Source: Saccopteryx bilineata (taxonomy: Eukaryota; Chordata; Mammalia; Chiroptera; Emballonuridae). From it: 64,000 nucleotides of DNA. The notes below the pieces were generated by a model that worked only from the letters and a program-made list of their open reading frames with translations, was not told the DNA's origin and searched no databases. The stretch spans positions 180,560,106-180,624,105 of the forward strand of contig NC_089492.1 of the NCBI RefSeq assembly GCF_036850765.1, written 5' to 3'. This document shows, in pieces, positions 1 through 64,000 of the stretch. The number at the start of each line of letters is the position of its first letter. The first letter of the stretch is position 1. The position numbers and the translations under genes were made by a program.

Positions 1-119
1 TGAGGTTGCTGGTTCAAAACCCTGCACTTGTCTGGTCTAAGGCACATATGGGAGTTGAAGCTTCCTGCTCCTCCCCCCTTTCTCTCACTCTCTCTCCTCT
101 CTAAAATGAATAAATAAAT

Positions 120-120
<1 letters not shown>
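1..120 (+). repeat. tRNA-derived bat SINE, 3' part only
   Basis: The 5' head lies outside the window. The visible part has the B-box-like 'ggttcaaaaccc', then 'gggagttgaagcttcctg', a C/T-rich stretch and an 'aaatgaataaataaat' tail. The same body occurs complete at 55972-56213, which supports the call. Confidence 0.8.

Positions 121-169
<49 letters not shown>
121..169. repeat. (GATA)n microsatellite
   Basis: About twelve uninterrupted GATA units directly follow the AAAT tail of the preceding SINE. Microsatellites commonly grow from SINE tails. Confidence 0.97.
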
Positions 170-170
<1 letters not shown>

Positions 171-625
171 ACTTATTATAAGTATTTGGCTCATGCAATT
201 ATGGAGGCTGACAAGACCCAAGATCTGCAGTTGGCAAACTGGAGACCCAAGGGGATGAAAAGGGTGCAACTCCACTCTGTAGGCTTGAGACCCAGGAAGA
301 GCCAGTCTTAGTTCAAGTCCAAAGACAGGAAAAAGCTTATCTCTCAGTTAGAATACAATCAGGCAGGAATAATTCTGTATTACTTGGGAGAGGGTCAGTA
401 TTTTTCTTCTACTCAGACTTTCAACTAATCAGATGAAGTCCACCCCCACAGGCAGAGAATCTGCTTTAGTCCATGGTAAGATTCAAATGTTAATTTTAGG
501 CAAAACAAAACAAAACAAAAAAAAACACCTTCACAAAAACACCCAGAATAATATTTGACCAAATATGGCAACATGGGTAACATGGCCCAAGGGAGCTGAT
601 ATCTTATAAATCTAAGAACCAAAGC
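170..625. repeat. Old LTR-like interspersed repeat, degenerate
   Basis: Recognisable phrases are 'ggctcatgcaattatgg', 'ctgcagttggcaaactgg', 'aatctgctttagtcc' and 'aatatttgaccaaatat', in the order seen in a common old mammalian LTR-like repeat. No intact ends or target duplication are visible. The exact family is not assigned. Confidence 0.45.
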
Positions 626-1105
626 TATAAGAAAATGGATCAAGAAGCTAGAAAGGATCCAAGGTTCAGGTGATTCTTAGAAATTTTGACTGCCTACTTT
701 CAGATTTCTCTTTATAAAAGACAAAAATATATATTTATTTTATCAATGCACCTGTTTTTTAAATTTTTTTCTTCTGTATACAATTTAACTAAATTTGTCT
801 ATTAACTTAGACCTCAATGACCCCTAATAATCACCTTTCTCCTTCACTGCTCTGTGTAGTGCTCTTCATGCAGTAGGCTGCACTATAAATATATATGTAT
901 CCTAAATGTTCAAAGCAGAAACCAGAACTATATCAGCAGTCAACCCACTAGACAACTCCCACTCATTGCAACTGAAATTTTTTCAACTTTTAGATATTTG
1001 TACAACTACAGAATACTATCAGCCATGAGCAAACCTAAAAGGTCACCCAGGGCCCAGACAGAAAGAGAATCCAAAATGACTTCTTTAAAAATAGTTCAGT
1101 AGCAA
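626..1105. other. No feature recognised
   Basis: AT-rich sequence with no ORF or repeat that I can name. Confidence 0.5.
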
Positions 1106-1106
1106 G

Positions 1107-4100
1107 AAGAAAGATGTCAATGGAGTAGGCGGACATTCCAACTGCCACCTCCCAGGACCAAATTAGATTACAACTTAACTTAAGAACAATCATCTTGAAA
1201 AACCAACTTTGGACTAAAATAAGAGGAATCTATAACCAAGGATCACAGAAGAAGCCACACCAAGAGTGGTAGGAACAGCAGAAACGTGGAAAGGGCTGCC
1301 CTGCTCCCAGGAGCGAGCAGCAGCCTGGAAGGACTCTCACTGCAGAGTGGGTTGCCCTGAGAGGTGTGGATCTTCAGCTCCAGACCCAGAGCCCCAGCCT
1401 AGAGCCCCAGAGCTTAGAAGAGGCACCCAGACAGCATTTAGCTGTGAAAAGAGCCGAGTTTCTGTCCACAAAAAAAGAGACTCACCTCTTGGACGCAGAG
1501 TCTGTTTTAAAGGGCCCACACAGAAAACCTCGTTCTCAGCCACTTACCCAGGGCTCCGGTGGGGAGAGCTGAGAGAACTGGAGTTGCAGGAGAAGAGTGT
1601 GAAGTTGGATGCCCAAGGAGAGACATTGTTGGGGACAGCCACCAAACCCCTGTGCTGAGTTATTCTCCAATACGGCAGTCACCATCTTTCTTGGGTGGAG
1701 CAACCCTTTGTGCAGCATCAGCCTGGGGAAAAGCAGCTGCTCTGCCCTCAGGAGTCTCTCCTAACCCAGGGATGGTGACAGGTCATCTGAGGCCAGGAGG
1801 CAGGTGGCACATCAGTGACTCGGTTTTCTGGTGCTGAGACCAGAACTCCACCCCTCCTTCCAGCACTCTCCCGATTCTATGTCTGGTGCTTCCACCTCAC
1901 TAGAGACTCAGTTGAAACTGTCCAGAGAGGGGGAAGACCACACCTCTGGGTCTTAGAGGCCAAACCCACCAGACTCCTGGGGCCATACCTTACTGAGGTC
2001 TGTGAAAAAAGTCTAGACAGACTGACATCTGGGCCCAAGGGGCGGAGACACACCCACAACCCTTCCTAATCACTAAATTGCTACAGGCTCTAGATTCTAG
2101 CAAAGGTTTCTTCAGTGGCTTAGCCCAACAAGCAGCCAGCAGACAGAGGCTGTAGGTGGCGAGACTCAGGAAAACTTGGCCGTTTGAGCAGACTTTCCCC
2201 CAGGACTAGAGTAGATAAAAGCCAGTCTAGGAGTGTAGCTTGGTATTTCCATGTACACCTAGGCCCAGCAGAGGCAGCCACAAACTCTGCATTGCTTGTA
2301 GCTCCAAAAGAGTTCCTGAGGGCCAGTCACAGGCAGTGTCTCCTACTGGTCTGTGCTGGGATCCTGCTTGGGAGACCCAGGGCTGGCACATCCAGGGGCC
2401 AGCTCTGGAAAGCATTGGTTCAAGACCTAACAACTCTTACTAGAGTGGTATCCTAAGGAAAAGCTCCTCACACCAGGCTCAGCTGAGATGAGTTCCACTT
2501 TCTCTGATCAGCACCTGCACAGTAGTTCATGTGCATTGGATAGGGTGGAGCATCATAGCCAGCCAGCCTGGTCACTGGATATTCTGTCCTGCTAGGCTGG
2601 ATTCCAAAGGGGGAAGGGAGAGAGGCTTGGAGCATGGGCATTTAAAGTGTGGGTCCCTGTGAGTCTATTGTTGGATCTGGTCGAGTGGTTTAGCCACCTT
2701 TAGGAGGGGCACAGGCAGCCCCAGGAAAGGACTCTCTCAGTCTTCTTTCCTGAGACTGAAGTCTCAACAGCTGAAAGAACTCCATAGGGGACTATCAGCC
2801 AGACTCAGTCTGAACCTGCTGCTCATCTTGTTGGGGAGAAATAAAATTTGAGTATCCAGCAGTGGCTGAGGGATTAAGCTCTGGAGTAGGGGCCACATTC
2901 CCAGTACTGAGCTCCTGACCAAGAGACTCCTGAAGTAGGGGGCACCACAAACATAGTGTTCACAACCTCAGCTTCCCTAATCCACCAAGCATGCAACTTG
3001 TAGAGGGGTTGGTTGGGTAAGGTCAATCTAAGCCCACACTATAGTCATAACTACAGAAGACTCTGTGGGAAAACCAGGCAGCTGCAAGAGGATGAGGAGC
3101 AGCTGAAAAGTGGAGATGAATCTTACAGAGCTTGCGGATTTTACAGAGCTCTTGTCATCTCTAAGTAGGAGGAAGCTGATCCTTATACAAAGGTTGGACC
3201 TTCCCAAAGTACCCTGACACAGAAAACGCAAACACAAACAGTGAAAAGTGCAGTAGCTGCAGACTAGTAGCCCACAGCGGGTTATAAACAACAGCTGACG
3301 CCAACCAAAGAAGAACTAGAGCCAACACTACTGGAAGTGGGTGGCAGACAGCACCAACCTTAGGCTCAACTACCTACACAAGCAGCACACCCAAAGGTGC
3401 AGTCTAACAGGCACCAGACACTGTGGAGAATAAATATGCTGAACAGGACAGACATTGCATAGTGTGTAATGCACATAATCAAGGTTGACCCTTAGAGCCT
3501 GCCAGCCTGAAGGGTTAAACGTACCCACAAAAAGACCATCTGCATCTAATACTCACCTACAACAAGAGGGGAAATAGTACCCTTAAGAAGCATTCCTAAA
3601 ACAAAGAAACCAAATGGCCTGGAGGACAGTACCACCAAGCCCATCTTCTTCATGAAGACCACACAAAAATTTCAAAGTCAGGCAGCACTACCTAATGCAC
3701 AGACAAAATGGGCATACAGAGAAATATGACCTAAATGAATCAACAAGAGAAATCCCCAGAGAAAGAACTGAATGAGATGGAAGTAACCAAAACACCATAT
3801 GCAGCGTTTAAAACAGTGATTTTTAGAATGCTCAAGGACCTTAGAGCAACAATGGATGGAAACAATAAGCACCTAAATAAAGAGATAGCAAGCGTCAAAA
3901 AGGACATTGAAATCATTAAAAAGAACCAGTCAGAAATGACAAATACAATATCAGAAATGAACACTGCACTAGAAGGAATTAATAGCTGGATGGATGAAGC
4001 AGAGGATCGAATCAGTGATTTAGAGGACAAGATAAATGAAGCACAAAAGCAGAGTAGCAAAAGAAAAAGAAGCTCAAAAAGTCTGAGGAAACTCTAAGAG

Positions 4101-4203
4101 AGCTCTGTGACAACATGAAGAGAAACAGCATCCGCATAATAGGGGTTCCTGAAGGAGAAGAGAACAAGCAAGGAATAGAGAACCTGTTTGAAGAAATCAT
4201 ACC
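1107..4203 (+). mobile_element. L1 LINE, 5' UTR and part of ORF1, interrupted
   Basis: The 5' end ('aagaaagatgtcaatgg' followed by 'agtaggcgg') resembles the starts of the other L1s here. A leader of about 2.6 kb follows, then an ORF1 start at 3735. ORF1 stops early by frameshift at 4097, though homologous sequence continues to about 4200. There another L1 5' end begins. No remainder of this element is found downstream. The leader resembles neither the L1-A nor the L1-B 5' UTR closely, so this may be a third, older leader type. Confidence 0.8.
3735..4097 (+). pseudogene. L1 ORF1p N-terminal part (coiled coil), truncated
   Basis: 120 codons from an ATG. The product matches the N-terminal and coiled-coil part of the ORF1p at 21529-22446 (shared KNQSEMTNTISEM and EDRISDLED-type stretches). 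ORF1p is the trimeric RNA-binding chaperone of L1, usually about 300 residues. Here it ends after a lysine/serine-rich shifted tail. The expected frame resumes at 4110-4200 with the start of the RNA-recognition domain (codons for IGVPEGEE), then breaks at the next L1. This is a dead gene fragment. Confidence 0.85.
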
Positions 4204-4209
4204 TGAGGA

Positions 4210-5867
4210 GAACCTGAAGATGGCAGCAGAGTAGGCAGACGCACCAACTCCCAGCTCACACCACCAAACTGGATTACAAACTAATTTATGAACAATTAGT
4301 GTGAAAAACCAAATCTGGACTACAAGAACAGCTCTCAAAAACCAAGCAGCAAAGAAGAAGCCACAACAAACCTGGTAGGGAGCACCTGAATCTCCCCTGC
4401 TTACAGGAACGGGGAGGGGTGTGAAGCTGAGAGCCCAGAAGGGATCTCACTCCAAGGAAAAGAGCAGTAAATACTGTTCACAGCCACTTGCCTGGCAACC
4501 AGGGAACAAGGTGTATTGAAAGGGCCAGCTTATCTTCCAAAAGAGAAAGGGGAGAGAGTGAGACAGTGAGGGGCAGAGGAATGCAGGGGACGACCTGAAA
4601 AGTTGACTAATTCAGTGATGGAGGCGGCCATAGCCGTGGGAGGGGTTGATTCTTCCACAAAACAAAAGTCAAAGTGCTTCTGGGCACAGATGTCTAGGCA
4701 TCTCTCCAGCTCCAATCAGCACAACAAGGCACAGCTAAAAACAAGAAGTGGGGAGGAGGGGCAGCAACTCAGATCTCCATGGAAATCTGAGATACACCTC
4801 CCTCTACTGCAGCTGAGAAAGCAGAAACCCACCCCCAAAGAGATTAACTGGCAGAAGAGGACTTCAGAGCCTCAGGTTACACCCACTGTATTCCTGGTTA
4901 CAGTTTCAAATAAACCCCCTGCTGAGATCAGCAAACAAGACAATCACCTGTTAAGAAAACAAACAAATCAGCCCTGGCCGGTTGGCTCAGCGGTAGAGCG
5001 TCGGCCTGGTGTGCAGAAGTCCCGGGTTCGATTCCTGGCCAGGGCACACAGGAAAAGCGCCCATCTGCTTCTCCACCCCTCCCCCTCTCCTTCCGCTCTG
5101 TCTCTCTCTTCCCCTCCCGCAGTCGAGGCTCCATTGGAGCAAAGATGGCCCGGGTGCTGGGGATGGCTCTTTGGCCTCTGCCCCAGGCGCTAGAGTGGCT
5201 CTGGTTGCAACAGAGCGACACCCCGGAGGGGCAGAGCATCGCCCCCTGGTGGGCAAAGCATCGCCCCCTGGTGGGCGTGCCAGGTGGATCCCGGTCGGGT
5301 GCATGCGGGAGTCTGTCTGACTGTCTCTCCCCATTTCCAGCTTCAGAAAAATACAAAAAAAAAAAAAAGAAAAAAGAAAACAAACAAATCAGACATCAAG
5401 GGGTCCAAATCTGAAAGCAGATTACAAACAATAGCTGATGCCAACCGAAGAAGACCTAGAAATAAGACAATTGACAGTACATATGCTGTCTACAAGAGAC
5501 ACACCTTAAAACAAAAGATGCGCATAGGTTGAAGGTAAAAGGATGAATAAAAACATTTCATGCAAATGGAAATGAAAAAAAAGCTGGGGTAGCAATACTT
5601 ATATCAGACAAAATGGACTTTAAAACAAAGAATATAGTAAAGGATAAAGAAAGCAATCAAACAGGAAGATATAGCTATTATAAATATCTATGCACCTAAT
5701 ATAGGAGCACCTAAATATATAAAGCAGACTTTGATGGATATAAAGGGCAAGATCAACAGCAATACTATAATATAGTAAGCGATTTCAATACCACACTAAC
5801 ATCGCTAGATAGATCCTCAAGAAAGAAAATTAACAAAGAAACAGCAGACTTAAAGGACACACTAAAT
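4210..5867 (+). mobile_element. L1-A-type element: 5' UTR joined to endonuclease fragment, no 3' end
   Basis: It starts at 'gaagatggcagcagagtagg' (4216), the same 5' terminus as L1-A1 and L1-A2. The leader runs to about 5480, split by a SINE at 4971-5373. It then jumps straight into the ORF2 endonuclease region ('tacaagagacacacctta'), so the end of the leader, all of ORF1 and the first part of ORF2 are missing. Homology stops near 5866 inside the endonuclease domain. RT, 3' UTR and poly(A) are absent, unlike the usual 5'-truncated L1. Confidence 0.82.
4971..5373 (+). mobile_element. VES/Rhin-1-type bat SINE, complete, with target duplication
   Basis: Full-length tRNA-derived SINE. The head has a pol III A box (tggctcagcggtagagc) and B box (gggttcgattcc). 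An unrelated body and an A-rich tail follow. Flanking direct repeats of 18 bp, 'aagaaaacaaacaaatca', lie at 4953-4970 and 5374-5391. The 3' body carries two tandem copies of a 22-bp unit around 5232-5276. Confidence 0.97.
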
Positions 5868-6364
5868 TCAAACCCTTTACATGTTTTTCATGGATATAAA
5901 TCTCAGTTGTTTACCATCACTTCTCATTGATCATAATCAAAATATAGACTTTCAAGGGAAAGATTGGTCCTCAAGTAGAAATATCTATTTCCATGGTAAC
6001 ACTTTATTAAGTTATGGTTTGGAACAAGGAACTGACAAAAGTAGTTGACTGGAGATTTTGAATGTTAAATCCATGCCATCAGTTAAAGTGTTGGGGGATT
6101 TGAACACTTTCTAGAATGACTTCAAGTGTTGGGAAGAATGAGTCACTAGTCAGTTCATAAGTGCCATTCCTAGCTCAGGCAGGTGGCTTTTTATCAGGGT
6201 TTACCAGGAAGAGTTGAAGAGATAGGCATGAGTTTAGTTACTGACCCTGAATTGAAGAAGCAGACTTTTCTTTGCCAAGTAACTCAAGCTTTTCTGACAA
6301 GACTTAGGAATTAATTATTCCACATGAGAATTTCCCTCTCTTGGGGTCAATTAAGTGCTCATTA
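5868..6364. other. No feature recognised
   Basis: Single-copy-looking sequence after the L1 break at 5867. No coding region of note. Confidence 0.5.
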
Positions 6365-6537
6365 GAGCAATGGCTGGCACCCTTGACTACTGGAGAGTTA
6401 CTTCAGTAATACTGATACCAGCGTTCCACACCAGAGATTCTGATTCAATCCATTTGGACTAGGGCTCAGGCAACGTTGAGTTTTCAAGGGTCCCTCATGA
6501 GTCTAAAGTGCATCCAAGGTTGAGAATCAGGCACTAA
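6365..6537 (+). repeat. MER5A-like hAT MITE remnant
   Basis: It contains 'agagattctgattcaat' in the middle and 'aggttgagaatcaggcact' at the end, the order expected for a MER5A-type nonautonomous hAT (Charlie) element. The ends are degenerate. Confidence 0.6.
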
Positions 6538-6649
6538 AATCTCCAGGCTGAATGATGTTCATGGGTTCTCTTGCTATGAAGCAGGTCTACACTGGTCACA
6601 CTTCCACTTATTGTTTGTTACAGAGCAGACTGAGGACTTTCGTTAACCT

Positions 6650-6835
6650 GTCAGCAACTCTCTGGGGTGATATTATTATGAACACCATTTGTAAATGAGA
6701 ACACTGAAGTACACAGATGTTAAAGGGCTGTGGAGTTTGCATAGCTAAAAAGCAGAGAGCTGGATTCAAACTTTAATTTGCTGTCAATCAAGCCCATTCT
6801 GTTAAACATCATTATAGTGCCCTTTACATCAGTGG
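6650..6835 (+). repeat. MIR SINE remnant
   Basis: MIR core order is visible: 'aaatgagaacactgaagtac', 'gcatagctaaaaagcagag' and a 'ctggattcaaac' B-box-like segment. Confidence 0.65.
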
Positions 6836-6944
6836 GTGGCCCACTGGCTATTGAGAAAATGCCCTATTCCCTAATTCTCATCCCCTTCAAAAAAGACACA
6901 GAAGCAGGAAGAAAAGATAAATGCATCTCATAGGCAACAGGTCT

Positions 6945-7095
6945 AATGAAAAACTCACAGAATCTTAGTACTGGTGGCAACCGTCAGAGATACCCAATTT
7001 AACCACTTCATTTTATAGATGGGAAAACATAAATCAGATTAAGTGATTTATGTTTAATAAACAGGTTGACTTCAGAGCCCTATCTATAAGTTTTC
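6945..7095 (+). repeat. MIR-like remnant
   Basis: 'acagaatcttagtactgg' and 'cattttatagatgggaaaac' recall the MIR-class core. Divergence is high. Confidence 0.45.
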
Positions 7096-7199
7096 CCTGC
7101 CCCCTTGAGTCACTATTTCTCACCTCATAGATGATAGGACACAGTGGACCAGCCAATTTAATCCACACTGGTTAACATGAGTGTGGTAATGGAGAGAAG

Positions 7200-7560
7200 A
7201 GAGGAGGAGGGGTTTGCCTGTGGCTAGGAAGATTGGGAAGAATTTCATGGAGGGAGTGGCTTGTAAGCCAAGGTCAGGGAGGCTTCTAATTCACTGAGTG
7301 GAGAAAAAGAACATTCCATAGGGAGGGGAAAGTGTAAGCAAAAGCAGGAAGAGGAAAGATTAGTTCTACTAACAGAGGGCATTGTCTTGAGCAGAAGGGG
7401 TGTGTGAGCAGAAGAAACCAGAGGCAGGATGAGGATGACAGAGCTTGGACACCATCCAAAGGCATGCTGCTCCAAAGGCAACAGGGTCAGGACTACCGTG
7501 TTCAGTGAAGAATGACTGTATGTCAGAAGCAACATGTTGCAGACCTAAGTGCACAGTGAT
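7200..7560 (-). repeat. L2 LINE remnant
   Basis: The + strand reads as the complement of the L2 3' half: 'aacattccatagggaggg', 'gtgtaagcaaaagcagg'. No ORF survives. Confidence 0.5.
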
Positions 7561-9860
7561 GAGCATCAGAGAAAAGTCAGTGACTCCAGCCTCTCACAAG
7601 GCAGGGAAGACCTGATGAACTGCAGTAGTGGGGAAGGAGAGAGTTGAGAGTCAAAAGAGTGTGAGGGAGAGAGAAACAAACACTGCAATGAGGAAGCAAG
7701 GATGTGAGAGACAAAATCAACCTCTGTGGGTGATGGAACTTTATTCAGACTGGACCCAACACCATAAAACAGAACCTGGAGAGAAAAAGAAAAGGTGTGA
7801 TGATAAGTCCTTCTGGTCATTTTAATAAAGCTCTCCTTTATGAGATAAGAGTTTGAAGGGAGAGGAAAGCCCTTTGAGTAAGAAACAGGACAGGTACAGA
7901 GGTGCACTGTGGGGCAGGAGGAGGGGAGAGGAATGGAGGTAAAAGAAAAAGGCAACAGGAAAGAAAACAGGGTGCAGAAGGGTCTCAAAAGAAAACATCC
8001 ATATTTTGCCCCTTGGCCTAGTTGGGTAGACCAGATAAAATCAATGTGGACAGGAAGTGGCCATGGACAAAACTCTGGGAGGAATGTCACTGAATCAAAT
8101 CCTCTGAATGTAGCATATTCCACAGTAGCATTTGAGATTAGAGAAAGTGACAGAATTCCATGTACATGATTCAATCTAAGCGATTTTAAAGAAGATGTAG
8201 GCAGAGTTAAAGAACTCAACTCCCAGAGACTAGAAAAAGCAGGGAGTCCCAACACTCCTGGGCCTGAGGAGGGAGCAGTGAAGGAAGGGCTGAAGTCACA
8301 GAGAGGACAGCCACTGTCATCCCCATGGTGCCAGCAGAAGGGTGAGGAGAGAAGAAGCATCGACTGCCAGGTTCCTGCATGTTTCTCACTGACTGACCAC
8401 CATGGGAGTGGAGGGCAAGAAAGCCCAGGAGATGCAACTTTTAGGGACCAGCTTTCCTAAGCCCAGAGCAAGGCAGAGAAGGGCAGGAAATGGGTTTGGG
8501 GGAGGGCAGATGGAGGAAAACAAGAACCAGCAAGCAAAAGGCCTTGCCCTGAGTCCTTTGGAGCCCACTGGCATGTGACAGGCACTGCTCTTCTGTCTGA
8601 ACTGGTAGGTGACTGCAATCAGCTTTATCTTCTCCAATGTCTGATAACTAGCATCTTTGGAATCTTGGGTGAGTGCTTTGTTTTGTAAAACCCACAACCA
8701 GATGAACACGAACCTTCTATGTGATGGCAAAGCTTGCCCTTTTATGCCCATAGTTTCCATAAACTAAAATGTATTATGCAATCTGCTAAAGTACTTCTGT
8801 CCTAAGTGCAAGAGGAAGCTCAGGAGACATGGTTTGGCAGGTGAATGGCTAAAATTCCCAGATATTTGGTTTTTGAAGACAAAAGAAAAATTATTGCATC
8901 ACTCATAAAGCTTTAGGCCACACCAAATGCCAGAGAATTAAAATGTATAGGCTTTAGAGCAAGAGAAAGGGAATGCAGAAAACAACTTGTAATCAGAATG
9001 TAGTCATGTAAGATTAGAAAAGATACTTGCAGATGAGATGATATGTTGCAAAACCTGGGGAAATGTGCAACTGATAACGGAAGTGCCGTGCTTTCCATCC
9101 ATGAGCTCACTCACTTCCCACTGCACTCTGTGCCCAGGCCCAGGAGAACAGCAGCCCCAGTGACAATCCCCAGGCCTGCTAGCTCTTCATCCAAGTCTGA
9201 CATGGTACTAAGATTCCATCAAATCAAAACTGCATTGTCACTTAAAAATAGCTTTTCTCAAGGAGAAAAAGACACTGTCACATCATATTACCCATCAATT
9301 TCCAAAAACATAAAATTAGAAAAGGGAGAAAATAAACTTCTATCAAACTGTAAATCTTCCAACTTTCAGACTGCCAACTAGGAGCTGTTTTCCTGATTAC
9401 AGTAATTTTCATGAAAGCGCCAATGAGTCTAAGTTCACTAGAGAGGGTTTTCCTCTTTGAAAGGGTAGCCTGCTAGCTGAAATGACTCTCCCATTTGTGA
9501 AACAAGGAAAAAGAGATACTTTTGACCCAGGAAAAAATCATCAGTCACTTAGCATCCTACTTCTAAATATTACTGCCTTCAGGCTTTTGTCTCAAGACCT
9601 CACAGGGCTTTCCTGCATCACTTGTTTTTCGAGAATATCAGCTAGACTAGAGGAGCAGTAGAAAGGGATGAGCATCAACCCCTATTTCTAGCCCAGCATC
9701 AGCAAGGCCTCCCAAAGTCAACTAATTAGAGGAAACTACCCATGGTTTTTGGCCAAGGGACACCAATGACAATAAAGTATAAGTCCCTTTTAACATAAAA
9801 TACTCACTACCTCTAAACCAAGATAAAGGTTCACATGTGACCAGTGCTAAAACAAAGAGG
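7561..9860. other. Purine-rich stretch, no gene recognised
   Basis: AG-rich on the + strand, which gives long but meaningless open frames on the - strand (for example 7566-8360). No domain, signal sequence or splice context was seen. Parts may be very old L2. Confidence 0.5.
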
Positions 9861-10171
9861 AATCTACAATGCACGACAGAGGGTTAGGGGATTTGCTTTG
9901 TCAAGAACCCCAGGGAAGTCTTGACCTGGATCTGAAGGAGATTCAGTTAGACAAAGAGGGTTGAGGAGGTATGTACAAAGTCCTGGTGGTAGAAAGAACC
10001 ATATCAAGTAGGGGAAATTGAAAATAGTCAGTGTGCCTGGGACAGAGACAGTTGGAAGGTAGGAAACTCCGGGGCCAAGAAGGTCCCAAGGTCCTTGTAC
10101 CAATGTTCAATGTTCAGGAGTTGTTTTTGTTTGGTTGTTTGCTTATTTATATCCTTCAAGCAATGGGCAAT

Positions 10172-10184
10172 GGGGGGGGGGGGG
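10172..10184 (+). repeat. Poly(G) run of 13
   Basis: Thirteen consecutive G in 'caatggg...gggtgatc'. Such runs are length-unstable and error-prone in sequencing. Confidence 0.9.
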
Positions 10185-10268
10185 TGATCTCCTAAAAAGT
10201 TTCCATCAGGAAAATGGCATTAGCAGACTTGCCTTCCAAGACAATTGCTCTAGCTGTATGTAGTAGAG

Positions 10269-10791
10269 TAGTCTCACCTTATTTGAGAGGGATACATTCC
10301 AAGACCCCCAGTGGATGCCTGAAACTGTGGATAGTACCAAACCCTATATACGCTGTTTTTTCCTATATATACATGTGATAAAGTTTAATTTATAAGTTAG
10401 GCACAGTAAGAAAACAATAGCAACTAATACTAAAATAGAGTAATTATAACAATATACTGTAATAAAACTTATGTGAAGTAAAATAACTTCACATAACTTG
10501 AACACAAGTACTGCAATACAGTGATAGTCAATCTGATAACCAAGATGGTTCTTAAGTGACTAACAGGCAGGTAGCTTATACAGCAAGAAGATGATGGGCA
10601 AAGGGATGATTCACATCCAGGCAGGACAGAGCAGGAAGACACAAGATTTCATCACATTACTCAGAATAATATGCAATTTAAAACTTATGAGTTGTTTATT
10701 TCTTAAATTTTCCATTTAATATTTTCAACCATAGTTGACTGTGGGTAACTAAAACTGGGGAAGTGACACTAAAGATAAGGGGGGACAACTG
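10269..10791 (-). mobile_element. Tigger-type (pogo/mariner) DNA transposon remnant
   Basis: Terminal segments are inverted: 'agtctcaccttat' at the left and 'ataaggggggacaactg' at the right. Internal text fits MER2/Tigger-class nonautonomous elements: 'ccaagacccccagtggatg', 'ttaggcacagtaaga', 'cataacttgaacacaagta'. A TA lies at each edge, as expected for Tigger target duplication. No transposase frame remains. Confidence 0.7.
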
Positions 10792-11440
10792 CATAGAGAA
10801 TGAAGCACAGAGGACAAGAGTGATATGGGAGGCCAGTTAAGAAACCACTGCAAGAGTCCAAGGGAAAGATAATAAGAGCTCAAACCAGAGTGGAGATAAT
10901 GGCCAGATCTGAGAGATATTTACAAGAAAAAGTCATTGGACCTGGTGACAGATTGAAAATGAGAGGGAAGGAGAGAGGTATCAAGGATGGCACCTTCATT
11001 TCTAGCTTATGTAACTGATGAAACCATTCACCAGATGGGAAGTACTAGAAAAAGACTGAGTTGTATGTGTGCATGGGGGGGGGAGGGGAGTAGATAATGA
11101 GTTTGGGTTAGGGCATGTTGTATTCAGATGCCCTTGAGAAATCCAAGAAGAAATATGCAGAAAGAAGTTAAGGAAGCAAGTCTGAGAAGAAGTCAAAATT
11201 GGAAGTGAAATCTGGGAGTCATTTTCATGAAGTTAATTAAAGCCATGAGTATAAGTAGAGAGAGTACAAAGTTAAAGGAGAAAATGAAGCTGGGTAGGGT
11301 AGAACATGAAGAATAGAGTGTGGTCCAAGAGGTAAGAAGAAAATACAGATGGTCCAAAAGCTTCCTAGCAACCTAGCAAAAAACATTTCAGGAAGGAGCG
11401 TGTGACCAATGGTAGCAAACACTGGAAAGGTCAAGAAGGA
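10792..11440 (-). repeat. L2 LINE remnant
   Basis: The + strand is the complement of the L2 3' half: 'ggccagttaagaaaccactg', 'gcaagagtccaagg', 'tcaaggatggcacc'. The underlying L2 RT C-terminus is not open. Confidence 0.6.
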
Positions 11441-11756
11441 TGAGTTTTAGAAATAGGTCCTTTGAAATAATTAATACAGAAACGATTGTGATCTTAGGAA
11501 GAAATAAATCAAGAATGTTTCTGCACAGTTCTCTAATTAAAATTTTTTTGGAGAAAAAATATATAGCCTGCAAACATTTGTTTCTCCTCAATTTACTGCC
11601 ACCAAAAAAGCAATCTGTGCTTTTAGTCTTCTAGAATCAATCAGATTGGAGACTCATAGGTAACTTAGTGGGTGAGAAGGAGTGAGATAGAACCAGCAGA
11701 GGAAAGAGAGAAGGACTCATGGCATTGGCCTGGCAGGGCTGGCTCCTTGATACATT
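11441..11756. other. No feature recognised
   Basis: No repeat or coding frame was assigned. Confidence 0.5.
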
Positions 11757-12195
11757 TGCTTTAATTACCATGAACTGTGTGGCTTAAAACAACATAAATT
11801 TATTCTCACAGTTCTGGAGGCTAAAAGTCTAAAATCAAGGTGGTAACAGTACCATGCTCCTTCCAAAAGCTATAGGAGGGGATTCTTCCTGGCCTCTTCC
11901 AGCTTCTGGTAGCTCCTAGCATTCCTTGGCTTGTGGCCACATAGTCCAATCTCTGCTTTCATCAAATGGTCTTCTCTGGGTTTCCTTCTCTTCTCTTTTT
12001 TCCTCTCCTCTCCTCTCTTCTCTTCTAAGGACATTTACCATTGGATTTAGAGCCTACACTAACCCAGGATAATCTCATCTTGAGACACTTAACATCATTA
12101 CAACTGCAAAGACTCTTTTTCCAAATAAGGTCACAACTGTAGTTTCCAATGGACTTATCTCTGTAGGAACCACCATTCAACTCATTATACACTCC
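11757..12195 (-). repeat. MaLR/MLT-like LTR remnant
   Basis: Non-coding LTR-type repeat in reverse orientation: 'tgtgtggcttaaaacaac', 'ttctcacagttctggagg', 'cttccagcttctgg', 'ccaaataaggtcac'. Two diverged relatives lie at 52417-52810 and 63123-63560. No internal viral genes are present. Confidence 0.6.
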
Positions 12196-13215
12196 CATTC
12201 TCATCTCCTAGAACACCATTTTATCTTATAGGAAAGTCTTCCCAAAACTGAAAAGCCAATTATCTTATCCCTGCCCTTTAACAACCAGCCCCAGCCTCAT
12301 CCAGTTGGGTCACAACTGATGTAAACTTGAGTGTCCTTCCCCTGGCCAGTTGATAAGGGAGACTATTCTTTTTCCTATAGGAAGGTAAATGTTCCAGATC
12401 CCAGATTTCACTGTAGCAGGAAAGTAATTTTATTTTGCTAAACTGCATCACTAAGTTCTATCACCTTTTTTGGTCAGGACCTCAGCTATCTCTTAGGATA
12501 AATGGCATTTTATGGATATGGGGGAGGGGAGGGGAGGGGAAATAACCACAGTTTAAGTACATTCTAGTTTTCCAAGTTCCAAATAAACTAGATACAAAGA
12601 CCATTTGCACACTAGCGATTCTGTTAAGGTTTCCTATATCAACTACTAAATGAGAATTAGAATTCCAGAGAATTGATTAATAATTTGTCACTTTAACCAT
12701 GAGGTTTCATAACATGTCTGTGGGTTAGATGAAGACACTTGGTGGCTGCTTTTTCCACTGAGTATGGGAGAATGATGCACATGGTTCAAAGTAGTCTTCA
12801 CATGAATAATTAATTAAAGAGGTTTTTACGGGCTTTATGACTCAAGAATTGTATCTTCTTTCCAAGATGAGCAAGAACAAAAAAGAGTGCTTCATTTGCT
12901 GCTATAATAAAGCAAGGTTTTAATAATAATAGCTGGAATTCCACTCCTCCCAAGATCTCATGGCTCTCTATGTATACATTTAATTTATCTTCACAAGATT
13001 CCACAAAAGCACTTTCAAATATCACTTCATTTGGGAAAACTAAGGCATGGAGATGATAAATGACTGCTCAGCCACATTTGGGGCACCCATGAAGAATTTA
13101 ACCCTTCTTGCCATCAAAAAAACATGTAAGCCTTAAAATTGTCCTTCAGAAGTTTGTCTGTAGCTAAGAAATAGGACACCAGCCATATTTTTCAGGTTCT
13201 GTGTCTTGTCTGGTA
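12196..13215. other. No gene recognised; includes a G4 motif
   Basis: Ordinary AT-rich sequence. The only marked structure is the G-rich tract at 12520-12540. A weak MIR-like segment may lie near 12990-13090. Confidence 0.5.
12520..12540 (+). other. G-quadruplex-type motif
   Basis: Four G-runs of 4-5 separated by single A (GGGGGAGGGGAGGGGAGGGG) fit the canonical short-loop G4 pattern. No adjacent promoter is identified. Confidence 0.8.
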
Positions 13216-13330
13216 ATCTATGGTTCCCAAATAAGGCACTGGTTAAATCGGCTTGTTAAAAGTATATCATCAGACCCACTGACTCAGAATCTCCACAGGG
13301 TAGAACCAGGGTGTTATCAACTATATCACA
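13216..13330 (+). repeat. MER5A-like remnant
   Basis: 'cagacccactgactcagaat' followed by 'ctccacagggtagaacc' is the central segment of a MER5A-type element. The ends are not clear. Confidence 0.45.
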
Positions 13331-13639
13331 CCTTCCTTTTCTAATGCTAACATTTGAGTCCTCTTCCATGGGACTCCCGGGAGCTTTGCTTGGCTGCCTC
13401 TAGGCACCTGGTTCCTGGACTTTCCAGTAGTACCAGGAGCTGAATGGACATGTTTGGTCTTTGATATCCACATCTGGGCCCATATCACCTCCTGGCAGAT
13501 AAAACTGTGCTGAAGAATGGTCCCGCTAGTCACAAAAATAAGCAGGGAATACCCTGCACCAGGACCCACCTCAGGCATACCAGTGAAGTCCCTTCTCTGT
13601 GTCCCAGCCTCCAGTTAGTAGTGGATAAAGCATGAATTC

Positions 13640-13825
13640 AGACAGCCATGTGAACGTGGGCTAGTCTTAACCTCTCTCTGGGCTTGAGCCTCAATTTCCT
13701 CCTCTGAACAATAGATATGGGTACAAGGTGGGGACTGGAACTGTGGTATAAAAGGAGGGTTACTAAAAAAAATCAAATTAATGCATGTTAAATGCCTGGC
13801 ATGGTATTCAACAATGCCAATTCTC
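13640..13825 (+). repeat. MIR SINE remnant
   Basis: 'gagcctcaatttcctcctct', then a T/A-rich part and 'aaatgcctggcatggta', the 3' half of MIR. Confidence 0.65.
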
Positions 13826-14855
13826 TTTCCTATCCCTGAAAGGCCTCATTTCTGTTACATGCATTCTAGGAATCTGTTTCATCTTTCTATAAGAGCAAGG
13901 GCTTGGCAAATCATTCTGTCTGTACATTTAAGTTAGAGTTTACATTTAATAATTTTAACTTCCTGATTTTCCTGGGTTGGTTGAGGAGAACCATTAACTG
14001 TAGCTCTTGGTTGAATTAACCACTCTCTATAGCTACTCATCTGATCCTTACCCTGCAGAATTATGCAGGTGGAAAATCAACTCTGCATTTTGGAGTATCA
14101 GTCTGGAGGTTTTCTGAATAACCACTGCTTATTGCTTTTGTTCATGAGGCTCTATCTGTGGCATTGCTTTCCCAACCAATACTCTTAAGACTATCCAGGT
14201 TAGGGCTCATTTGAGAGTCTTCCTGCCCCAAAGCCTCAAAAGGAATTTTGTATACTCCACAGACATTCCATTTTGCAGCAGGCTACCTCAAACATAACCT
14301 TCAAATTCAAAGAGGTAACATCTCAACAAGCAGAAATGTGATTTTATTTATTTTGTATATGGAACAGAGTTTATCCTCCCAGTTACAGAAATTCAGAGCT
14401 CAGGAGACTGTAGAGTGACCAACTATCACAGTTTTCACAGAACTGAAGTATTCACTGGACCTGGGAGTTCTCCTTTTAAAATCAAGAACATCATGGGCAG
14501 ATTGAGACAAGTTGGCCACCTTAGCAGAAAAGGAGTGAGTGAATAGAACACGTTTCCATTCTCTTCCAATTGGAAGAGGGTAAAGTTCTTTTTAGGGGGT
14601 CATACACATCCCACCTATGGGTAAAACTTGCCCAGGTAAGATGTGCTCCTTGGCAGTCTCAGGTACAATTATACACTTCATGCTGGACTCCAGACTCTGG
14701 AGAAATTCAGGCTCTTGAAACTAAACAGTGTTGGGGAGTGGCAAACAGCAGCTGGAACTTCTCACTTCAGAAATCATGGGAATGTCCAAAGCATTGTCTT
14801 TCAGTCAAGCATTATATGGGGCCAGTCTTGTGGTAGATGGAGAATGGGAAAGTTG
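13826..14855. other. No feature recognised
   Basis: The short open frames at 14570-14873 have no recognisable domain or codon signature and overlap one another. I treat them as chance. Confidence 0.5.
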
Positions 14856-15010
14856 ATGGACTCTGTCACTTAATGGTGTGGCCTTGGGAAAGCATTCTCT
14901 AAATCTCAATTTCCCTACCTACACTTTAGTGACAAAAATATCTCCTTCACAGGGCAGTAGCAAGAATCCTGTATGTTAAAAGTGTACACTTAAATGAAAG
15001 CACTGAATTC
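14856..15010 (+). repeat. MIR SINE remnant
   Basis: 'gtgtggccttgggaaagc', 'tctcaatttccctacct' and 'cacagggcagtagcaagaa' follow MIR order. Confidence 0.6.
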
Positions 15011-15086
15011 ATGCCAATTCCTCTCCCCATCTCTATGCCCATGATAAGACAGCTATTAAGGGATGGTGTGATGATACCCTCTAAAC

Positions 15087-15278
15087 CAGGCGTCCCCAAA
15101 CTACGGCCCATGGGCCGCATGCGGCCCCCTGAGGCAATTTATTCGTCCCTCCGCCACACTTCCAGAAGGGGCACCTCTTTCATTGGTGGTCAGTGAGAAG
15201 AGCACTGTATGTGGTGGCCCTCCAATGGTCTGAGGAACAGTGAACTGGCCCCCTGTGTAAAAAGTTTGGGGACCCCTG
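15087..15278. mobile_element. Short nonautonomous hAT-like MITE
   Basis: 192 bp with inverted termini: 'caggcgtccccaaact' at the left and 'agtttggggacccctg' at the right (15 of 16 pair). It is too short to encode transposase. Flanks share 'tctaaac' at 15080-15086 and 15282-15288, nearly an 8-bp hAT target duplication but offset by 2-3 bp on the right. CpG-rich at the left end. Confidence 0.8.
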
Positions 15279-15315
15279 CAGTCTAAACATTTCCCCATAA
15301 ATTAAGATTCTACCA

Positions 15316-15709
15316 GCCCTGGCCGGTTGGCTCAGCGGTAGAGCGTCGGCCTAGCGTGCGGAGGACCCGGGTTCAATTCCCGGCCAGGGCACACAGGAGA
15401 AGCGCCCATTTGCTTCTCCATGCCTCCGCCACGCTTTCCTCTCTGTCTCTCTCTTCCCCTCCCGCAGCCAAGGCTCCATTGGAGCAAAGATGGCCCGGGT
15501 GCTGGGGATGGCTCTGTGGCCTCTGCCCCAGGCACTAGAGTGGCTCTGGTCGCAACATGGCGACGCCCAGGATGGGCAGAGCATCGCCCCCTGGTGGGCA
15601 GAGCGTCGCCCCATGGTGAGCATGCCGGGTGGATCCTGGTCGGGCGCATGCGGGAGTCTGTCTGACTGTCTCTCCCTGTTTCCAGCTTCAGAAAAATGAA
15701 AAAAAAAAA
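15316..15709 (+). mobile_element. VES/Rhin-1-type bat SINE, complete
   Basis: tRNA-like head with A and B boxes, full body, and an A-rich tail after 'cttcagaaaaatg'. Target duplication is 'aagattctacc' at 15304-15314 against 'aagatcctacc' at 15710-15720. The 22-bp unit in the 3' body is present twice. The body differs from the 4971 copy (for example 'cgcaacatggcgacgccc'), suggesting another subfamily. Confidence 0.96.
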
Positions 15710-15720
15710 AAGATCCTACC

Positions 15721-16004
15721 TCTTGGTATTAGAAGTATAGAACATCAGAATTGGGGGGAAAATGTTATAGTATTCTGATACACTATTTTCCAGAATGAGT
15801 GTCACTAATGATCCATGAACCTATGAATTATAAAAATCCAGATTCTCCAATCTAGCCATTTGATAAAGAAGCCAATGCCCAGAGTGACAGTTGGTTGATA
15901 GACCTGTTAGATTGCAGATCTAAATTCCAATCCTCTAAATTCCAATCTTCTGATCCAGAATTTGGTGTCAAGAATTTGGTGTCTGACAAAGAGTTGGGTG
16001 AGTA
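15721..16004. other. No feature recognised
   Basis: Includes a small local duplication, 'aaattccaatcctct' followed by 'aaattccaatcttct' near 15921-15950. Confidence 0.5.
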
Positions 16005-16322
16005 AGAATAAAAGCCTTGAGAACATTGTACTAGGTGAAATAAGTAAATCAGAAAAAGCTAAGAACTATATGATTTCACACATAGGTGGGATATAAAACT
16101 GAGACTCATGGATGCAAATAAAAGTAAAATGGTTACTTAGTGAGGGGAGAGGGGTGAGGGGAGTAAAGAGGGTCAAATATATGGAAATAGAAAATGATTT
16201 GACTTTGGGTGATGGTCAGGTAACTCAGTCAACAATTCAAATGCTATAGAGATATTCACCTGAAATCTGTCAATGTCATCCCATTAAATTTAATTTCAAA
16301 AAAATTAAAATTAAGAAAAAAA
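16005..16322 (+). repeat. Old L1 3' end
   Basis: The end of ORF2 and the 3' UTR are recognisable: 'gtgaaataagtaaatcag', 'atgatttcacacataggtgg', a G-rich tract near 16142-16163, then 'gtcatcccattaaattt' and an A-rich tail. It is more diverged than the L1-A and L1-B copies. Confidence 0.8.
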
Positions 16323-17366
16323 GATACTAACACATTACTAGTGTTTGATTAAAAAAAGTGAAAGTGAGTTTTCCTAGACAGTAGTGGAAACAACAGGTAA
16401 GTATTGAACACCTTGGGGAGGCCAATAGAGAAAGGACAGAAGAACTGATGTGAAAGAAGGCAGCAAACTTTACCCAACTAAGTTGGCTTCAGGGTGACCC
16501 TAATCAAGAGACTATGCTTGACAGCTTGGTGATAGTGACCCAAACTTGGTTACTTTTTTAGAGGGTACCACTCTGGCTACTGTGATGATTAGTAAGAAAC
16601 AGGAGACCCTGACCAGGAAATGTAGAAATAGCAGCCCCCCAATAAAATAGGGTTCTTGCACCCACTTTCCCAGGCTATCAGAGGAGCATCTTTTATATCT
16701 AAGGCATGGGTTATAGCAGGCTCACCCCATTTCATATTATCTGTAATTTTGTAGTACTTTTGCTTACGCCTCAGGGCTGCCTCTATAAATTAGCCTTGAC
16801 CCTTAAGTTGGCTCTCCCCTTGATAAATCATGCTGGTAATGTGAAATCACTTTGTAAGCTGGGAAGGAATTGAATGTGTAATTGAAAAGCTGCACCCAAT
16901 TTGCTTAGCCCAAGAATCTGACAGTTCAAAAGGTAGAGAGTGCTTGCCAAGAATGAATTGTGAAATGAATTAGAAATTAAAGCAGTTGCTACTTTGCAGC
17001 TCACGAGTAGCCCTGACAGCAGCAGTGTAACTCCATCATCTTGACCAAGACAAAACGATGACTATGATTTCAAGTTACTTGAACTGTATTTTTCCCCCTA
17101 AACTGTGATGAGAGTCAGGATTCAGAGTTAATTCCCTTCGCTGTACTAATCTGTGCAGAAAAATGAGCCTGTTTATCAGGTTCTCGGGAAGTTGGAGATT
17201 TAGCTAGATTTAGTAATACCCTATGACAAAGACAAAGTATTTCTAAGAATAATAGAAGCAATGTAGAATGAAATATTCTAAAAAGTGTGTTCAATTATGC
17301 ATTAAACTAAATGGAAAATAAATTATAGGTGAGATTGCACATAACAAAGATATCTAAGCCCTATCC
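16323..17366. other. No gene recognised
   Basis: A possible L2 fragment lies near 16430-16600 ('accactctggctactgtg'). The rest appears single-copy. Confidence 0.5.
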
Positions 17367-17671
17367 CTGACCCACTTCATTCTTTTTATTTTTTATTAAA
17401 TTTAATGCAGTGACATTGATAAATCAGGGTACATATGTTGAGAGAAAATATCTCTAGATTATTTTGACATTTGATTGTGCTGTATACCCCTCCCCCAAAG
17501 TTAAATTGTCTTCTGTCACCTTCTATCTGGTTTTCTTTGTGCCCCTCCCCTCCCCTAACCCCTCTCTCCTTCTTCACCCCATCCACCCTCCCCCAACCTC
17601 CCACCCCTGTTGCCATCACATTCTTGTTCATGTCTCTGAGTCTCAGTTTTATGTCCCTTCTATGTATGGAT

Positions 17672-20600
17672 TCATCTTAGTTTTTTTTCTGATTTACTTA
17701 TTTCACTCCGTATAATGTTGTCAAGGTCCATCCATGTTATTGTAAATGATCCGATGTCATCATTTCTTATGGCTGAGTAGTATTCCATAGTATATATATA
17801 TATGTACCAAAGCTTTATAATCCACTCGTCCTCTGACGGACACTTGGGCTGTTTCCAGATCTTCGCTATTGTGAACAATGCTGCCACAAACATGCGGGTG
17901 CATTTCTCCTTTTCGAGCCGTTCTATGGTGTCCTTGGGGTATATTCCTAAAAGTGGGATAGCTGGGTCAAAAGGCAGTTCAATTTTCAGATTTTTGAGAA
18001 ATCTCCATACTGTTTTCCACAGTGGCTGCACCAGTCTGCATTCCCACCAGCAGTGCAGGAGGGTTCCCTTTTCTCCACATCCTCGCCAGCATTTATTCTG
18101 TGTTGTTTTGTTTATAAGCGCCACTCTGACTGGTGTGAGGTGATATCTCATTGTGGTTTTAATTTGCATTTCTCTAATGATTAATGATGTTGAGCATTTT
18201 TTCATATGCCTATTGGCCATCTGTATGTCCTCTTTGGAGAAGTGTCTATTTATCTCTTTTGCCCATTTTTGGATTGGATTGTTTGTCTTCCTGGTGTTGA
18301 GTTTTCAAGTTCTTTATAAATTTTGGTTATTAACCCCTTATCAGACTTATTGTCAAATATGTTCTCCCATTGTGTAGTTTGTCTTTTTATTCTGTTCTTG
18401 TTGTTTTTAGTTGTGCAAAAGCTTTTTAGTTTGATATAGTCCCATTTGTTTATCCTGTCTTTTATTTCACTTCCCCGTGGAGATAAATCAGCAAATATAT
18501 TGCTCCGAGAAATGTCCGAGAGCTTACTGCCTATGTTTTCTTCTAAGATGCTTATGGTTTCACGGCCTACATTTAAGTCTTTTATCCATTTTGAGTTTAT
18601 TTTTGTGAGTGGTGTAAGCTGGTGATCTAGTGTCATTTTTTTTGCAGGTAGTTGTCCAATTTTCCCAACACCATTTGTTAAAGAGGCTGTCTTTACTCCA
18701 TTGTATTTCCTTACCTCCTTTGTCAAATATCAGTTGTCCATAGAACTGTGGGTTTATTTCTGGGTTCTCTGTTCTGTTCCATTGATCTATATGCCTGTTC
18801 TTATGCCAGTACCAGGCTGTTTTGAGTACAATGGCCTTGTAGTATAACTTGATATCAGGAAGTGTGATACCTCCCACTTTATTCTTCTATTTTAAGATTG
18901 CTGAGGCTATTCGTGTCCTCTTTTGGTTCCATATAAATTTTTGGGATATGTGTTCTATATCTTTGAAGTATGTCATTGGTATTTTAATTGGTATTGCATT
19001 GAATTTGTAGATTGCTTTGGGTAATATAGACATTTTAATGATGTTTATTCTTCCTAACCATGAGCACGGTATATGCTTCCACTTGTTTGTATCTTCCTTG
19101 ATTTCTTTTATCAATGCTTTGTAATTTTCCGAGTACAAGTCTTTAGTCTCCTTGGTTAAGTTTACTCCTAGGTACTTGATTTTTTTGGTTGTAATTGTGA
19201 AGGGGATTGTTTCCTTAATTTCTCTTTCTGACTGTTCATTGTTGGTGTATAAAAATGCTTCTGATTTCTGAGTATTGATTTTATATCCTGCCACTTTGCT
19301 GAATTTATTTATCAGGTCCAGTAGTTTTTTGACTGAGACTTTAGGGTTTTCTATATACAATATCATATCATCTGCAAATAATGATAGTTTTACTTCTTCT
19401 TTTCCAACTTGAATGCCTTTTATTTCTTCTTCTTGTCTGATTGCTGTGGCTAGGACTTCCAGGACTATGTTAAATAAGAGTGGTGAAAGGGGGCACCCCT
19501 GCCTTGTTCCTGACCTTAAGAGTATTGCTTTTAATTTTTTACCATTGAGTATGACGTTGGCTGTGGGTTTCTCATAGATGGCTTTTATCATGTTGAGATA
19601 TGTTCCCTGTATTCCCACTTTGCTGAGAGTTTTGATCATGAATGGGTGCTGGACTTTATCAAATGCTTTTTCTGCATCTATTGAAATTATCATATGGTTT
19701 TTCTCCTTTTTATTTATGTGATGAATCACATTGATTGATTTACAAATATTGTACCAGCCTTGCCTCCCCAGAATAAATCCCACTTGATCATGGTGTATGA
19801 TTTTTTTCCATATATTGTTGGATCCGATTTGCTAATATTTTGTTGAGGATTTTAGCATCTATATTCATCAGAGATATTGGCCTATAATTTTCTTTCTTTG
19901 TGTTGTCTTTGCCTGGTTTTGGAATCAGAATTATGCTCGCCTCATAAAAGGAGCTTGGAAGTCTTCCTTCCTCTTGAATTTTTTGAAATAGTTTGAGAAG
20001 GATAGGAGTTAGTTCTTCTTTGAATGTTTGGTAGAATTCCGTTGTGAAGCCATCGGGCCCTGGACTTTTCTTTGTTGGGAGTTTTTTGATAACTGTTTCT
20101 ATCTCATTTGGTGTAATCGGTCTGTTTAGGTTTTCTGATTCTTCCAGATTGATTTTTGGAAGATTGTATGTTTCAAGGAATTTGTCCATTTCATCTAGGT
20201 TGTCTAGTTTTTTGGCCTACAGTTCTTCATAGTACTTTCTTACAATATTTTGTATTTCTGTTGTGTCAGTTGTTATTTCTCCTCTCTCATTTCTAATTTT
20301 ATTTATTTGAGTCCTCTCTCTCTTTTTCTTGGTGAGTCTACTTAAAGGTTCATCAATCTTGTTTACTTTTTCAAAGAACCAGCTCCCAGTTTCATTGATC
20401 CTCTGTATTGTTTCTTTAGCCTCTATGTCATTTATTTCTGCTCTGATCTTTATTATTTCCTTCCTTCTACTACATTTGGGCTTTACTTGCTGTTCTTTTT
20501 CTAATTCTTTTAGATGCAGGGTTAAGTTGTTTATTTGAGCTTTTTCTAGCTTCTGAAAGTGTGTCTGTAGTGCTATGAACTTCCCGCTCAGCACTGCTTT

Positions 20601-21518
20601 TGCTGTGTCTCATAAATTTTGAGTTGTTGTATGCTCATTGTCATTCGTTTCTAGGAATTTTTTAATTTCTTCTTTGATCTCATTCTTAATCCATTCATTA
20701 TTTAACACCCTGCTATTTTGTTTCCATGTGTTTGAGAATTTTTGAGCTTTTCTGCTGTGATTCATTTCTAGTTTCATGCCGTTGTGATCGGAGAAAGTGC
20801 GTGATATGATTTCAGTCTTCATAAATTTGTTGAGAGCACTTTTGTGCCCTAACATGTGGTCTATCCTAGAGAATGTACCATGAGCACTTGAAAAGAATGT
20901 ATATTCTGCTGCTTTAGGGTGAAAGGATCTGAAGATATCTATTAAATCGAGTTGATCTATTGTTTCCAATAAGTCTGCTGTTTCTTTGTTAATTTTCTTT
21001 CTTGAGGATCTATCTAGTGATGTTAGTGGGGTATTGAAATCCCCTACTATTATAGTATTGCTGTTGATCTCACCCTTTAAATCCATCAAAGTCTGTTTTA
21101 TATATTTGGGTGCTCGTATATTAGGTGCATAGATATTTATAATAGTTATATCTTCCTGTTGGATTACTCCCTTTATCATTATGTTGTGGCCTTCTTTATC
21201 TCTTGCTATATCCTTTGTTTTAAAGTTCAATTTGTCTGATATAAGTATTGCTACCCCAGATTTTTTTTCATTTCCGTTTGCATGAAATGTTTTTTTCCAT
21301 CCTTTTACCTTCAATCTATGTGTGTCTTTTTTTCTAAGGTGTGTCTCTTGTAGACAACATATGTATGGGTCCTGTTTTCTTATCCACACAGCTACCCTAT
21401 GTCTTTTGATTGGATCATTTAATCCATTTACATTTAAGGTTATTATTGATATGTAGTTGTTTATTGCCATTTTCTTCTTTAAAGGTGTATTCCTTTTTTT
21501 GCTATATTCTTTTCCCAC
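17672..21518 (-). pseudogene. L1-A1 ORF2p (endonuclease/reverse transcriptase), frameshifted
   Basis: ORF2p nicks DNA and reverse-transcribes L1 RNA. The endonuclease (about 302 residues, 20610-21518) opens with NYISIITLNVNGLNDP and keeps QETHL and the terminal SDH motif. The RT section at 18887-19783 has [11 protein letters not shown] and the catalytic FADD of the YADD box. The C-terminal zinc-knuckle region lies at 17672-18220 ([18 protein letters not shown]). Intact L1 would use one frame of about 1280 codons. Here it is broken near 20600, 20200, 19785, 18880, 18720-18560 and 18235 by stops or frameshifts. No restoration was attempted. Confidence 0.95.
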
Positions 21519-21528
21519 TTTGATCTGT

Positions 21529-22446
21529 TTACAACAGGCCCTTTAACATTTCTTGCAGCGTTGGTTTGGTTGTAATGAATTCCTTGAGTTGTTTTTTGTC
21601 TGGGAAGCTTTTTATTTCTCCTTCGATTTTAAACGGTAGCCTTGCTGGATAAAGTAGTCTTGGTTGTAGGTTCTTGTTCTGCATTACTTTGAATATTTCT
21701 TGACATTCCCTTCTGGCCTCAAGTGTTTCTGTTGAGAAGTCAGATGTCATCCTTATGGGGGCTCCTTTGTAGATGATAACTTTTTTTTCTCTTGCAGCTT
21801 TTAATATTTTCTCTTTATCGCTTAGCTTTGGTATTTTAATTATGATGTGTCTTGGTGTAGGTTTCTTTGGGTTTCTCTTTAATGGAGTTCTCTGTGCTTC
21901 TTGGACTTGTGAGAGTTTCTCTTGCATTAATTTAGGGAAGTTTTCAGTTATGATATGATTGAACAAAGTCTCTATCCCTTGTTCTTTTTCTTCTTCTTCA
22001 GGAACCCCTATGATGTGGATGTTATTTCTCTTCATGTTGTCACAGAGCTCTCTAAGAGTTTCCTGTGACTTTTTGAGTCTTTTTTCTCTTTTCTTCTCTG
22101 CTTTCATGCCTTCATTCCAGTTGTCCTCCAACTCGCTGATTCGATCCTCAGCTGTATCCATCCTGTTTTTAATTCCTTCCATTGTGGTCTTCATTTCTGA
22201 TATTGTATTTGTCATCTCTGACTGATTCTTTTTTAATATTTCAATATCCTTTTTTATACTTGCTATTTCTTTATTTAGGTTTTCAAACTGCCCCTCCATT
22301 GTTGTTCTAAGATCCCTAAGCATCCTTACAATCATTATTTTGAACTCCGCATCTGGAAGTTTGATTATTTCCATATCACTCAGCTCATCTCTCAAAGGTG
22401 TCTCTTGTGGTTTCATTTGGGTTGCACTCCTTTGTCTTCTCATCAT
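21529..22446 (-). CDS. L1-A1 ORF1p, RNA-binding chaperone, open reading frame intact
   Basis: 305 residues, close to the usual mammalian ORF1p size. ORF1p forms trimers that coat L1 RNA in cytoplasmic particles and act as a nucleic-acid chaperone during target-primed reverse transcription. A charged N-terminus is followed by a coiled coil at about residues 45-125 (NKEIASIKKDIEILKK heptads). The RNA-recognition domain starts near residue 140 with NNIHIIGVPEEEE. The C-terminal domain contains a YKGAPIRMTSDFS-type segment and an RLLYPARLPF ending. The stop lies only 10 bases before the next open frame (ORF2, start 21518). The frame is open, but ORF2 of this copy is dead. In vivo function cannot be judged. 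Confidence 0.92.
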   Translation of the reverse strand: MMRRQRSATQMKPQETPLRDELSDMEIIKLPDAEFKIMIVRMLRDLRTTMEGQFENLNKEIASIKKDIEILKKNQSEMTNTISEMKTTMEGIKNRMDTAEDRISELEDNWNEGMKAEKKREKRLKKSQETLRELCDNMKRNNIHIIGVPEEEEKEQGIETLFNHIITENFPKLMQEKLSQVQEAQRTPLKRNPKKPTPRHIIIKIPKLSDKEKILKAAREKKVIIYKGAPIRMTSDFSTETLEARRECQEIFKVMQNKNLQPRLLYPARLPFKIEGEIKSFPDKKQLKEFITTKPTLQEMLKGLL

Positions 22447-23330
22447 GGTGTTTTATTTGTAGAGTTGGTTGAGTCTAGGCTTGGTGTTGTCTGCCTCCAG
22501 TTTTCAGTTGTGTTATTTCTAGGTCTTCTTGGGTTGGTATCAGCTATTATTTGTAATCCACTTTCAGATTTGGGCAGCTTTGAAGTCTTGATTTGTTTGT
22601 TTTCTTAACAGGTGATAGTCTTGTTAACTGATCTCAGCAGGGGGCTTCCTTGAAACCAGGAATGCTGTGGGTGTAACCTGAGACGCTGAAGCTCTCTTCC
22701 ACCAACTAATCTCACTGGGGGCAGGGTTTTTTCTCAGCTTCAGTAGGGGGAAGTGTATCTCAGATCTCCATAGAGACCTGAGTTACTGCCCCTCCTCCCC
22801 ACTTCTTGTTTTCAGCTGTGTCTTGTTGTGCTGATTGGAGCTGGATAGATGTCCGGAGATCTCTGATCCGGAAGCACTTCAGCTCTGTTTTGTGAAAGGT
22901 TCAGTCCCTCCCCCAGCTATGGCCGCCTCCAGCACAAATGAGTCAGCTTTTTTATTTTGTTTCTTGCATACTTTAGCCCCTCACAGTTTGTCCCTCTCCT
23001 TGTCCTTTCCACTTGGGAGATAAGCTGGTCTTTTCAACCCACCTTGCTCCCTGGTCGCCAGGGAGCAAGTGGCTGTGAGCAGTAGTTTCTGCTCTTTTTC
23101 CTCTGTGAAATCCTCTCTGGGCTCTCAGCCTCACCCCCCCCTTCCGTTCCTGTAAGCAGAGGAGATTCAGGCACTCCTTACCAGGATTATTGTGGCTTCC
23201 TCTTTGCTCCTTGGTTTTTGAGAGCTGTTCTTGCAGTTCAGTCTTGGTTTTTCATGCTGATTTTTCCTAAATTAATTTGTATTCCAGTTTGGTGTTGAGA
23301 GCTGGGCGTCTGGGCATCCGCCTACTCCAC

Positions 23331-23340
23331 TGCCATCTTC
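23331..23340 (-). promoter_or_regulatory. YY1-like site at the L1-A1 5' terminus
   Basis: GAAGATGGCA on the - strand lies about 10 bases inside the element. Human L1 uses a YY1 site (AAGATGGC core) at the same place to fix its start. The same sequence recurs at the 5' ends at 4216 and 42176, so it is conserved among L1-A copies. Binding is inferred. Confidence 0.6.
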
Positions 23341-23363
23341 AAAAGGCCTCTGACCCACTTCTT

Positions 23364-23416
23364 ATTGAATATGCTTCATATTCAATATGCTTCATTGAAT
23401 ATGAAGCATATTCAAT
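23364..23416. repeat. Perfect 23-bp inverted repeat with 7-nt spacer
   Basis: The left arm 23364-23386 (attgaatatg...atattcaat) and right arm 23394-23416 are exact reverse complements. The arms are themselves near-palindromic. The structure starts 3 bp after the L1-A1 5' target duplication. Confidence 0.95.
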
Positions 23417-23896
23417 GGCTCAGAATTCCAATTTAGGCTTTTCCATTATCTGAGAGTCTTCCTATGAAACCTTTTCTAAGCCATAATGGCCTTAAAGCAA
23501 AGATGCAATTACCATTAATTTATATGGAAAATTTTTTAGCATTCTCAGACCCCCAGAATAATCTACCAAATCATACCAAATAACACATAAAGCTTAAAAT
23601 AACACTAATGTATAGTAAAAGCAGTACAACTCTCATCACTTGGTGTGCATACTGCATCTGTAATGACTTGCAGCAAAACAAATGCTCAACACTATTTTTG
23701 CTTTTTTTCCTAAAAGCTAAAATCCTCTTCTGATTTCTTTTTGTTAGTGAAAACAGATGCTAATTAGGTCTTTCATAAAAGCAAAGTGGTATAATGGGAA
23801 CTTTCAAAAAGTGGGAGATATCTAGCTACCAAAAGAAATTGATGATCTCTTGAAGTCTGGCAAATGGGTTTGACATGTAGTAAGAAAATAATAACA
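23417..23896. other. No feature recognised
   Basis: AT-rich, apparently single-copy. Confidence 0.5.
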
Positions 23897-24190
23897 ATAA
23901 TTGTTTATGTAAATGCTTATCTTGTGCCAGGGAGAAGTCAATCACTTTCATGCACCTTATAGTTGACACAAAAATAAGCATTCAATAAATGTTGGGTATT
24001 GTTACAGTTTTACAGTTCTATGAATGATGTACTTTTATTGTTCCCATTTTGCAGACGAGCAGTATGAGGTCCCAAAACACTGGGTATTCGCCCAGATTCC
24101 CACAGCGTATGTTTTGGACCTGGGCTGTCAGCTCCTTCCTATCTGACCCAAGAGGCCATGCTTTACACTACTATGCTGTACCTTCCTGCT
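23897..24190 (+). repeat. MIR SINE remnant
   Basis: 'aaatgcttatcttgtgccag', 'cattttgcagacgagcagta' and a terminal 'ctgtcagctccttcc' segment follow MIR order. Confidence 0.65.
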
Positions 24191-24371
24191 CTCTACATTG
24201 CCCTTGTAGAAAGCTTTTGTCCATGTGGCAAAATCAATTATGCCACTAATGGTAAGAATCAACATAGATTATACATGTGAATTGTTAGCATTATGTACAG
24301 TTAAGTATGGGCTTTGGAACCAACTTTTCTATTTACCACTTCATTTAACCTTCCACAAGTTAACTTAATCT

Positions 24372-27300
24372 CTGTTTTGTTGAGTTTTATAAGTTCTTTG
24401 TATATTTTGGATATTAGGCCCTTATCTGAGCTGTTGTTTGAAAATATCATTTCCCATTTAGTTGGCTATCTGTTTATTTTGTTGTCAGTTTCTCTTGCTG
24501 AGCAAAAACTTTTTAGTCTGATGTAGTCCCATTCATTTATCTTTGCCTTCACTTCTCTTGCCTTTGGAGTCAAATTCATAAAATGCTCTTTAAAACCCAG
24601 GTCCATGAGTTTAGTACCTATGTCTTCTTCTAAACAAACTTTATTGTTTCAGGTCTTATATTTAGGTCTTTGATCCATTTTGAGTTAATTTTCGTACAAG
24701 GGGACAAGCTGTAGTCGAGTTTCATTCTTTTGCATGTGGCTTTCCAGTTTTCCCAGCACCATTTATTGAAGAGGCTTTCTTTTCTCCATTGTGTGTTGTT
24801 GGCCCCTTTATCAAAAATTATTTGACCATATATATGTGGTTTTATTTCTGGATTTTCTATTCTGTTCCATTGGTCTGAGTGTCTATTTTTCTGCCAATAC
24901 CATGCTGTTTTGATTGTCATGGCCCTATAATATAGTTTGAAGTCAGGTATTGTAATGCCCCTAGCTTCATTCTTTTTCTTTAGGATTGCTTTGGCTAATC
25001 GGGGTTTTTTATAGTTCCATTTAAATCTGATGATTTTTTGTTCCATTTCTTTAAAGAATGTCATAGGAATTTTGATGGGAATTGCATTAAATTTATATAT
25101 TGCTTTGAGTAATATGACCATTTTGATTATATTGATTCTTCCTAACCAAGAACAAGGAATATTTTTACATCTCATTGTATCTTTTTTGATTTCCCTTAAC
25201 AATGCTTTGTAGTTTTCATTATATAAGTCCTTTACATTCTTTGTTATGTTTATTCCTAGGTATTTTTTGTTGTTGTTGTTGCAATCGTGAAGGGGATTAT
25301 TCTTTTGAGTTCGTTCTCAAATGTTTCATTGTTGGCATATAGAAAGGCTATTGACTTCTGTATGTTAATTTTGTATCCTGCGACCTTACTGTATTGATTT
25401 ATTGTTTCTAGTAGTCTTTTTGTGGATTCTTTGGGGTTTTAAATGTATAGGATCATATCATCTGCAAAAAGTGATACCTTTACTTCTTCTTTTCCTATAT
25501 GAATGCTTTTTATTTCTTTGTCTTGTCTGATTGCTCTGGCTAAAACCTCTAGTACCACATTAAATAAGAGTGGAGAGAGTGGACAACCCTGCCTTGTTCC
25601 TGATGTAAGGGAGAAAGCCTTCATTTTAGTGCCATTTAATATGATGTTGGCTGATGGTTGGATTATCATATACGGCTTTTATCATGTTGAGATATTTTCC
25701 TTCTATACCCATTTTGTTGAGAGTCTTAAACATAAAATTATGTTGTATTTTATCAAAAGCCTTTTCTGCATCTATTGATAAGATTATGTGGTTTTTGTTC
25801 TTTGTTTTGTTGATATGGTGTATTACATTAACCGTTTCACATGTGTTGAACAATCCTTGAGATTCTGGGATGAATCCCATTTGATCATGATGTATTATTT
25901 TTTTAATATGTTGTTGTATTTGATTTGCTAGTTTTTTGTTTAGTATTTTAGCATCTGTATTCATGAGAGATATTGGTCTGTAGTTTTCTTTTTTTGTGCC
26001 ATCCTTGCCTGGTTTTGGTATGAGGGTTACGTTGGCCTCATAAAATGTGTTTGGAAGTATTGCTTCTTCTTCAATTTTTTGAAAGACTTTGAGTAGAATA
26101 GGAACCAAGTCTTCTTTGAATGTTTGATAAAATTCGCTGGTATATCCGTCAGGGCCTGGACTTTTATTTTTGGGGAGGTTTTTAATAGATTTTTCTATTT
26201 CTTCTCTACTAATAGGTCTGTTTAGGCTTTCTGCTTCTTCTTGACTCAGTCTAGGAAGGTTGTATTGTTCTAGGAATTTATCCATTTCTTCTAGGTTGTT
26301 GAATTTAGTGGCATAATGTTTTTCATATAATTCTACAATAATACTTTGTATATCTACGGTGTCCGTGGTGATCTCTCCTCTTTCATTTTGGATTTTGTTT
26401 ATATGAGTTCTTTCTCTTTTTTCCTTGGTAACTCTTGCCAAGGGTTTGTCAATTTTGTTAATCTTTTCAAAGAACCAGCTCCTTGTTCTATTAATTTTTT
26501 CTATAGTTTTTCTGTTCTCTATTTCATTTATTTCTGCTCTGATTTTTATTATCTCCTTTCTTTGGCTGGTTTTGGGTTGTCTTTGTTCTTCTTTTTCTAG
26601 TTCCTTAAGGTGTGAAGTTAAGTGGTTTACTTCGGCTCTCTCTTGTTTGTTCATATAGGCCTGAAGTGATATGAACTTTCCTCTTATTACTGCTTTTGCT
26701 GCATCCCAGAGATTCTGATATGTCGTATTTTCATTTTCATTTGTCTGTATATATCTTTTGATCTCTGCACTTATTTCTTCTTTGACCCATTCATTTTTTA
26801 AAAGTATGTTGTTTAGTTTCCACATTTTTGTGGGATATTTTTCCTTTTTTTTTGCAGTTGAATTCTAGTTTCAAGGCTTTATGATCCGAAAATATGCTTG
26901 GTACAACTTTGATTTTTTTGAATTTGCTGATGTTGTTTTTGTGGCCCAACATATGGTCAATTCTTGAGAATGATCCATGTACACTGGAGAAAAATGTATA
27001 CTCAGTCACTTTGGGATGAAATGTCTTGTAGATGTCTATCATATCCAGGTGCTCTAGAGTTTTGTTTAAGGCCACTATATCTTTATTGATTCTCTGCTTG
27101 GATGATTGATCTAGAGCCATCAGTGGTGTATTGAGGTCTCCAAGAATGATTGTATTTTTGTCAGTTTTTGTTTTAAAGTCAATAAGTAGCTGTCTTATAT
27201 ATTTTGGTGCTCCTTGGTTTGGTGCATATATATTAAGAATTGTTATGTCTTCTTGATTCAATGTCCCCTTAGCCATTATGAAATGGCTACTTTTGTCTCT

Positions 27301-27573
27301 GAGTACTTTTGCTGTCTTGTAATCAGCATGATCAGATATGAGTGAGTATTGCTACACCTGCTTTTTTCTGGATGTTATTTGCTTGGAGTATTGTTTTCCA
27401 GCCTTTCACTTTGAATTTGTTTTATCCTTGTTACTTAGATGAGTTTCTTGTAGGCAGCATAAAGTTGGATTTTCTTTTTTAATTCATTCTGCTACTCTGT
27501 GCCTTTTTATTGGTGAGTTTAATCCATTTACATTTAGTGTAATTATTGACATTTGTGAGTTCCCTATTGCCAT
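24372..27573 (-). pseudogene. Outer L1-B ORF2p, frameshifted and 3'-truncated
   Basis: It starts at an ATG at 27573 (rc) and lines up with the MAVGNPQ start of the inner copy. Endonuclease segment: 26791-27276 with a shifted N-terminus. Linker and RT segment: 25626-26825 (399 residues, with [16 protein letters not shown]). RT catalytic FADDMILYI lies at 25439-25669, followed by a fragment at 24630-25202. The C-terminal zinc-knuckle region is lost with the 3' end. Multiple frame breaks make it non-functional. Confidence 0.93.
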
Positions 27574-27929
27574 TTTATAGATTGCTTTCTGTTAGTTTTG
27601 TGTCTTGTTTGATCGTTCTCTTTCATTTTTCTATCTTTTGTTTTTATTTGGTTGTATTCCATACATCTTTCCTCTGTTGCTATCTTTTTAAACCATGTGC
27701 TTCTGTGGTGGTTTTTTCAATGGTGGTTACCTTTAAGTAATGAAAAGTGTTCCTACCTTGTTGTCACAGTTTAAATTTGGTTTTATTGAGTTCTTCTTGG
27801 AGCTTTTACTTGTGGCTTTGTTTTTTTGTTGTTGTTCTTTGAGTTTTTTTTGTTGTTGTTTTTCTTTGTATCTGATTGGAAAACCCCCTTTAGTAATTCC
27901 TGGGGTGGAGGTTTTCTGATGATAAATTT

Positions 27930-28363
27930 CTTCATCTTTTCTGTATCTGTGAATGATTTTATTTCTCCTTCATATTTGAAGGATAGCTTTGATGGGTATA
28001 GTATTCATGGCTGAAAGTTCCTCTCCTTCAGAATTTTAAATATTGAGGTTCACTCTCTTCTAGATTGTAGAGTTTCTGCTGAGAAATCTGATGATAATCT
28101 AATGGGCCTTCCTTTATATGTTGTATTCTTCTTTCCCCTGGCTGCCTTGAGAATTTTTTCTTTACCATTGGTTTGTGCCAATTTCATTATGATGTGCCTT
28201 GAAGTAGGTTTTTTGGGGTTAAGAAAACTCAGAGTTCTGTTTGCTTCTTGAATTTGAGGCTTTAGTTCTTTCAACAGGCTTGGGAAGTTATCATCTATTA
28301 TTTGTTTGAGTATGTTTTCCATTCCATTTTCTTTCTCTTCTCCCTCTGATATACTTATTATTC
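27930..28363 (-). pseudogene. Outer L1-B ORF1p, C-terminal half
   Basis: It encodes the RNA-binding and C-terminal domains (IISISEGEEKENGMEN, RPIRLSSDFSAETL) in fragments, with frame breaks toward 28050. It is cut at 28364-28373 by the L1-A2 insertion. The N-terminal half lies at 42203-42660, about 13.8 kb away. Confidence 0.85.
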
Positions 28364-28656
28364 CTATGTTATTCTTTTTTTTAAATTTAATGCAGTGACA
28401 TTGATAAATCAGGGTACATATGTTGAGAGAAAATATCTCTAGATTATTTTGACATTTGATTGTGCTGTATACCTCTCTCCCAAAGTTAAATTGTCTTCTG
28501 TCACCTTCTATCTGGTTTTCTTTGTGCCCCTCCCCTCTCCTAACCCCTCTCTCCTTCTTCACCCCATCCACCCTCCCCCAACCCCCGACCCCTGTTGTCA
28601 TCACATTCTTGTTCATGTCTCTGCGTCTCATTTTTATGTCTCTTCTATGTATGGAT

Positions 28657-28972
28657 TCATTTTAGTTTTTTTTCTGATTTACTTATTTCACTCCGTATAA
28701 TGTTGTCAAGGTCCATCCATGTTATTGTAAATGATCCGATGTCATCATTTCTTATGGCTGAGTAGTATTCTAGTATATATGTACCAAAGCTTTTTAATCC
28801 ACTCGTCCTCTGATGGACACTTGGGATGTTTCCAGATCTTCGCTATTGTGAACAATGCTGCCACAAACATGCGGGTGCATTTCTCCTTTTCGAGCCGTTC
28901 TATAATGTCCTTGGGGTATATTCCTAAAAGTGGGATAGCTGGGTCAAAAGGCAGTTCAATTTTCAGATTTTT
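28657..28972 (-). pseudogene. L1-A2 ORF2p C-terminal end, separated by insertion
   Basis: The last codons of ORF2, aligned with the end of the L1-A1 ORF2 (stop TGA at 28657-28659). The frame was cut at 'attttcagattttt' by the inner L1-B. The rest of ORF2 is at 36860-40374. Confidence 0.85.
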
Positions 28973-29259
28973 TTTTTTTTTACTTTTTTTTTTTTTTTTA
29001 ATAAATTTTTATTAATGGTAATGGGATGACATTAATAAATCAGGGTACATATAATCAAAGAAAACATGTCTAGGTTATTTTGTCATTAAATTATGTTGCA
29101 TACCCCTCGCCCAAAGTCAGATTGTCCTCCGCCACCCTCTATCTAGTTCTCTGTGCCCCTCCCCCTCCTCCTAACTCTCTTCCTCCCTTCCTCCCATGTA
29201 CTCCCTGCCCCCAACCCTGGTAACCACCACACTCTTGTCCATGTTTCTTAGTCTCATTT

Positions 29260-32200
29260 TTATGTTCCACCAATGTATGGAATCATGTAGTTCTTGTTTT
29301 TTTCTGATTTACTTATTTCACTCCTTGTAATATTATCAAGATCCCACCATTTTGCTGTAAATGATCTGATGTCATCATTTCTTATGGCTGAGTAGTATTC
29401 CATAGTGTATATGTGCCACATCTTCTTTATCCAGTCTTCTATTGAAGGGCTTTTTGGTTGTTTCCATGTCTTGGCCACTGTGAACAGTGCTGCAATGAAC
29501 ATGGGGCTACATGTGTCTTCACGTATCAATGTTTCTGAGGTTTTGGGGTATATACCCAGTAGAGGGATTGCTGGGTCATAAGGTAGTTCTATTTGCAGTT
29601 TTTTGAGGAACCACCATACTTTCCTCCATAATGGTTGTACTACTTTACAGTCCCACCAACAGTGAATGAGGGTTCCTTTTTCTCCACAGCCTCTCCAACA
29701 TTTGCTATTACCCGTCTTGTTGATAATAGCTAATCTAACAGGGGTGAGGTGGTATCTCATTGTAGTTTTGATTTGCATTTCTCTAATAACTAATGAAGCT
29801 GAGTATCATTTCATATATCTGTTGGCCATTTGTATCTCTTCCTGGGAGAAGTGTCTGTTCATGTCCTCTTCCCATTTTTTAATTGGATTGTTTGTTTGTT
29901 TGTTGTTGAGTTTTATGAGTTCTTTGTAAATTTTGGATATTAGGCCCTTATCTGAGCTGTTAAAATATCATTTCCCATTTAGTTGGCTGTCTGTTTATTT
30001 TTATATCAGTTTCTCTTGCTGAGCAAAAAATTTTATTCTGATGTAGTCCCATTCATTTATCTTTGCCTTCACTTCTCTTGCCTTTGGAGTCAAGTTCATA
30101 AAATGTTCTTTAAAACCCAGGTCCATGATTTTAGTACCTATGTCTTCTTCTATGTACTTTATTGTTTCAGGTCTTATATTTAGGTCTTTGATCCATTTTG
30201 AATTAATTTTAGTACACGGGGACAGGCTGTAGTCGAGTTTCATTCTTTTGCATGTGGCTTTCCAGTTTTCCCAACACCATTTGTTGAAGAGGCTTTCTTT
30301 TCTCCATTGTATATTGTTGGCCCCTTTATCAAAGATTATTTGACCATATATATGTGGTTTTATTTCTGGGCTTTCTATTCTGTTCCATTGGTCTGAGTGT
30401 CTATTTTTCTGCCAATACCATGCTGTTTTGATTATCGTGGCCCTATAATATAGTTTAAAGTCAGGTATTGTAATGCCCCCAGCTTCATTTTTTTCCTTAG
30501 GATTCTTTTGGCTATTCGGGGTTTTTTATAGTTCCATATAAAACTGATGATTTTTTGATCCATTTCTTTAAAAAATCTCATAGGGATTTTGATGGGAATT
30601 GCATTAAATTTGTATATTGCTTTGGGTAATATGGCCATTTTGATTATATTTATTCTTCCTATCCAAGAACAAGGAATATTTTTCCATCTCATTGTATCTT
30701 TTTCGATTTCCCTTAACAATGCTTTGTAATTTTCATTATATAGGTCCTTTACGTTCTTTGTTATGTTTATTCCTAGGTATTTTATTTTTTTTGTTGCAAT
30801 CGTGAAGGGGATTATTTTTTTGAGTTTGTTTTCTAATATTTCATTGTTGGCATATAGAAAGGCTATGGACTTTTGTATGTTAATTTTTTATCCTGCGACC
30901 TTACTGTATTGGTTTATTGTTTCTAATAATTTTTTTGTGAAGTCCTTCGGGTTTTCGATGTATAAAATCATATCATCAGCAAAAAGTGATAGCTTTACTT
31001 CTTTTTTTCCGATATGGATGCCTTTTATTTCTTTATCTTGTCTGATTGCTCTGGCCAGAACTTCTAGCACCACGTTAAATAAGAGTGGAGAGAGTGGACA
31101 ACCCTGTCTTGTTCCTGATTTAAGGTAGAAAGTCCTCAGTTTTATGCCGTTTAATAGGATGTTGGCTGATGGTTTATCATATATGGCCTTTATCATGTTG
31201 AGATATTTTTCTTCTATACCCATTTTGTTGAGAGTCTTAAACATAAAATTGTGTTGTATTTTATCAAAAGGCTTTTCTGCATCTATTGATAAGATCATGT
31301 GGTTTTTGTTCTTTGTTTTGTTGATATGGTGTATTACGTTAACCGTTTTGCGTATGTTGAACCATCCTTGAGATTCTGGGATGAATCCCACTTGATCATG
31401 ATGTATTATTTTTTTAATATGTTGTTGTATTCGGTTTGCCAGTATTTTGTTTAGTATTTTAGCATCTGTATTCATTAGAGATATTGGTCTGTAGTTTTCT
31501 TTCTTTGTGCCATCCTTGCCAGGTTTTGGTATGAGGGTTATGTTGGCCTCATAAAATGTGTTTGGAAGTATTGCTTCTTCTTCAATTTTTTGTAAGACTT
31601 TGAGTAGAATAGGAACCAAGTCTTCTTTGAATGTTTGATAGAATTCACTAGTATAACCGTCTGGGCCTGGACTTTTATTTTGGGGGAGGTTTTTAATAGT
31701 TTTTTCTATTTCCTCCCTGCTGATTGGTCTCTTTAGGCTTTCTGCTTCTTCATGACTCAGTCTAGGAAGGTTGTATTGTTCTAGGAATTTATCCATTTCT
31801 TCTAGATTGTTGTATTTGGTGGCATATAATTTTTCATAGGGTTCTACAATAATTCTTTGTATATCTATGATGTCTGTGGTGATCTCTCCTCTTTCATTTT
31901 GGATTTTATTTATTTGAGTCCTGTGTCTTTTTTCCTTGGTGAGTCTTGCCAAGGGTTTGTCAATTTTGTTAATCTTTTCAAAGAACCAGCTCCTTGTTTT
32001 ATTGATTTTTTTCTATAGTTTTTCTGTTCTCTATTTCATTTATTTCTGCTCTGATTTTTATTATCTCCTTTCTTTGGCTGGTTTTGGGTTGTCTTTGTTC
32101 TTCTTTTTCTAGTTCCTTAAGGTGTGAAGTTAAGTGGTTTACTTCGGCTCTCTCTTGTTTGTTCATATAGGCCTGAAGTGATATGAACTTTCCTCTTATT

Positions 32201-33080
32201 ACTGCTTTTGCTGCATCCCAGAGATTCTGATATGTCATATTTTCATTTTCATTTGTCTGTATATATCTTTTGATTTCTGCGCTTATTTCTTTTTGACCCA
32301 TTCATTTTTTAGAAGTATGTTGTTTAGTTTCCACATTTTTGTGGGATATTTTTCCTTTTTTTTGCAGTTGAATTCTAGTTTCAAGGCTTTATGATCCGAA
32401 AATATGCTTGGTACAATTTCAATTTTTCTAAATTTGCTGATATTGTCTTTGTGGCCCAACATATGGTCAATTCTTGAGAATGTTCCATGTACACTAGAGA
32501 AAAATGTATACTCTGTCGCTTTGGGATGAAGTGTCCTGTAGATGTCTATCATATCCCGGTGTTCTAGTATTTCGTTTAAGGCCACTATATCTTTATTGAT
32601 TCTCTGTTTGGATGACCGATCTAGAGCCGTCAGCGGTGTATGGAGGTCTCCAAGTATGATTGTATTTTTGTTAGTTTTTGTTTTAAGGTCAATAAGTAGC
32701 TGTCTTATATATTTTGGTGCTCCTTGGTTTGGTGCATATATATTAAGGATTGTTATGTCTTCTTGATTCAACTTCCCCTTAATCATTATGAAATGACCAT
32801 TTTTGTCTCTGAGTACTTTTTCTGTCTTGTAGTCAGCATTATTAGATATGAGTATTGCTACGCCTGCTTTTTTTTGGGTGTTGTTTGCTTGGAGTATTGT
32901 TTTCCAGCCTTTCACTTTGAATTTGTTTTTATCCTTGTTGCTTAGATGTGTTTCTTGTAGGCAGCATATAGTTGGAATTTCTTTTTTAATCCATTCTGCT
33001 ACTCTGTGTCTTTTTATTGGTAAGTTTAATCCATTTACATTTAGTGTAATTATTGACACTTGTGGGTTCCCTACTGCCAT
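29260..33080 (-). pseudogene. Inner L1-B ORF2p (endonuclease/reverse transcriptase), frameshifted
   Basis: Begins MAVGNPQVSIITLNVNGLN, a typical L1 endonuclease start. The endonuclease domain runs 32283-33080 (265 residues; QETHL, NIYAPNQGAP, SRIDHMLGH, FSDHKALKL). The next piece is 31999-32301. The RT piece at 30888-31952 has [27 protein letters not shown] and catalytic FADDMILYI. Further pieces are 30432-30719 and 30001-30243. The zinc-knuckle piece at 29260-29778 has [18 protein letters not shown]. Breaks near 32290, 31960-31999, 30888, 30430 and 29900 inactivate it. RT layout and length fit a normal L1 ORF2 of about 1270 codons. Confidence 0.95.
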
Positions 33081-33500
33081 TTTGTAAATTGCTTTCTGTT
33101 AGTTTTGTATCTAGTTTGATTCTTCTCTTTTGTTTTTCTATCATTTGTTTTTGTTTGTTTGTGTTCCATACTTCTTTCCTCTGTTGCTACCTTTTTTAAG
33201 TCAAGTGTTTTTGTGGTGGTTTTTTCAAGGGTGGTTACCATTAAGTAATGAAAAGGGTACCTACCATATTCATTGTAGTACCCTATCTTATAAGTATTTC
33301 TGCACTTCATTGTCCTTTGCTACTGTTAATCTCCATCCTCTCCCCCCTTTTTTTCCTTTGTTGTCACAGTTTAAGTTTGGTTTTATTGTGTTCTTGGTGG
33401 AGCTATTACTTGTGGTGTTGTTTTCTTTTGTTCTTTGAATCTGGTTGGAAAACCCCCTTTAGTATTTCCTGGAGTGGGGGCTTTCTGTTGATAAATTCTC
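33081..33500 (-). other. Long L1-B inter-ORF spacer
   Basis: 420 bases separate the ORF1 stop from the ORF2 start, against 10 bases in L1-A. In this copy it holds a lysine/threonine-rich 79-codon frame (33071-33310) that overlaps the ORF2 start by 10 bases. The same frame is not open in the outer copy, so I do not call it a gene. Confidence 0.75.
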
Positions 33501-34400
33501 TCATCTTTTCTGTATTTTGAATGTTTTTATATCTCCTTCATACTTGAAGGATAGCTTTGATGGGTATAGTATTCTTGGCTGAAAGTTCCTCTCTTTCAGG
33601 GCTTTAAATATTGGGGTCCACTCTCTTCTCGCTTGTAGAGTTTCTGCTGAGAAATCTGATGATAATCTAATAGGCCTTCCTTTATATGTTGTACTCTTCT
33701 TTTCCCTGGCTGCCTTGAGAATTTTTTCTTTGTCATTGGTTTGTGTCATCTTTATTATGATGTGCCTTGGAGTGGGTTTGTTGGGGTTAAGAAAACTCGG
33801 TGTTCTGTTTGCTTCTTGAATTTGAGGCTTTAGTTCTTTCCACAGGCTTGGGAAGTTCTCGTCTATTATTTGTTTGAGTATATTCTCCATTCCATTTTCT
33901 TTCTCTTCTCCCTCTGATATACCTATTATTCTTATGTTATTCTTTTTGATGGAGTCAGACAATTCCTGTAGGGCTTTCTCGTTTTTTATTATTTTTGAGT
34001 CTCTTTCTTCTTCTCTCTGTTGTGCCTCAAGTTGTTTGTCTTCTATTTCACTAATCCTATCCTCAATCTGGGCTGTTCTGTTAGCTAAGCTTGTTACCTC
34101 GTTTTTCAGCTCGTGAATTGAGTTTTTCATTTCTGTTTGATTTGTTTTAATAGTTTCAATTTCCTTGGTAATATATTCTTTGTGTTCATTGAGTTGTTTT
34201 CTGATCTCCCTATATTGCCTTTCTGTGTTTTCTTGTATATCTCTGAGTATTTTTAAGATTTCTATTTTAAATTCTCTGTCATTTAGGTCCAAGGCTTCCA
34301 ATATGTTAAGTCTTTTCTCCATAGATATTTCCACATCTATTTGTGTTACCTCTCTTTCTTTTGTATTTATAATATTCGATTTCCTCTTTCTTATTGGCAT
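33501..34400 (-). CDS. Inner L1-B ORF1p, intact
   Basis: 299 residues, full normal length, starting at the ATG at 34400 directly after the leader. The basic N-terminus (MPIRKRKSN) is followed by a long coiled coil at about residues 35-145, rich in E/K/Q heptads. The RNA-recognition domain starts near residue 152 (NNIRIIGISEGEEKENG). The C-terminal domain (YKGRPIRLSSDFSAETLQ) ends in a basic FKIQKR tail. As in other L1s it should form RNA-coating trimers. It could in principle help other L1 RNAs in trans, although cis preference is the rule. It shares only moderate identity with the L1-A ORF1p, mostly in the RNA-recognition and C-terminal domains. Confidence 0.93.
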   Translation of the reverse strand: MPIRKRKSNIINTKEREVTQIDVEISMEKRLNILEALDLNDREFKIEILKILRDIQENTERQYREIRKQLNEHKEYITKEIETIKTNQTEMKNSIHELKNEVTSLANRTAQIEDRISEIEDKQLEAQQREEERDSKIIKNEKALQELSDSIKKNNIRIIGISEGEEKENGMENILKQIIDENFPSLWKELKPQIQEANRTPSFLNPNKPTPRHIIIKMTQTNDKEKILKAAREKKSTTYKGRPIRLSSDFSAETLQARREWTPIFKALKERNFQPRILYPSKLSFKYEGDIKTFKIQKR

Positions 34401-36119
34401 CTGAGGGTGGTCTTGTTGATAGCACTAATTAGAATTAATAAAGAGTAAAAAGTAAAAAAAAAAAAAAAAAAAAAGTAAATCACGCCACAAAAAAAAAACA
34501 TTAATAATTTATTATTTCCCCCTTTTTTCTTTCTTCTCTTTCCCTCCTCTCCCCTCCTCAGGGAAATATTGTGCCTATAATGGAGGGCCTGATTTGGGGT
34601 GAAAAGTTCAAGGGGCAAAAAAAGGGAGTAGGGACCTACTAAATGCACAAAAAAAAAAAAGAAAAGGAAGAAAATTTTAGACAAGCATAAGATGATTTGC
34701 TTGTAAGTGATGGTCAACTAAGAGATATAATGAGAGGGATAAGAGGGAACCAGAAAAAAGGACCAAAAAAAGAAAAATGAAGAAGAAAAAAATAAAAATA
34801 AGTAAAAATCTGTTGTATTAAGTGGAGCGAAGACTAAGTACAATGGAGACCTTGGGTTGGGAGGACCCAAAATCCCACAAAAATAAACAAACAAGAAAAA
34901 AACAAAAACAAAAGCAAAAAAGAAAAATAAAGCCAAAAAAAGCCTTGAGTCCCAAATTAACTAATTTGTTCGTGATTGAGGATTAAATGGGAGGAAAGGA
35001 AAACGATAAAAGAAAAAACAAATAGAAAGGAAAAAATAAGAAAAAGAGAAAAACTAAGAAAGAAATAAAAAAGGAAGAGAAAAATACAAAATAAAGCAAA
35101 TAAAAAAAACAAACAAAAGAGGAGAGAGTGAGAGATAAGTGTTTTGGAGTATAACCTTAAAGGAGGGTGAGGATGAAGAAGAGAAATAAAATGTAACACT
35201 CATGGGTAGTGTAGTTCAAGAAAAGGGAAGCATAAGATGGGCAGAGAATAGAAGGACCGAGGTGGAGGAAATAAAGGCAATAAGATAGAAGAAACAAACA
35301 ACAACAACAAAAAAAATTAGTGGAACAAGTTGTAAAGTCTGTGGATTTTTCTTGATTTTGAGAGGTTAACTTCTTCCTTTTTCTTTTCTCTCCCTCTTCC
35401 TGGTCGGTGACTCTGTACCTTAGGCTCTTCCCCTGTGTCACACTTAGGTAGGGATTTGCAGTTGATGGGATTCTATGGCGATGTCATATAATTGGCTTTA
35501 GTCTTGCTGGTAGTCAAGGCTTGTTGGTGTTTGCAGGGTCCAACGATGAGAGTTTGCTTTCCTGGATTCTCTCTCCTAGTCCCCCCTTCCTGAATTAGCA
35601 GCCTGGTGATCCAGCTATAAGGCTGCAACTGCTTCTGCCTGGGGAGTAAGAGGCTCAAAGAGCTGGGAAATCCCCACTCTATCCCCACTCAGTGCAAGGC
35701 TTTGGGAAAGGCTCCGGCAGACAGGGCCTCCAGTGTAATCAGGCGTGGGTGGGAGTCAATTGTATTCAAGGTGACTGTTCAGCGCCTAGCATTCAGTTGG
35801 ACCTCTCAACCCAGGCTTTCCACACTTTGTAGCCTGTTTTGGCTGGGAAGAAGAGGCACTAGTCTGTGCTTGCGAGTAGTGTAGTATAGATCTTATTATC
35901 TGCCAAGTCCTTCTTGTTAGCATTTATCCCTGAATATGGAGGCTCTATCAATCAGAAGTTGCCCCCGCCCCTTTAGCGAGAGGCACTAAAAAATATCACG
36001 CCTCTTGTCTTGGGTCGCTGAACTGAGAGAGATCTTATCAGTTAGATCCGAGGGTGCGCAGATTTCATGGGTTAAGCTAATTTCAGTGATTGGGTCGCAG
36101 CTGTGCTCCTGAGGGTATT

Positions 36120-36660
36120 TTAGGCTGCCTGCGCACACCCCTCCCCCAACGCTTGATTGTTAGCTTGAATGGCTGGGTGAGGTGCCCCGCCCATGGAGAG
36201 AATCTCCCAAGTAGAAGACCACCCTGGAGCCTCTCCCGCTCGCCCTGCCGCTGGCGGCTGGATAGCACCAGGCGCAGGATAATGGGGCACCCTGGGTGTG
36301 CGGGCCAGTAGGGCGCTCTGGGCGAGTGGAATGCCCAGGGCACGCGCGCGAATGGGGTGCTCCGGGCACCGGTGGCTGACGACTCTCACTCGCAGTGCGC
36401 GGGCCGCTGGGAACGTTAGCGGTCCTCGCTCTGCAACCGGACCGGGCGCGTGCCGGCGGCTGCTCACTGCTCCCGAGTGTGGGCAGTGCTCGCTCTGCGA
36501 CCGGACTGGGCGCGCGCCCACAGCTGCTCGCGGCTCCCGAGTGTGGGCGGTGCTCACTCTGCAACCAGACCGGGCGCGCGCCCGCGGCTGCTCGCGGCTC
36601 CCGAGTGTGGGCCGACTCACCACAGGCACACTCCCTTGTGGCTTGAATGAACGTCCCTGC
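36120..36660. promoter_or_regulatory. CpG island within the inner L1-B 5' UTR
   Basis: By far the most CpG-rich stretch in the window (repeated gcgcgcgcc and cgcg). Long overlapping frames without stops on both strands (for example 36120-36677 - and 36298-36774 +) are explained by GC content. A retrotransposon CpG block like this is normally a target of DNA methylation. Confidence 0.85.
36428..36619 (-). repeat. Three tandem 64-bp promoter monomers
   Basis: Units start at 36428, 36492 and 36556 with an exact 64-bp period. Each holds 'ctctgcaaccgga'-type and 'ctcccgagtgtgggc'-type blocks on the + strand. Differences are few and mainly at CpG sites. Confidence 0.93.
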
Positions 36661-36833
36661 GGTAGCTTCCACCACACCCTCGTCTCTCAGATTCAAGTGA
36701 TAACAGTCCTTTCGCTTTCAGTTTGTGTGGAACTCCGGAATGCTCCGAGGATAAATTTTTCTGTTTCTAGTTGATAAATTTGTTGTGATTTAGGGGAGAT
36801 CTGTCGGACGCGCTTCTCACGGCGCCATTTCCG

Positions 36834-36841
36834 TGACGTCA
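36834..36841. promoter_or_regulatory. CRE/ATF palindrome at the inner L1-B 5' end
   Basis: TGACGTCA, the consensus site for CREB/ATF bZIP factors, lies 4 bases inside the element. It is present at the matching place in the outer copy (45057-45064). Downstream, both have an ATGG core (GAAATGGCG, GTAATGGTG) that may be a weak YY1-like element. Confidence 0.7.
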
Positions 36842-36859
36842 CTCGATTTTCAGATTTTT

Positions 36860-39800
36860 GAGGAATCTCCATACTGTTTTCCACAGTGGCTGCACCAGTC
36901 TGCATTCCCACCAGCAGTGCAGGAGGGTTCCCTTTTCTCCACATCCTCACCAGCACTTATTCTGTGTTGTTTTGTTGATAAGCGCCATTCTGACTGGTGT
37001 GAGGTGATATCTCATTGTGGTTTTAATTTGCATTTCTCTAATGATTAGTGATGTTGAGCATTTTTTCATATGCCTATTGGCCATCTGTATGTCCTCTTTG
37101 GAGAAGTGTCTATTCATTTCTTTTGCCCATTTTTGGATTGGGTTGTTTGTCTTCCTGGTGTTGAGTTTTCAAGTTCTTTATAAATTTTGGTTATTAACCC
37201 CTTATCAAACTTATTGTCAAATATGTTCTCCCATTGTGTAGTTTGTCTTTTTATTCTGTTCTTGTTGTCTTTAGTTGTGCAAAAGCTTTTTAGTTTGATA
37301 TAGTCCCATTTGTTTATCCTGTCTTTTATTTCACTTCTCCGTGGAGATAAATCAGCAAATATATTGCTCCGAGAGATGTCCGAGAGCTTACTGCCTGTTT
37401 TCTTCTAAGATGCTTATGGTTTCATGGCCTACATTTAAGTCTTTTATCCATTTTGAGTTTTTTTTGTGAGTGGTGTAAGCTGGTGATCTAGTTTCATTTT
37501 TTTGCAGGTAGCTGTCCAATTTTCCCAACACCATTTGTTAAAGAGGCTGTCTTTACTCCATTGTATTTCCTTACCTCCTTTGTCAAATATCAGTTGTCCA
37601 TAGAACTGTGGGTTTATTTCTGGGTTCTCTGTTCTGTTCCATTGATCTATATGCCTGTTCTTATGCCAGTACCAGGCTGTTTTGAGTACAACGGCCTTGT
37701 AGTATAACTTGATATCAGGAAGTGTGATACCTCCCACTTTATTCTTCTTTTTTAAGATTGCTGAGGCTATTCGTGTCCTCTTTTGGTTCCATATAAATTT
37801 TTGGAATATGTGTTCTATATCTTTGAAGTATGTCATTGGTATTTTAATTGGTATTGCATTGAATTTATAGATTGCTTTGGGTAATATAGACATTTTAATG
37901 ATGTTTATTCTTCCTAACCATGAGCACGGTATATGCTTCCACTTGTTTGTATCTTCCTTGATTTCTTTTATCAATGCTTTGTAATTTTCCGAGTACAAGT
38001 CTTTAGTCTCCTTGGTTAAGTTTACTCCTAGGTACTTTATTTTTTTGGTTGTAATTATGAAGGGGGTTGTTTCCTTAATTTCTCTTTCTGACTGTTCATT
38101 GTTGGTGTATAAAAATGCTTCTGATTTCTGAGTATTGATTTTATATCCTGCCACATTGCTGAATTTATTTATCAGGTCCAGTAGTTTTTTGACTGAGACT
38201 TTAGGGTTTTCTATATACAATATCATATCATCTGCAAATAATGATAGTTTTACTTCTTCTTTTCCAACTTGAATGCCTTTTATTTCTTCTTCTTGTCTGA
38301 TTGCTGTGGCTAGGACTTCCAGGACTATGTTAAATAAGAGTGGTGAAAGGGGGCACCCCTGCCTTGTTCCTGATCTTAAGGGGATTGCTTTTAATTTTTT
38401 ACCATTGAGTATGATGTTGGCTGTCGGTTCCTCATAGATGGCTTTTATCATGTTGACGTATGTTCCCTGTATTCCCACTTTGCTGAGAGTTTTGATCATG
38501 AATGGGTGCTGGATTTTATCAAATGCTTTTTCTGCATCTATTGAAATTATCATATGGTTTTTCTCCTTTTTGTTTATGTGATGAATCACATTGATTGATT
38601 TACGAATATTGTACCAGCCTTGCCTCCCCAGAATAAATCCCACTTGATCATGGTGTATGATTTTTTCCATATATTGTTGGATCCCGTTGGCTAATATTTT
38701 GTTGAGGATTTTAGCATCTATATTCATCAGAGATATTGGCCTATAATTTTCTTTCTTTGTGTTGTCTTTGCCTGGTTTTGGAATCAGAATTATGCTTGCC
38801 TCATAAAAGGAGCTTGGAAGTCTTCCTTCCTCTTGAATTTTTTGAAATAGTTTAAGGATAGGAGTTAGTTCTTCTTTGAATATTTGGTAGAATTCCTTTG
38901 TGAAGCCATCGGGCCCCGGACTTTTCTTTGTTGGGAGTTTTTTGATAACTGTTTCTATCTCATTTGGTGTAATCGGTCTGTTTAGGTTTTCTGATTCTTC
39001 CAGATTGATTTTTGGAAGATTGTATGTTTCAAGGAATTTGTCCATTTCATCTAGGTTGTCTAGTTTTTTGGCCTACAGTTCTTCATAGTACTTTCTTACA
39101 ATATTTTGTATTTCTGTTGTGTCAGTTGTTATTTCTCCTCTCTCATTTCTAATTTTATTTATTTGAGTCCTCTCTCTCTTTTTCTTGGTGAGTCTACTTA
39201 AAGGTTCATCAATCTTGTTTACCTTTTCAAAGAACCAGCTCCTAGTTTCATTGATCCTCTGTATTGTTTCTTTAGCCTCTATGTCATTTATTTCTGCTCT
39301 GATCTTTATTATTTCCTTCCTTCTACTACATTAGGGCTTTACTTGCTGTTCTTTTTCTAATTCTTTTAGATGCAGGGTTAAGTTGTTTATTTGAGCTTTT
39401 TCTAGCTTCTCAAAGTGTGCCTGTAGTGCTATGAACTTCCCGCTCAGCACTGCTTTTGCTGTGTCCCATAAATTTTGAGTTGTTGTATGCTCATTGTCAT
39501 TCGTTTCTAGGAATTTTTTTATATCTTCTTTGATCTCATTCTTAATCAATTCATTATTTAACACCCTGCTATTTTGTTTCCATGTGTTTGATAATTTTTG
39601 AGCTTTTCTGCTGTGATTCATTTCTAGTTTCATGCCGTTGTGATCGGAGAAAGTGCTTGATATGATTTCAGTCTTCATAAATTTGTTGAGAGCACTTTTG
39701 TGCCCTAACATGTGGTCTATCCTAGAGAATGTACCATGAGCACTTGAAAAGAATGTATATTCTGCTGCTTTAGGGTGAAAGGTTCTGAAGATACCTATTA

Positions 39801-40374
39801 AATCGAGTTGATCTAGTGTGTCCAATAAGTCTGCTGTTTCTTTGTTAATTTTCTTTCTTGAGGATCTACCTAGTGATGTTTGTGTGGTATTGAAATCCCC
39901 TACTATTATAGTATTGCTGTTGATCTCGCCCTTTAAATCCATCAAAGTCTGTTTTATATATTTTGGTGCTCGTATATTAGGTGCATAGATATTTATAATA
40001 GTTATATCTTCCTTTTGGATTACTCCCTTTATCATTATGTAGTGGCCTTCTTTATCTCTTGCTATATCCTTTGTTTTAAAGTTCAATTTGTCTGATATAA
40101 GTATTGCTACCCCAGATTTTTTTTCATTTCCGTTTGCATGAAATGTTTTTTTCCATCCTTTTACCTTCAATCTATGTGTGTCTTTTGTTCTAAGATGTGT
40201 CTCTTGTAGACAACATATGTGTGGGTCCTGTTTTCTTATCCACACAGCTATCCTATGTCTTTTGATTGGATCATTTAATCCATTTACATTTAAGGTTATT
40301 ATTGATATGTAGTTGTTTATTGCCATTTTCTTCTTTAAAGGTGTATTCCTTTTTTTGCTATATTCTTTTCCCAC
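36860..40374 (-). pseudogene. L1-A2 ORF2p, near-complete but broken and split
   Basis: The endonuclease frame at 39331-40374 is open for 347 residues, starting at MGKEYSKK or more likely at the internal MAINNYISIITL. The RT frame at 37444-39045 is open for 533 residues and keeps [19 protein letters not shown] and catalytic FADD. A stop near 39330 and breaks at 39046-39070 and near 37443 disrupt it. The C-terminus was separated by the inner L1-B (continues at 28972-28657). It is less damaged than L1-A1, though frames alone do not date it. Confidence 0.95.
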
Positions 40375-40384
40375 TTTGATCTGT

Positions 40385-41281
40385 TTACAACAGGCCCCTT
40401 AACATTTCCTGCAGCATTGGTTTGGTTGTAATGAATTCCTTGAGTTGTTTTTTGTCTGGGAACCTTTTTATTTCTCCTTCGATTTTAAACGGTAGCCTTG
40501 CTGGATAAAGTAGTCTTGGTTGTAGGTTCTTGTTCTGCATTACTTTGAATATTTCTTGCCATTCCCTTCTGGCCTCAAGTGATTCTGTTGAGAAGTTGGA
40601 TGTCATCCTTATGGGGGCTCCTTTGTAGGTGATAACTTTTTTTTCTCTTGCAGCTTTTAATATTTTCTCTTTATCGCTTAGCTTTGGTATTTTAATTATA
40701 ATGTCTCTTGGTGTAGGTTTCTCTGGGTTTCTCTTTAATGGTGTCCTCTGTGCTTCTTGGACTTGTGAGAGTTTCTCTTGCATTAATTTAGGGAAGTTTT
40801 CAGCTATGATATGATTGAACAACATCTCTATTCCTTGTTCCTTTTCTTCTTCTTCAGGAACCCCTATGATGCGGATGTTATTTCTCTTCATGTTGTCACA
40901 GAGCTCTCTAAGAGTTTCCTCTGACTTTTTGAGTCTCTTTTCTGTTTTCTTCTCTGCTTTCATGCCTTCATTCCAGTTGTCCTCTAACTTGCTGATTCGA
41001 TCCTCTGCTCTATCTATCCTGTTTTTAATTCCTTCCATTGTGGTCTTCATTTCTGATATTGTATTTGTCATCTCCAACTGGTTCTTTTTTATACTTCCTA
41101 TTTCTTTATTTAGGGTTTCAAACTGCCCCTCCACTCTTATTCAAGGATCCCTAAGCATCCTTACAATCATTATTTTGAAATCCACATCTGGAAGTTTGAT
41201 TATTTCCATATCACTCAGTTCATCTCTCAAAGGTGTCTCTTGTGGTTTCATTTGGGTTGCACTCCTTTGTCTTCTCATCAT
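40385..41281 (-). pseudogene. L1-A2 ORF1p with one early stop and a one-heptad deletion
   Basis: The full frame would be 298 codons from the ATG at 41279-41281, against 305 in L1-A1. One TGA (complement of 41141-41143) at codon 47 blocks it. Re-initiation at the next Met leaves 249 open codons (41134-40385). A 21-bp in-frame deletion removes seven residues (DIEILKK in L1-A1) from the coiled coil. The RNA-binding and C-terminal domains are complete (NNIRIIGVPEEEE, YKGAPIRMTSNFS). Confidence 0.93.
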
Positions 41282-42175
41282 GGTGTTTTATTTGTAGAGT
41301 TGGTTGAGTCTAGGCTTGGTGTTGTCTGCCTCCAGTTTTCGGTTGTGTTATTTTTAGGTCTTCTTGGGTTGGTATCAACTATTATTTGTAATCCACTTCC
41401 GGATTTGGGCAGCTTTGAAGTCTTGATTTGTTTGTTTTCTTAACAGGTGATAGTCTTGTTAACTGATCTCAGCAGGGGGCTTCCTTGAAACTGTAACCAA
41501 GAATGCTGTGGGTGTAACCTGAGATGGTGAAGGTTTCTTCCATCAAGTAATCTCACTGGGGGCGGGGTTTTTTCTCAGCTTCAGTAGGGGGAGGTGTATC
41601 TCAGATCTCCATGGAGACCTGAGTCACTGCCCGTCCTCGCCACTTCTTGTTTTCAGTTGTGTCCTGTTGCACTGATTGGAACTGGATAGATGTCCAGATA
41701 TCTCTGATCTGGAGGCACTTCAGCTCTGTTTTGTGAAAGGTTCAGTCCCTCCCCCAGCTATGGCCGCCTCCAGCACAAATGAGTCAGCTTTTTTATTTCG
41801 TTTCTTGCATACTTTAGCCCCTCACAGTCTGTCCCTCTCCCTGTCTTTTCCACTTGGGAGATAAGCTGGTCTTTTCAACCCACCTTGCTCCCTGGTCACC
41901 AGGGAGCAAGTGGCTCTGAGCAGTAGTTTCTGCTCTTTTTCCTCTGTGAAATCCTCTCTGGTCTCTCAGCCTCACCCCCCCCCCTTCCATTCCTATAAGC
42001 AGAGGAGATTCAGGCACTCCTTACCAGGATTATTGTGTCTTCCTTTTTGCTCCTTGGTTTTTGAGAGCTGTTCTTGCAGTTCAGTGTTGGTTTTTCATGC
42101 TGATTTTTCCTAAACTGATTTGTATTCCAGTTTGGTGTTGAGAGCTGGGCGTGGGTGTGTCTGCCTACTTCGCTG

Positions 42176-42184
42176 CCATCTTGG
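42176..42184 (-). promoter_or_regulatory. YY1-like site at the L1-A2 5' terminus
   Basis: CCAAGATGG on the - strand, 8 bases inside the element, equivalent to the L1-A1 site. Binding is inferred from the human L1 arrangement. Confidence 0.6.
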
Positions 42185-42202
42185 AGCTCCGTCTATGTTA
42201 TT

Positions 42203-42660
42203 TTTTTTGATGGAGTCAGATAATTCTTGTAGGGCTATCTCATTTTTTTTAATTTTTGAGTCTCTTTCTTCTTCTCTCTGTTGTGCCTCAAGTTGCTTGT
42301 CTTCTATTTCACTAATCCTACCTTCTATCTGGCCTGTTCTATTGGCTGAGCTTGTTACCTCATTTTTCAGCTCGTGAATTGAGTTTTTCATTTTTGTTTG
42401 ATTTGTTTTTATAGTTTCAATTTCCTTGAAAATATATTCTTTGTGTTCATTGAGTTGTGTCTGAGCTCCCTAAATTGCCTTTCTGTGTTTTCTTGTATAT
42501 CTCTGAGTATTTTTCATATTTTTATTTTAAATTCTCTCTCGTTTAACTCCAAGGTTTCCAATATATTAAATTTTTTCTCCATAGATTTTTCCTCATCTAT
42601 CTGTGTTACCTCTCTTTCTTTTGTATCCATGATATTCTATTTTCTCTTCCTTAATGGCAT
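42203..42660 (-). pseudogene. Outer L1-B ORF1p, N-terminal half
   Basis: It lines up with the N-terminus and coiled coil of the inner L1-B ORF1p (MKNSIHELKNEVTSSANRTG, EDKQLEAQQREEERDSK). The ATG is at 42658-42660. A frame break lies near 42400-42460 and the gene is cut by L1-A2 at 42202. Confidence 0.85.
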
Positions 42661-44110
42661 CTGAGGGTGGTTTTGTTGATAGTATTAATGAGATTTAATA
42701 AAGAATAAAAAGTTAAAAAAATAAAAAATCAAGGAGTTTTTTTAAATTAATAATTAAATAAAGAAACAAAAAATAAAATAAAAATTAAAAAAAAGAAAAT
42801 TATTCCCCCCCTCTTTTTCTCTCCTCTCTTCTCCCCTCTTTCTTGAGAAAATTTTGTGGTGTACTCTGAATTATATTGTACTAAATAGAGCAAACAATGC
42901 CTGTAATGGAGGGCCTGAATTGGGGAGAAGTAATAAAAGGGCAAAACAAACAAACAAACAAAAACAGGAAAAAAAGGAGGTGTGGGCCCACAAAAAGCAA
43001 ATAAGGAAAAAATTTGATTCAAGAATAAAATGATTTGCTTTTAGGTGTTGGTTGACTAAGAGTTATGATGAGAGGAATAAGAGGGAAACAGGAAAATGGT
43101 GGGACAAATTAAAAAATTACTATTGTATTTAGTGGAACAAGAACTAGATAAAATGGAGAGCCAGGGATGGGAGCACTGCTAGTGAGTTGAAAAGGTAAAA
43201 TAAAAAAACCCAAAATGCCACAAACATAAGTTTCAGTCCCAGATAAGATAATTTGTTCGTTATTGAGGTTTGAATGAGAGGAGACGTAAAGGAGAGAGGA
43301 AGAAACTAATATAGAGGGAGAAAAGAAAAAGAGAGAGAGAGAAAAAAAAGAGGGAACCACTAAAAGAGGAAAAAAGAGGAGACAGAGAGAGAGGGAGAGA
43401 GTTAAGGGTTTTGGAGTACAACCCTCATAGAGAGAAAGGAAGAGGAAAGAAAAGATAATGGGAGATGTAACACTTATGGGTAGTGTAGTTAAAGGAGAGT
43501 AGAGAGTAAAACCGGCAGAGAGTTAAACGACCAAATTGGAGGAGGAAAAAAATATATCAGGAATGAAGATAAGAGAAACAAACGAACAAATATAATAAAA
43601 TGGGATAGGTTATAAAGTCTGCAGATTATTCTTGATTTTGAGAGGTTATCTTCTTGCTTTTTCCTTTCTCTCCCTCTTCTTGGTCGGTGATTCTGTACCC
43701 GGGTTCTGCCCCTTTGGCACGCTCAGGTAGGGTTTTGCAGTTCATAAATCTCTATGGCGATGTCATGTATTGTGCTTCAGTCTCGTTGGCAGTTGAGGCT
43801 CATTAGCATTTATAGGCTGCACCAGTGAGAGAGTCCATGTTCCTGGAGCCTCTCTCCTAGTCTTTCCTTCCTCAATTAGTAGCCTGATAATCCAGCTATG
43901 GGGTTGCTGCTGCCTCTGCCTGGATAGTAAGAGGCTCAAAAAGCTGGCAAATCCCCACTCTATTCCCACTCAGCACAGGGCTCTGGGTAAGGCTTAGTCA
44001 GTCAGAGCTGCTAGCATAATCAGGCGGGGCTTCTGCCCACTCAAAGACCTCTGGCTCTGCCGCTCTGTCCGGTAACACGGGCGGGCGCGCACTGCCGACA
44101 CAATCGGAGC

Positions 44111-44636
44111 AATCTCTCACTCACTATCTGCGTACAGACCAGGATATCCGGCCAGCAGTCTCACCCTCTGAGTGAAACCCCCACCCGCACAAAAAAGTTC
44201 CAGCATTGGAATTGGCTCTCTCTCCGTCCTCGTGCGCAGCTTTTTCAGGGTGCTGGGGTGGCCCGAGATTCCGCTTTTGGCCCACACAAAGGCCCCTGAC
44301 TTTGCCCCTCTGTGAGATAACATGGGCTCCCAGTCCTGAGGTGCTGGGAGGAATCTCTTGCCCACTCTCCGTGCACGCCGACCAGGATATCAGACCAGCC
44401 GCCTCACTCTCTGAGTGAAACCCCCACCCGCACGGAAAAGTTTCAGCGTTGGAATTGGCTCTTACTCCCTTCCCGTGTGTGGCTTTTTCAGGGTGCTGGG
44501 GCGGCCTGAGATTCCGCTTCTGGCCCACACAAAGGCCCCTGACTCTGCCCCTCTGTGGGATAACACGAGCGCCCACTGCTGAGGCACTCAGAGGAATCTC
44601 TCACCCACTATCTGCGTGCGCCGACCAGGAGATCAG
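44111..44636 (-). repeat. Two tandem monomers of about 242 bp plus a partial third
   Basis: Anchors repeat: 'aatctct' at 44111, 44352 and 44595; 'gagtgaaacccccacccgca' at 44170 and 44413 (period 243); 'aaaggcccctgact' at 44287 and 44530. No similarity to the 64-bp monomers of the inner copy was seen. Confidence 0.92.
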
Positions 44637-45056
44637 GGAAAATGGCTGCCCCACTTGTCTTTCTTTGTCTGGGTTTGGCACAAGTGTTAGCTTGTATTGA
44701 CTGGGTTGCCACAGGCACAGTTTTTCCTCGGCTTGGATCTCCATGCCACAGCCTGGTTTGGCCGTTTGTGCCGCGGTCTGGATCTATCCACCCCTTTTGC
44801 CCACCTCAGTTTCTATATTCTCAGTTCCCAGTGAGAGCAGCCCTATTTAGGTTAGTGAGGAAGGCAGAGTATTTCTTACTCCCTATTTCCTTCAGGGTTT
44901 CATCATATATTTAGCCAATTTTTCGCTCAACCATACCTTCGGGTGTATTGGGAAACATCTGGAGGCTCCAAGGATAGGTTTTTCTGTTTCTGGTTGAAGA
45001 TCTTGTTGAGTTTTGGGGGAGATTTATCGGTATCGCTTCCCACTGCACCATTACTC

Positions 45057-45064
45057 TGACGTCA
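45057..45064. promoter_or_regulatory. CRE/ATF palindrome at the outer L1-B 5' end
   Basis: TGACGTCA at the element's 5' edge, matching the inner copy. Conservation in two copies with different upstream monomers points to function rather than chance. Confidence 0.7.
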
Positions 45065-45096
45065 TCTCTAGAATATTTTATTAGGATAGTATTTTA

Positions 45097-45155
45097 AATT
45101 GAATTTATTGGGATGACAGTGATTAATAAAATTACATAGGCTTCAGGTGAGGGCA
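45097..45155 (-). repeat. Old L1 3'-end fragment
   Basis: 'ttgaatttattgggatgaca' and 'ttaataaaattacatagg' followed by 'cttcaggtg' is the complement of an older L1 3' terminus. Confidence 0.6.
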
Positions 45156-45179
45156 GATAAATATTAAGTAAAATGCTCA

Positions 45180-45750
45180 GGAAACACCTCTCTAATAAGT
45201 GGTTATCTGAGCAGAGAGCTGAATGAAGTGAGGGCATGAGTCATGCTGAAGTCTGGGGAAGAACATTTCAGGAAGAACCAGCAGCAAGTACAAAGGCCCG
45301 TGGCAGGAGATCAGTGTGACGGGCACAGTGACTGGAACAGGAAGTGGTTCAAGATGAGGCCGGAGAGGTAAGAAAGGGCCAGAGCAGGTAGGGTCTCATA
45401 TAGTACTGTAAGGATTTTGGGCTTTTACTGTGACTGAGATGAGGAGCTATTAGAAGGTTTTGAGCAGAGAAATGACACGACATGGGTATTTAAAGGCTGC
45501 AGTCTGGAAAGTAGACAGTGGAATCAAGGTGGGGGCAGGGAGATGAGTTGAGTGGCCAACACAACAATCCAGGAAGGAGATGGTGGCTGTTTGAACTAGA
45601 CAGTTAATGTGAGATTGGTGAGAAGTGGTCAGATTTGGGATATGGAGCCAGTAGAATTTGATGATTTTTGTATATAACATATTACAAAAAGAGAAGCTTC
45701 CAAAATTTGGGGACCAAGAAACTGAAAAGTAAGGTGACCATTTACTAGGA
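45180..45750 (-). repeat. L2 LINE remnant
   Basis: The + strand is the complement of the L2 3' half: 'gaacatttcaggaagaacca', 'gtagggtctcatatagtact', 'caacaatccaggaaggagat', 'gagaagtggtcagatttggg'. No frame survives. Confidence 0.65.
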
Positions 45751-46547
45751 TGGGAAAGATGAGAAGTAGCCCTTGGAGAGGCAGATGGCCTCGGTTTCTC
45801 AACATGTGAAGGTTAAGATGTCTGTTACACAGCTCCGAGGAAATATTCACTAGCCAGCCTGTGCCAGGCCAGGAGTGAGGCTGTGCCATAGGTGGGAAGT
45901 TCTGTGGACTTGGAAATGCTGAGTGAAGCAGGACAGACTGCCTTACTCTAGGACTCCTTAAAGTTTTTAACCCAAAATACTTTGTAAACATCCAAGGGAA
46001 GAATTTAATTAAATGTTACCAAACTTATGTAACTTATTAAGTTTATCATACCTATTTTGGGGAGCTTTCAGTCCCATTATTATTCCATAGAATACCCTTT
46101 GGAGAATACTGTTGAAGACAGTGAATACTAATTTTTAATATCTCTCACCTTGAAGCCAAATAGTGTGCAAAGCAATATGATTTTGGAATTTATTTCTTTT
46201 CATCAGCCCTTGATTACTTCTATGTTTCTCTGCACTTCCCCTGTGAATTAATAGAACCTCGTTCTAGTTTGAAGTAAAGATTTTTTTCCATTTTTCTGTA
46301 TAAATTAAACTTCCAAGATCTTCACCAGTTCACCCTTTGGGGGAAGCAATCAAGTCAAGTTTCTAAACCTGCAGAATGAAGGGCCCAACATCACAAAGTG
46401 CAGGTTGAAACAGTTTGAAGTACCATTATCCATTATTTTTCTTCAACTCAGTGATCTTACAGATTCAGAACACCACCTCTTATATCCATCATGATGAGTT
46501 TTAGCCTCTTGTCCTATCACCACTGATCATAGTACTCCAGAATAAAG
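45751..46547. other. No feature recognised
   Basis: No coding frame or repeat that I can name. Confidence 0.5.
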
Positions 46548-46760
46548 CAGGTGTGTTCAGGGTCTTTCACAGTCTGGCCCAGCGCACTTTCCCTGCCTTA
46601 CCTCCCACCATGCCCCCAAGACACACAGAGCAGCTCCTTCTACACATACATAACCTCCTACACCTCCATACCTTTGCACATGCTGGAATCTTGCCTTGTT
46701 AAAACAGGTCCCATCTCTCTTCACCCCTATCCAAACTGGCATCTCTTATGAGACTTATCA
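46548..46760 (+). repeat. L2 LINE remnant
   Basis: L2 3'-UTR order: 'cacagtctggcccagcgca', 'ccttacctcccaccatgc', 'tttgcacatgctggaatct'. Confidence 0.55.
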
Positions 46761-46984
46761 AAAACGGAAGGGGCTTTAAGAACCTCCCTTGTGGACCCCT
46801 CAAGCAGTCAGATCTCCTCAGAAATCAGGTATTCCTGGGCTTTGGGAGCCTGGAGACACAATGGAAAACTCCAGATCATCTGAGTGAGAGCCTCCTGCTC
46901 TCAGCCCCTACGATGCCTACCATGAAAGTTCAGCATCTGGTTTTAGGAAAATTCTGCAGAAGGTTAATGACATTGATTGCACTG

Positions 46985-47705
46985 TGTTGGGCAGATAAAA
47001 TGTATTATGCTCACTTTGTTAAAGATTACGCTGCCCACGAGGAGGCCATCGCCCAGGTGATATTAATGTGTATTGGGGTGGGCTAAAGGCAAGCAGAATC
47101 CTTGTAGCCTGGGGCTTGGTTTTGGGATTAAGCCTTTCCTACCCTTTTTTGATGTGGAGTGGTACAACCCAATCATGCCTCAGAGAAGTGACTTTGTATT
47201 AGAGACTTCCCTATTTTGTATATTGGATTAAAGGTTTGGATTTCTACACTATAAAATAGGGGCAGAACAGGAGCTTGCGCTCTTGGTTCCTGGATGATTA
47301 GCATGAGAGAGCAGAGGGAGCAGAGCAGAGAGCAGAAGGAGGCCACGTGGAGGAGAGAAGCAGCAGCCAAGATGGCGGAGTGCTGAGTGAGATGCCAGTT
47401 TGTGTAGAGTTTGTATCTGGGATAAGGAAGGAGATAGGGAACTGAGGAGAATAAGGCTGGTGAGCTAGAAACCTTTGATTCTAGGAAACTCGGGTAAGTC
47501 AGTGGCTTTGTGAGCACTGAATGTGAGTGGGTTTTGGAGCCCAGTGTGTGTTTTTACTTGCCCGCCGGGTGCAAGCTAGAATTAAAGACTATGGCCCACC
47601 AGTTTGTGGCTCCGTTGTTTCTCTACCGACTGTCCGAATCCAATGCGAACCTGCATGGGCTGGGCAGCTGTGATGGTGGCCCTGGCCCTGGCTGCTGGCT
47701 TTACA
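46985..47705 (+). mobile_element. Solo LTR of an endogenous retrovirus
   Basis: 721 bp, starting TG and ending CA, with exact 5-bp target duplications 'cactg' at 46980-46984 and 47706-47710. A TATA box (ctataaaata) is at 47249-47258 and a poly(A) signal attaaa at 47581-47586. An E-box (ccacgtgg) is at 47343 and a YY1-like ccaagatggcgg at 47367. No viral internal region is present, so this is the usual product of LTR-LTR recombination. The 5-bp duplication narrows but does not settle the class. Orientation follows from the TATA-to-poly(A) order. Confidence 0.9.
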
Positions 47706-47710
47706 CACTG

Positions 47711-48954
47711 ATTCTTAACAATTTACCTGGCCAAAGAACCAAACCCATGGAGCCTGCAATGTGGTGCAGCAAAATCTTATGAAACTGAAGCTCAAATTTG
47801 ACCAGGAACCAAATGGAGTTTTAGGGGCCAAGTTAGTTGTGTCTTAGTGCTCATCAGAAGCTAGACTTCATGAAGCTTGTTCTAGAGCTCAGTTATTCTT
47901 TCTATGTCTGCTTCCCTCTGAATCTATTCAAATCTGCTGCTCTACAAGTTGCCAAACCTTTCTTTCTCACACATTCATACTCTCAACAACTGAGATTCTC
48001 ATTTTCAGACAGCCTCAGGGGCCCTGAAGGCCTTAAAATGCTTCCTCTTGGTCAGGTGCTCTCACCTTAACTACATAGTTATGGTCATAGAGGTCACCAG
48101 AGCAGAACCTTCAGCAGTGACTAGAGCCATAACAAGTATTACAATGGCTTGTCAAGTTCAAGCAAGCACCTTTCTTCTGTTTGGAGAAATCCCTAATGTA
48201 TCTACAGTATATCCCTGAACAGCCATGATGATCTGCTTCCACTTTTTGTAGCATTTACTCTCCTAGTTCCCCAGATGCTGGGTCTGTGGCTCCCTGGAGA
48301 CAGTACTCCTGTGGCCCTTGCCTTCACCATCCTGAGGGCAACTCAGAACTGCACTGGTTAGCTTGATCTATAACCACATGTCAGAGTGCTGCTGTCCTCA
48401 TCCAACTCACCCTAAACCCTGCTAGAACCCACAATGGAGTTTCCAGTAGCATTTCTTATGATTCAAGTCTTTTCCTTTAATTTGCTTGTTTGCTTCCTTA
48501 AAGCTCATTCATTCTGAAAGAACCTGACAAACTCAGGAGGTGAGACCAAAAGACTGTTTGACCACCACCTTCAAAAGCATATTTCTCTGTCAGTCTCTAG
48601 CCAGTATCCCAAACCAGGTTGTGCATTTCCTTCTCCTTGAGTTAAGTTTATTCTCCCTCAAGGGCACCACCTATGGAGTGAACTGCTTATAAATCTCAGC
48701 ATGAAGCTCAAGCATCAGCAAACTTTTCCATGGAGCCATTGTCTGCCCAGGAAGCTTATCAATCTCCCATCACCAATGGCATCAGTGCCCTTTGTCCTAC
48801 CTACTCCGCTGTCACCTCCGCTGTGCTCCTGAATAGATGAAAGCTCAGAGCCCAACTCCTCTCTCTTGCTCCAGGGCAATACAATTCTGATTATTCTGAT
48901 TATCCTAATAGTTGCCATTTATATTGTAATTACTTCAGAGGAAAGAAAACCAAG
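47711..48954. other. No feature recognised
   Basis: Apparently single-copy sequence. No coding signature. Confidence 0.5.
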
Positions 48955-49180
48955 ATTTGCTGACACCTGGTATGACCCAGGTTTTGTATTTGATGCTTTA
49001 GGAACATAATGTTATTTAATTCCTGCCCCATGAGAGGGATATAATTATCTCTATTTTACACATAAGGAAATAACTCAAAGAACTGACGTGTCCTGTCACA
49101 AAATCACATGACTGATGAGGCCCAAGCAGGGTTTCACACCCAGCCAGTCTGCCTGACATCGGGTTCCCCTGCACCATGCT
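48955..49180 (+). repeat. MIR SINE remnant
   Basis: 'ttttacacataaggaaataa', 'aaatcacatgactgatgagg' and 'agtctgcctgacatcggg' follow MIR core order. Confidence 0.7.
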
Positions 49181-49425
49181 GTTTCATGATTATTTATATG
49201 TCTACCCTTTCCTGCCCCCCACCTACTGTGAGCTCCTCCTTGACAGTGACTGTGTGTAATTTGTCATTGTATCTCCACTGCATCTGTCACATTGAAAGTA
49301 GGGACTCAAATAATATTTTTTCAAGGGAAGGAGCAGAGTGGGAGGGAGGAAGGGAGGAAGAGTAAGGGCCTTGGCTTTTACCTTGTTCTTGTAAGTGCTT
49401 AATAAATGTTCATGAATGAGTACCA
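49181..49425 (+). repeat. L2 LINE 3' end
   Basis: 'ctactgtgagctcctccttg', 'cagtgactgtgtgtaat', then 'agtgcttaataaatgttcat' and a 'gaatgagt' terminus, typical of the L2 3' UTR. Confidence 0.65.
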
Positions 49426-51174
49426 AGGTTGAGAGAAGCCCTCTAAGCTATTGCCTGAGGCAGTCGCACGAGCTGATTGGCAGTACTCAATTTATCAGAC
49501 TCCTTCATGCAAGCATGTGAAACAGAGCAAGAATGATGAAGCTGGAACTAATGTAATTTCAGATGAATCCATTAGAGTCCCTGTACCGCTGGAAACTGGG
49601 ATGCAGAATTAAAGTGCTTTTCATAATTTATAGTCAAACACAAATGGAATGTGAAAAGGGAAACCCTTGCTTTATATTCTGATGCCTTTCCTCTCGCCCT
49701 GGAATTAGTTATCAAATGGTGATAGCTTCAGTAAGGGGAGAAAGCTGGGTTGACTTAGGAGCAATTCTTTCCCCAGTGAGCATTAGATGAGTGGACTTAC
49801 CCAGCTCTCCTTGGGTCTTTCAGTTTTATGATTATATTGTTTGGGTGAGAGGAGGCAGGAGAGAGGAGGCATCCAGACTGGGGAAGCGTCTGTCTGATGA
49901 AATGCTGTCAGGACCAAGGGAGTGTAGAGAAAGGCTGGGATCTATTCTTCATTGTCCTGCACCCCTCCCTGAGACACTATAATGAATTAATAAATCAGTG
50001 CATCTGAAGGTGTGGATGTTTCCACAGCCTCTGTACATAAGAGAGGTCAGCTGAAAAAATATGAAGTCCACATCTATGAAGCTCTGTTTATCAGGATAGT
50101 CCAGGAATTTCTGCTTGCAGCAGAAATGGAGAGGGAGAGAGAAGAAAAGAGAAATTGAGATTTAATTTATTATGTCTGGGAAGAAATTGGAGGGGGGTTC
50201 AAAAAGTTCAAGTCCGTCAAGGCATTTCTCCAACTCTCAAGACTTCCCAGGTTTTAGGCTCATAGGATTTTGGAGGCAGAAGGTATCTTCCATGTGTTTC
50301 CCTTATTTGTAGTGGAGGAAACTTGGACCAAAGGGACAGAAGTTTGCAGAAAAAAGAGGCAGAGCCCAGGTTAACTGAGGCCAGCCTGCTTTGCCATGCC
50401 ACTAATGAAAAAGAGCCTGTATATCCTATGTACTCAGTTCCATCTTATTCTGTTCTGAGTTCTGCCAGCACCCCCGATTCAAGCTCCTTCTTAAAATAAC
50501 TACAATTCCTACTCTTTACAGATTTGCTTTAACTTACCAAATGAGGTAATATATGTGGGAAAAAAATGTTTTGCAACTTTTAAGACTCAAATGCGATAAC
50601 AGATGTGGGATGAAAATGTTTTGCATATTGTAATCCCTGTAAGGTGCCATAAACCACTATGCAAATATTATCACTATAAATGCTGTTGGCATTAAAAAGA
50701 ATTTACCCCTATTGCACCATCAGTGTAAATAATAACAGATTTCCATTCTTCGTATGTAACTTTTCACTTGACATTTTCTTTTTAATCTTCTAATACTTTT
50801 TCTATGTTTTCTTTTGTTTTTTTTCTCATTATACAATAAAGTAATATACATTCATTAAAGGTAATTTTAAAATATCAAGACATAAAGAAAAATGTCACCC
50901 ACAGTCCCAAAACCCAAAGACAGTCACCATTAATCTTTTGATATATTTTTATTCAGTTTTCCCCCATGAATATTTTAGTAGAGTTATGATCATATGGAAT
51001 TGAACATTCTATTCCTTATTTTTTTATTTAACATTATAACATATTCTTTCCTATGTTACTAAAAACTCTTTTGAGAATGTCTTAATGGTTGTCTAACATT
51101 TTTTTTATAGGTATACTATAGTCTGCTTGGACATTCTTTCTTGTTGGCTATTAGGTTGTCTCCATATATATATA
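49426..51174. other. No gene recognised
   Basis: The 50750-51174 part, continuing after the Helitron at 52250, reads like an old AT-rich LINE-like repeat but is not assigned. The Helitron target is the 'tatatata' stretch at its end. Confidence 0.45.
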
Positions 51175-51184
51175 CTAGAAAGCC

Positions 51185-51209
51185 CGGCGGTCATACAAAA
51201 TGACCGCCG
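51185..51209 (-). other. Helitron 3' terminal hairpin
   Basis: Perfect 10-bp GC-rich stem (CGGCGGTCAT with ATGACCGCCG) and 5-nt loop, six nucleotides before CTAG. This is the rolling-circle termination signal of Helitrons. Confidence 0.92.
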
Positions 51210-51533
51210 TTCTAGATATTATAAATTGTAATTAAAATAATTTGTGCAAAGGTGTCTGATAATTCAAACTGAATACCCAGGGCAGGCGGCGAGGACACCC
51301 CTTTGCTTACTGCCCCATGGGGTTTCCCCCTTCTACTTGCTTAATTGCTTAAAGTAGAGTGCAACGAAGGAAACCACTGGCGGCACATTTCTTAAGAGCC
51401 ACCGCTAGCTCAATAAACAAAGGTGATTTAAATAATAAAATGTTAATTCACATGTCAAAGATCTCTTTGTACACAACATTTCTTGTGTAGATCTTTCCAT
51501 CATTTTTCAGCTCTCCTTGCAGAGAACTATCAA

Positions 51534-51971
51534 TTATTGTATTTTTAATTTTACATCCGTTCTTTCACGAACTCTTGAACAGGCTACATAAAGTTGACCA
51601 TGTCCAAATGCAGGCTCAGGTAAAAAAATGCCAACAGAGGAATGCTCAAAAATTAAAGCTTCTCCGTTTGAAACTGTTTTAATCCTTTTTGCATTTCGGT
51701 CAGCATTACTCTGTCGTTTTTTTGCATTTCTCTCCTGCCTTTGTTCAAGGGACTCATTTTGTCGAGACAGGCTTTTTTGTCTTACATCTGAGGCAAGCCT
51801 TGTTTCTCTATGCTCATCAGTCTCATTTTGCCGAGAAAGACGCATTTGCTCTGCGACTGAAGCAAGCCTTATCTTTCTCTGCTCAGTGGTTTCTTTTTGT
51901 CGAGAAAGCCATTTTTGTGCAGCTGTAGCTCCTTTTCTCTCCTCTTCAGTGCTGTATTTTCTAGGAGGCAT
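51534..51971 (-). CDS. Helitron mini-ORF: N-terminal repeat block fused to last helicase motif
   Basis: 145 residues from MPPRKYSTEEE. Three 23-residue repeats (LSRQKETTEQRKIRLAS, LSRQNETDEHRETRLAS, LSRQNESLEQRQER; residues about 24-85) are rich in R/Q/E and probably helical. Such repeats occur near the N-terminus of many Helitron Rep-helicase proteins. A lysine/arginine-rich linker follows. The end, GIFLPEPAFGHGQLYVACSR, matches the Pif1-type helicase motif VI at the C-terminus. The HUH nuclease and helicase motifs I-V are absent, so the product cannot nick or unwind DNA. It could only bind nucleic acid or be inert. The frame stays open through the fusion, so this is either a recent deletion derivative or a maintained product. 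Confidence 0.75.
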   Translation of the reverse strand: MPPRKYSTEEERKGATAAQKWLSRQKETTEQRKIRLASVAEQMRLSRQNETDEHRETRLASDVRQKSLSRQNESLEQRQERNAKKRQSNADRNAKRIKTVSNGEALIFEHSSVGIFLPEPAFGHGQLYVACSRVRERTDVKLKIQ

Positions 51972-52012
51972 TCTTAAAAGAAATTACATTAAGACATAGT
52001 TTTTATGTAAAA

Positions 52013-52155
52013 CAGATGATTGCCAATGCAAACAAATGTTCACCTTCCCCCTGACACGCTCAATTTGCATTCAGCCTTAAATTGTTTCAAAAGCAGATGA
52101 TTGCCAATGCAAACAAATGTTCACCTTCCCCCTGACCCGCTCAATTTGCGTTCAG
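52013..52155 (-). repeat. Direct repeat inside the Helitron 5' region
   Basis: Two near-identical copies of about 62 bp (52013-52074 and 52094-52155, period 81), each containing 'cagatgattgccaatgcaaa' and 'ccttccccctga'. They lie between the 5' terminus and the ORF start. Confidence 0.93.
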
Positions 52156-52249
52156 TCATGGCAACTTCACCCCATTGGCTAGTACAGTTACGCAAGCAAC
52201 CAATAAGCTATCGGCAATAAACAGACACTTAAGCCGCATATAATAAAGA

Positions 52250-52416
52250 TATAATGCAACAATTAATTATGAATAAAGGTTTTCTATATTTCAATTTATA
52301 AACAACATTTTAGAATAGTTTATTTAAAATAGGAATCCTGAGAATATACATTTTTAAGGTTTTGATATGTTCATTGAATTGCTCTTAACGAAGATTTTAT
52401 CAATTCACTTCTCATC
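52250..52416. other. Continuation of the Helitron host sequence
   Basis: AT-rich, matching in style the sequence left of 51174. No gene. Confidence 0.5.
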
Positions 52417-52810
52417 TAGGCTGTAATTACAAATCACCACAAACATGATGGCTTAACTCAGCAGAAATGTATTCTCTCACCGTTCTGAAAGCCAGGATTT
52501 TAAATCAAGATTTCAGCAGCACCATGTAACCTTGGAAGGCTCCCAGAAGGAGAAGACTTTCTTGCTTCTTCCAGCTTCTGGAGGTGGCCAGCAGTCCTCG
52601 GCATTCCTTGGTATCCAGCAGCATAACTCCAATGAAGCCCCATTGTCACATGGCCCTCTTCCCTATGTATCTATGTGTTTCCAGATCTCCCTCACTTATG
52701 AGGACTTAGGGCCCACCCTGATTAACCTCATCTTTACTTGAATCTATTTGCAAAGACCCTATTTCCAAATAAGATTATATTCATAGGTTGCTGGGGTAAG
52801 GATCTCAGCA
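52417..52810 (-). repeat. MaLR/MLT-like LTR remnant
   Basis: Same non-coding repeat as 11757-12195: 'cttccagcttctggaggtgg', 'gggcccaccctgattaacct', 'accctatttccaaataag'. Confidence 0.6.
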
Positions 52811-53074
52811 TATCTTTTGGGAGGATACAATACAACAAAAAGTGTATAAGAGTTCCCATCCCATCATATGGTCCCCAGCAATATCACTTCATATTCTACT
52901 TGCTTTATATGGATCCTCAGAAAAGAACTACAATAGATTTCATAAAGATCTTTACTACTGTTGACCATAGTGGGGTGATTACTTTTCAGGGTGTTTTTAG
53001 GTTAAAGTCTTTTTTACCTAACAGACTGGATATTTATTTATGTTAATTTTGAGATCAGCATTGATCTCCTTCTT

Positions 53075-53396
53075 GTGTGTGTGTGTGACAGTGTCAGAGA
53101 GAGATAGAGAAAGGAACAGATAGGAACAGACCGACAGGAAGGGAGACAGATGAGAAGCATCAATTCTTCGTTGCGGCATCTTAGTTGTTCATTGATTGCT
53201 TTCTCATATGTGCCTTGACCGAGGGACTACAGCAGAACAAGTGACCCCTTGCTCAAGCCAGAGAACTTGGGTTCAAGCTAGTGAGTTCTGCTCAAACCAG
53301 ATGAGCCTGTGCTAAAGCAGGCAACCTCAGGGTTTTGAACCTGGGTCCTCCTTGTCCCAGTCCACACTCTATCTACTGTGCCACCACCTGGTCAGG
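53075..53396 (-). mobile_element. tRNA-derived bat SINE, about 320 bp
   Basis: The - strand starts CCTGACCAGGTGGTGGCACA (A-box region). A B-box-like 'caggttcaaaaccctg' and a body with 'caaggcacatatgagaaagc' follow, ending near a GT microsatellite (53076-53089 on the + strand). No clear target duplication. Confidence 0.88.
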
Positions 53397-53514
53397 CTTA
53401 ATCTGTTTTTGATGTTTACCTATATTCCATCTCTGCTGTGGGTTCTGCTCTACCCAGAGCCTCAGGGAGGGAGCATCTATCAGGAGTCATCCCAAAGATG
53501 GAAAAGCTCCTGGA

Positions 53515-53720
53515 CATGGGAGTGAGACAAATCTGGGTTCAAATCCCAGTTCTGGCATTTAGCACTGTGTCACCTTGAACATATACTTCATTTCTCCAAG
53601 TCTCTACTTTCTCCTCTGTTAAATAAGAACAGAAAACATGGAAGAGGTGTACATGTTTTCTGGTGCATGATATTGCTCAGGACATGTTAGCTATAGTCAT
53701 TTGTGTGTATTATAGTTGTT
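53515..53720 (+). repeat. MIR SINE remnant
   Basis: 'ctgggttcaaatcccagttc' (B-box region), 'atttctccaagtctctactt', 'cctctgttaaataagaac'. Confidence 0.7.
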
Positions 53721-55256
53721 GTAATTGGTACTATTTTTCCTTGCTGGTTTTTCTCAGCTTCTGTGTAATACGGTTTGTCCCCCTACTTGGACATGCCATG
53801 TTTGGGCATTATTTATGGAACTCAAGCATTTTGATCTGACTCTGACTCTCTGCTACCCAGTCATTTATTGTCTGGGTACCTAACATACACCTTGCATGCC
53901 TGGATTCTTACTCAGATGTCTTCAGGTGCCTTGCAGGCTTTCTTTCCACCACCAGACTTCCCCTAACCCTGGAAGTTTGGTTTCTCCCATGTATCCAAGC
54001 ATATCTCACTACTCCAAACCTGACCTGCACATCAAGAACTGGCTTTGCAGCTGAGCCCTCCTGCCTGGCCTGACACCCAATATTGCACGGTATATCCCCT
54101 TAGCCAGCCCTTCTCTTCCAATCAGTGTGGCACATTGTGATTTTCTAATACTTGATCTTTTCTGGACAACACCAGGCCCAGGTCCCTTTTCTTAATCTGT
54201 CAAATCTGTTCTTAGTTTAAGTCCTGGTTTTAAGTGTTAACTTTACTAGAATCATCCACATTCCCATCTTTGAAAAGGATTCTTTAGTACCATATACAAT
54301 AATTGCTAGAATAAATAACAAAATGACATTTCCCCAAATTCAGCGGTTTTCTGTTCAAATATTTTACACTCAGCAGAATCAATTATGGGGAATAGAGTTG
54401 GGAGAAAGCGAACAGTCATCACTGAAACCCTCTGGGGCCACAGTAATACACACATTCGCTCTCACCTCTAATCAGGTGGCAAATGACTTATTGCACTTAG
54501 TAAGGTAATTATAAAACTCATTTATACATATATTATCCTATGTATGTATGTCACTTTGAGGTGCCTGCTTACAGTAACTACAGTCAAATCCATTAAAGAT
54601 GATTTTTATCTCTTTTTAATGTCAGAGCTATCTGCTTGACCTCCCTTCATGCATGTTCATGGTGTCATTAACAGTTAGGCTATGCCCCTCAGGATAGCAG
54701 GCATAGAACAATGGGTCTTCCATGACCTGGAATTGTGTGTTAAATATCGTTCTTTAAATGCTGTTCCCCACAAATAGGACTTAAGTCTGTGAATCAGAAG
54801 TAGTCTCTTTGCCCTACAACACTGTAAATAAGATCTAAATGTTGGCAAACATTTTAAACTGGCAGACATCAGTGCTCTCCTTGTTGTCCTCTCTGGAGTC
54901 TCATAAGGACCATATCTCTCAATTCAAGAAAATAGCCAGAGAGTTTCAATAAGTGGTTAAAAATGCTGAGACTTTGGCTCTGATCAAGGCAAATCTTTAG
55001 CAGCAACAGAAGAGATGCCTTACTGGGCCTGACCCATTTTCTCCAGTCATGTAGCTTATTTCCATAATTTGTAACTCATAATTATCAACATTATATTATA
55101 TGCCTACATACAAGCCTACATACACAAACATGCCTATTGAAAACTCCTAGGGTGACTGACATTCCGAATTCAGATTCACACACTAGCAATGGTACTCAGG
55201 TTAAGAAAATAACTCCAGGGTGGATTTCTAGAAAACTGGGAGCTGGACTGTTGTTA
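53721..55256. other. No feature recognised
   Basis: No coding signature or nameable repeat. Confidence 0.5.
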
Positions 55257-55272
55257 CTGTTATTACTTAATC

Positions 55273-55530
55273 TTTTTTTTTTTTTTTTTTAGCAGGAGAG
55301 AGATGAGAAGCATAAGCATATATAGTTGCATCACTTAGTTGTTCATTGATTGCTTCTTGTATGTGCCTTGACTGGTGGGCTCTACCCGAGCCAGTGACCC
55401 ATTGTTCTAGCCAGCAACCTTGGGCTTCAAGCTGCATTCAAGCTGGAGATGAGGTAACCTTGGGGTTTCAAACCTGGAACCTCAGTGTCCCAGGTCTACA
55501 CTCTACCTACTGCTCCACTGCCTGGTCAAG
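55273..55530 (-). mobile_element. Older tRNA-derived bat SINE
   Basis: Same family as 53075-53396 but shorter and more diverged. The head 'cttgaccaggcagtggagca' is on the - strand and a T-run on the + strand marks the poly(A) tail at 55273. A possible degenerate target duplication is 'gttattacttaatc' at the left and 'gttgttgcttgatt' at the right. Confidence 0.85.
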
Positions 55531-55550
55531 CAAGTTGTTGCTTGATTCTT

Positions 55551-55943
55551 TTTTTCTTTTTTTTTTTCTTTTTTTTTTTTTGTATTTTTCTGAAGTTGGA
55601 AACGTGGAGGCAGTCAGACAGACTCCCGCATGTGCTCGCCCGGGATCCACCCAGCATGCCCACCAGGGGGGGATGCTCTGCCCATCTGGGGCGTTGCTCT
55701 GTTGCAACCAGAGCCATTCTAGCACCTGAGGCAGAGGCCACAGAGCCATCCTCAGTGCCCAGGCCATCTTTGCTCCAATGGAGCCTTGGCTGCGGGAGGG
55801 GAAGAGAGAGACAGAGAGGAAGGAGATAGAGAAGGGTGGAGAAGCAGATGGGTGCTTCTTCTGTGTGCCCTGGCCGGGAATTGAACCTGGGACTCCTGCA
55901 CGCCAGGCCGACAACTCTACCACTGAGCAAACCGGCCAGGGCC
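55551..55943 (-). mobile_element. VES/Rhin-1-type bat SINE, complete
   Basis: Reverse orientation with head gccctggccggtttgctcag. Exact 15-bp target duplication 'tgttgcttgattctt' at 55536-55550 and 55944-55958. Only one copy of the 22-bp 3' unit is present. Confidence 0.96.
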
Positions 55944-55971
55944 TGTTGCTTGATTCTTAAAACTAGCATCT

Positions 55972-56213
55972 TGGCCTGACCTGTGGTGGCACAGTGGATA
56001 AAGCATCAACCTGGAATGCTGAGGTTGCCAGTTCAAAACCCTGGGATTCCCCATTCAAGGCATATATGGGAGTTGAAGCTTCCTGCTCCTCCCCCTCTTC
56101 TCTCTCTCTCTCTCTCTGTCTCCTCTAAAATGAATAAATAAATAAAAATAAAAATAAATAAGTAAATAAATAAAATCAAGGTCCATGAGTTTAGTACCTA
56201 TGTTTAAAAAAAA
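55972..56213 (+). mobile_element. tRNA-derived SINE with a 25-bp antisense L1-B tag at its 3' end
   Basis: The head 'cctgacctgtggtggcacag' and body match the fragment at 1-120. After the AAAT-rich tail comes a 25-bp segment (56179-56203) identical to 24599-24623 of outer L1-B, then a terminal A10. The target duplication 'aaaactagcatct' / 'aagactagcatct' (55959-55971, 56214-56226) encloses all of it, so the tag came in with the insertion. Confidence 0.88.
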
Positions 56214-56226
56214 AAGACTAGCATCT

Positions 56227-57587
56227 CATGGGAAATCAAATGCCATGGAATATTCACATGACTGAAAAAACAATAAGCAGACAAAGGAATGTAAGGCACT
56301 TGGGAACCAAATTAGAATATTCTGACATCTGACTGAGGTTAACAGCTAAAATGAGATCATTTTAATAATATTTATTTCTATTGCCCTAAAGAAAATGGGT
56401 TTGTGCTAAAGTATAAGCACTAAAGAAAAGGCTTATTCACAGCACCTACAGAACTGCTTGACCCGGTGAACTATTTGCTACTATCATCAAAGAACTGAGA
56501 GAGATTGGTAATAAATGAAGAAAGATGAGCTCTTCATTTCTCAGAGGACCAGGGCCTCAGAGCTGAGCCACATGGCCAAGTCTAGCTATGATTTGGTTGT
56601 AGAAAAGATTTGAGACTAGAAATTAGGTCTCTGATTCAGGACTGCAGCCTTCCATCAAAAGGCATTTGATTCCCTCCCCAACATGCTGATGGCCTCATAA
56701 ATCAGTCATCCCTCACACCTCTCTCTCAGGGCAGTCTGCTGGGACCAAACCCAGTGCTTCCATGGCTTCTTGGCTCTCTCAAATGCTGGAGTGTTGCTTT
56801 TTTAACTGGCTGGCGGTTGGGAAAGCAACCTGTCATTCTCTGCAAAGTGGAAAGCAATATTTTCTCACACTCTTGGGCCTCTCAGTCATGGTGACAAAAT
56901 GAAACACGAGTTTCATTCTGCTTCTGAATACATAAAAGCCTCCTAGCTTACAGTTCTCAATTATTTTTCTGCATCACATTATCTGTCCTAGGAATCAAGA
57001 CCTATTTTAATCTCCCTTTTTCTTGAAACCCATGTCCATGCATGCCTTCATTCTTGAGAGTTGATGTTAAAGAACTGTCTTTATCTTCATCTTCATCATC
57101 ATATTGTTCATAAGCTACTGGGTATTGACTTAGCTACACTATGCATGAGCCTTTCAGAAATGTGTTCAGCACCCCTACTCATTCATTTGATCTTTTAGCC
57201 AATGTTTTTTTTAATCTCCTCTCACTGTTCTATGCATTACAGATTTAGGGTTGCAAACATAATAATTGACACCCTCAAAAAGTTCAGATTCATACAGAAA
57301 ATGTAGAGGTAAGAAAGTTGAAGATAAGTCAGAAAGAGAAGCTACCAGATAGACAATATCATTTTAGGAGGCTCAGAAACCATACAAAAGCCTTCATTCT
57401 TATTAAAATAAAGAAACTTCCCTGTGACCATTCAATGGGAGAATAAAAGGAAATGTTGCCTGAAGAGAAGCAAACATCAGACTCTATAGTGAAGGTTGGA
57501 AAAGAATAGTGCATCATTCTCAGAGTTTTCAAAGAAACACCTATAACTCAAGAATTCTATACTCAGTCAAATAGTTGTATATTAAAT
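56227..57587. other. No feature recognised
   Basis: Apparently single-copy. No coding signature. Confidence 0.5.
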
Positions 57588-57766
57588 AGGGTTGCCAGAT
57601 TTAGCAAGTGAAAACAAACACCAGACACTCAGTTAATTTAAATTTAAGATAACCAATGAATATTTTTAATATGAATATGTCCAAATATTGCATACCTATC
57701 CCAAAACATATTGTCTATCTGAAATTCAAATTTAACTGGGTATCATGTATTTTATCTGTCAATCCC
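57588..57766. mobile_element. Palindromic MITE (MER53-like)
   Basis: Long imperfect inverted repeat. The left arm 'gggttgccagatttagc' ... 'cagttaatttaaatttaaga' pairs with the right arm 'ctgaaattcaaatttaactg' ... 'atctgtcaatccc'. Nearly the whole element can fold back. No coding capacity. Confidence 0.7.
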
Positions 57767-57998
57767 AAAATAAAAGACATTTATATCTCAGACATTAAAG
57801 AGCTAGAAGATTTACCATACCCTGTATTTTCTAAAACAACTACTTGAGATATTCACAAAGTAAAGAATTCAAAAATTTGAATAAGAAAGTCAATATTTAA
57901 GGGGGCTAAGGATTAACAGTATTCATAAAACTAAGTTTAAAATTGTAAATATGATTAAAATTATATAGGTTACATATTATTTAAACATGATTATTTAA

Positions 57999-58197
57999 GG
58001 CTCTGTTCAGGTAGTTCAATAGATAAATTGTCAATCCTGCACACCAGATGACTCGGGTTCAACCCCTAGTCAGGGCAAACAAGAGAAGCAATCAATGTGT
58101 ACATCACTAAGTAAAACAACGAGTTGATGCTTCTGTCTTATCTCTTTCTTCTTCTTCTTTTACTCTTGCTCTCAAGCCAATGAAAAATAAAAATAAA
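57999..58197 (+). mobile_element. Old VES-type SINE
   Basis: tRNA-like head ('ggctctgttcaggtagttca', 'actcgggttcaacccctagt'), then 'gcaatcaatgtgtacatc', a CTT-rich tract and an AAAT tail. The next SINE inserted at its tail. Confidence 0.8.
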
Positions 58198-58573
58198 GCC
58201 CTGGCCGGTTGGCTCAGTGGTAGAGTGTTGGCCTGGCGTGCAGAAGTCCCAGGTTTGATTCCCGGCCAGGGCACACAGGAGAAGCGCCCATCTGCTTCTC
58301 CACCGCTCCCCCTCTTCTTCCTCTCTGTCTCTCTCTTCCCCTCCTGCAGCCGAGGCTCCATTGGAGCAAAAGATGGCCCGGCGCTGGGGATGGCTCCTTG
58401 GCCTCTGCCCCAGGGGCTAGAGTGGCTCTGGTCGCGACAGAGCGATGCCCCGGATGGGCAGAGCATCGCCCGCTGGTGGGCGTGCCGGGTGGATCCCGGT
58501 CGGGTGCATGCGGGAGTGTGTCTGACTGCCTCCCCGTTTCCAGCTTCAGAAAAATACAAAAAAAAAAAAAACA
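58198..58573 (+). mobile_element. VES/Rhin-1-type bat SINE
   Basis: Complete head, body and A tail, inserted at the A-rich tail of the preceding SINE, so its target duplication cannot be separated from tail sequence. One copy of the 22-bp 3' unit. Confidence 0.93.
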
Positions 58574-58779
58574 CCCATAAAAATGATTCTTTAAAACTAA
58601 TATAAATAGTAATAATTTTGATTCTATAATTTAGATAATGTTCGCAAGAAGTGAATACAATCAACAAGTGGGAACAAACTTTCAGCATATTGAGAGCACA
58701 TTTCACACAGTGTAGCAAGGTTAGAAAGAGAAATGATACAGCTTATTGTGAGGAATGTGGTTGTATGTGTTATGTCCTT

Positions 58780-58960
58780 TGAACATCTCATTTGATTTTC
58801 ACATAAGCCTGAGAAAATGGAAAGAGTTAATAAGGTAAGCAAGCACACACTTTTCTCCTCTGTATAGTGGGAAAAGTGAGGCTCAGAGGATCACCACATG
58901 TTTAGCTACAGGTAAGGAGCAACATCTCTTTTCTAAGTTTAGAGTGTTATTCTAAACTCA
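58780..58960 (+). repeat. MIR SINE remnant
   Basis: 'tcatttgattttcacataag' and 'tgggaaaagtgaggctcaga' fit the MIR core. Confidence 0.55.
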
Positions 58961-59054
58961 AGTGAAGTGTTCTGCTGGGTTTGTCCAACTCCAAAATCCA
59001 GTTCGTAGTTAAATAAAAGGGCAGAGAAGCCACCCTCACTTAATAAATATTTGA

Positions 59055-59763
59055 ATCAGAACTTGTTATTTCTTCCCCAAGTATCATGTATATTGGTCTA
59101 AGAGATGTGGACCCTCCTGACCATTTTGTTTTAAATAATTATAATATCCAGTAGTTTTCCAGGAGAGACATAGTTCAACTTGATATCTAGAAGGTCATGG
59201 AACATACATGAAATCTACTGATTGACAAAAGACAAAGGCCAATCCACCTGAGTGTTAATCATGATCCATGTGACCCTACATTGGCTCCAGCTACAGGAAC
59301 CCTGTTTGTAGGGAAACTGGCCTATCGAGAAGGCATGTATATATATATTACTGAGGAAATACCTAGCACAGGGGTGCTGTCCGTGTGGGATCTTGTTGAA
59401 GTCCATCCTCAGTTGGCTGCATCAGAGGATGACGTCAAGGCTATAGCTGGCCAGGCAGTGGACATGATGTCTTAAAGCTTTGGTCAGACAAGGGAAGGAG
59501 GGCACAATGTCTATGACCACCTTCCTGCTCCCAATTATCCACAAGAATCAGAAAATGAAAGGCGTGTCAAAATTTAGAAAGTACCAGAGTTGCGAGGTGT
59601 TTGAGGGGACAGATACAACGTGGTCATGTGAGCTAATACTGCCTTAAGGAGAACATTTGCACATTCTCACAATTGTAAAATTTCCTTTTCTCTCCATTTT
59701 GGTGACCAATAATACTACTGTAAAATACTACTGTGAAAATGATAATAATAAAATAAAATAAAA
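59055..59763 (+). pseudogene. ARG2: ARG2 (arginase-2) processed pseudogene, 5'-truncated
   Basis: Arginase-2 is the mitochondrial enzyme that splits arginine to ornithine and urea. The conceptual translation in one frame from about 59068 gives the C-terminal third without introns: GLRDVDPP, KRQRPIHLS, DPTLAPATGT, YREGMY, SFGQTREGGH and RVKI before a normal stop at 59575-59577. Four in-frame stops lie at 59152, 59188, 59209 and 59473. A probable 1-base shift near 59063 and a 6-base TA-repeat insertion near 59340 are also seen. The metal-binding stretch expected before DPTLAP is altered (SVNHDPCDP). A 3' UTR-like tail ends in AATAAA-type repeats at 59742-59763. It looks like an old L1-mediated retrocopy. 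Naming rests on recalled ARG2 features. ARG1 fits less well. Confidence 0.85.
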
Positions 59764-60226
59764 TCCACTTAGAGAGAAAACCAACATACATAGGACAACC
59801 TGAAAACTTCAGGGAAGGACTATGTTTCTGAGTTAAAACATTACAAAATAATATTTGCAGAATTATTTTAAGTTTTTTTAATGATTCTAATTTTTAAAAT
59901 CTGTATTTTTTAGTTGTGTTTAGGAGAAAAAATCCCTGGAAGTTTGAAATAACGAGTTTTATTTTCTTTGTAATTTTATATTTTTCAAGTTTTCTACAGT
60001 GGATAAAAAACAGTTTAGACATCAAGAAAAAAATATTCTAGATTTCTTTTCAATTTTAAAGAAGATATTTTTTAAAAAAAAAACAGATGTTGGAAATGTG
60101 GTCTTCTTAAAAAGTTATAAATAATTTTAGATCTATATTATCAGAAATGTGACTGTTGAGCACCTAAAATTCAAATTCAGCTAGTCCAAATTTCCATGTA
60201 GCATATGCATAAATTATGCTCCTTAT

Positions 60227-60832
60227 GGCTGAGTAGTATTCCAGTGTATATGTGCCACATCTTCTTTACCCAGTCTTCAATTGAAGGGCTTTTTGGTTGT
60301 TTCCATGTCCTGGCCACTGTGAACAATGCTGCAATGAACATGGGGCTGAATGTGTCTTTACGTATCAATGTTTCTGAGTTTTGGGGGTATATACCCAGTA
60401 GAGGGATTGCTGGGTCATAAGGTAGTTCTATTTTCAGTTTTTTGAGGAACCACCATACTTTCTTCCATAATGGTTGTACTACTTTACATTCCCACCAACA
60501 GTGAATGAGAGTTCCTTTTTCTCCACAGCCTCTCCAACATTTGCTATTACATTTCTTGTTAATAATAGCTAATCTAACAGGTGTGAGGTGGTATCTCATT
60601 GCAGTTTTGATTTGCATTTCTCTAATAACTAATGAAGATGAACATCTTTTCATATATCTGTTGGCCATTTGTATTTCTTCCTGGGAGAAGTGTCTGTTCA
60701 TGTCCTCTTCCCATTTTTTTATTGGATTGTTTGTTTGTTTGCGGTTGACTTTTATGAGTTCTTTGTATATTTTGGATATTAGACCCTTATCTGAGCCATT
60801 GTTTGAAAATATCATTTCCCATTTAGTTGTCT
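60227..60832 (-). pseudogene. L1-B ORF2p C-terminal fragment (inverted part)
   Basis: An open stretch of 227 codons is seen from 60860 down to 60177, though its ends run into flanking or junction sequence. It contains the zinc-knuckle region [18 protein letters not shown] and [12 protein letters not shown], matching 29260-29975 of the inner L1-B. It is a fragment only. Confidence 0.9.
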
Positions 60833-61434
60833 GCCATAAGAAATGATGACTTCGAATCATTTACAACAAAATGGTGGGATCTTGATTACATTATATGAAG
60901 TGAAGTAAGTACATCAGAAAAAAACCCAGGAACTGCATTATTCCATACGTTGGTGGGACATAAAAGTGAAACTAAGAGACATTGATGAGTGTGGTGGTTA
61001 CGGGGGGAGGGGGGAGAGGGAGAGGGAAAGGGGAGGGGGAGGGGCACAAAGAAAACTAGATAGAAGGTGACAGAGGACAATCTACTTTGGGTGATGGGTA
61101 TGCAACATAAGTGAACGACAGGATAACCTGGACTTGTTATCTTTGAATATATGTATCCTGATTTACTGATGTCGCCCCATTAAAAATAAAATTATTAAAA
61201 AAAAAAAAGAAACATTGATAAGAGTGTGGTGGTTGGGGGGGAGAGAAAGGAAAAGGGGGAGGGGGAGAGGCACAAAGAAAACTAGATAGAAGGTGATGGA
61301 GGACAATCTGACTTTGGGGATGGGTATGCAACATAATTGATTGACAAGATAACCTGGACATGTTTTCTTTGAACATATGCATCCTGATTTATTGATGTCA
61401 CCCTAGTAAAATTAATTAAAAAATAAAAATAAAG
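60227..61434 (-). mobile_element. Twin-primed L1-B insertion with two tandem 3' UTRs
   Basis: 60227-60832 is L1-B ORF2 sequence on the - strand. 60833-61196 is the adjoining 3' end on the + strand, ending in A13. A second 3' UTR copy on the + strand (61209-61434) ends in another A-rich tail. A 16-bp target duplication 'aaattatgctccttat' / 'aaattatactccttat' (60211-60226, 61435-61450) encloses the whole. The inversion junction corresponds to adjoining positions of the inner L1-B (near 29387-29389), so little was lost. Confidence 0.9.
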
Positions 61435-61450
61435 AAATTATACTCCTTAT

Positions 61451-61814
61451 TTTGAAAACTTAATTCCAAAAAAGAAAAATGTAAGATGTCTCAATACCTT
61501 TTATACTGATTGTATACTCATAATATTTTGCATATATTGGGTTAAGCAAAATACATTATTGGGTTAAATAAAATTAATGTCACTTGTTTCTTTTTACTTT
61601 TTAAAATATAATTACTTGAATAATTTTAAATGACACAGTGATTTGTATTTGTTGCTTACTTCATGTTTCAAATGGACAGATGATAGAACATCTACATAAA
61701 GGTTACATGGGAATCAGACTTCCTAGACAACGCTACAGGGTACCTACACAGCCCAGGAGAGTTTTCATTGGGCATATTACCAAAAAGTGAGTTATTGCTA
61801 CTTAAAATTTAAGG
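61451..61814. other. No feature recognised
   Basis: AT-rich, no nameable repeat. Confidence 0.5.
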
Positions 61815-61827
61815 TCTCAGTAACAAG

Positions 61828-61991
61828 GCCCTTGCCAGATAGCCTGGTTGGTTAGAGCATCACCCAGAAGCACAGAGGTTGCAGTTCAATCCCCAGTCAA
61901 GGCACGTTCAGAAACAGATTGATGTTCCTGTCTCTCTTTCTCTCTCTCTCTCTCCCCCTTCCATTAAAAAAATTAATAAAGTAAAATAAAA
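61828..61991 (+). mobile_element. Short tRNA-derived SINE
   Basis: Head 'gcccttgccagatagcctgg', B-box-like 'ggttgcagttcaatccc', CT-rich tract and A-rich tail. Target duplication 'tctcagtaacaag' / 'tctcagtaagaag' at 61815-61827 and 61992-62004. Confidence 0.88.
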
Positions 61992-62233
61992 TCTCAGTAA
62001 GAAGAATCTGAATCCTATCCTGAGAGTCAGGAATCATTGAGTAGGGTCCTTGGGGTTTGAATTATTTTTTTAAATCTTCCTCTACATTGTATATTCTTTT
62101 CCAATAAAATGTTTTGAATTTTAAAAAATATAAAGCAGAATGTAATTTCTATGTTGGTAAAATAAACACTACCTACAATTTACAGTGAGTTCAGAGGCAG
62201 GTAACAAATGAATATTAAGAGAGGTTCATAGAG

Positions 62234-62604
62234 GCCCTGGCTGCTCAGTAGTAGAGTGTTGGCCCGGTGTGTGGAAGTCCTGGGTTCGATTCTCGGTCAG
62301 GAAACACAGGAGAAGTGCCCATTGGCTTCTTGACCCTCCTCCTCTCCTTTCTCTCGCTTTCATCCTCTCTCACAGCCAGGGCTCCATTGGAACAAAGTTG
62401 GCCCGGGTGCTGAGGATGGCTCATAGCATCCACCTCAGCACTAGAATGGTTCCAGTTGCAACAGAGCAACACCCCAGATGGGCAGAGTATCGCCCCCTGG
62501 TTGGCATGCCAGGTGGATCTCGGTCGGGTGCATGAGGGAGTCTGTCTCTCTGCCTTCCTGTTTCTCACTTCAGAAAAATACAAAAAAGGAAAGAGAGAGA
62601 GAGA
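62234..62604 (+). mobile_element. VES/Rhin-1-type bat SINE, older copy
   Basis: Complete but with many CpG losses and a shortened head ('gccctggctgctcagtagta'). Target duplication 'gagaggttcatagag' (62219-62233) against 'gagaggttcatggaa' (62605-62619). Ends in a (GA)n tract. One copy of the 22-bp unit. Confidence 0.93.
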
Positions 62605-62779
62605 GAGAGGTTCATGGAAAAAGTGATACATAAACTGAGTCTGGAAGGATGCTGAACTTTTAGACAAGCAGGAGAGACAAGGCTCTCCAGCAGCCACGCT
62701 AGTGTTCTGGGAAGGGAATACATACTGAACACTAAAGCAGGTGGCTGAGACCATGCATGTGCCTGCAGTACCACCCCTC

Positions 62780-62945
62780 ATTGGCAGCTATTTACCTTCT
62801 TTGGGTCTCGGTTTCCTCATCTGTTAAGAACAATAATGCTACCTTCAGTGTGTTGTTGCAAGGATCTCATGTAATACTTTCTGTAAAGAGCTCAGCACAA
62901 AGAACACACTCACTAAAGTAAATATTATTATTATTACTAATGGAA
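62780..62945 (+). repeat. MIR SINE remnant
   Basis: 'ctcggtttcctcatctgtta', 'gtgttgttgcaaggatctca', 'taaagagctcagcacaaaga' and a terminal ATT-rich stretch. Confidence 0.75.
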
Positions 62946-62959
62946 ACTAAAGCTGTAGT

Positions 62960-63110
62960 GGTAAGAGAGAGTACAGCAGATTATAGAAAGTTTTGAAAAC
63001 TGTGCAGAAATGTTAAGGAAAATTTAGCGTGCAGGATGAATTAGAGAGGTATCAGCTAGACTCCAAGAAGGCAGTTGCGAGGCTGCTGTGATCCAGGGGA
63101 AAGGTAGTGT
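62960..63110 (-). repeat. Possible L2 remnant
   Basis: 'aggcagttgcgaggctgctg' followed by 'tgatccagg' is the complement of a common L2 segment. Short and diverged. Confidence 0.4.
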
Positions 63111-63122
63111 AGGTATTTCATT

Positions 63123-63560
63123 TCCTAGAGTTGTTGTAACAATACCACAAACTGTGTGGCTTAACACAGCAATAACATAATGTCTCACAGTCTGGAGGCT
63201 AGCAGCCTGAGATCAGCAGGGTCACACTCCCTAGAGGCTTTAGGGGAAGGTCCATTTCTGCCTCTTTCTGCTTCTGGTGGTTCCAGCATGTTTTGGCTTG
63301 TGGCTACATTACTCCAAACATCAAGGCCAACATCTTTAAACCTCTGTTGTCTTCCCATCTCCTCCTTTCTGTGTCACCTATCAAATCTTCCTCTGTCTCC
63401 CTTTTATAGGGATACATGTGATTACATTTAGTACCCACCCAGATAATACAACATAATCTCCCCATCTCAGGATCCTTACCCTGATCACATCCTTTGCCAT
63501 GTAAGGTAATATTCAGAGGTCTATCTTTTAAGTAAGCTATCTAACACAAGCCTGATATCT
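63123..63560 (-). repeat. MaLR/MLT-like LTR remnant
   Basis: Third relative of the repeat at 11757 and 52417: 'actgtgtggcttaacacagc', 'tctcacagtctggaggctag', 'ctgcttctggtggttccagc'. Confidence 0.6.
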
Positions 63561-64000
63561 TGGGGCAACAGTTTTCAGCTTACCACAGGTGGTACAGACT
63601 TTGGCAGAGCTGATTATCTAATAATCCTGGAGCTTCCAACAGCCAACTAGTAGTCCCTGGTGTACTCGGTCTCAGGCCAACGGCAAAGGGCTGGCATATG
63701 TGGAGGAAACAGTCACCAGCAGCTATTTGCCAGGTAGGACTACTTGACCACAACCCAGCAGAATATAAACCCTGAGTGTGGGATAGAAAGAAGGAGCAGC
63801 TACGAGAGACTTTCTACAGAAAAATTGGTGGGCCCGCTGATGAAAGATGAAGCTCAGCACACACTGCACAGAGAGAGATTTCACTATCCCCAAGAAAGAC
63901 TTCAGGACTTGTTTTCCAAGTAATCTGAGACTGAGGCTCCCAGGATGCTTTCTGGCACGTCCTGCATCCCCATCTCTGATGCCACTGGCAGTGTAGGGCT
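63561..64000. other. No feature recognised
   Basis: No repeat or coding frame was identified up to the window end. Confidence 0.5.

Follow-up and report, generated by a model that had tools for sequence, protein, structure and literature searches.

A young Helitron family with internally deleted copies in the emballonurid bat Saccopteryx bilineata and its very probable arrival separate from HeliBat

The window element and its host

The window, the stretch of 64,000 nucleotides that was analysed here, carries a Helitron belonging to a family termed family A, the features of which are collected in Table 1. Read on the minus strand, the element has the layout host A / TCTTTATTATATGCGGC ... CGGCGGTCAT-TTTGT-ATGACCGCCG-GGCTTT-CTAG / host T, where the slashes mark the boundaries with host DNA. 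The original prediction had placed a Helitron with a 5'-TC, a 3' hairpin and CTAG at this position, and it was right in the coordinates, the ends and the hairpin of what is an element of the minus strand; its description as a complete Helitron holds for both ends, not for the middle, which is deleted and of which a 145-aa ORF remnant is left.

Table 1. Features of the Helitron in the window (positions counted from the first letter of the window)
Feature	Position	Strand	Remarks
Family A Helitron of 1,075 bp, non-autonomous	51175..52249	minus	termini and adjoining host bases legible in the sequence
5' terminus TC, start of TCTTTATTATATGCGGCTTAAG	52248..52249	minus	host A (complement of 52250) precedes
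3' terminus CTAG	51175..51178	minus	followed by host T (complement of 51174)
3' subterminal hairpin (perfect stem of 10 bp, loop of 5 nt)	51185..51209	minus	10 nt from 3' end
Hairpin arms	51185-51194 / 51200-51209		
145-codon remnant ORF	51537..51971	minus	RepHel start fused to last helicase residues
Internal deletion junction	51628..51636	minus	L043 element positions 545 and 4450; 9 nt assignable to either side
81-bp unit, two tandem copies, 5' part of element	51981..52142	minus	

Folded as single-stranded DNA, the terminal 51 nt containing the hairpin reach -15.5 kcal/mol (z = -7.35), a value equalled by none of 200 shuffled sequences, and the repeat listing of the element contains no inverted repeat linking its two ends. 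Residues 112-144 of the remnant ORF match residues 1436-1468 of Helraiser, the extreme C-terminus of the helicase (E 9e-8 for the whole sequence), the nuclease and the helicase core being absent; a protein search with this ORF gave 39 candidates and none at E <= 0.001. The 81-bp unit is single in the alignment with the longer element L043, described below, and doubled in some other copies as well. The window element is thus a Helitron with complete ends, internally deleted and non-autonomous. Its type is unremarkable for a Helitron; what surprises is the host.

This host is Saccopteryx bilineata, a member of the Emballonuridae and not a vespertilionid, a case for which the original prediction had allowed. 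Under the vertebrate mitochondrial code, the product of a nuclear copy of cytochrome b (L048) shares 99% identity with that of S. bilineata, followed by the emballonurid Centronycteris at 92-93%, and the vespertilionids among the 120 matches listed reach ~86-90%; a rhinolophid or vespertilionid host is ruled out by these values. Long nuclear copies of mitochondrial DNA in which cytochrome b is largely open in the mitochondrial code were seen at C13:95216321, C11:23327720, C2:304602306 and C1:140045816, and one of them served to identify the host. S. bilineata has 2n = 26. Saccopteryx leptura, for which PMC13047367 gives 2n = 28, was rejected as the host since the chromosome lengths published there differ.

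The window also holds five copies of a tRNA-headed SINE of ~390 bp (4966-5360, 15314-15705, 55576-55942, 58197-58563 and 62243-62587), two copies of which score as tRNA in Rfam, the other four being 76-90% alike to the first. On Rhin-1 SINEs, to which the SINE bodies of the window had been likened, the literature search found nothing; the likeness would have suggested a horseshoe bat, and the host is an emballonurid.

Copies, insertion sites and parent element of family A

The genome searched comprises 2.61 Gb in 256 contigs, and the lengths of the large ones (59-408 Mb for C1-C8, C10, C12 and C13) would fit some 12 autosomes and an X. A 29-nt pattern of the family's 3' end, allowing up to three mismatches, has 1,529 sites in this genome against none for the reversed control, so the 3' end of the window element is not a product of chance. 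A search with the window element itself returned 77 matches from the 40 scored of 1,724 candidates, and the best-scoring of them provided a sample of 28 loci (L001-L030 without L009 and L010). The second sample (L051-L078) consists of 28 of the 1,529 3'-end sites, 8 of them returned as loci by the search and 20 selected by us from the 100 listed; every one fits the pattern without mismatch and lies on contig C1 or C2. A recognisable 5' end is present within 2.2 kb in 23 of them, and L057, L060, L064, L072 and L074 were left out of the counts of 5' ends and junctions; in the best-scoring sample, the sequence of L015 was taken too short and is without the 5' end. TC stands at 24 of 28 5' ends in the best-scoring sample and at 23 of 23 in the second, and CTAG at 27 of 29 3' ends in the best-scoring sample, the 3' ends of the second having been pre-selected by the pattern. 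The hairpin contains zero to three mismatches in 28 of the 29 ends, the exception (L017) being out of register through a loop shorter by 1 nt; the stem is perfect in two of the 29, and its most frequent variant carries a single A-C mismatch.

Insertion between A and T, another element of the original prediction, is borne out by the flanks of the family. T follows the 3' end in all 56 copies, and of 49 bases read just before the 5' end, 88% are A and 12% are T. For nine of 49 flank pairs (L016, L018, L020, L024, L025, L028, L058, L061 and L078) an empty copy of the interrupted repeat extends across the join, and in each of the nine it is gap-free within 10 nt, which implies that insertion added the element only, without target duplication. 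The best empty copy has A/T at the join in six cases, T/T in L020 (where another empty copy has A/T), G/T in L024 and A/G in L028; the three joins other than A/T count against the A/T rule, yet isolated base differences are to be expected between paralogous repeat copies that are 73-95% alike. When a paralogous empty copy was sought for the window site, only the element's own two flanks matched. One of the 28 loci examined, L012, contains two Helitrons exactly head to tail (CTAG/TCTTTATT) with 0 bp between them. In the oriented L012 locus the first element ends at 1267 and the next starts at 1268, and the upstream part looks rearranged. The A/T joins, the lack of duplication and the tandem arrangement are the footprints expected of Helitron transposition, and tandem arrays and A/T insertion have been published for HeliBat (PMC4778049, PMC5876387).

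The target of family A is asymmetric. ATA occurs within positions +4 to +12 of 51 of the 56 3' flanks, and TATA in 33 of the 56; as controls, ATA was counted 10 times in the stretch +28 to +36 and in 10 of 49 flanks on the 5' side. L1-like repeats at 36911-37207 and 29659-29959 of the window pair with L061 and L020, respectively, with insertions at corresponding places, the contexts being GAGCA/TTT..TTCATATG and GCATCT/TTTCATAT. These two family A copies suggest a favoured target inside the L1-like repeat.

The parent of the window element is represented by L043, a 4,907-bp element on contig C1 that has identical termini. Segment by segment, the window element is 93-96% alike to it, both ends included, and lacks ~3.9 kb of it. 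L043 scores 200.7 bits with PF14214, and its 780-aa open frame was aligned end to end with residues 364-1151 of Helraiser (E 1e-263), a more N-terminal piece being aligned with residues 110-152 (E 3e-4). Its coding region is broken over three frames, and its Walker A stretch reads GPEGSRKI versus GPGGSGQT in the Helraiser protein of known structure, which carries the mutation K1068Q. Because of the three-frame split and the altered Walker A stretch, L043 has probably lost its activity.

Each of the 49 copies with both ends derives from the L043 element by internal deletion, and together they fall into 27 junction clusters, a number that hinges on the choice to merge junctions within 25 nt. The deletion type of the window element (545^4450) is shared with L003 and occurs within 25 nt in L002, L007 and L008, which places it among the few types that have been amplified. 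Of the 27 sampled types, 21 occur in a single copy, suggesting that deletion recurred during the copying of family A. Microhomology at the junctions averages 3.96 versus 1.86 in one simulated null (P 0.012; median 2 versus 1, P 0.054), a slight excess that is suggestive only. Judging from the Helraiser experiments, full-length copies would make a RepHel protein that would nick a strand at the 5' TC, peel off one strand and stop at the 3' hairpin and CTAG, upon which the copy would be inserted at an AT site; any element keeping both ends could be moved by this protein, and the repeated deletions may arise while the peeled-off strand is copied. The sole full-length copy of family A found, L043, is now broken.

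Divergence of family A and a second Helitron family

Over the 5' 625 bp, the copies differ from their majority sequence by a mean of 1.86% K2P, or 0.86% without CpG/TG/CA columns (21 copies); L004-L008, L012 and L015 are omitted from this figure, which leans young because diverged copies such as L004, at 4.84% among the most diverged at the 3' end, are missing from it. The corresponding means are 2.01% and, without CpG-type columns, 0.99% for the last 200 bp (28 copies), and 2.71% for the last 300 bp (26 of the 27 best-scoring copies, L020 being excluded as misaligned with a K2P of 54%). The divergence of the 5' 300 bp in the second sample was set aside, given its mixed structures. The original prediction had proposed counting copies and determining their divergence, and this yielded 1,529 3'-end sites and sampled copies 1.9-2.7% from the majority that share their ends.

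At the bat rate of 2.366e-9 per site per year (PMC4436864, where it is printed per my and where the calibration is not emballonurid), these values would correspond to a mean age of about 8-11 Myr for family A, or about 4 Myr for the 5' 625-bp and last-200-bp figures without CpG-type sites; since similarity governed the choice of the sampled copies and the 5' figure lacks some diverged ones, such ages lean young. We infer the entry date of family A from copy divergence only. None of the 21 copies compared is more diverged in the 5' part than the window copy (2.95%; 1.77% without CpG-type columns), which lies above the mean in its 3' part (3.09%), where eight of 25 others are higher; its estimated age is about 12 Myr, or 7 Myr without CpG-type sites. 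The perfect stem, from which a limited age had been predicted, fails as a clock: just two of the 29 ends have one, and the window copy that carries it is diverged above the mean.

A second family, family B, was recovered by a search with the PF14214 profile, which gave 291 candidates, all 150 of those scored lying above the cut-off. Ten of the 12 loci returned by this search (L033-L042) and, additionally, L046 belong to it. Its members carry remnants of the Rep domain, have the ends TCTATATAAATAAAAATG ... GGGTACAGCTAG/T, with a CTAG terminus and T on the 3' side, and show pairwise DNA identities of 87-92% over long alignments. Halving the pairwise divergence gives ~4-6% per copy, which with this rate would date family B to roughly 20 Myr.

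Origin of the two families and comparison with known Helitrons

The RepHel protein of family A is 52.5% identical to Helraiser over 792 aa. In a tree of 32 proteins, family A, Helraiser and proteins of a mite, a scorpion, a pseudoscorpion and poison frogs form one group of nine rows with support 96/94, inside which the branching order lacks resolution, pairing of family A with Helraiser having an AU p of 0.09. Searching protein databases gave 3,592 matches among 7,978 scored candidates; the closest of the 120 best listed are ~50-52% identical over the query and at most 57% over part of it, and no mammal occurs among the listed matches that bear an organism name. The viral contigs searched contain no relative of family A, and neither they nor the protein matches listed include a near-identical one. 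The same hairpin pattern was seen in two viral contigs (L009:5665-5691 and L010:10452-10478); the pattern being a palindrome, these matches are probably due to chance. With the 200-aa Rep core of Helraiser as the query, four loci of the bat genome reached 60-69% and the others at most 55%, mostly ~45% like family B, so that no copy exceeded 69% among the 150 scored of 239 candidates and HeliBat itself was not found among them. Given the identity of 52.5%, the unsupported pairing and the similar distance of the database proteins, family A is, on protein comparison, a Helitron lineage other than HeliBat, so that a spread of HeliBat into another bat family is not what is seen here.

A single Helitron in the yangochiropteran ancestor, inherited vertically to become HeliBat among vespertilionids and family A among emballonurids, would agree with the joint grouping of Helraiser and family A in the tree, with the survival of their sisterhood in the AU test and with an AT preference that is stronger on the 3' side in both. 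This history is nevertheless improbable, as the identity of the two proteins is so low, mite, scorpion, pseudoscorpion and frog proteins share their group, the copies of family A have diverged by just ~2-3%, and rolling-circle elements make up 0.01% of the genomes of Miniopterus and Pteronotus according to PMC4971623, which describes two ancient families there at ~30-34% distance. Copy divergence likewise rules out the ancient mammal-wide Helitrons as the source: all four bats studied in PMC4971623 have Helitron1Nb_Mam and Helitron3Na_Mam, but the distance there is ~30-34% versus ~2-3% in family A, and the 780-aa open RepHel frame still present in L043 also speaks against such a leftover, to which next to no probability is given.

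Two further explanations concern the DNA analysed. Contamination of the assembly is exceedingly unlikely, since the listed copies of family A lie on contigs C1-C13, nine of them sit in repeats whose element-free copy lies in the same genome, and no evidence was found in its support. It is scarcely conceivable that the genome is that of a vespertilionid with an ordinary HeliBat: Pipistrellus abramus, on record with 2n = 26, would fit the ~13 chromosomes suggested for the studied genome, but cytochrome b points to S. bilineata (99%, the next emballonurid at 93%), and none of the copies scored against the Helraiser Rep core exceeded 69%.

The best explanation for family A, in line with the separate and possibly horizontal colonisation envisaged in the original prediction, is a horizontal arrival separate from that of HeliBat, as the family is young, absent from the mammals surveyed in the literature and grouped with non-mammalian proteins. 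Counting against it are that no donor turned up among the database proteins listed or in the viral contigs, and that the window site has no empty paralog. The window element is very probably a non-autonomous, internally deleted member of a young family in S. bilineata that would have entered emballonurids by horizontal transfer, in an event separate from HeliBat and not older than roughly 10-15 Myr. It is also likely, if less so, that emballonurids have been invaded at least twice independently of HeliBat, once by family B, perhaps some 20 Myr back, and once by family A in about the last 10-15 Myr, both times horizontally from non-mammals.

The main finding is that an emballonurid bat has a young Helitron family distinct from HeliBat, and another of greater age. 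Helitron invasion has so far been regarded as something peculiar to vesper bats: a 2026 paper describes vespertilionids as the only mammals with such invasions, PMC5664122 speaks of vespertilionids, and the papers listed by the literature searches, which covered few subscription journals, showed no report of Helitrons in emballonurids. Two emballonurid invasions, if true, would end the status of vespertilionids as the sole mammals with Helitron invasions. With young Helitrons in a second, distant bat lineage, the exposure of bats through insect diet, ectoparasites and viruses becomes testable, as does the question whether transfer tracks ecology or was one lucky event; comparison of the published S. 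leptura genome with that of S. bilineata could date the arrival directly.

Among known and newly described relatives, family B resembles family A in its canonical Helitron ends and the T following the 3' end, and differs from it in its greater age and in a protein identity of 37-42% over the aligned Rep stretch. The RepHel proteins of Cordylochernes, poison frogs, Centruroides and Dermatophagoides belong to the same group as family A and Helraiser (96/94) and, at 48-57% identity to family A, are too distant for a direct donor. HeliBat, as characterized through Helraiser (Helibat1 of Myotis lucifugus; PMC4778049), shares with family A the 5'-TC, the CTAG-3', a 3' subterminal hairpin, the AT target, the RepHel protein and the existence of non-autonomous derivatives, and Helraiser in human cells prefers AT-rich DNA most on the 3' side, as family A does. 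The same source gives Helraiser a 19-bp palindrome, a length of 5.3 kb and, for HeliBat in M. lucifugus, more than 100,000 copies, whereas family A has a hairpin of two 10-nt arms with a 5-nt loop, a length of 4.9 kb and ~1,500 3'-end sites, and resides in Emballonuridae instead of Vespertilionidae.
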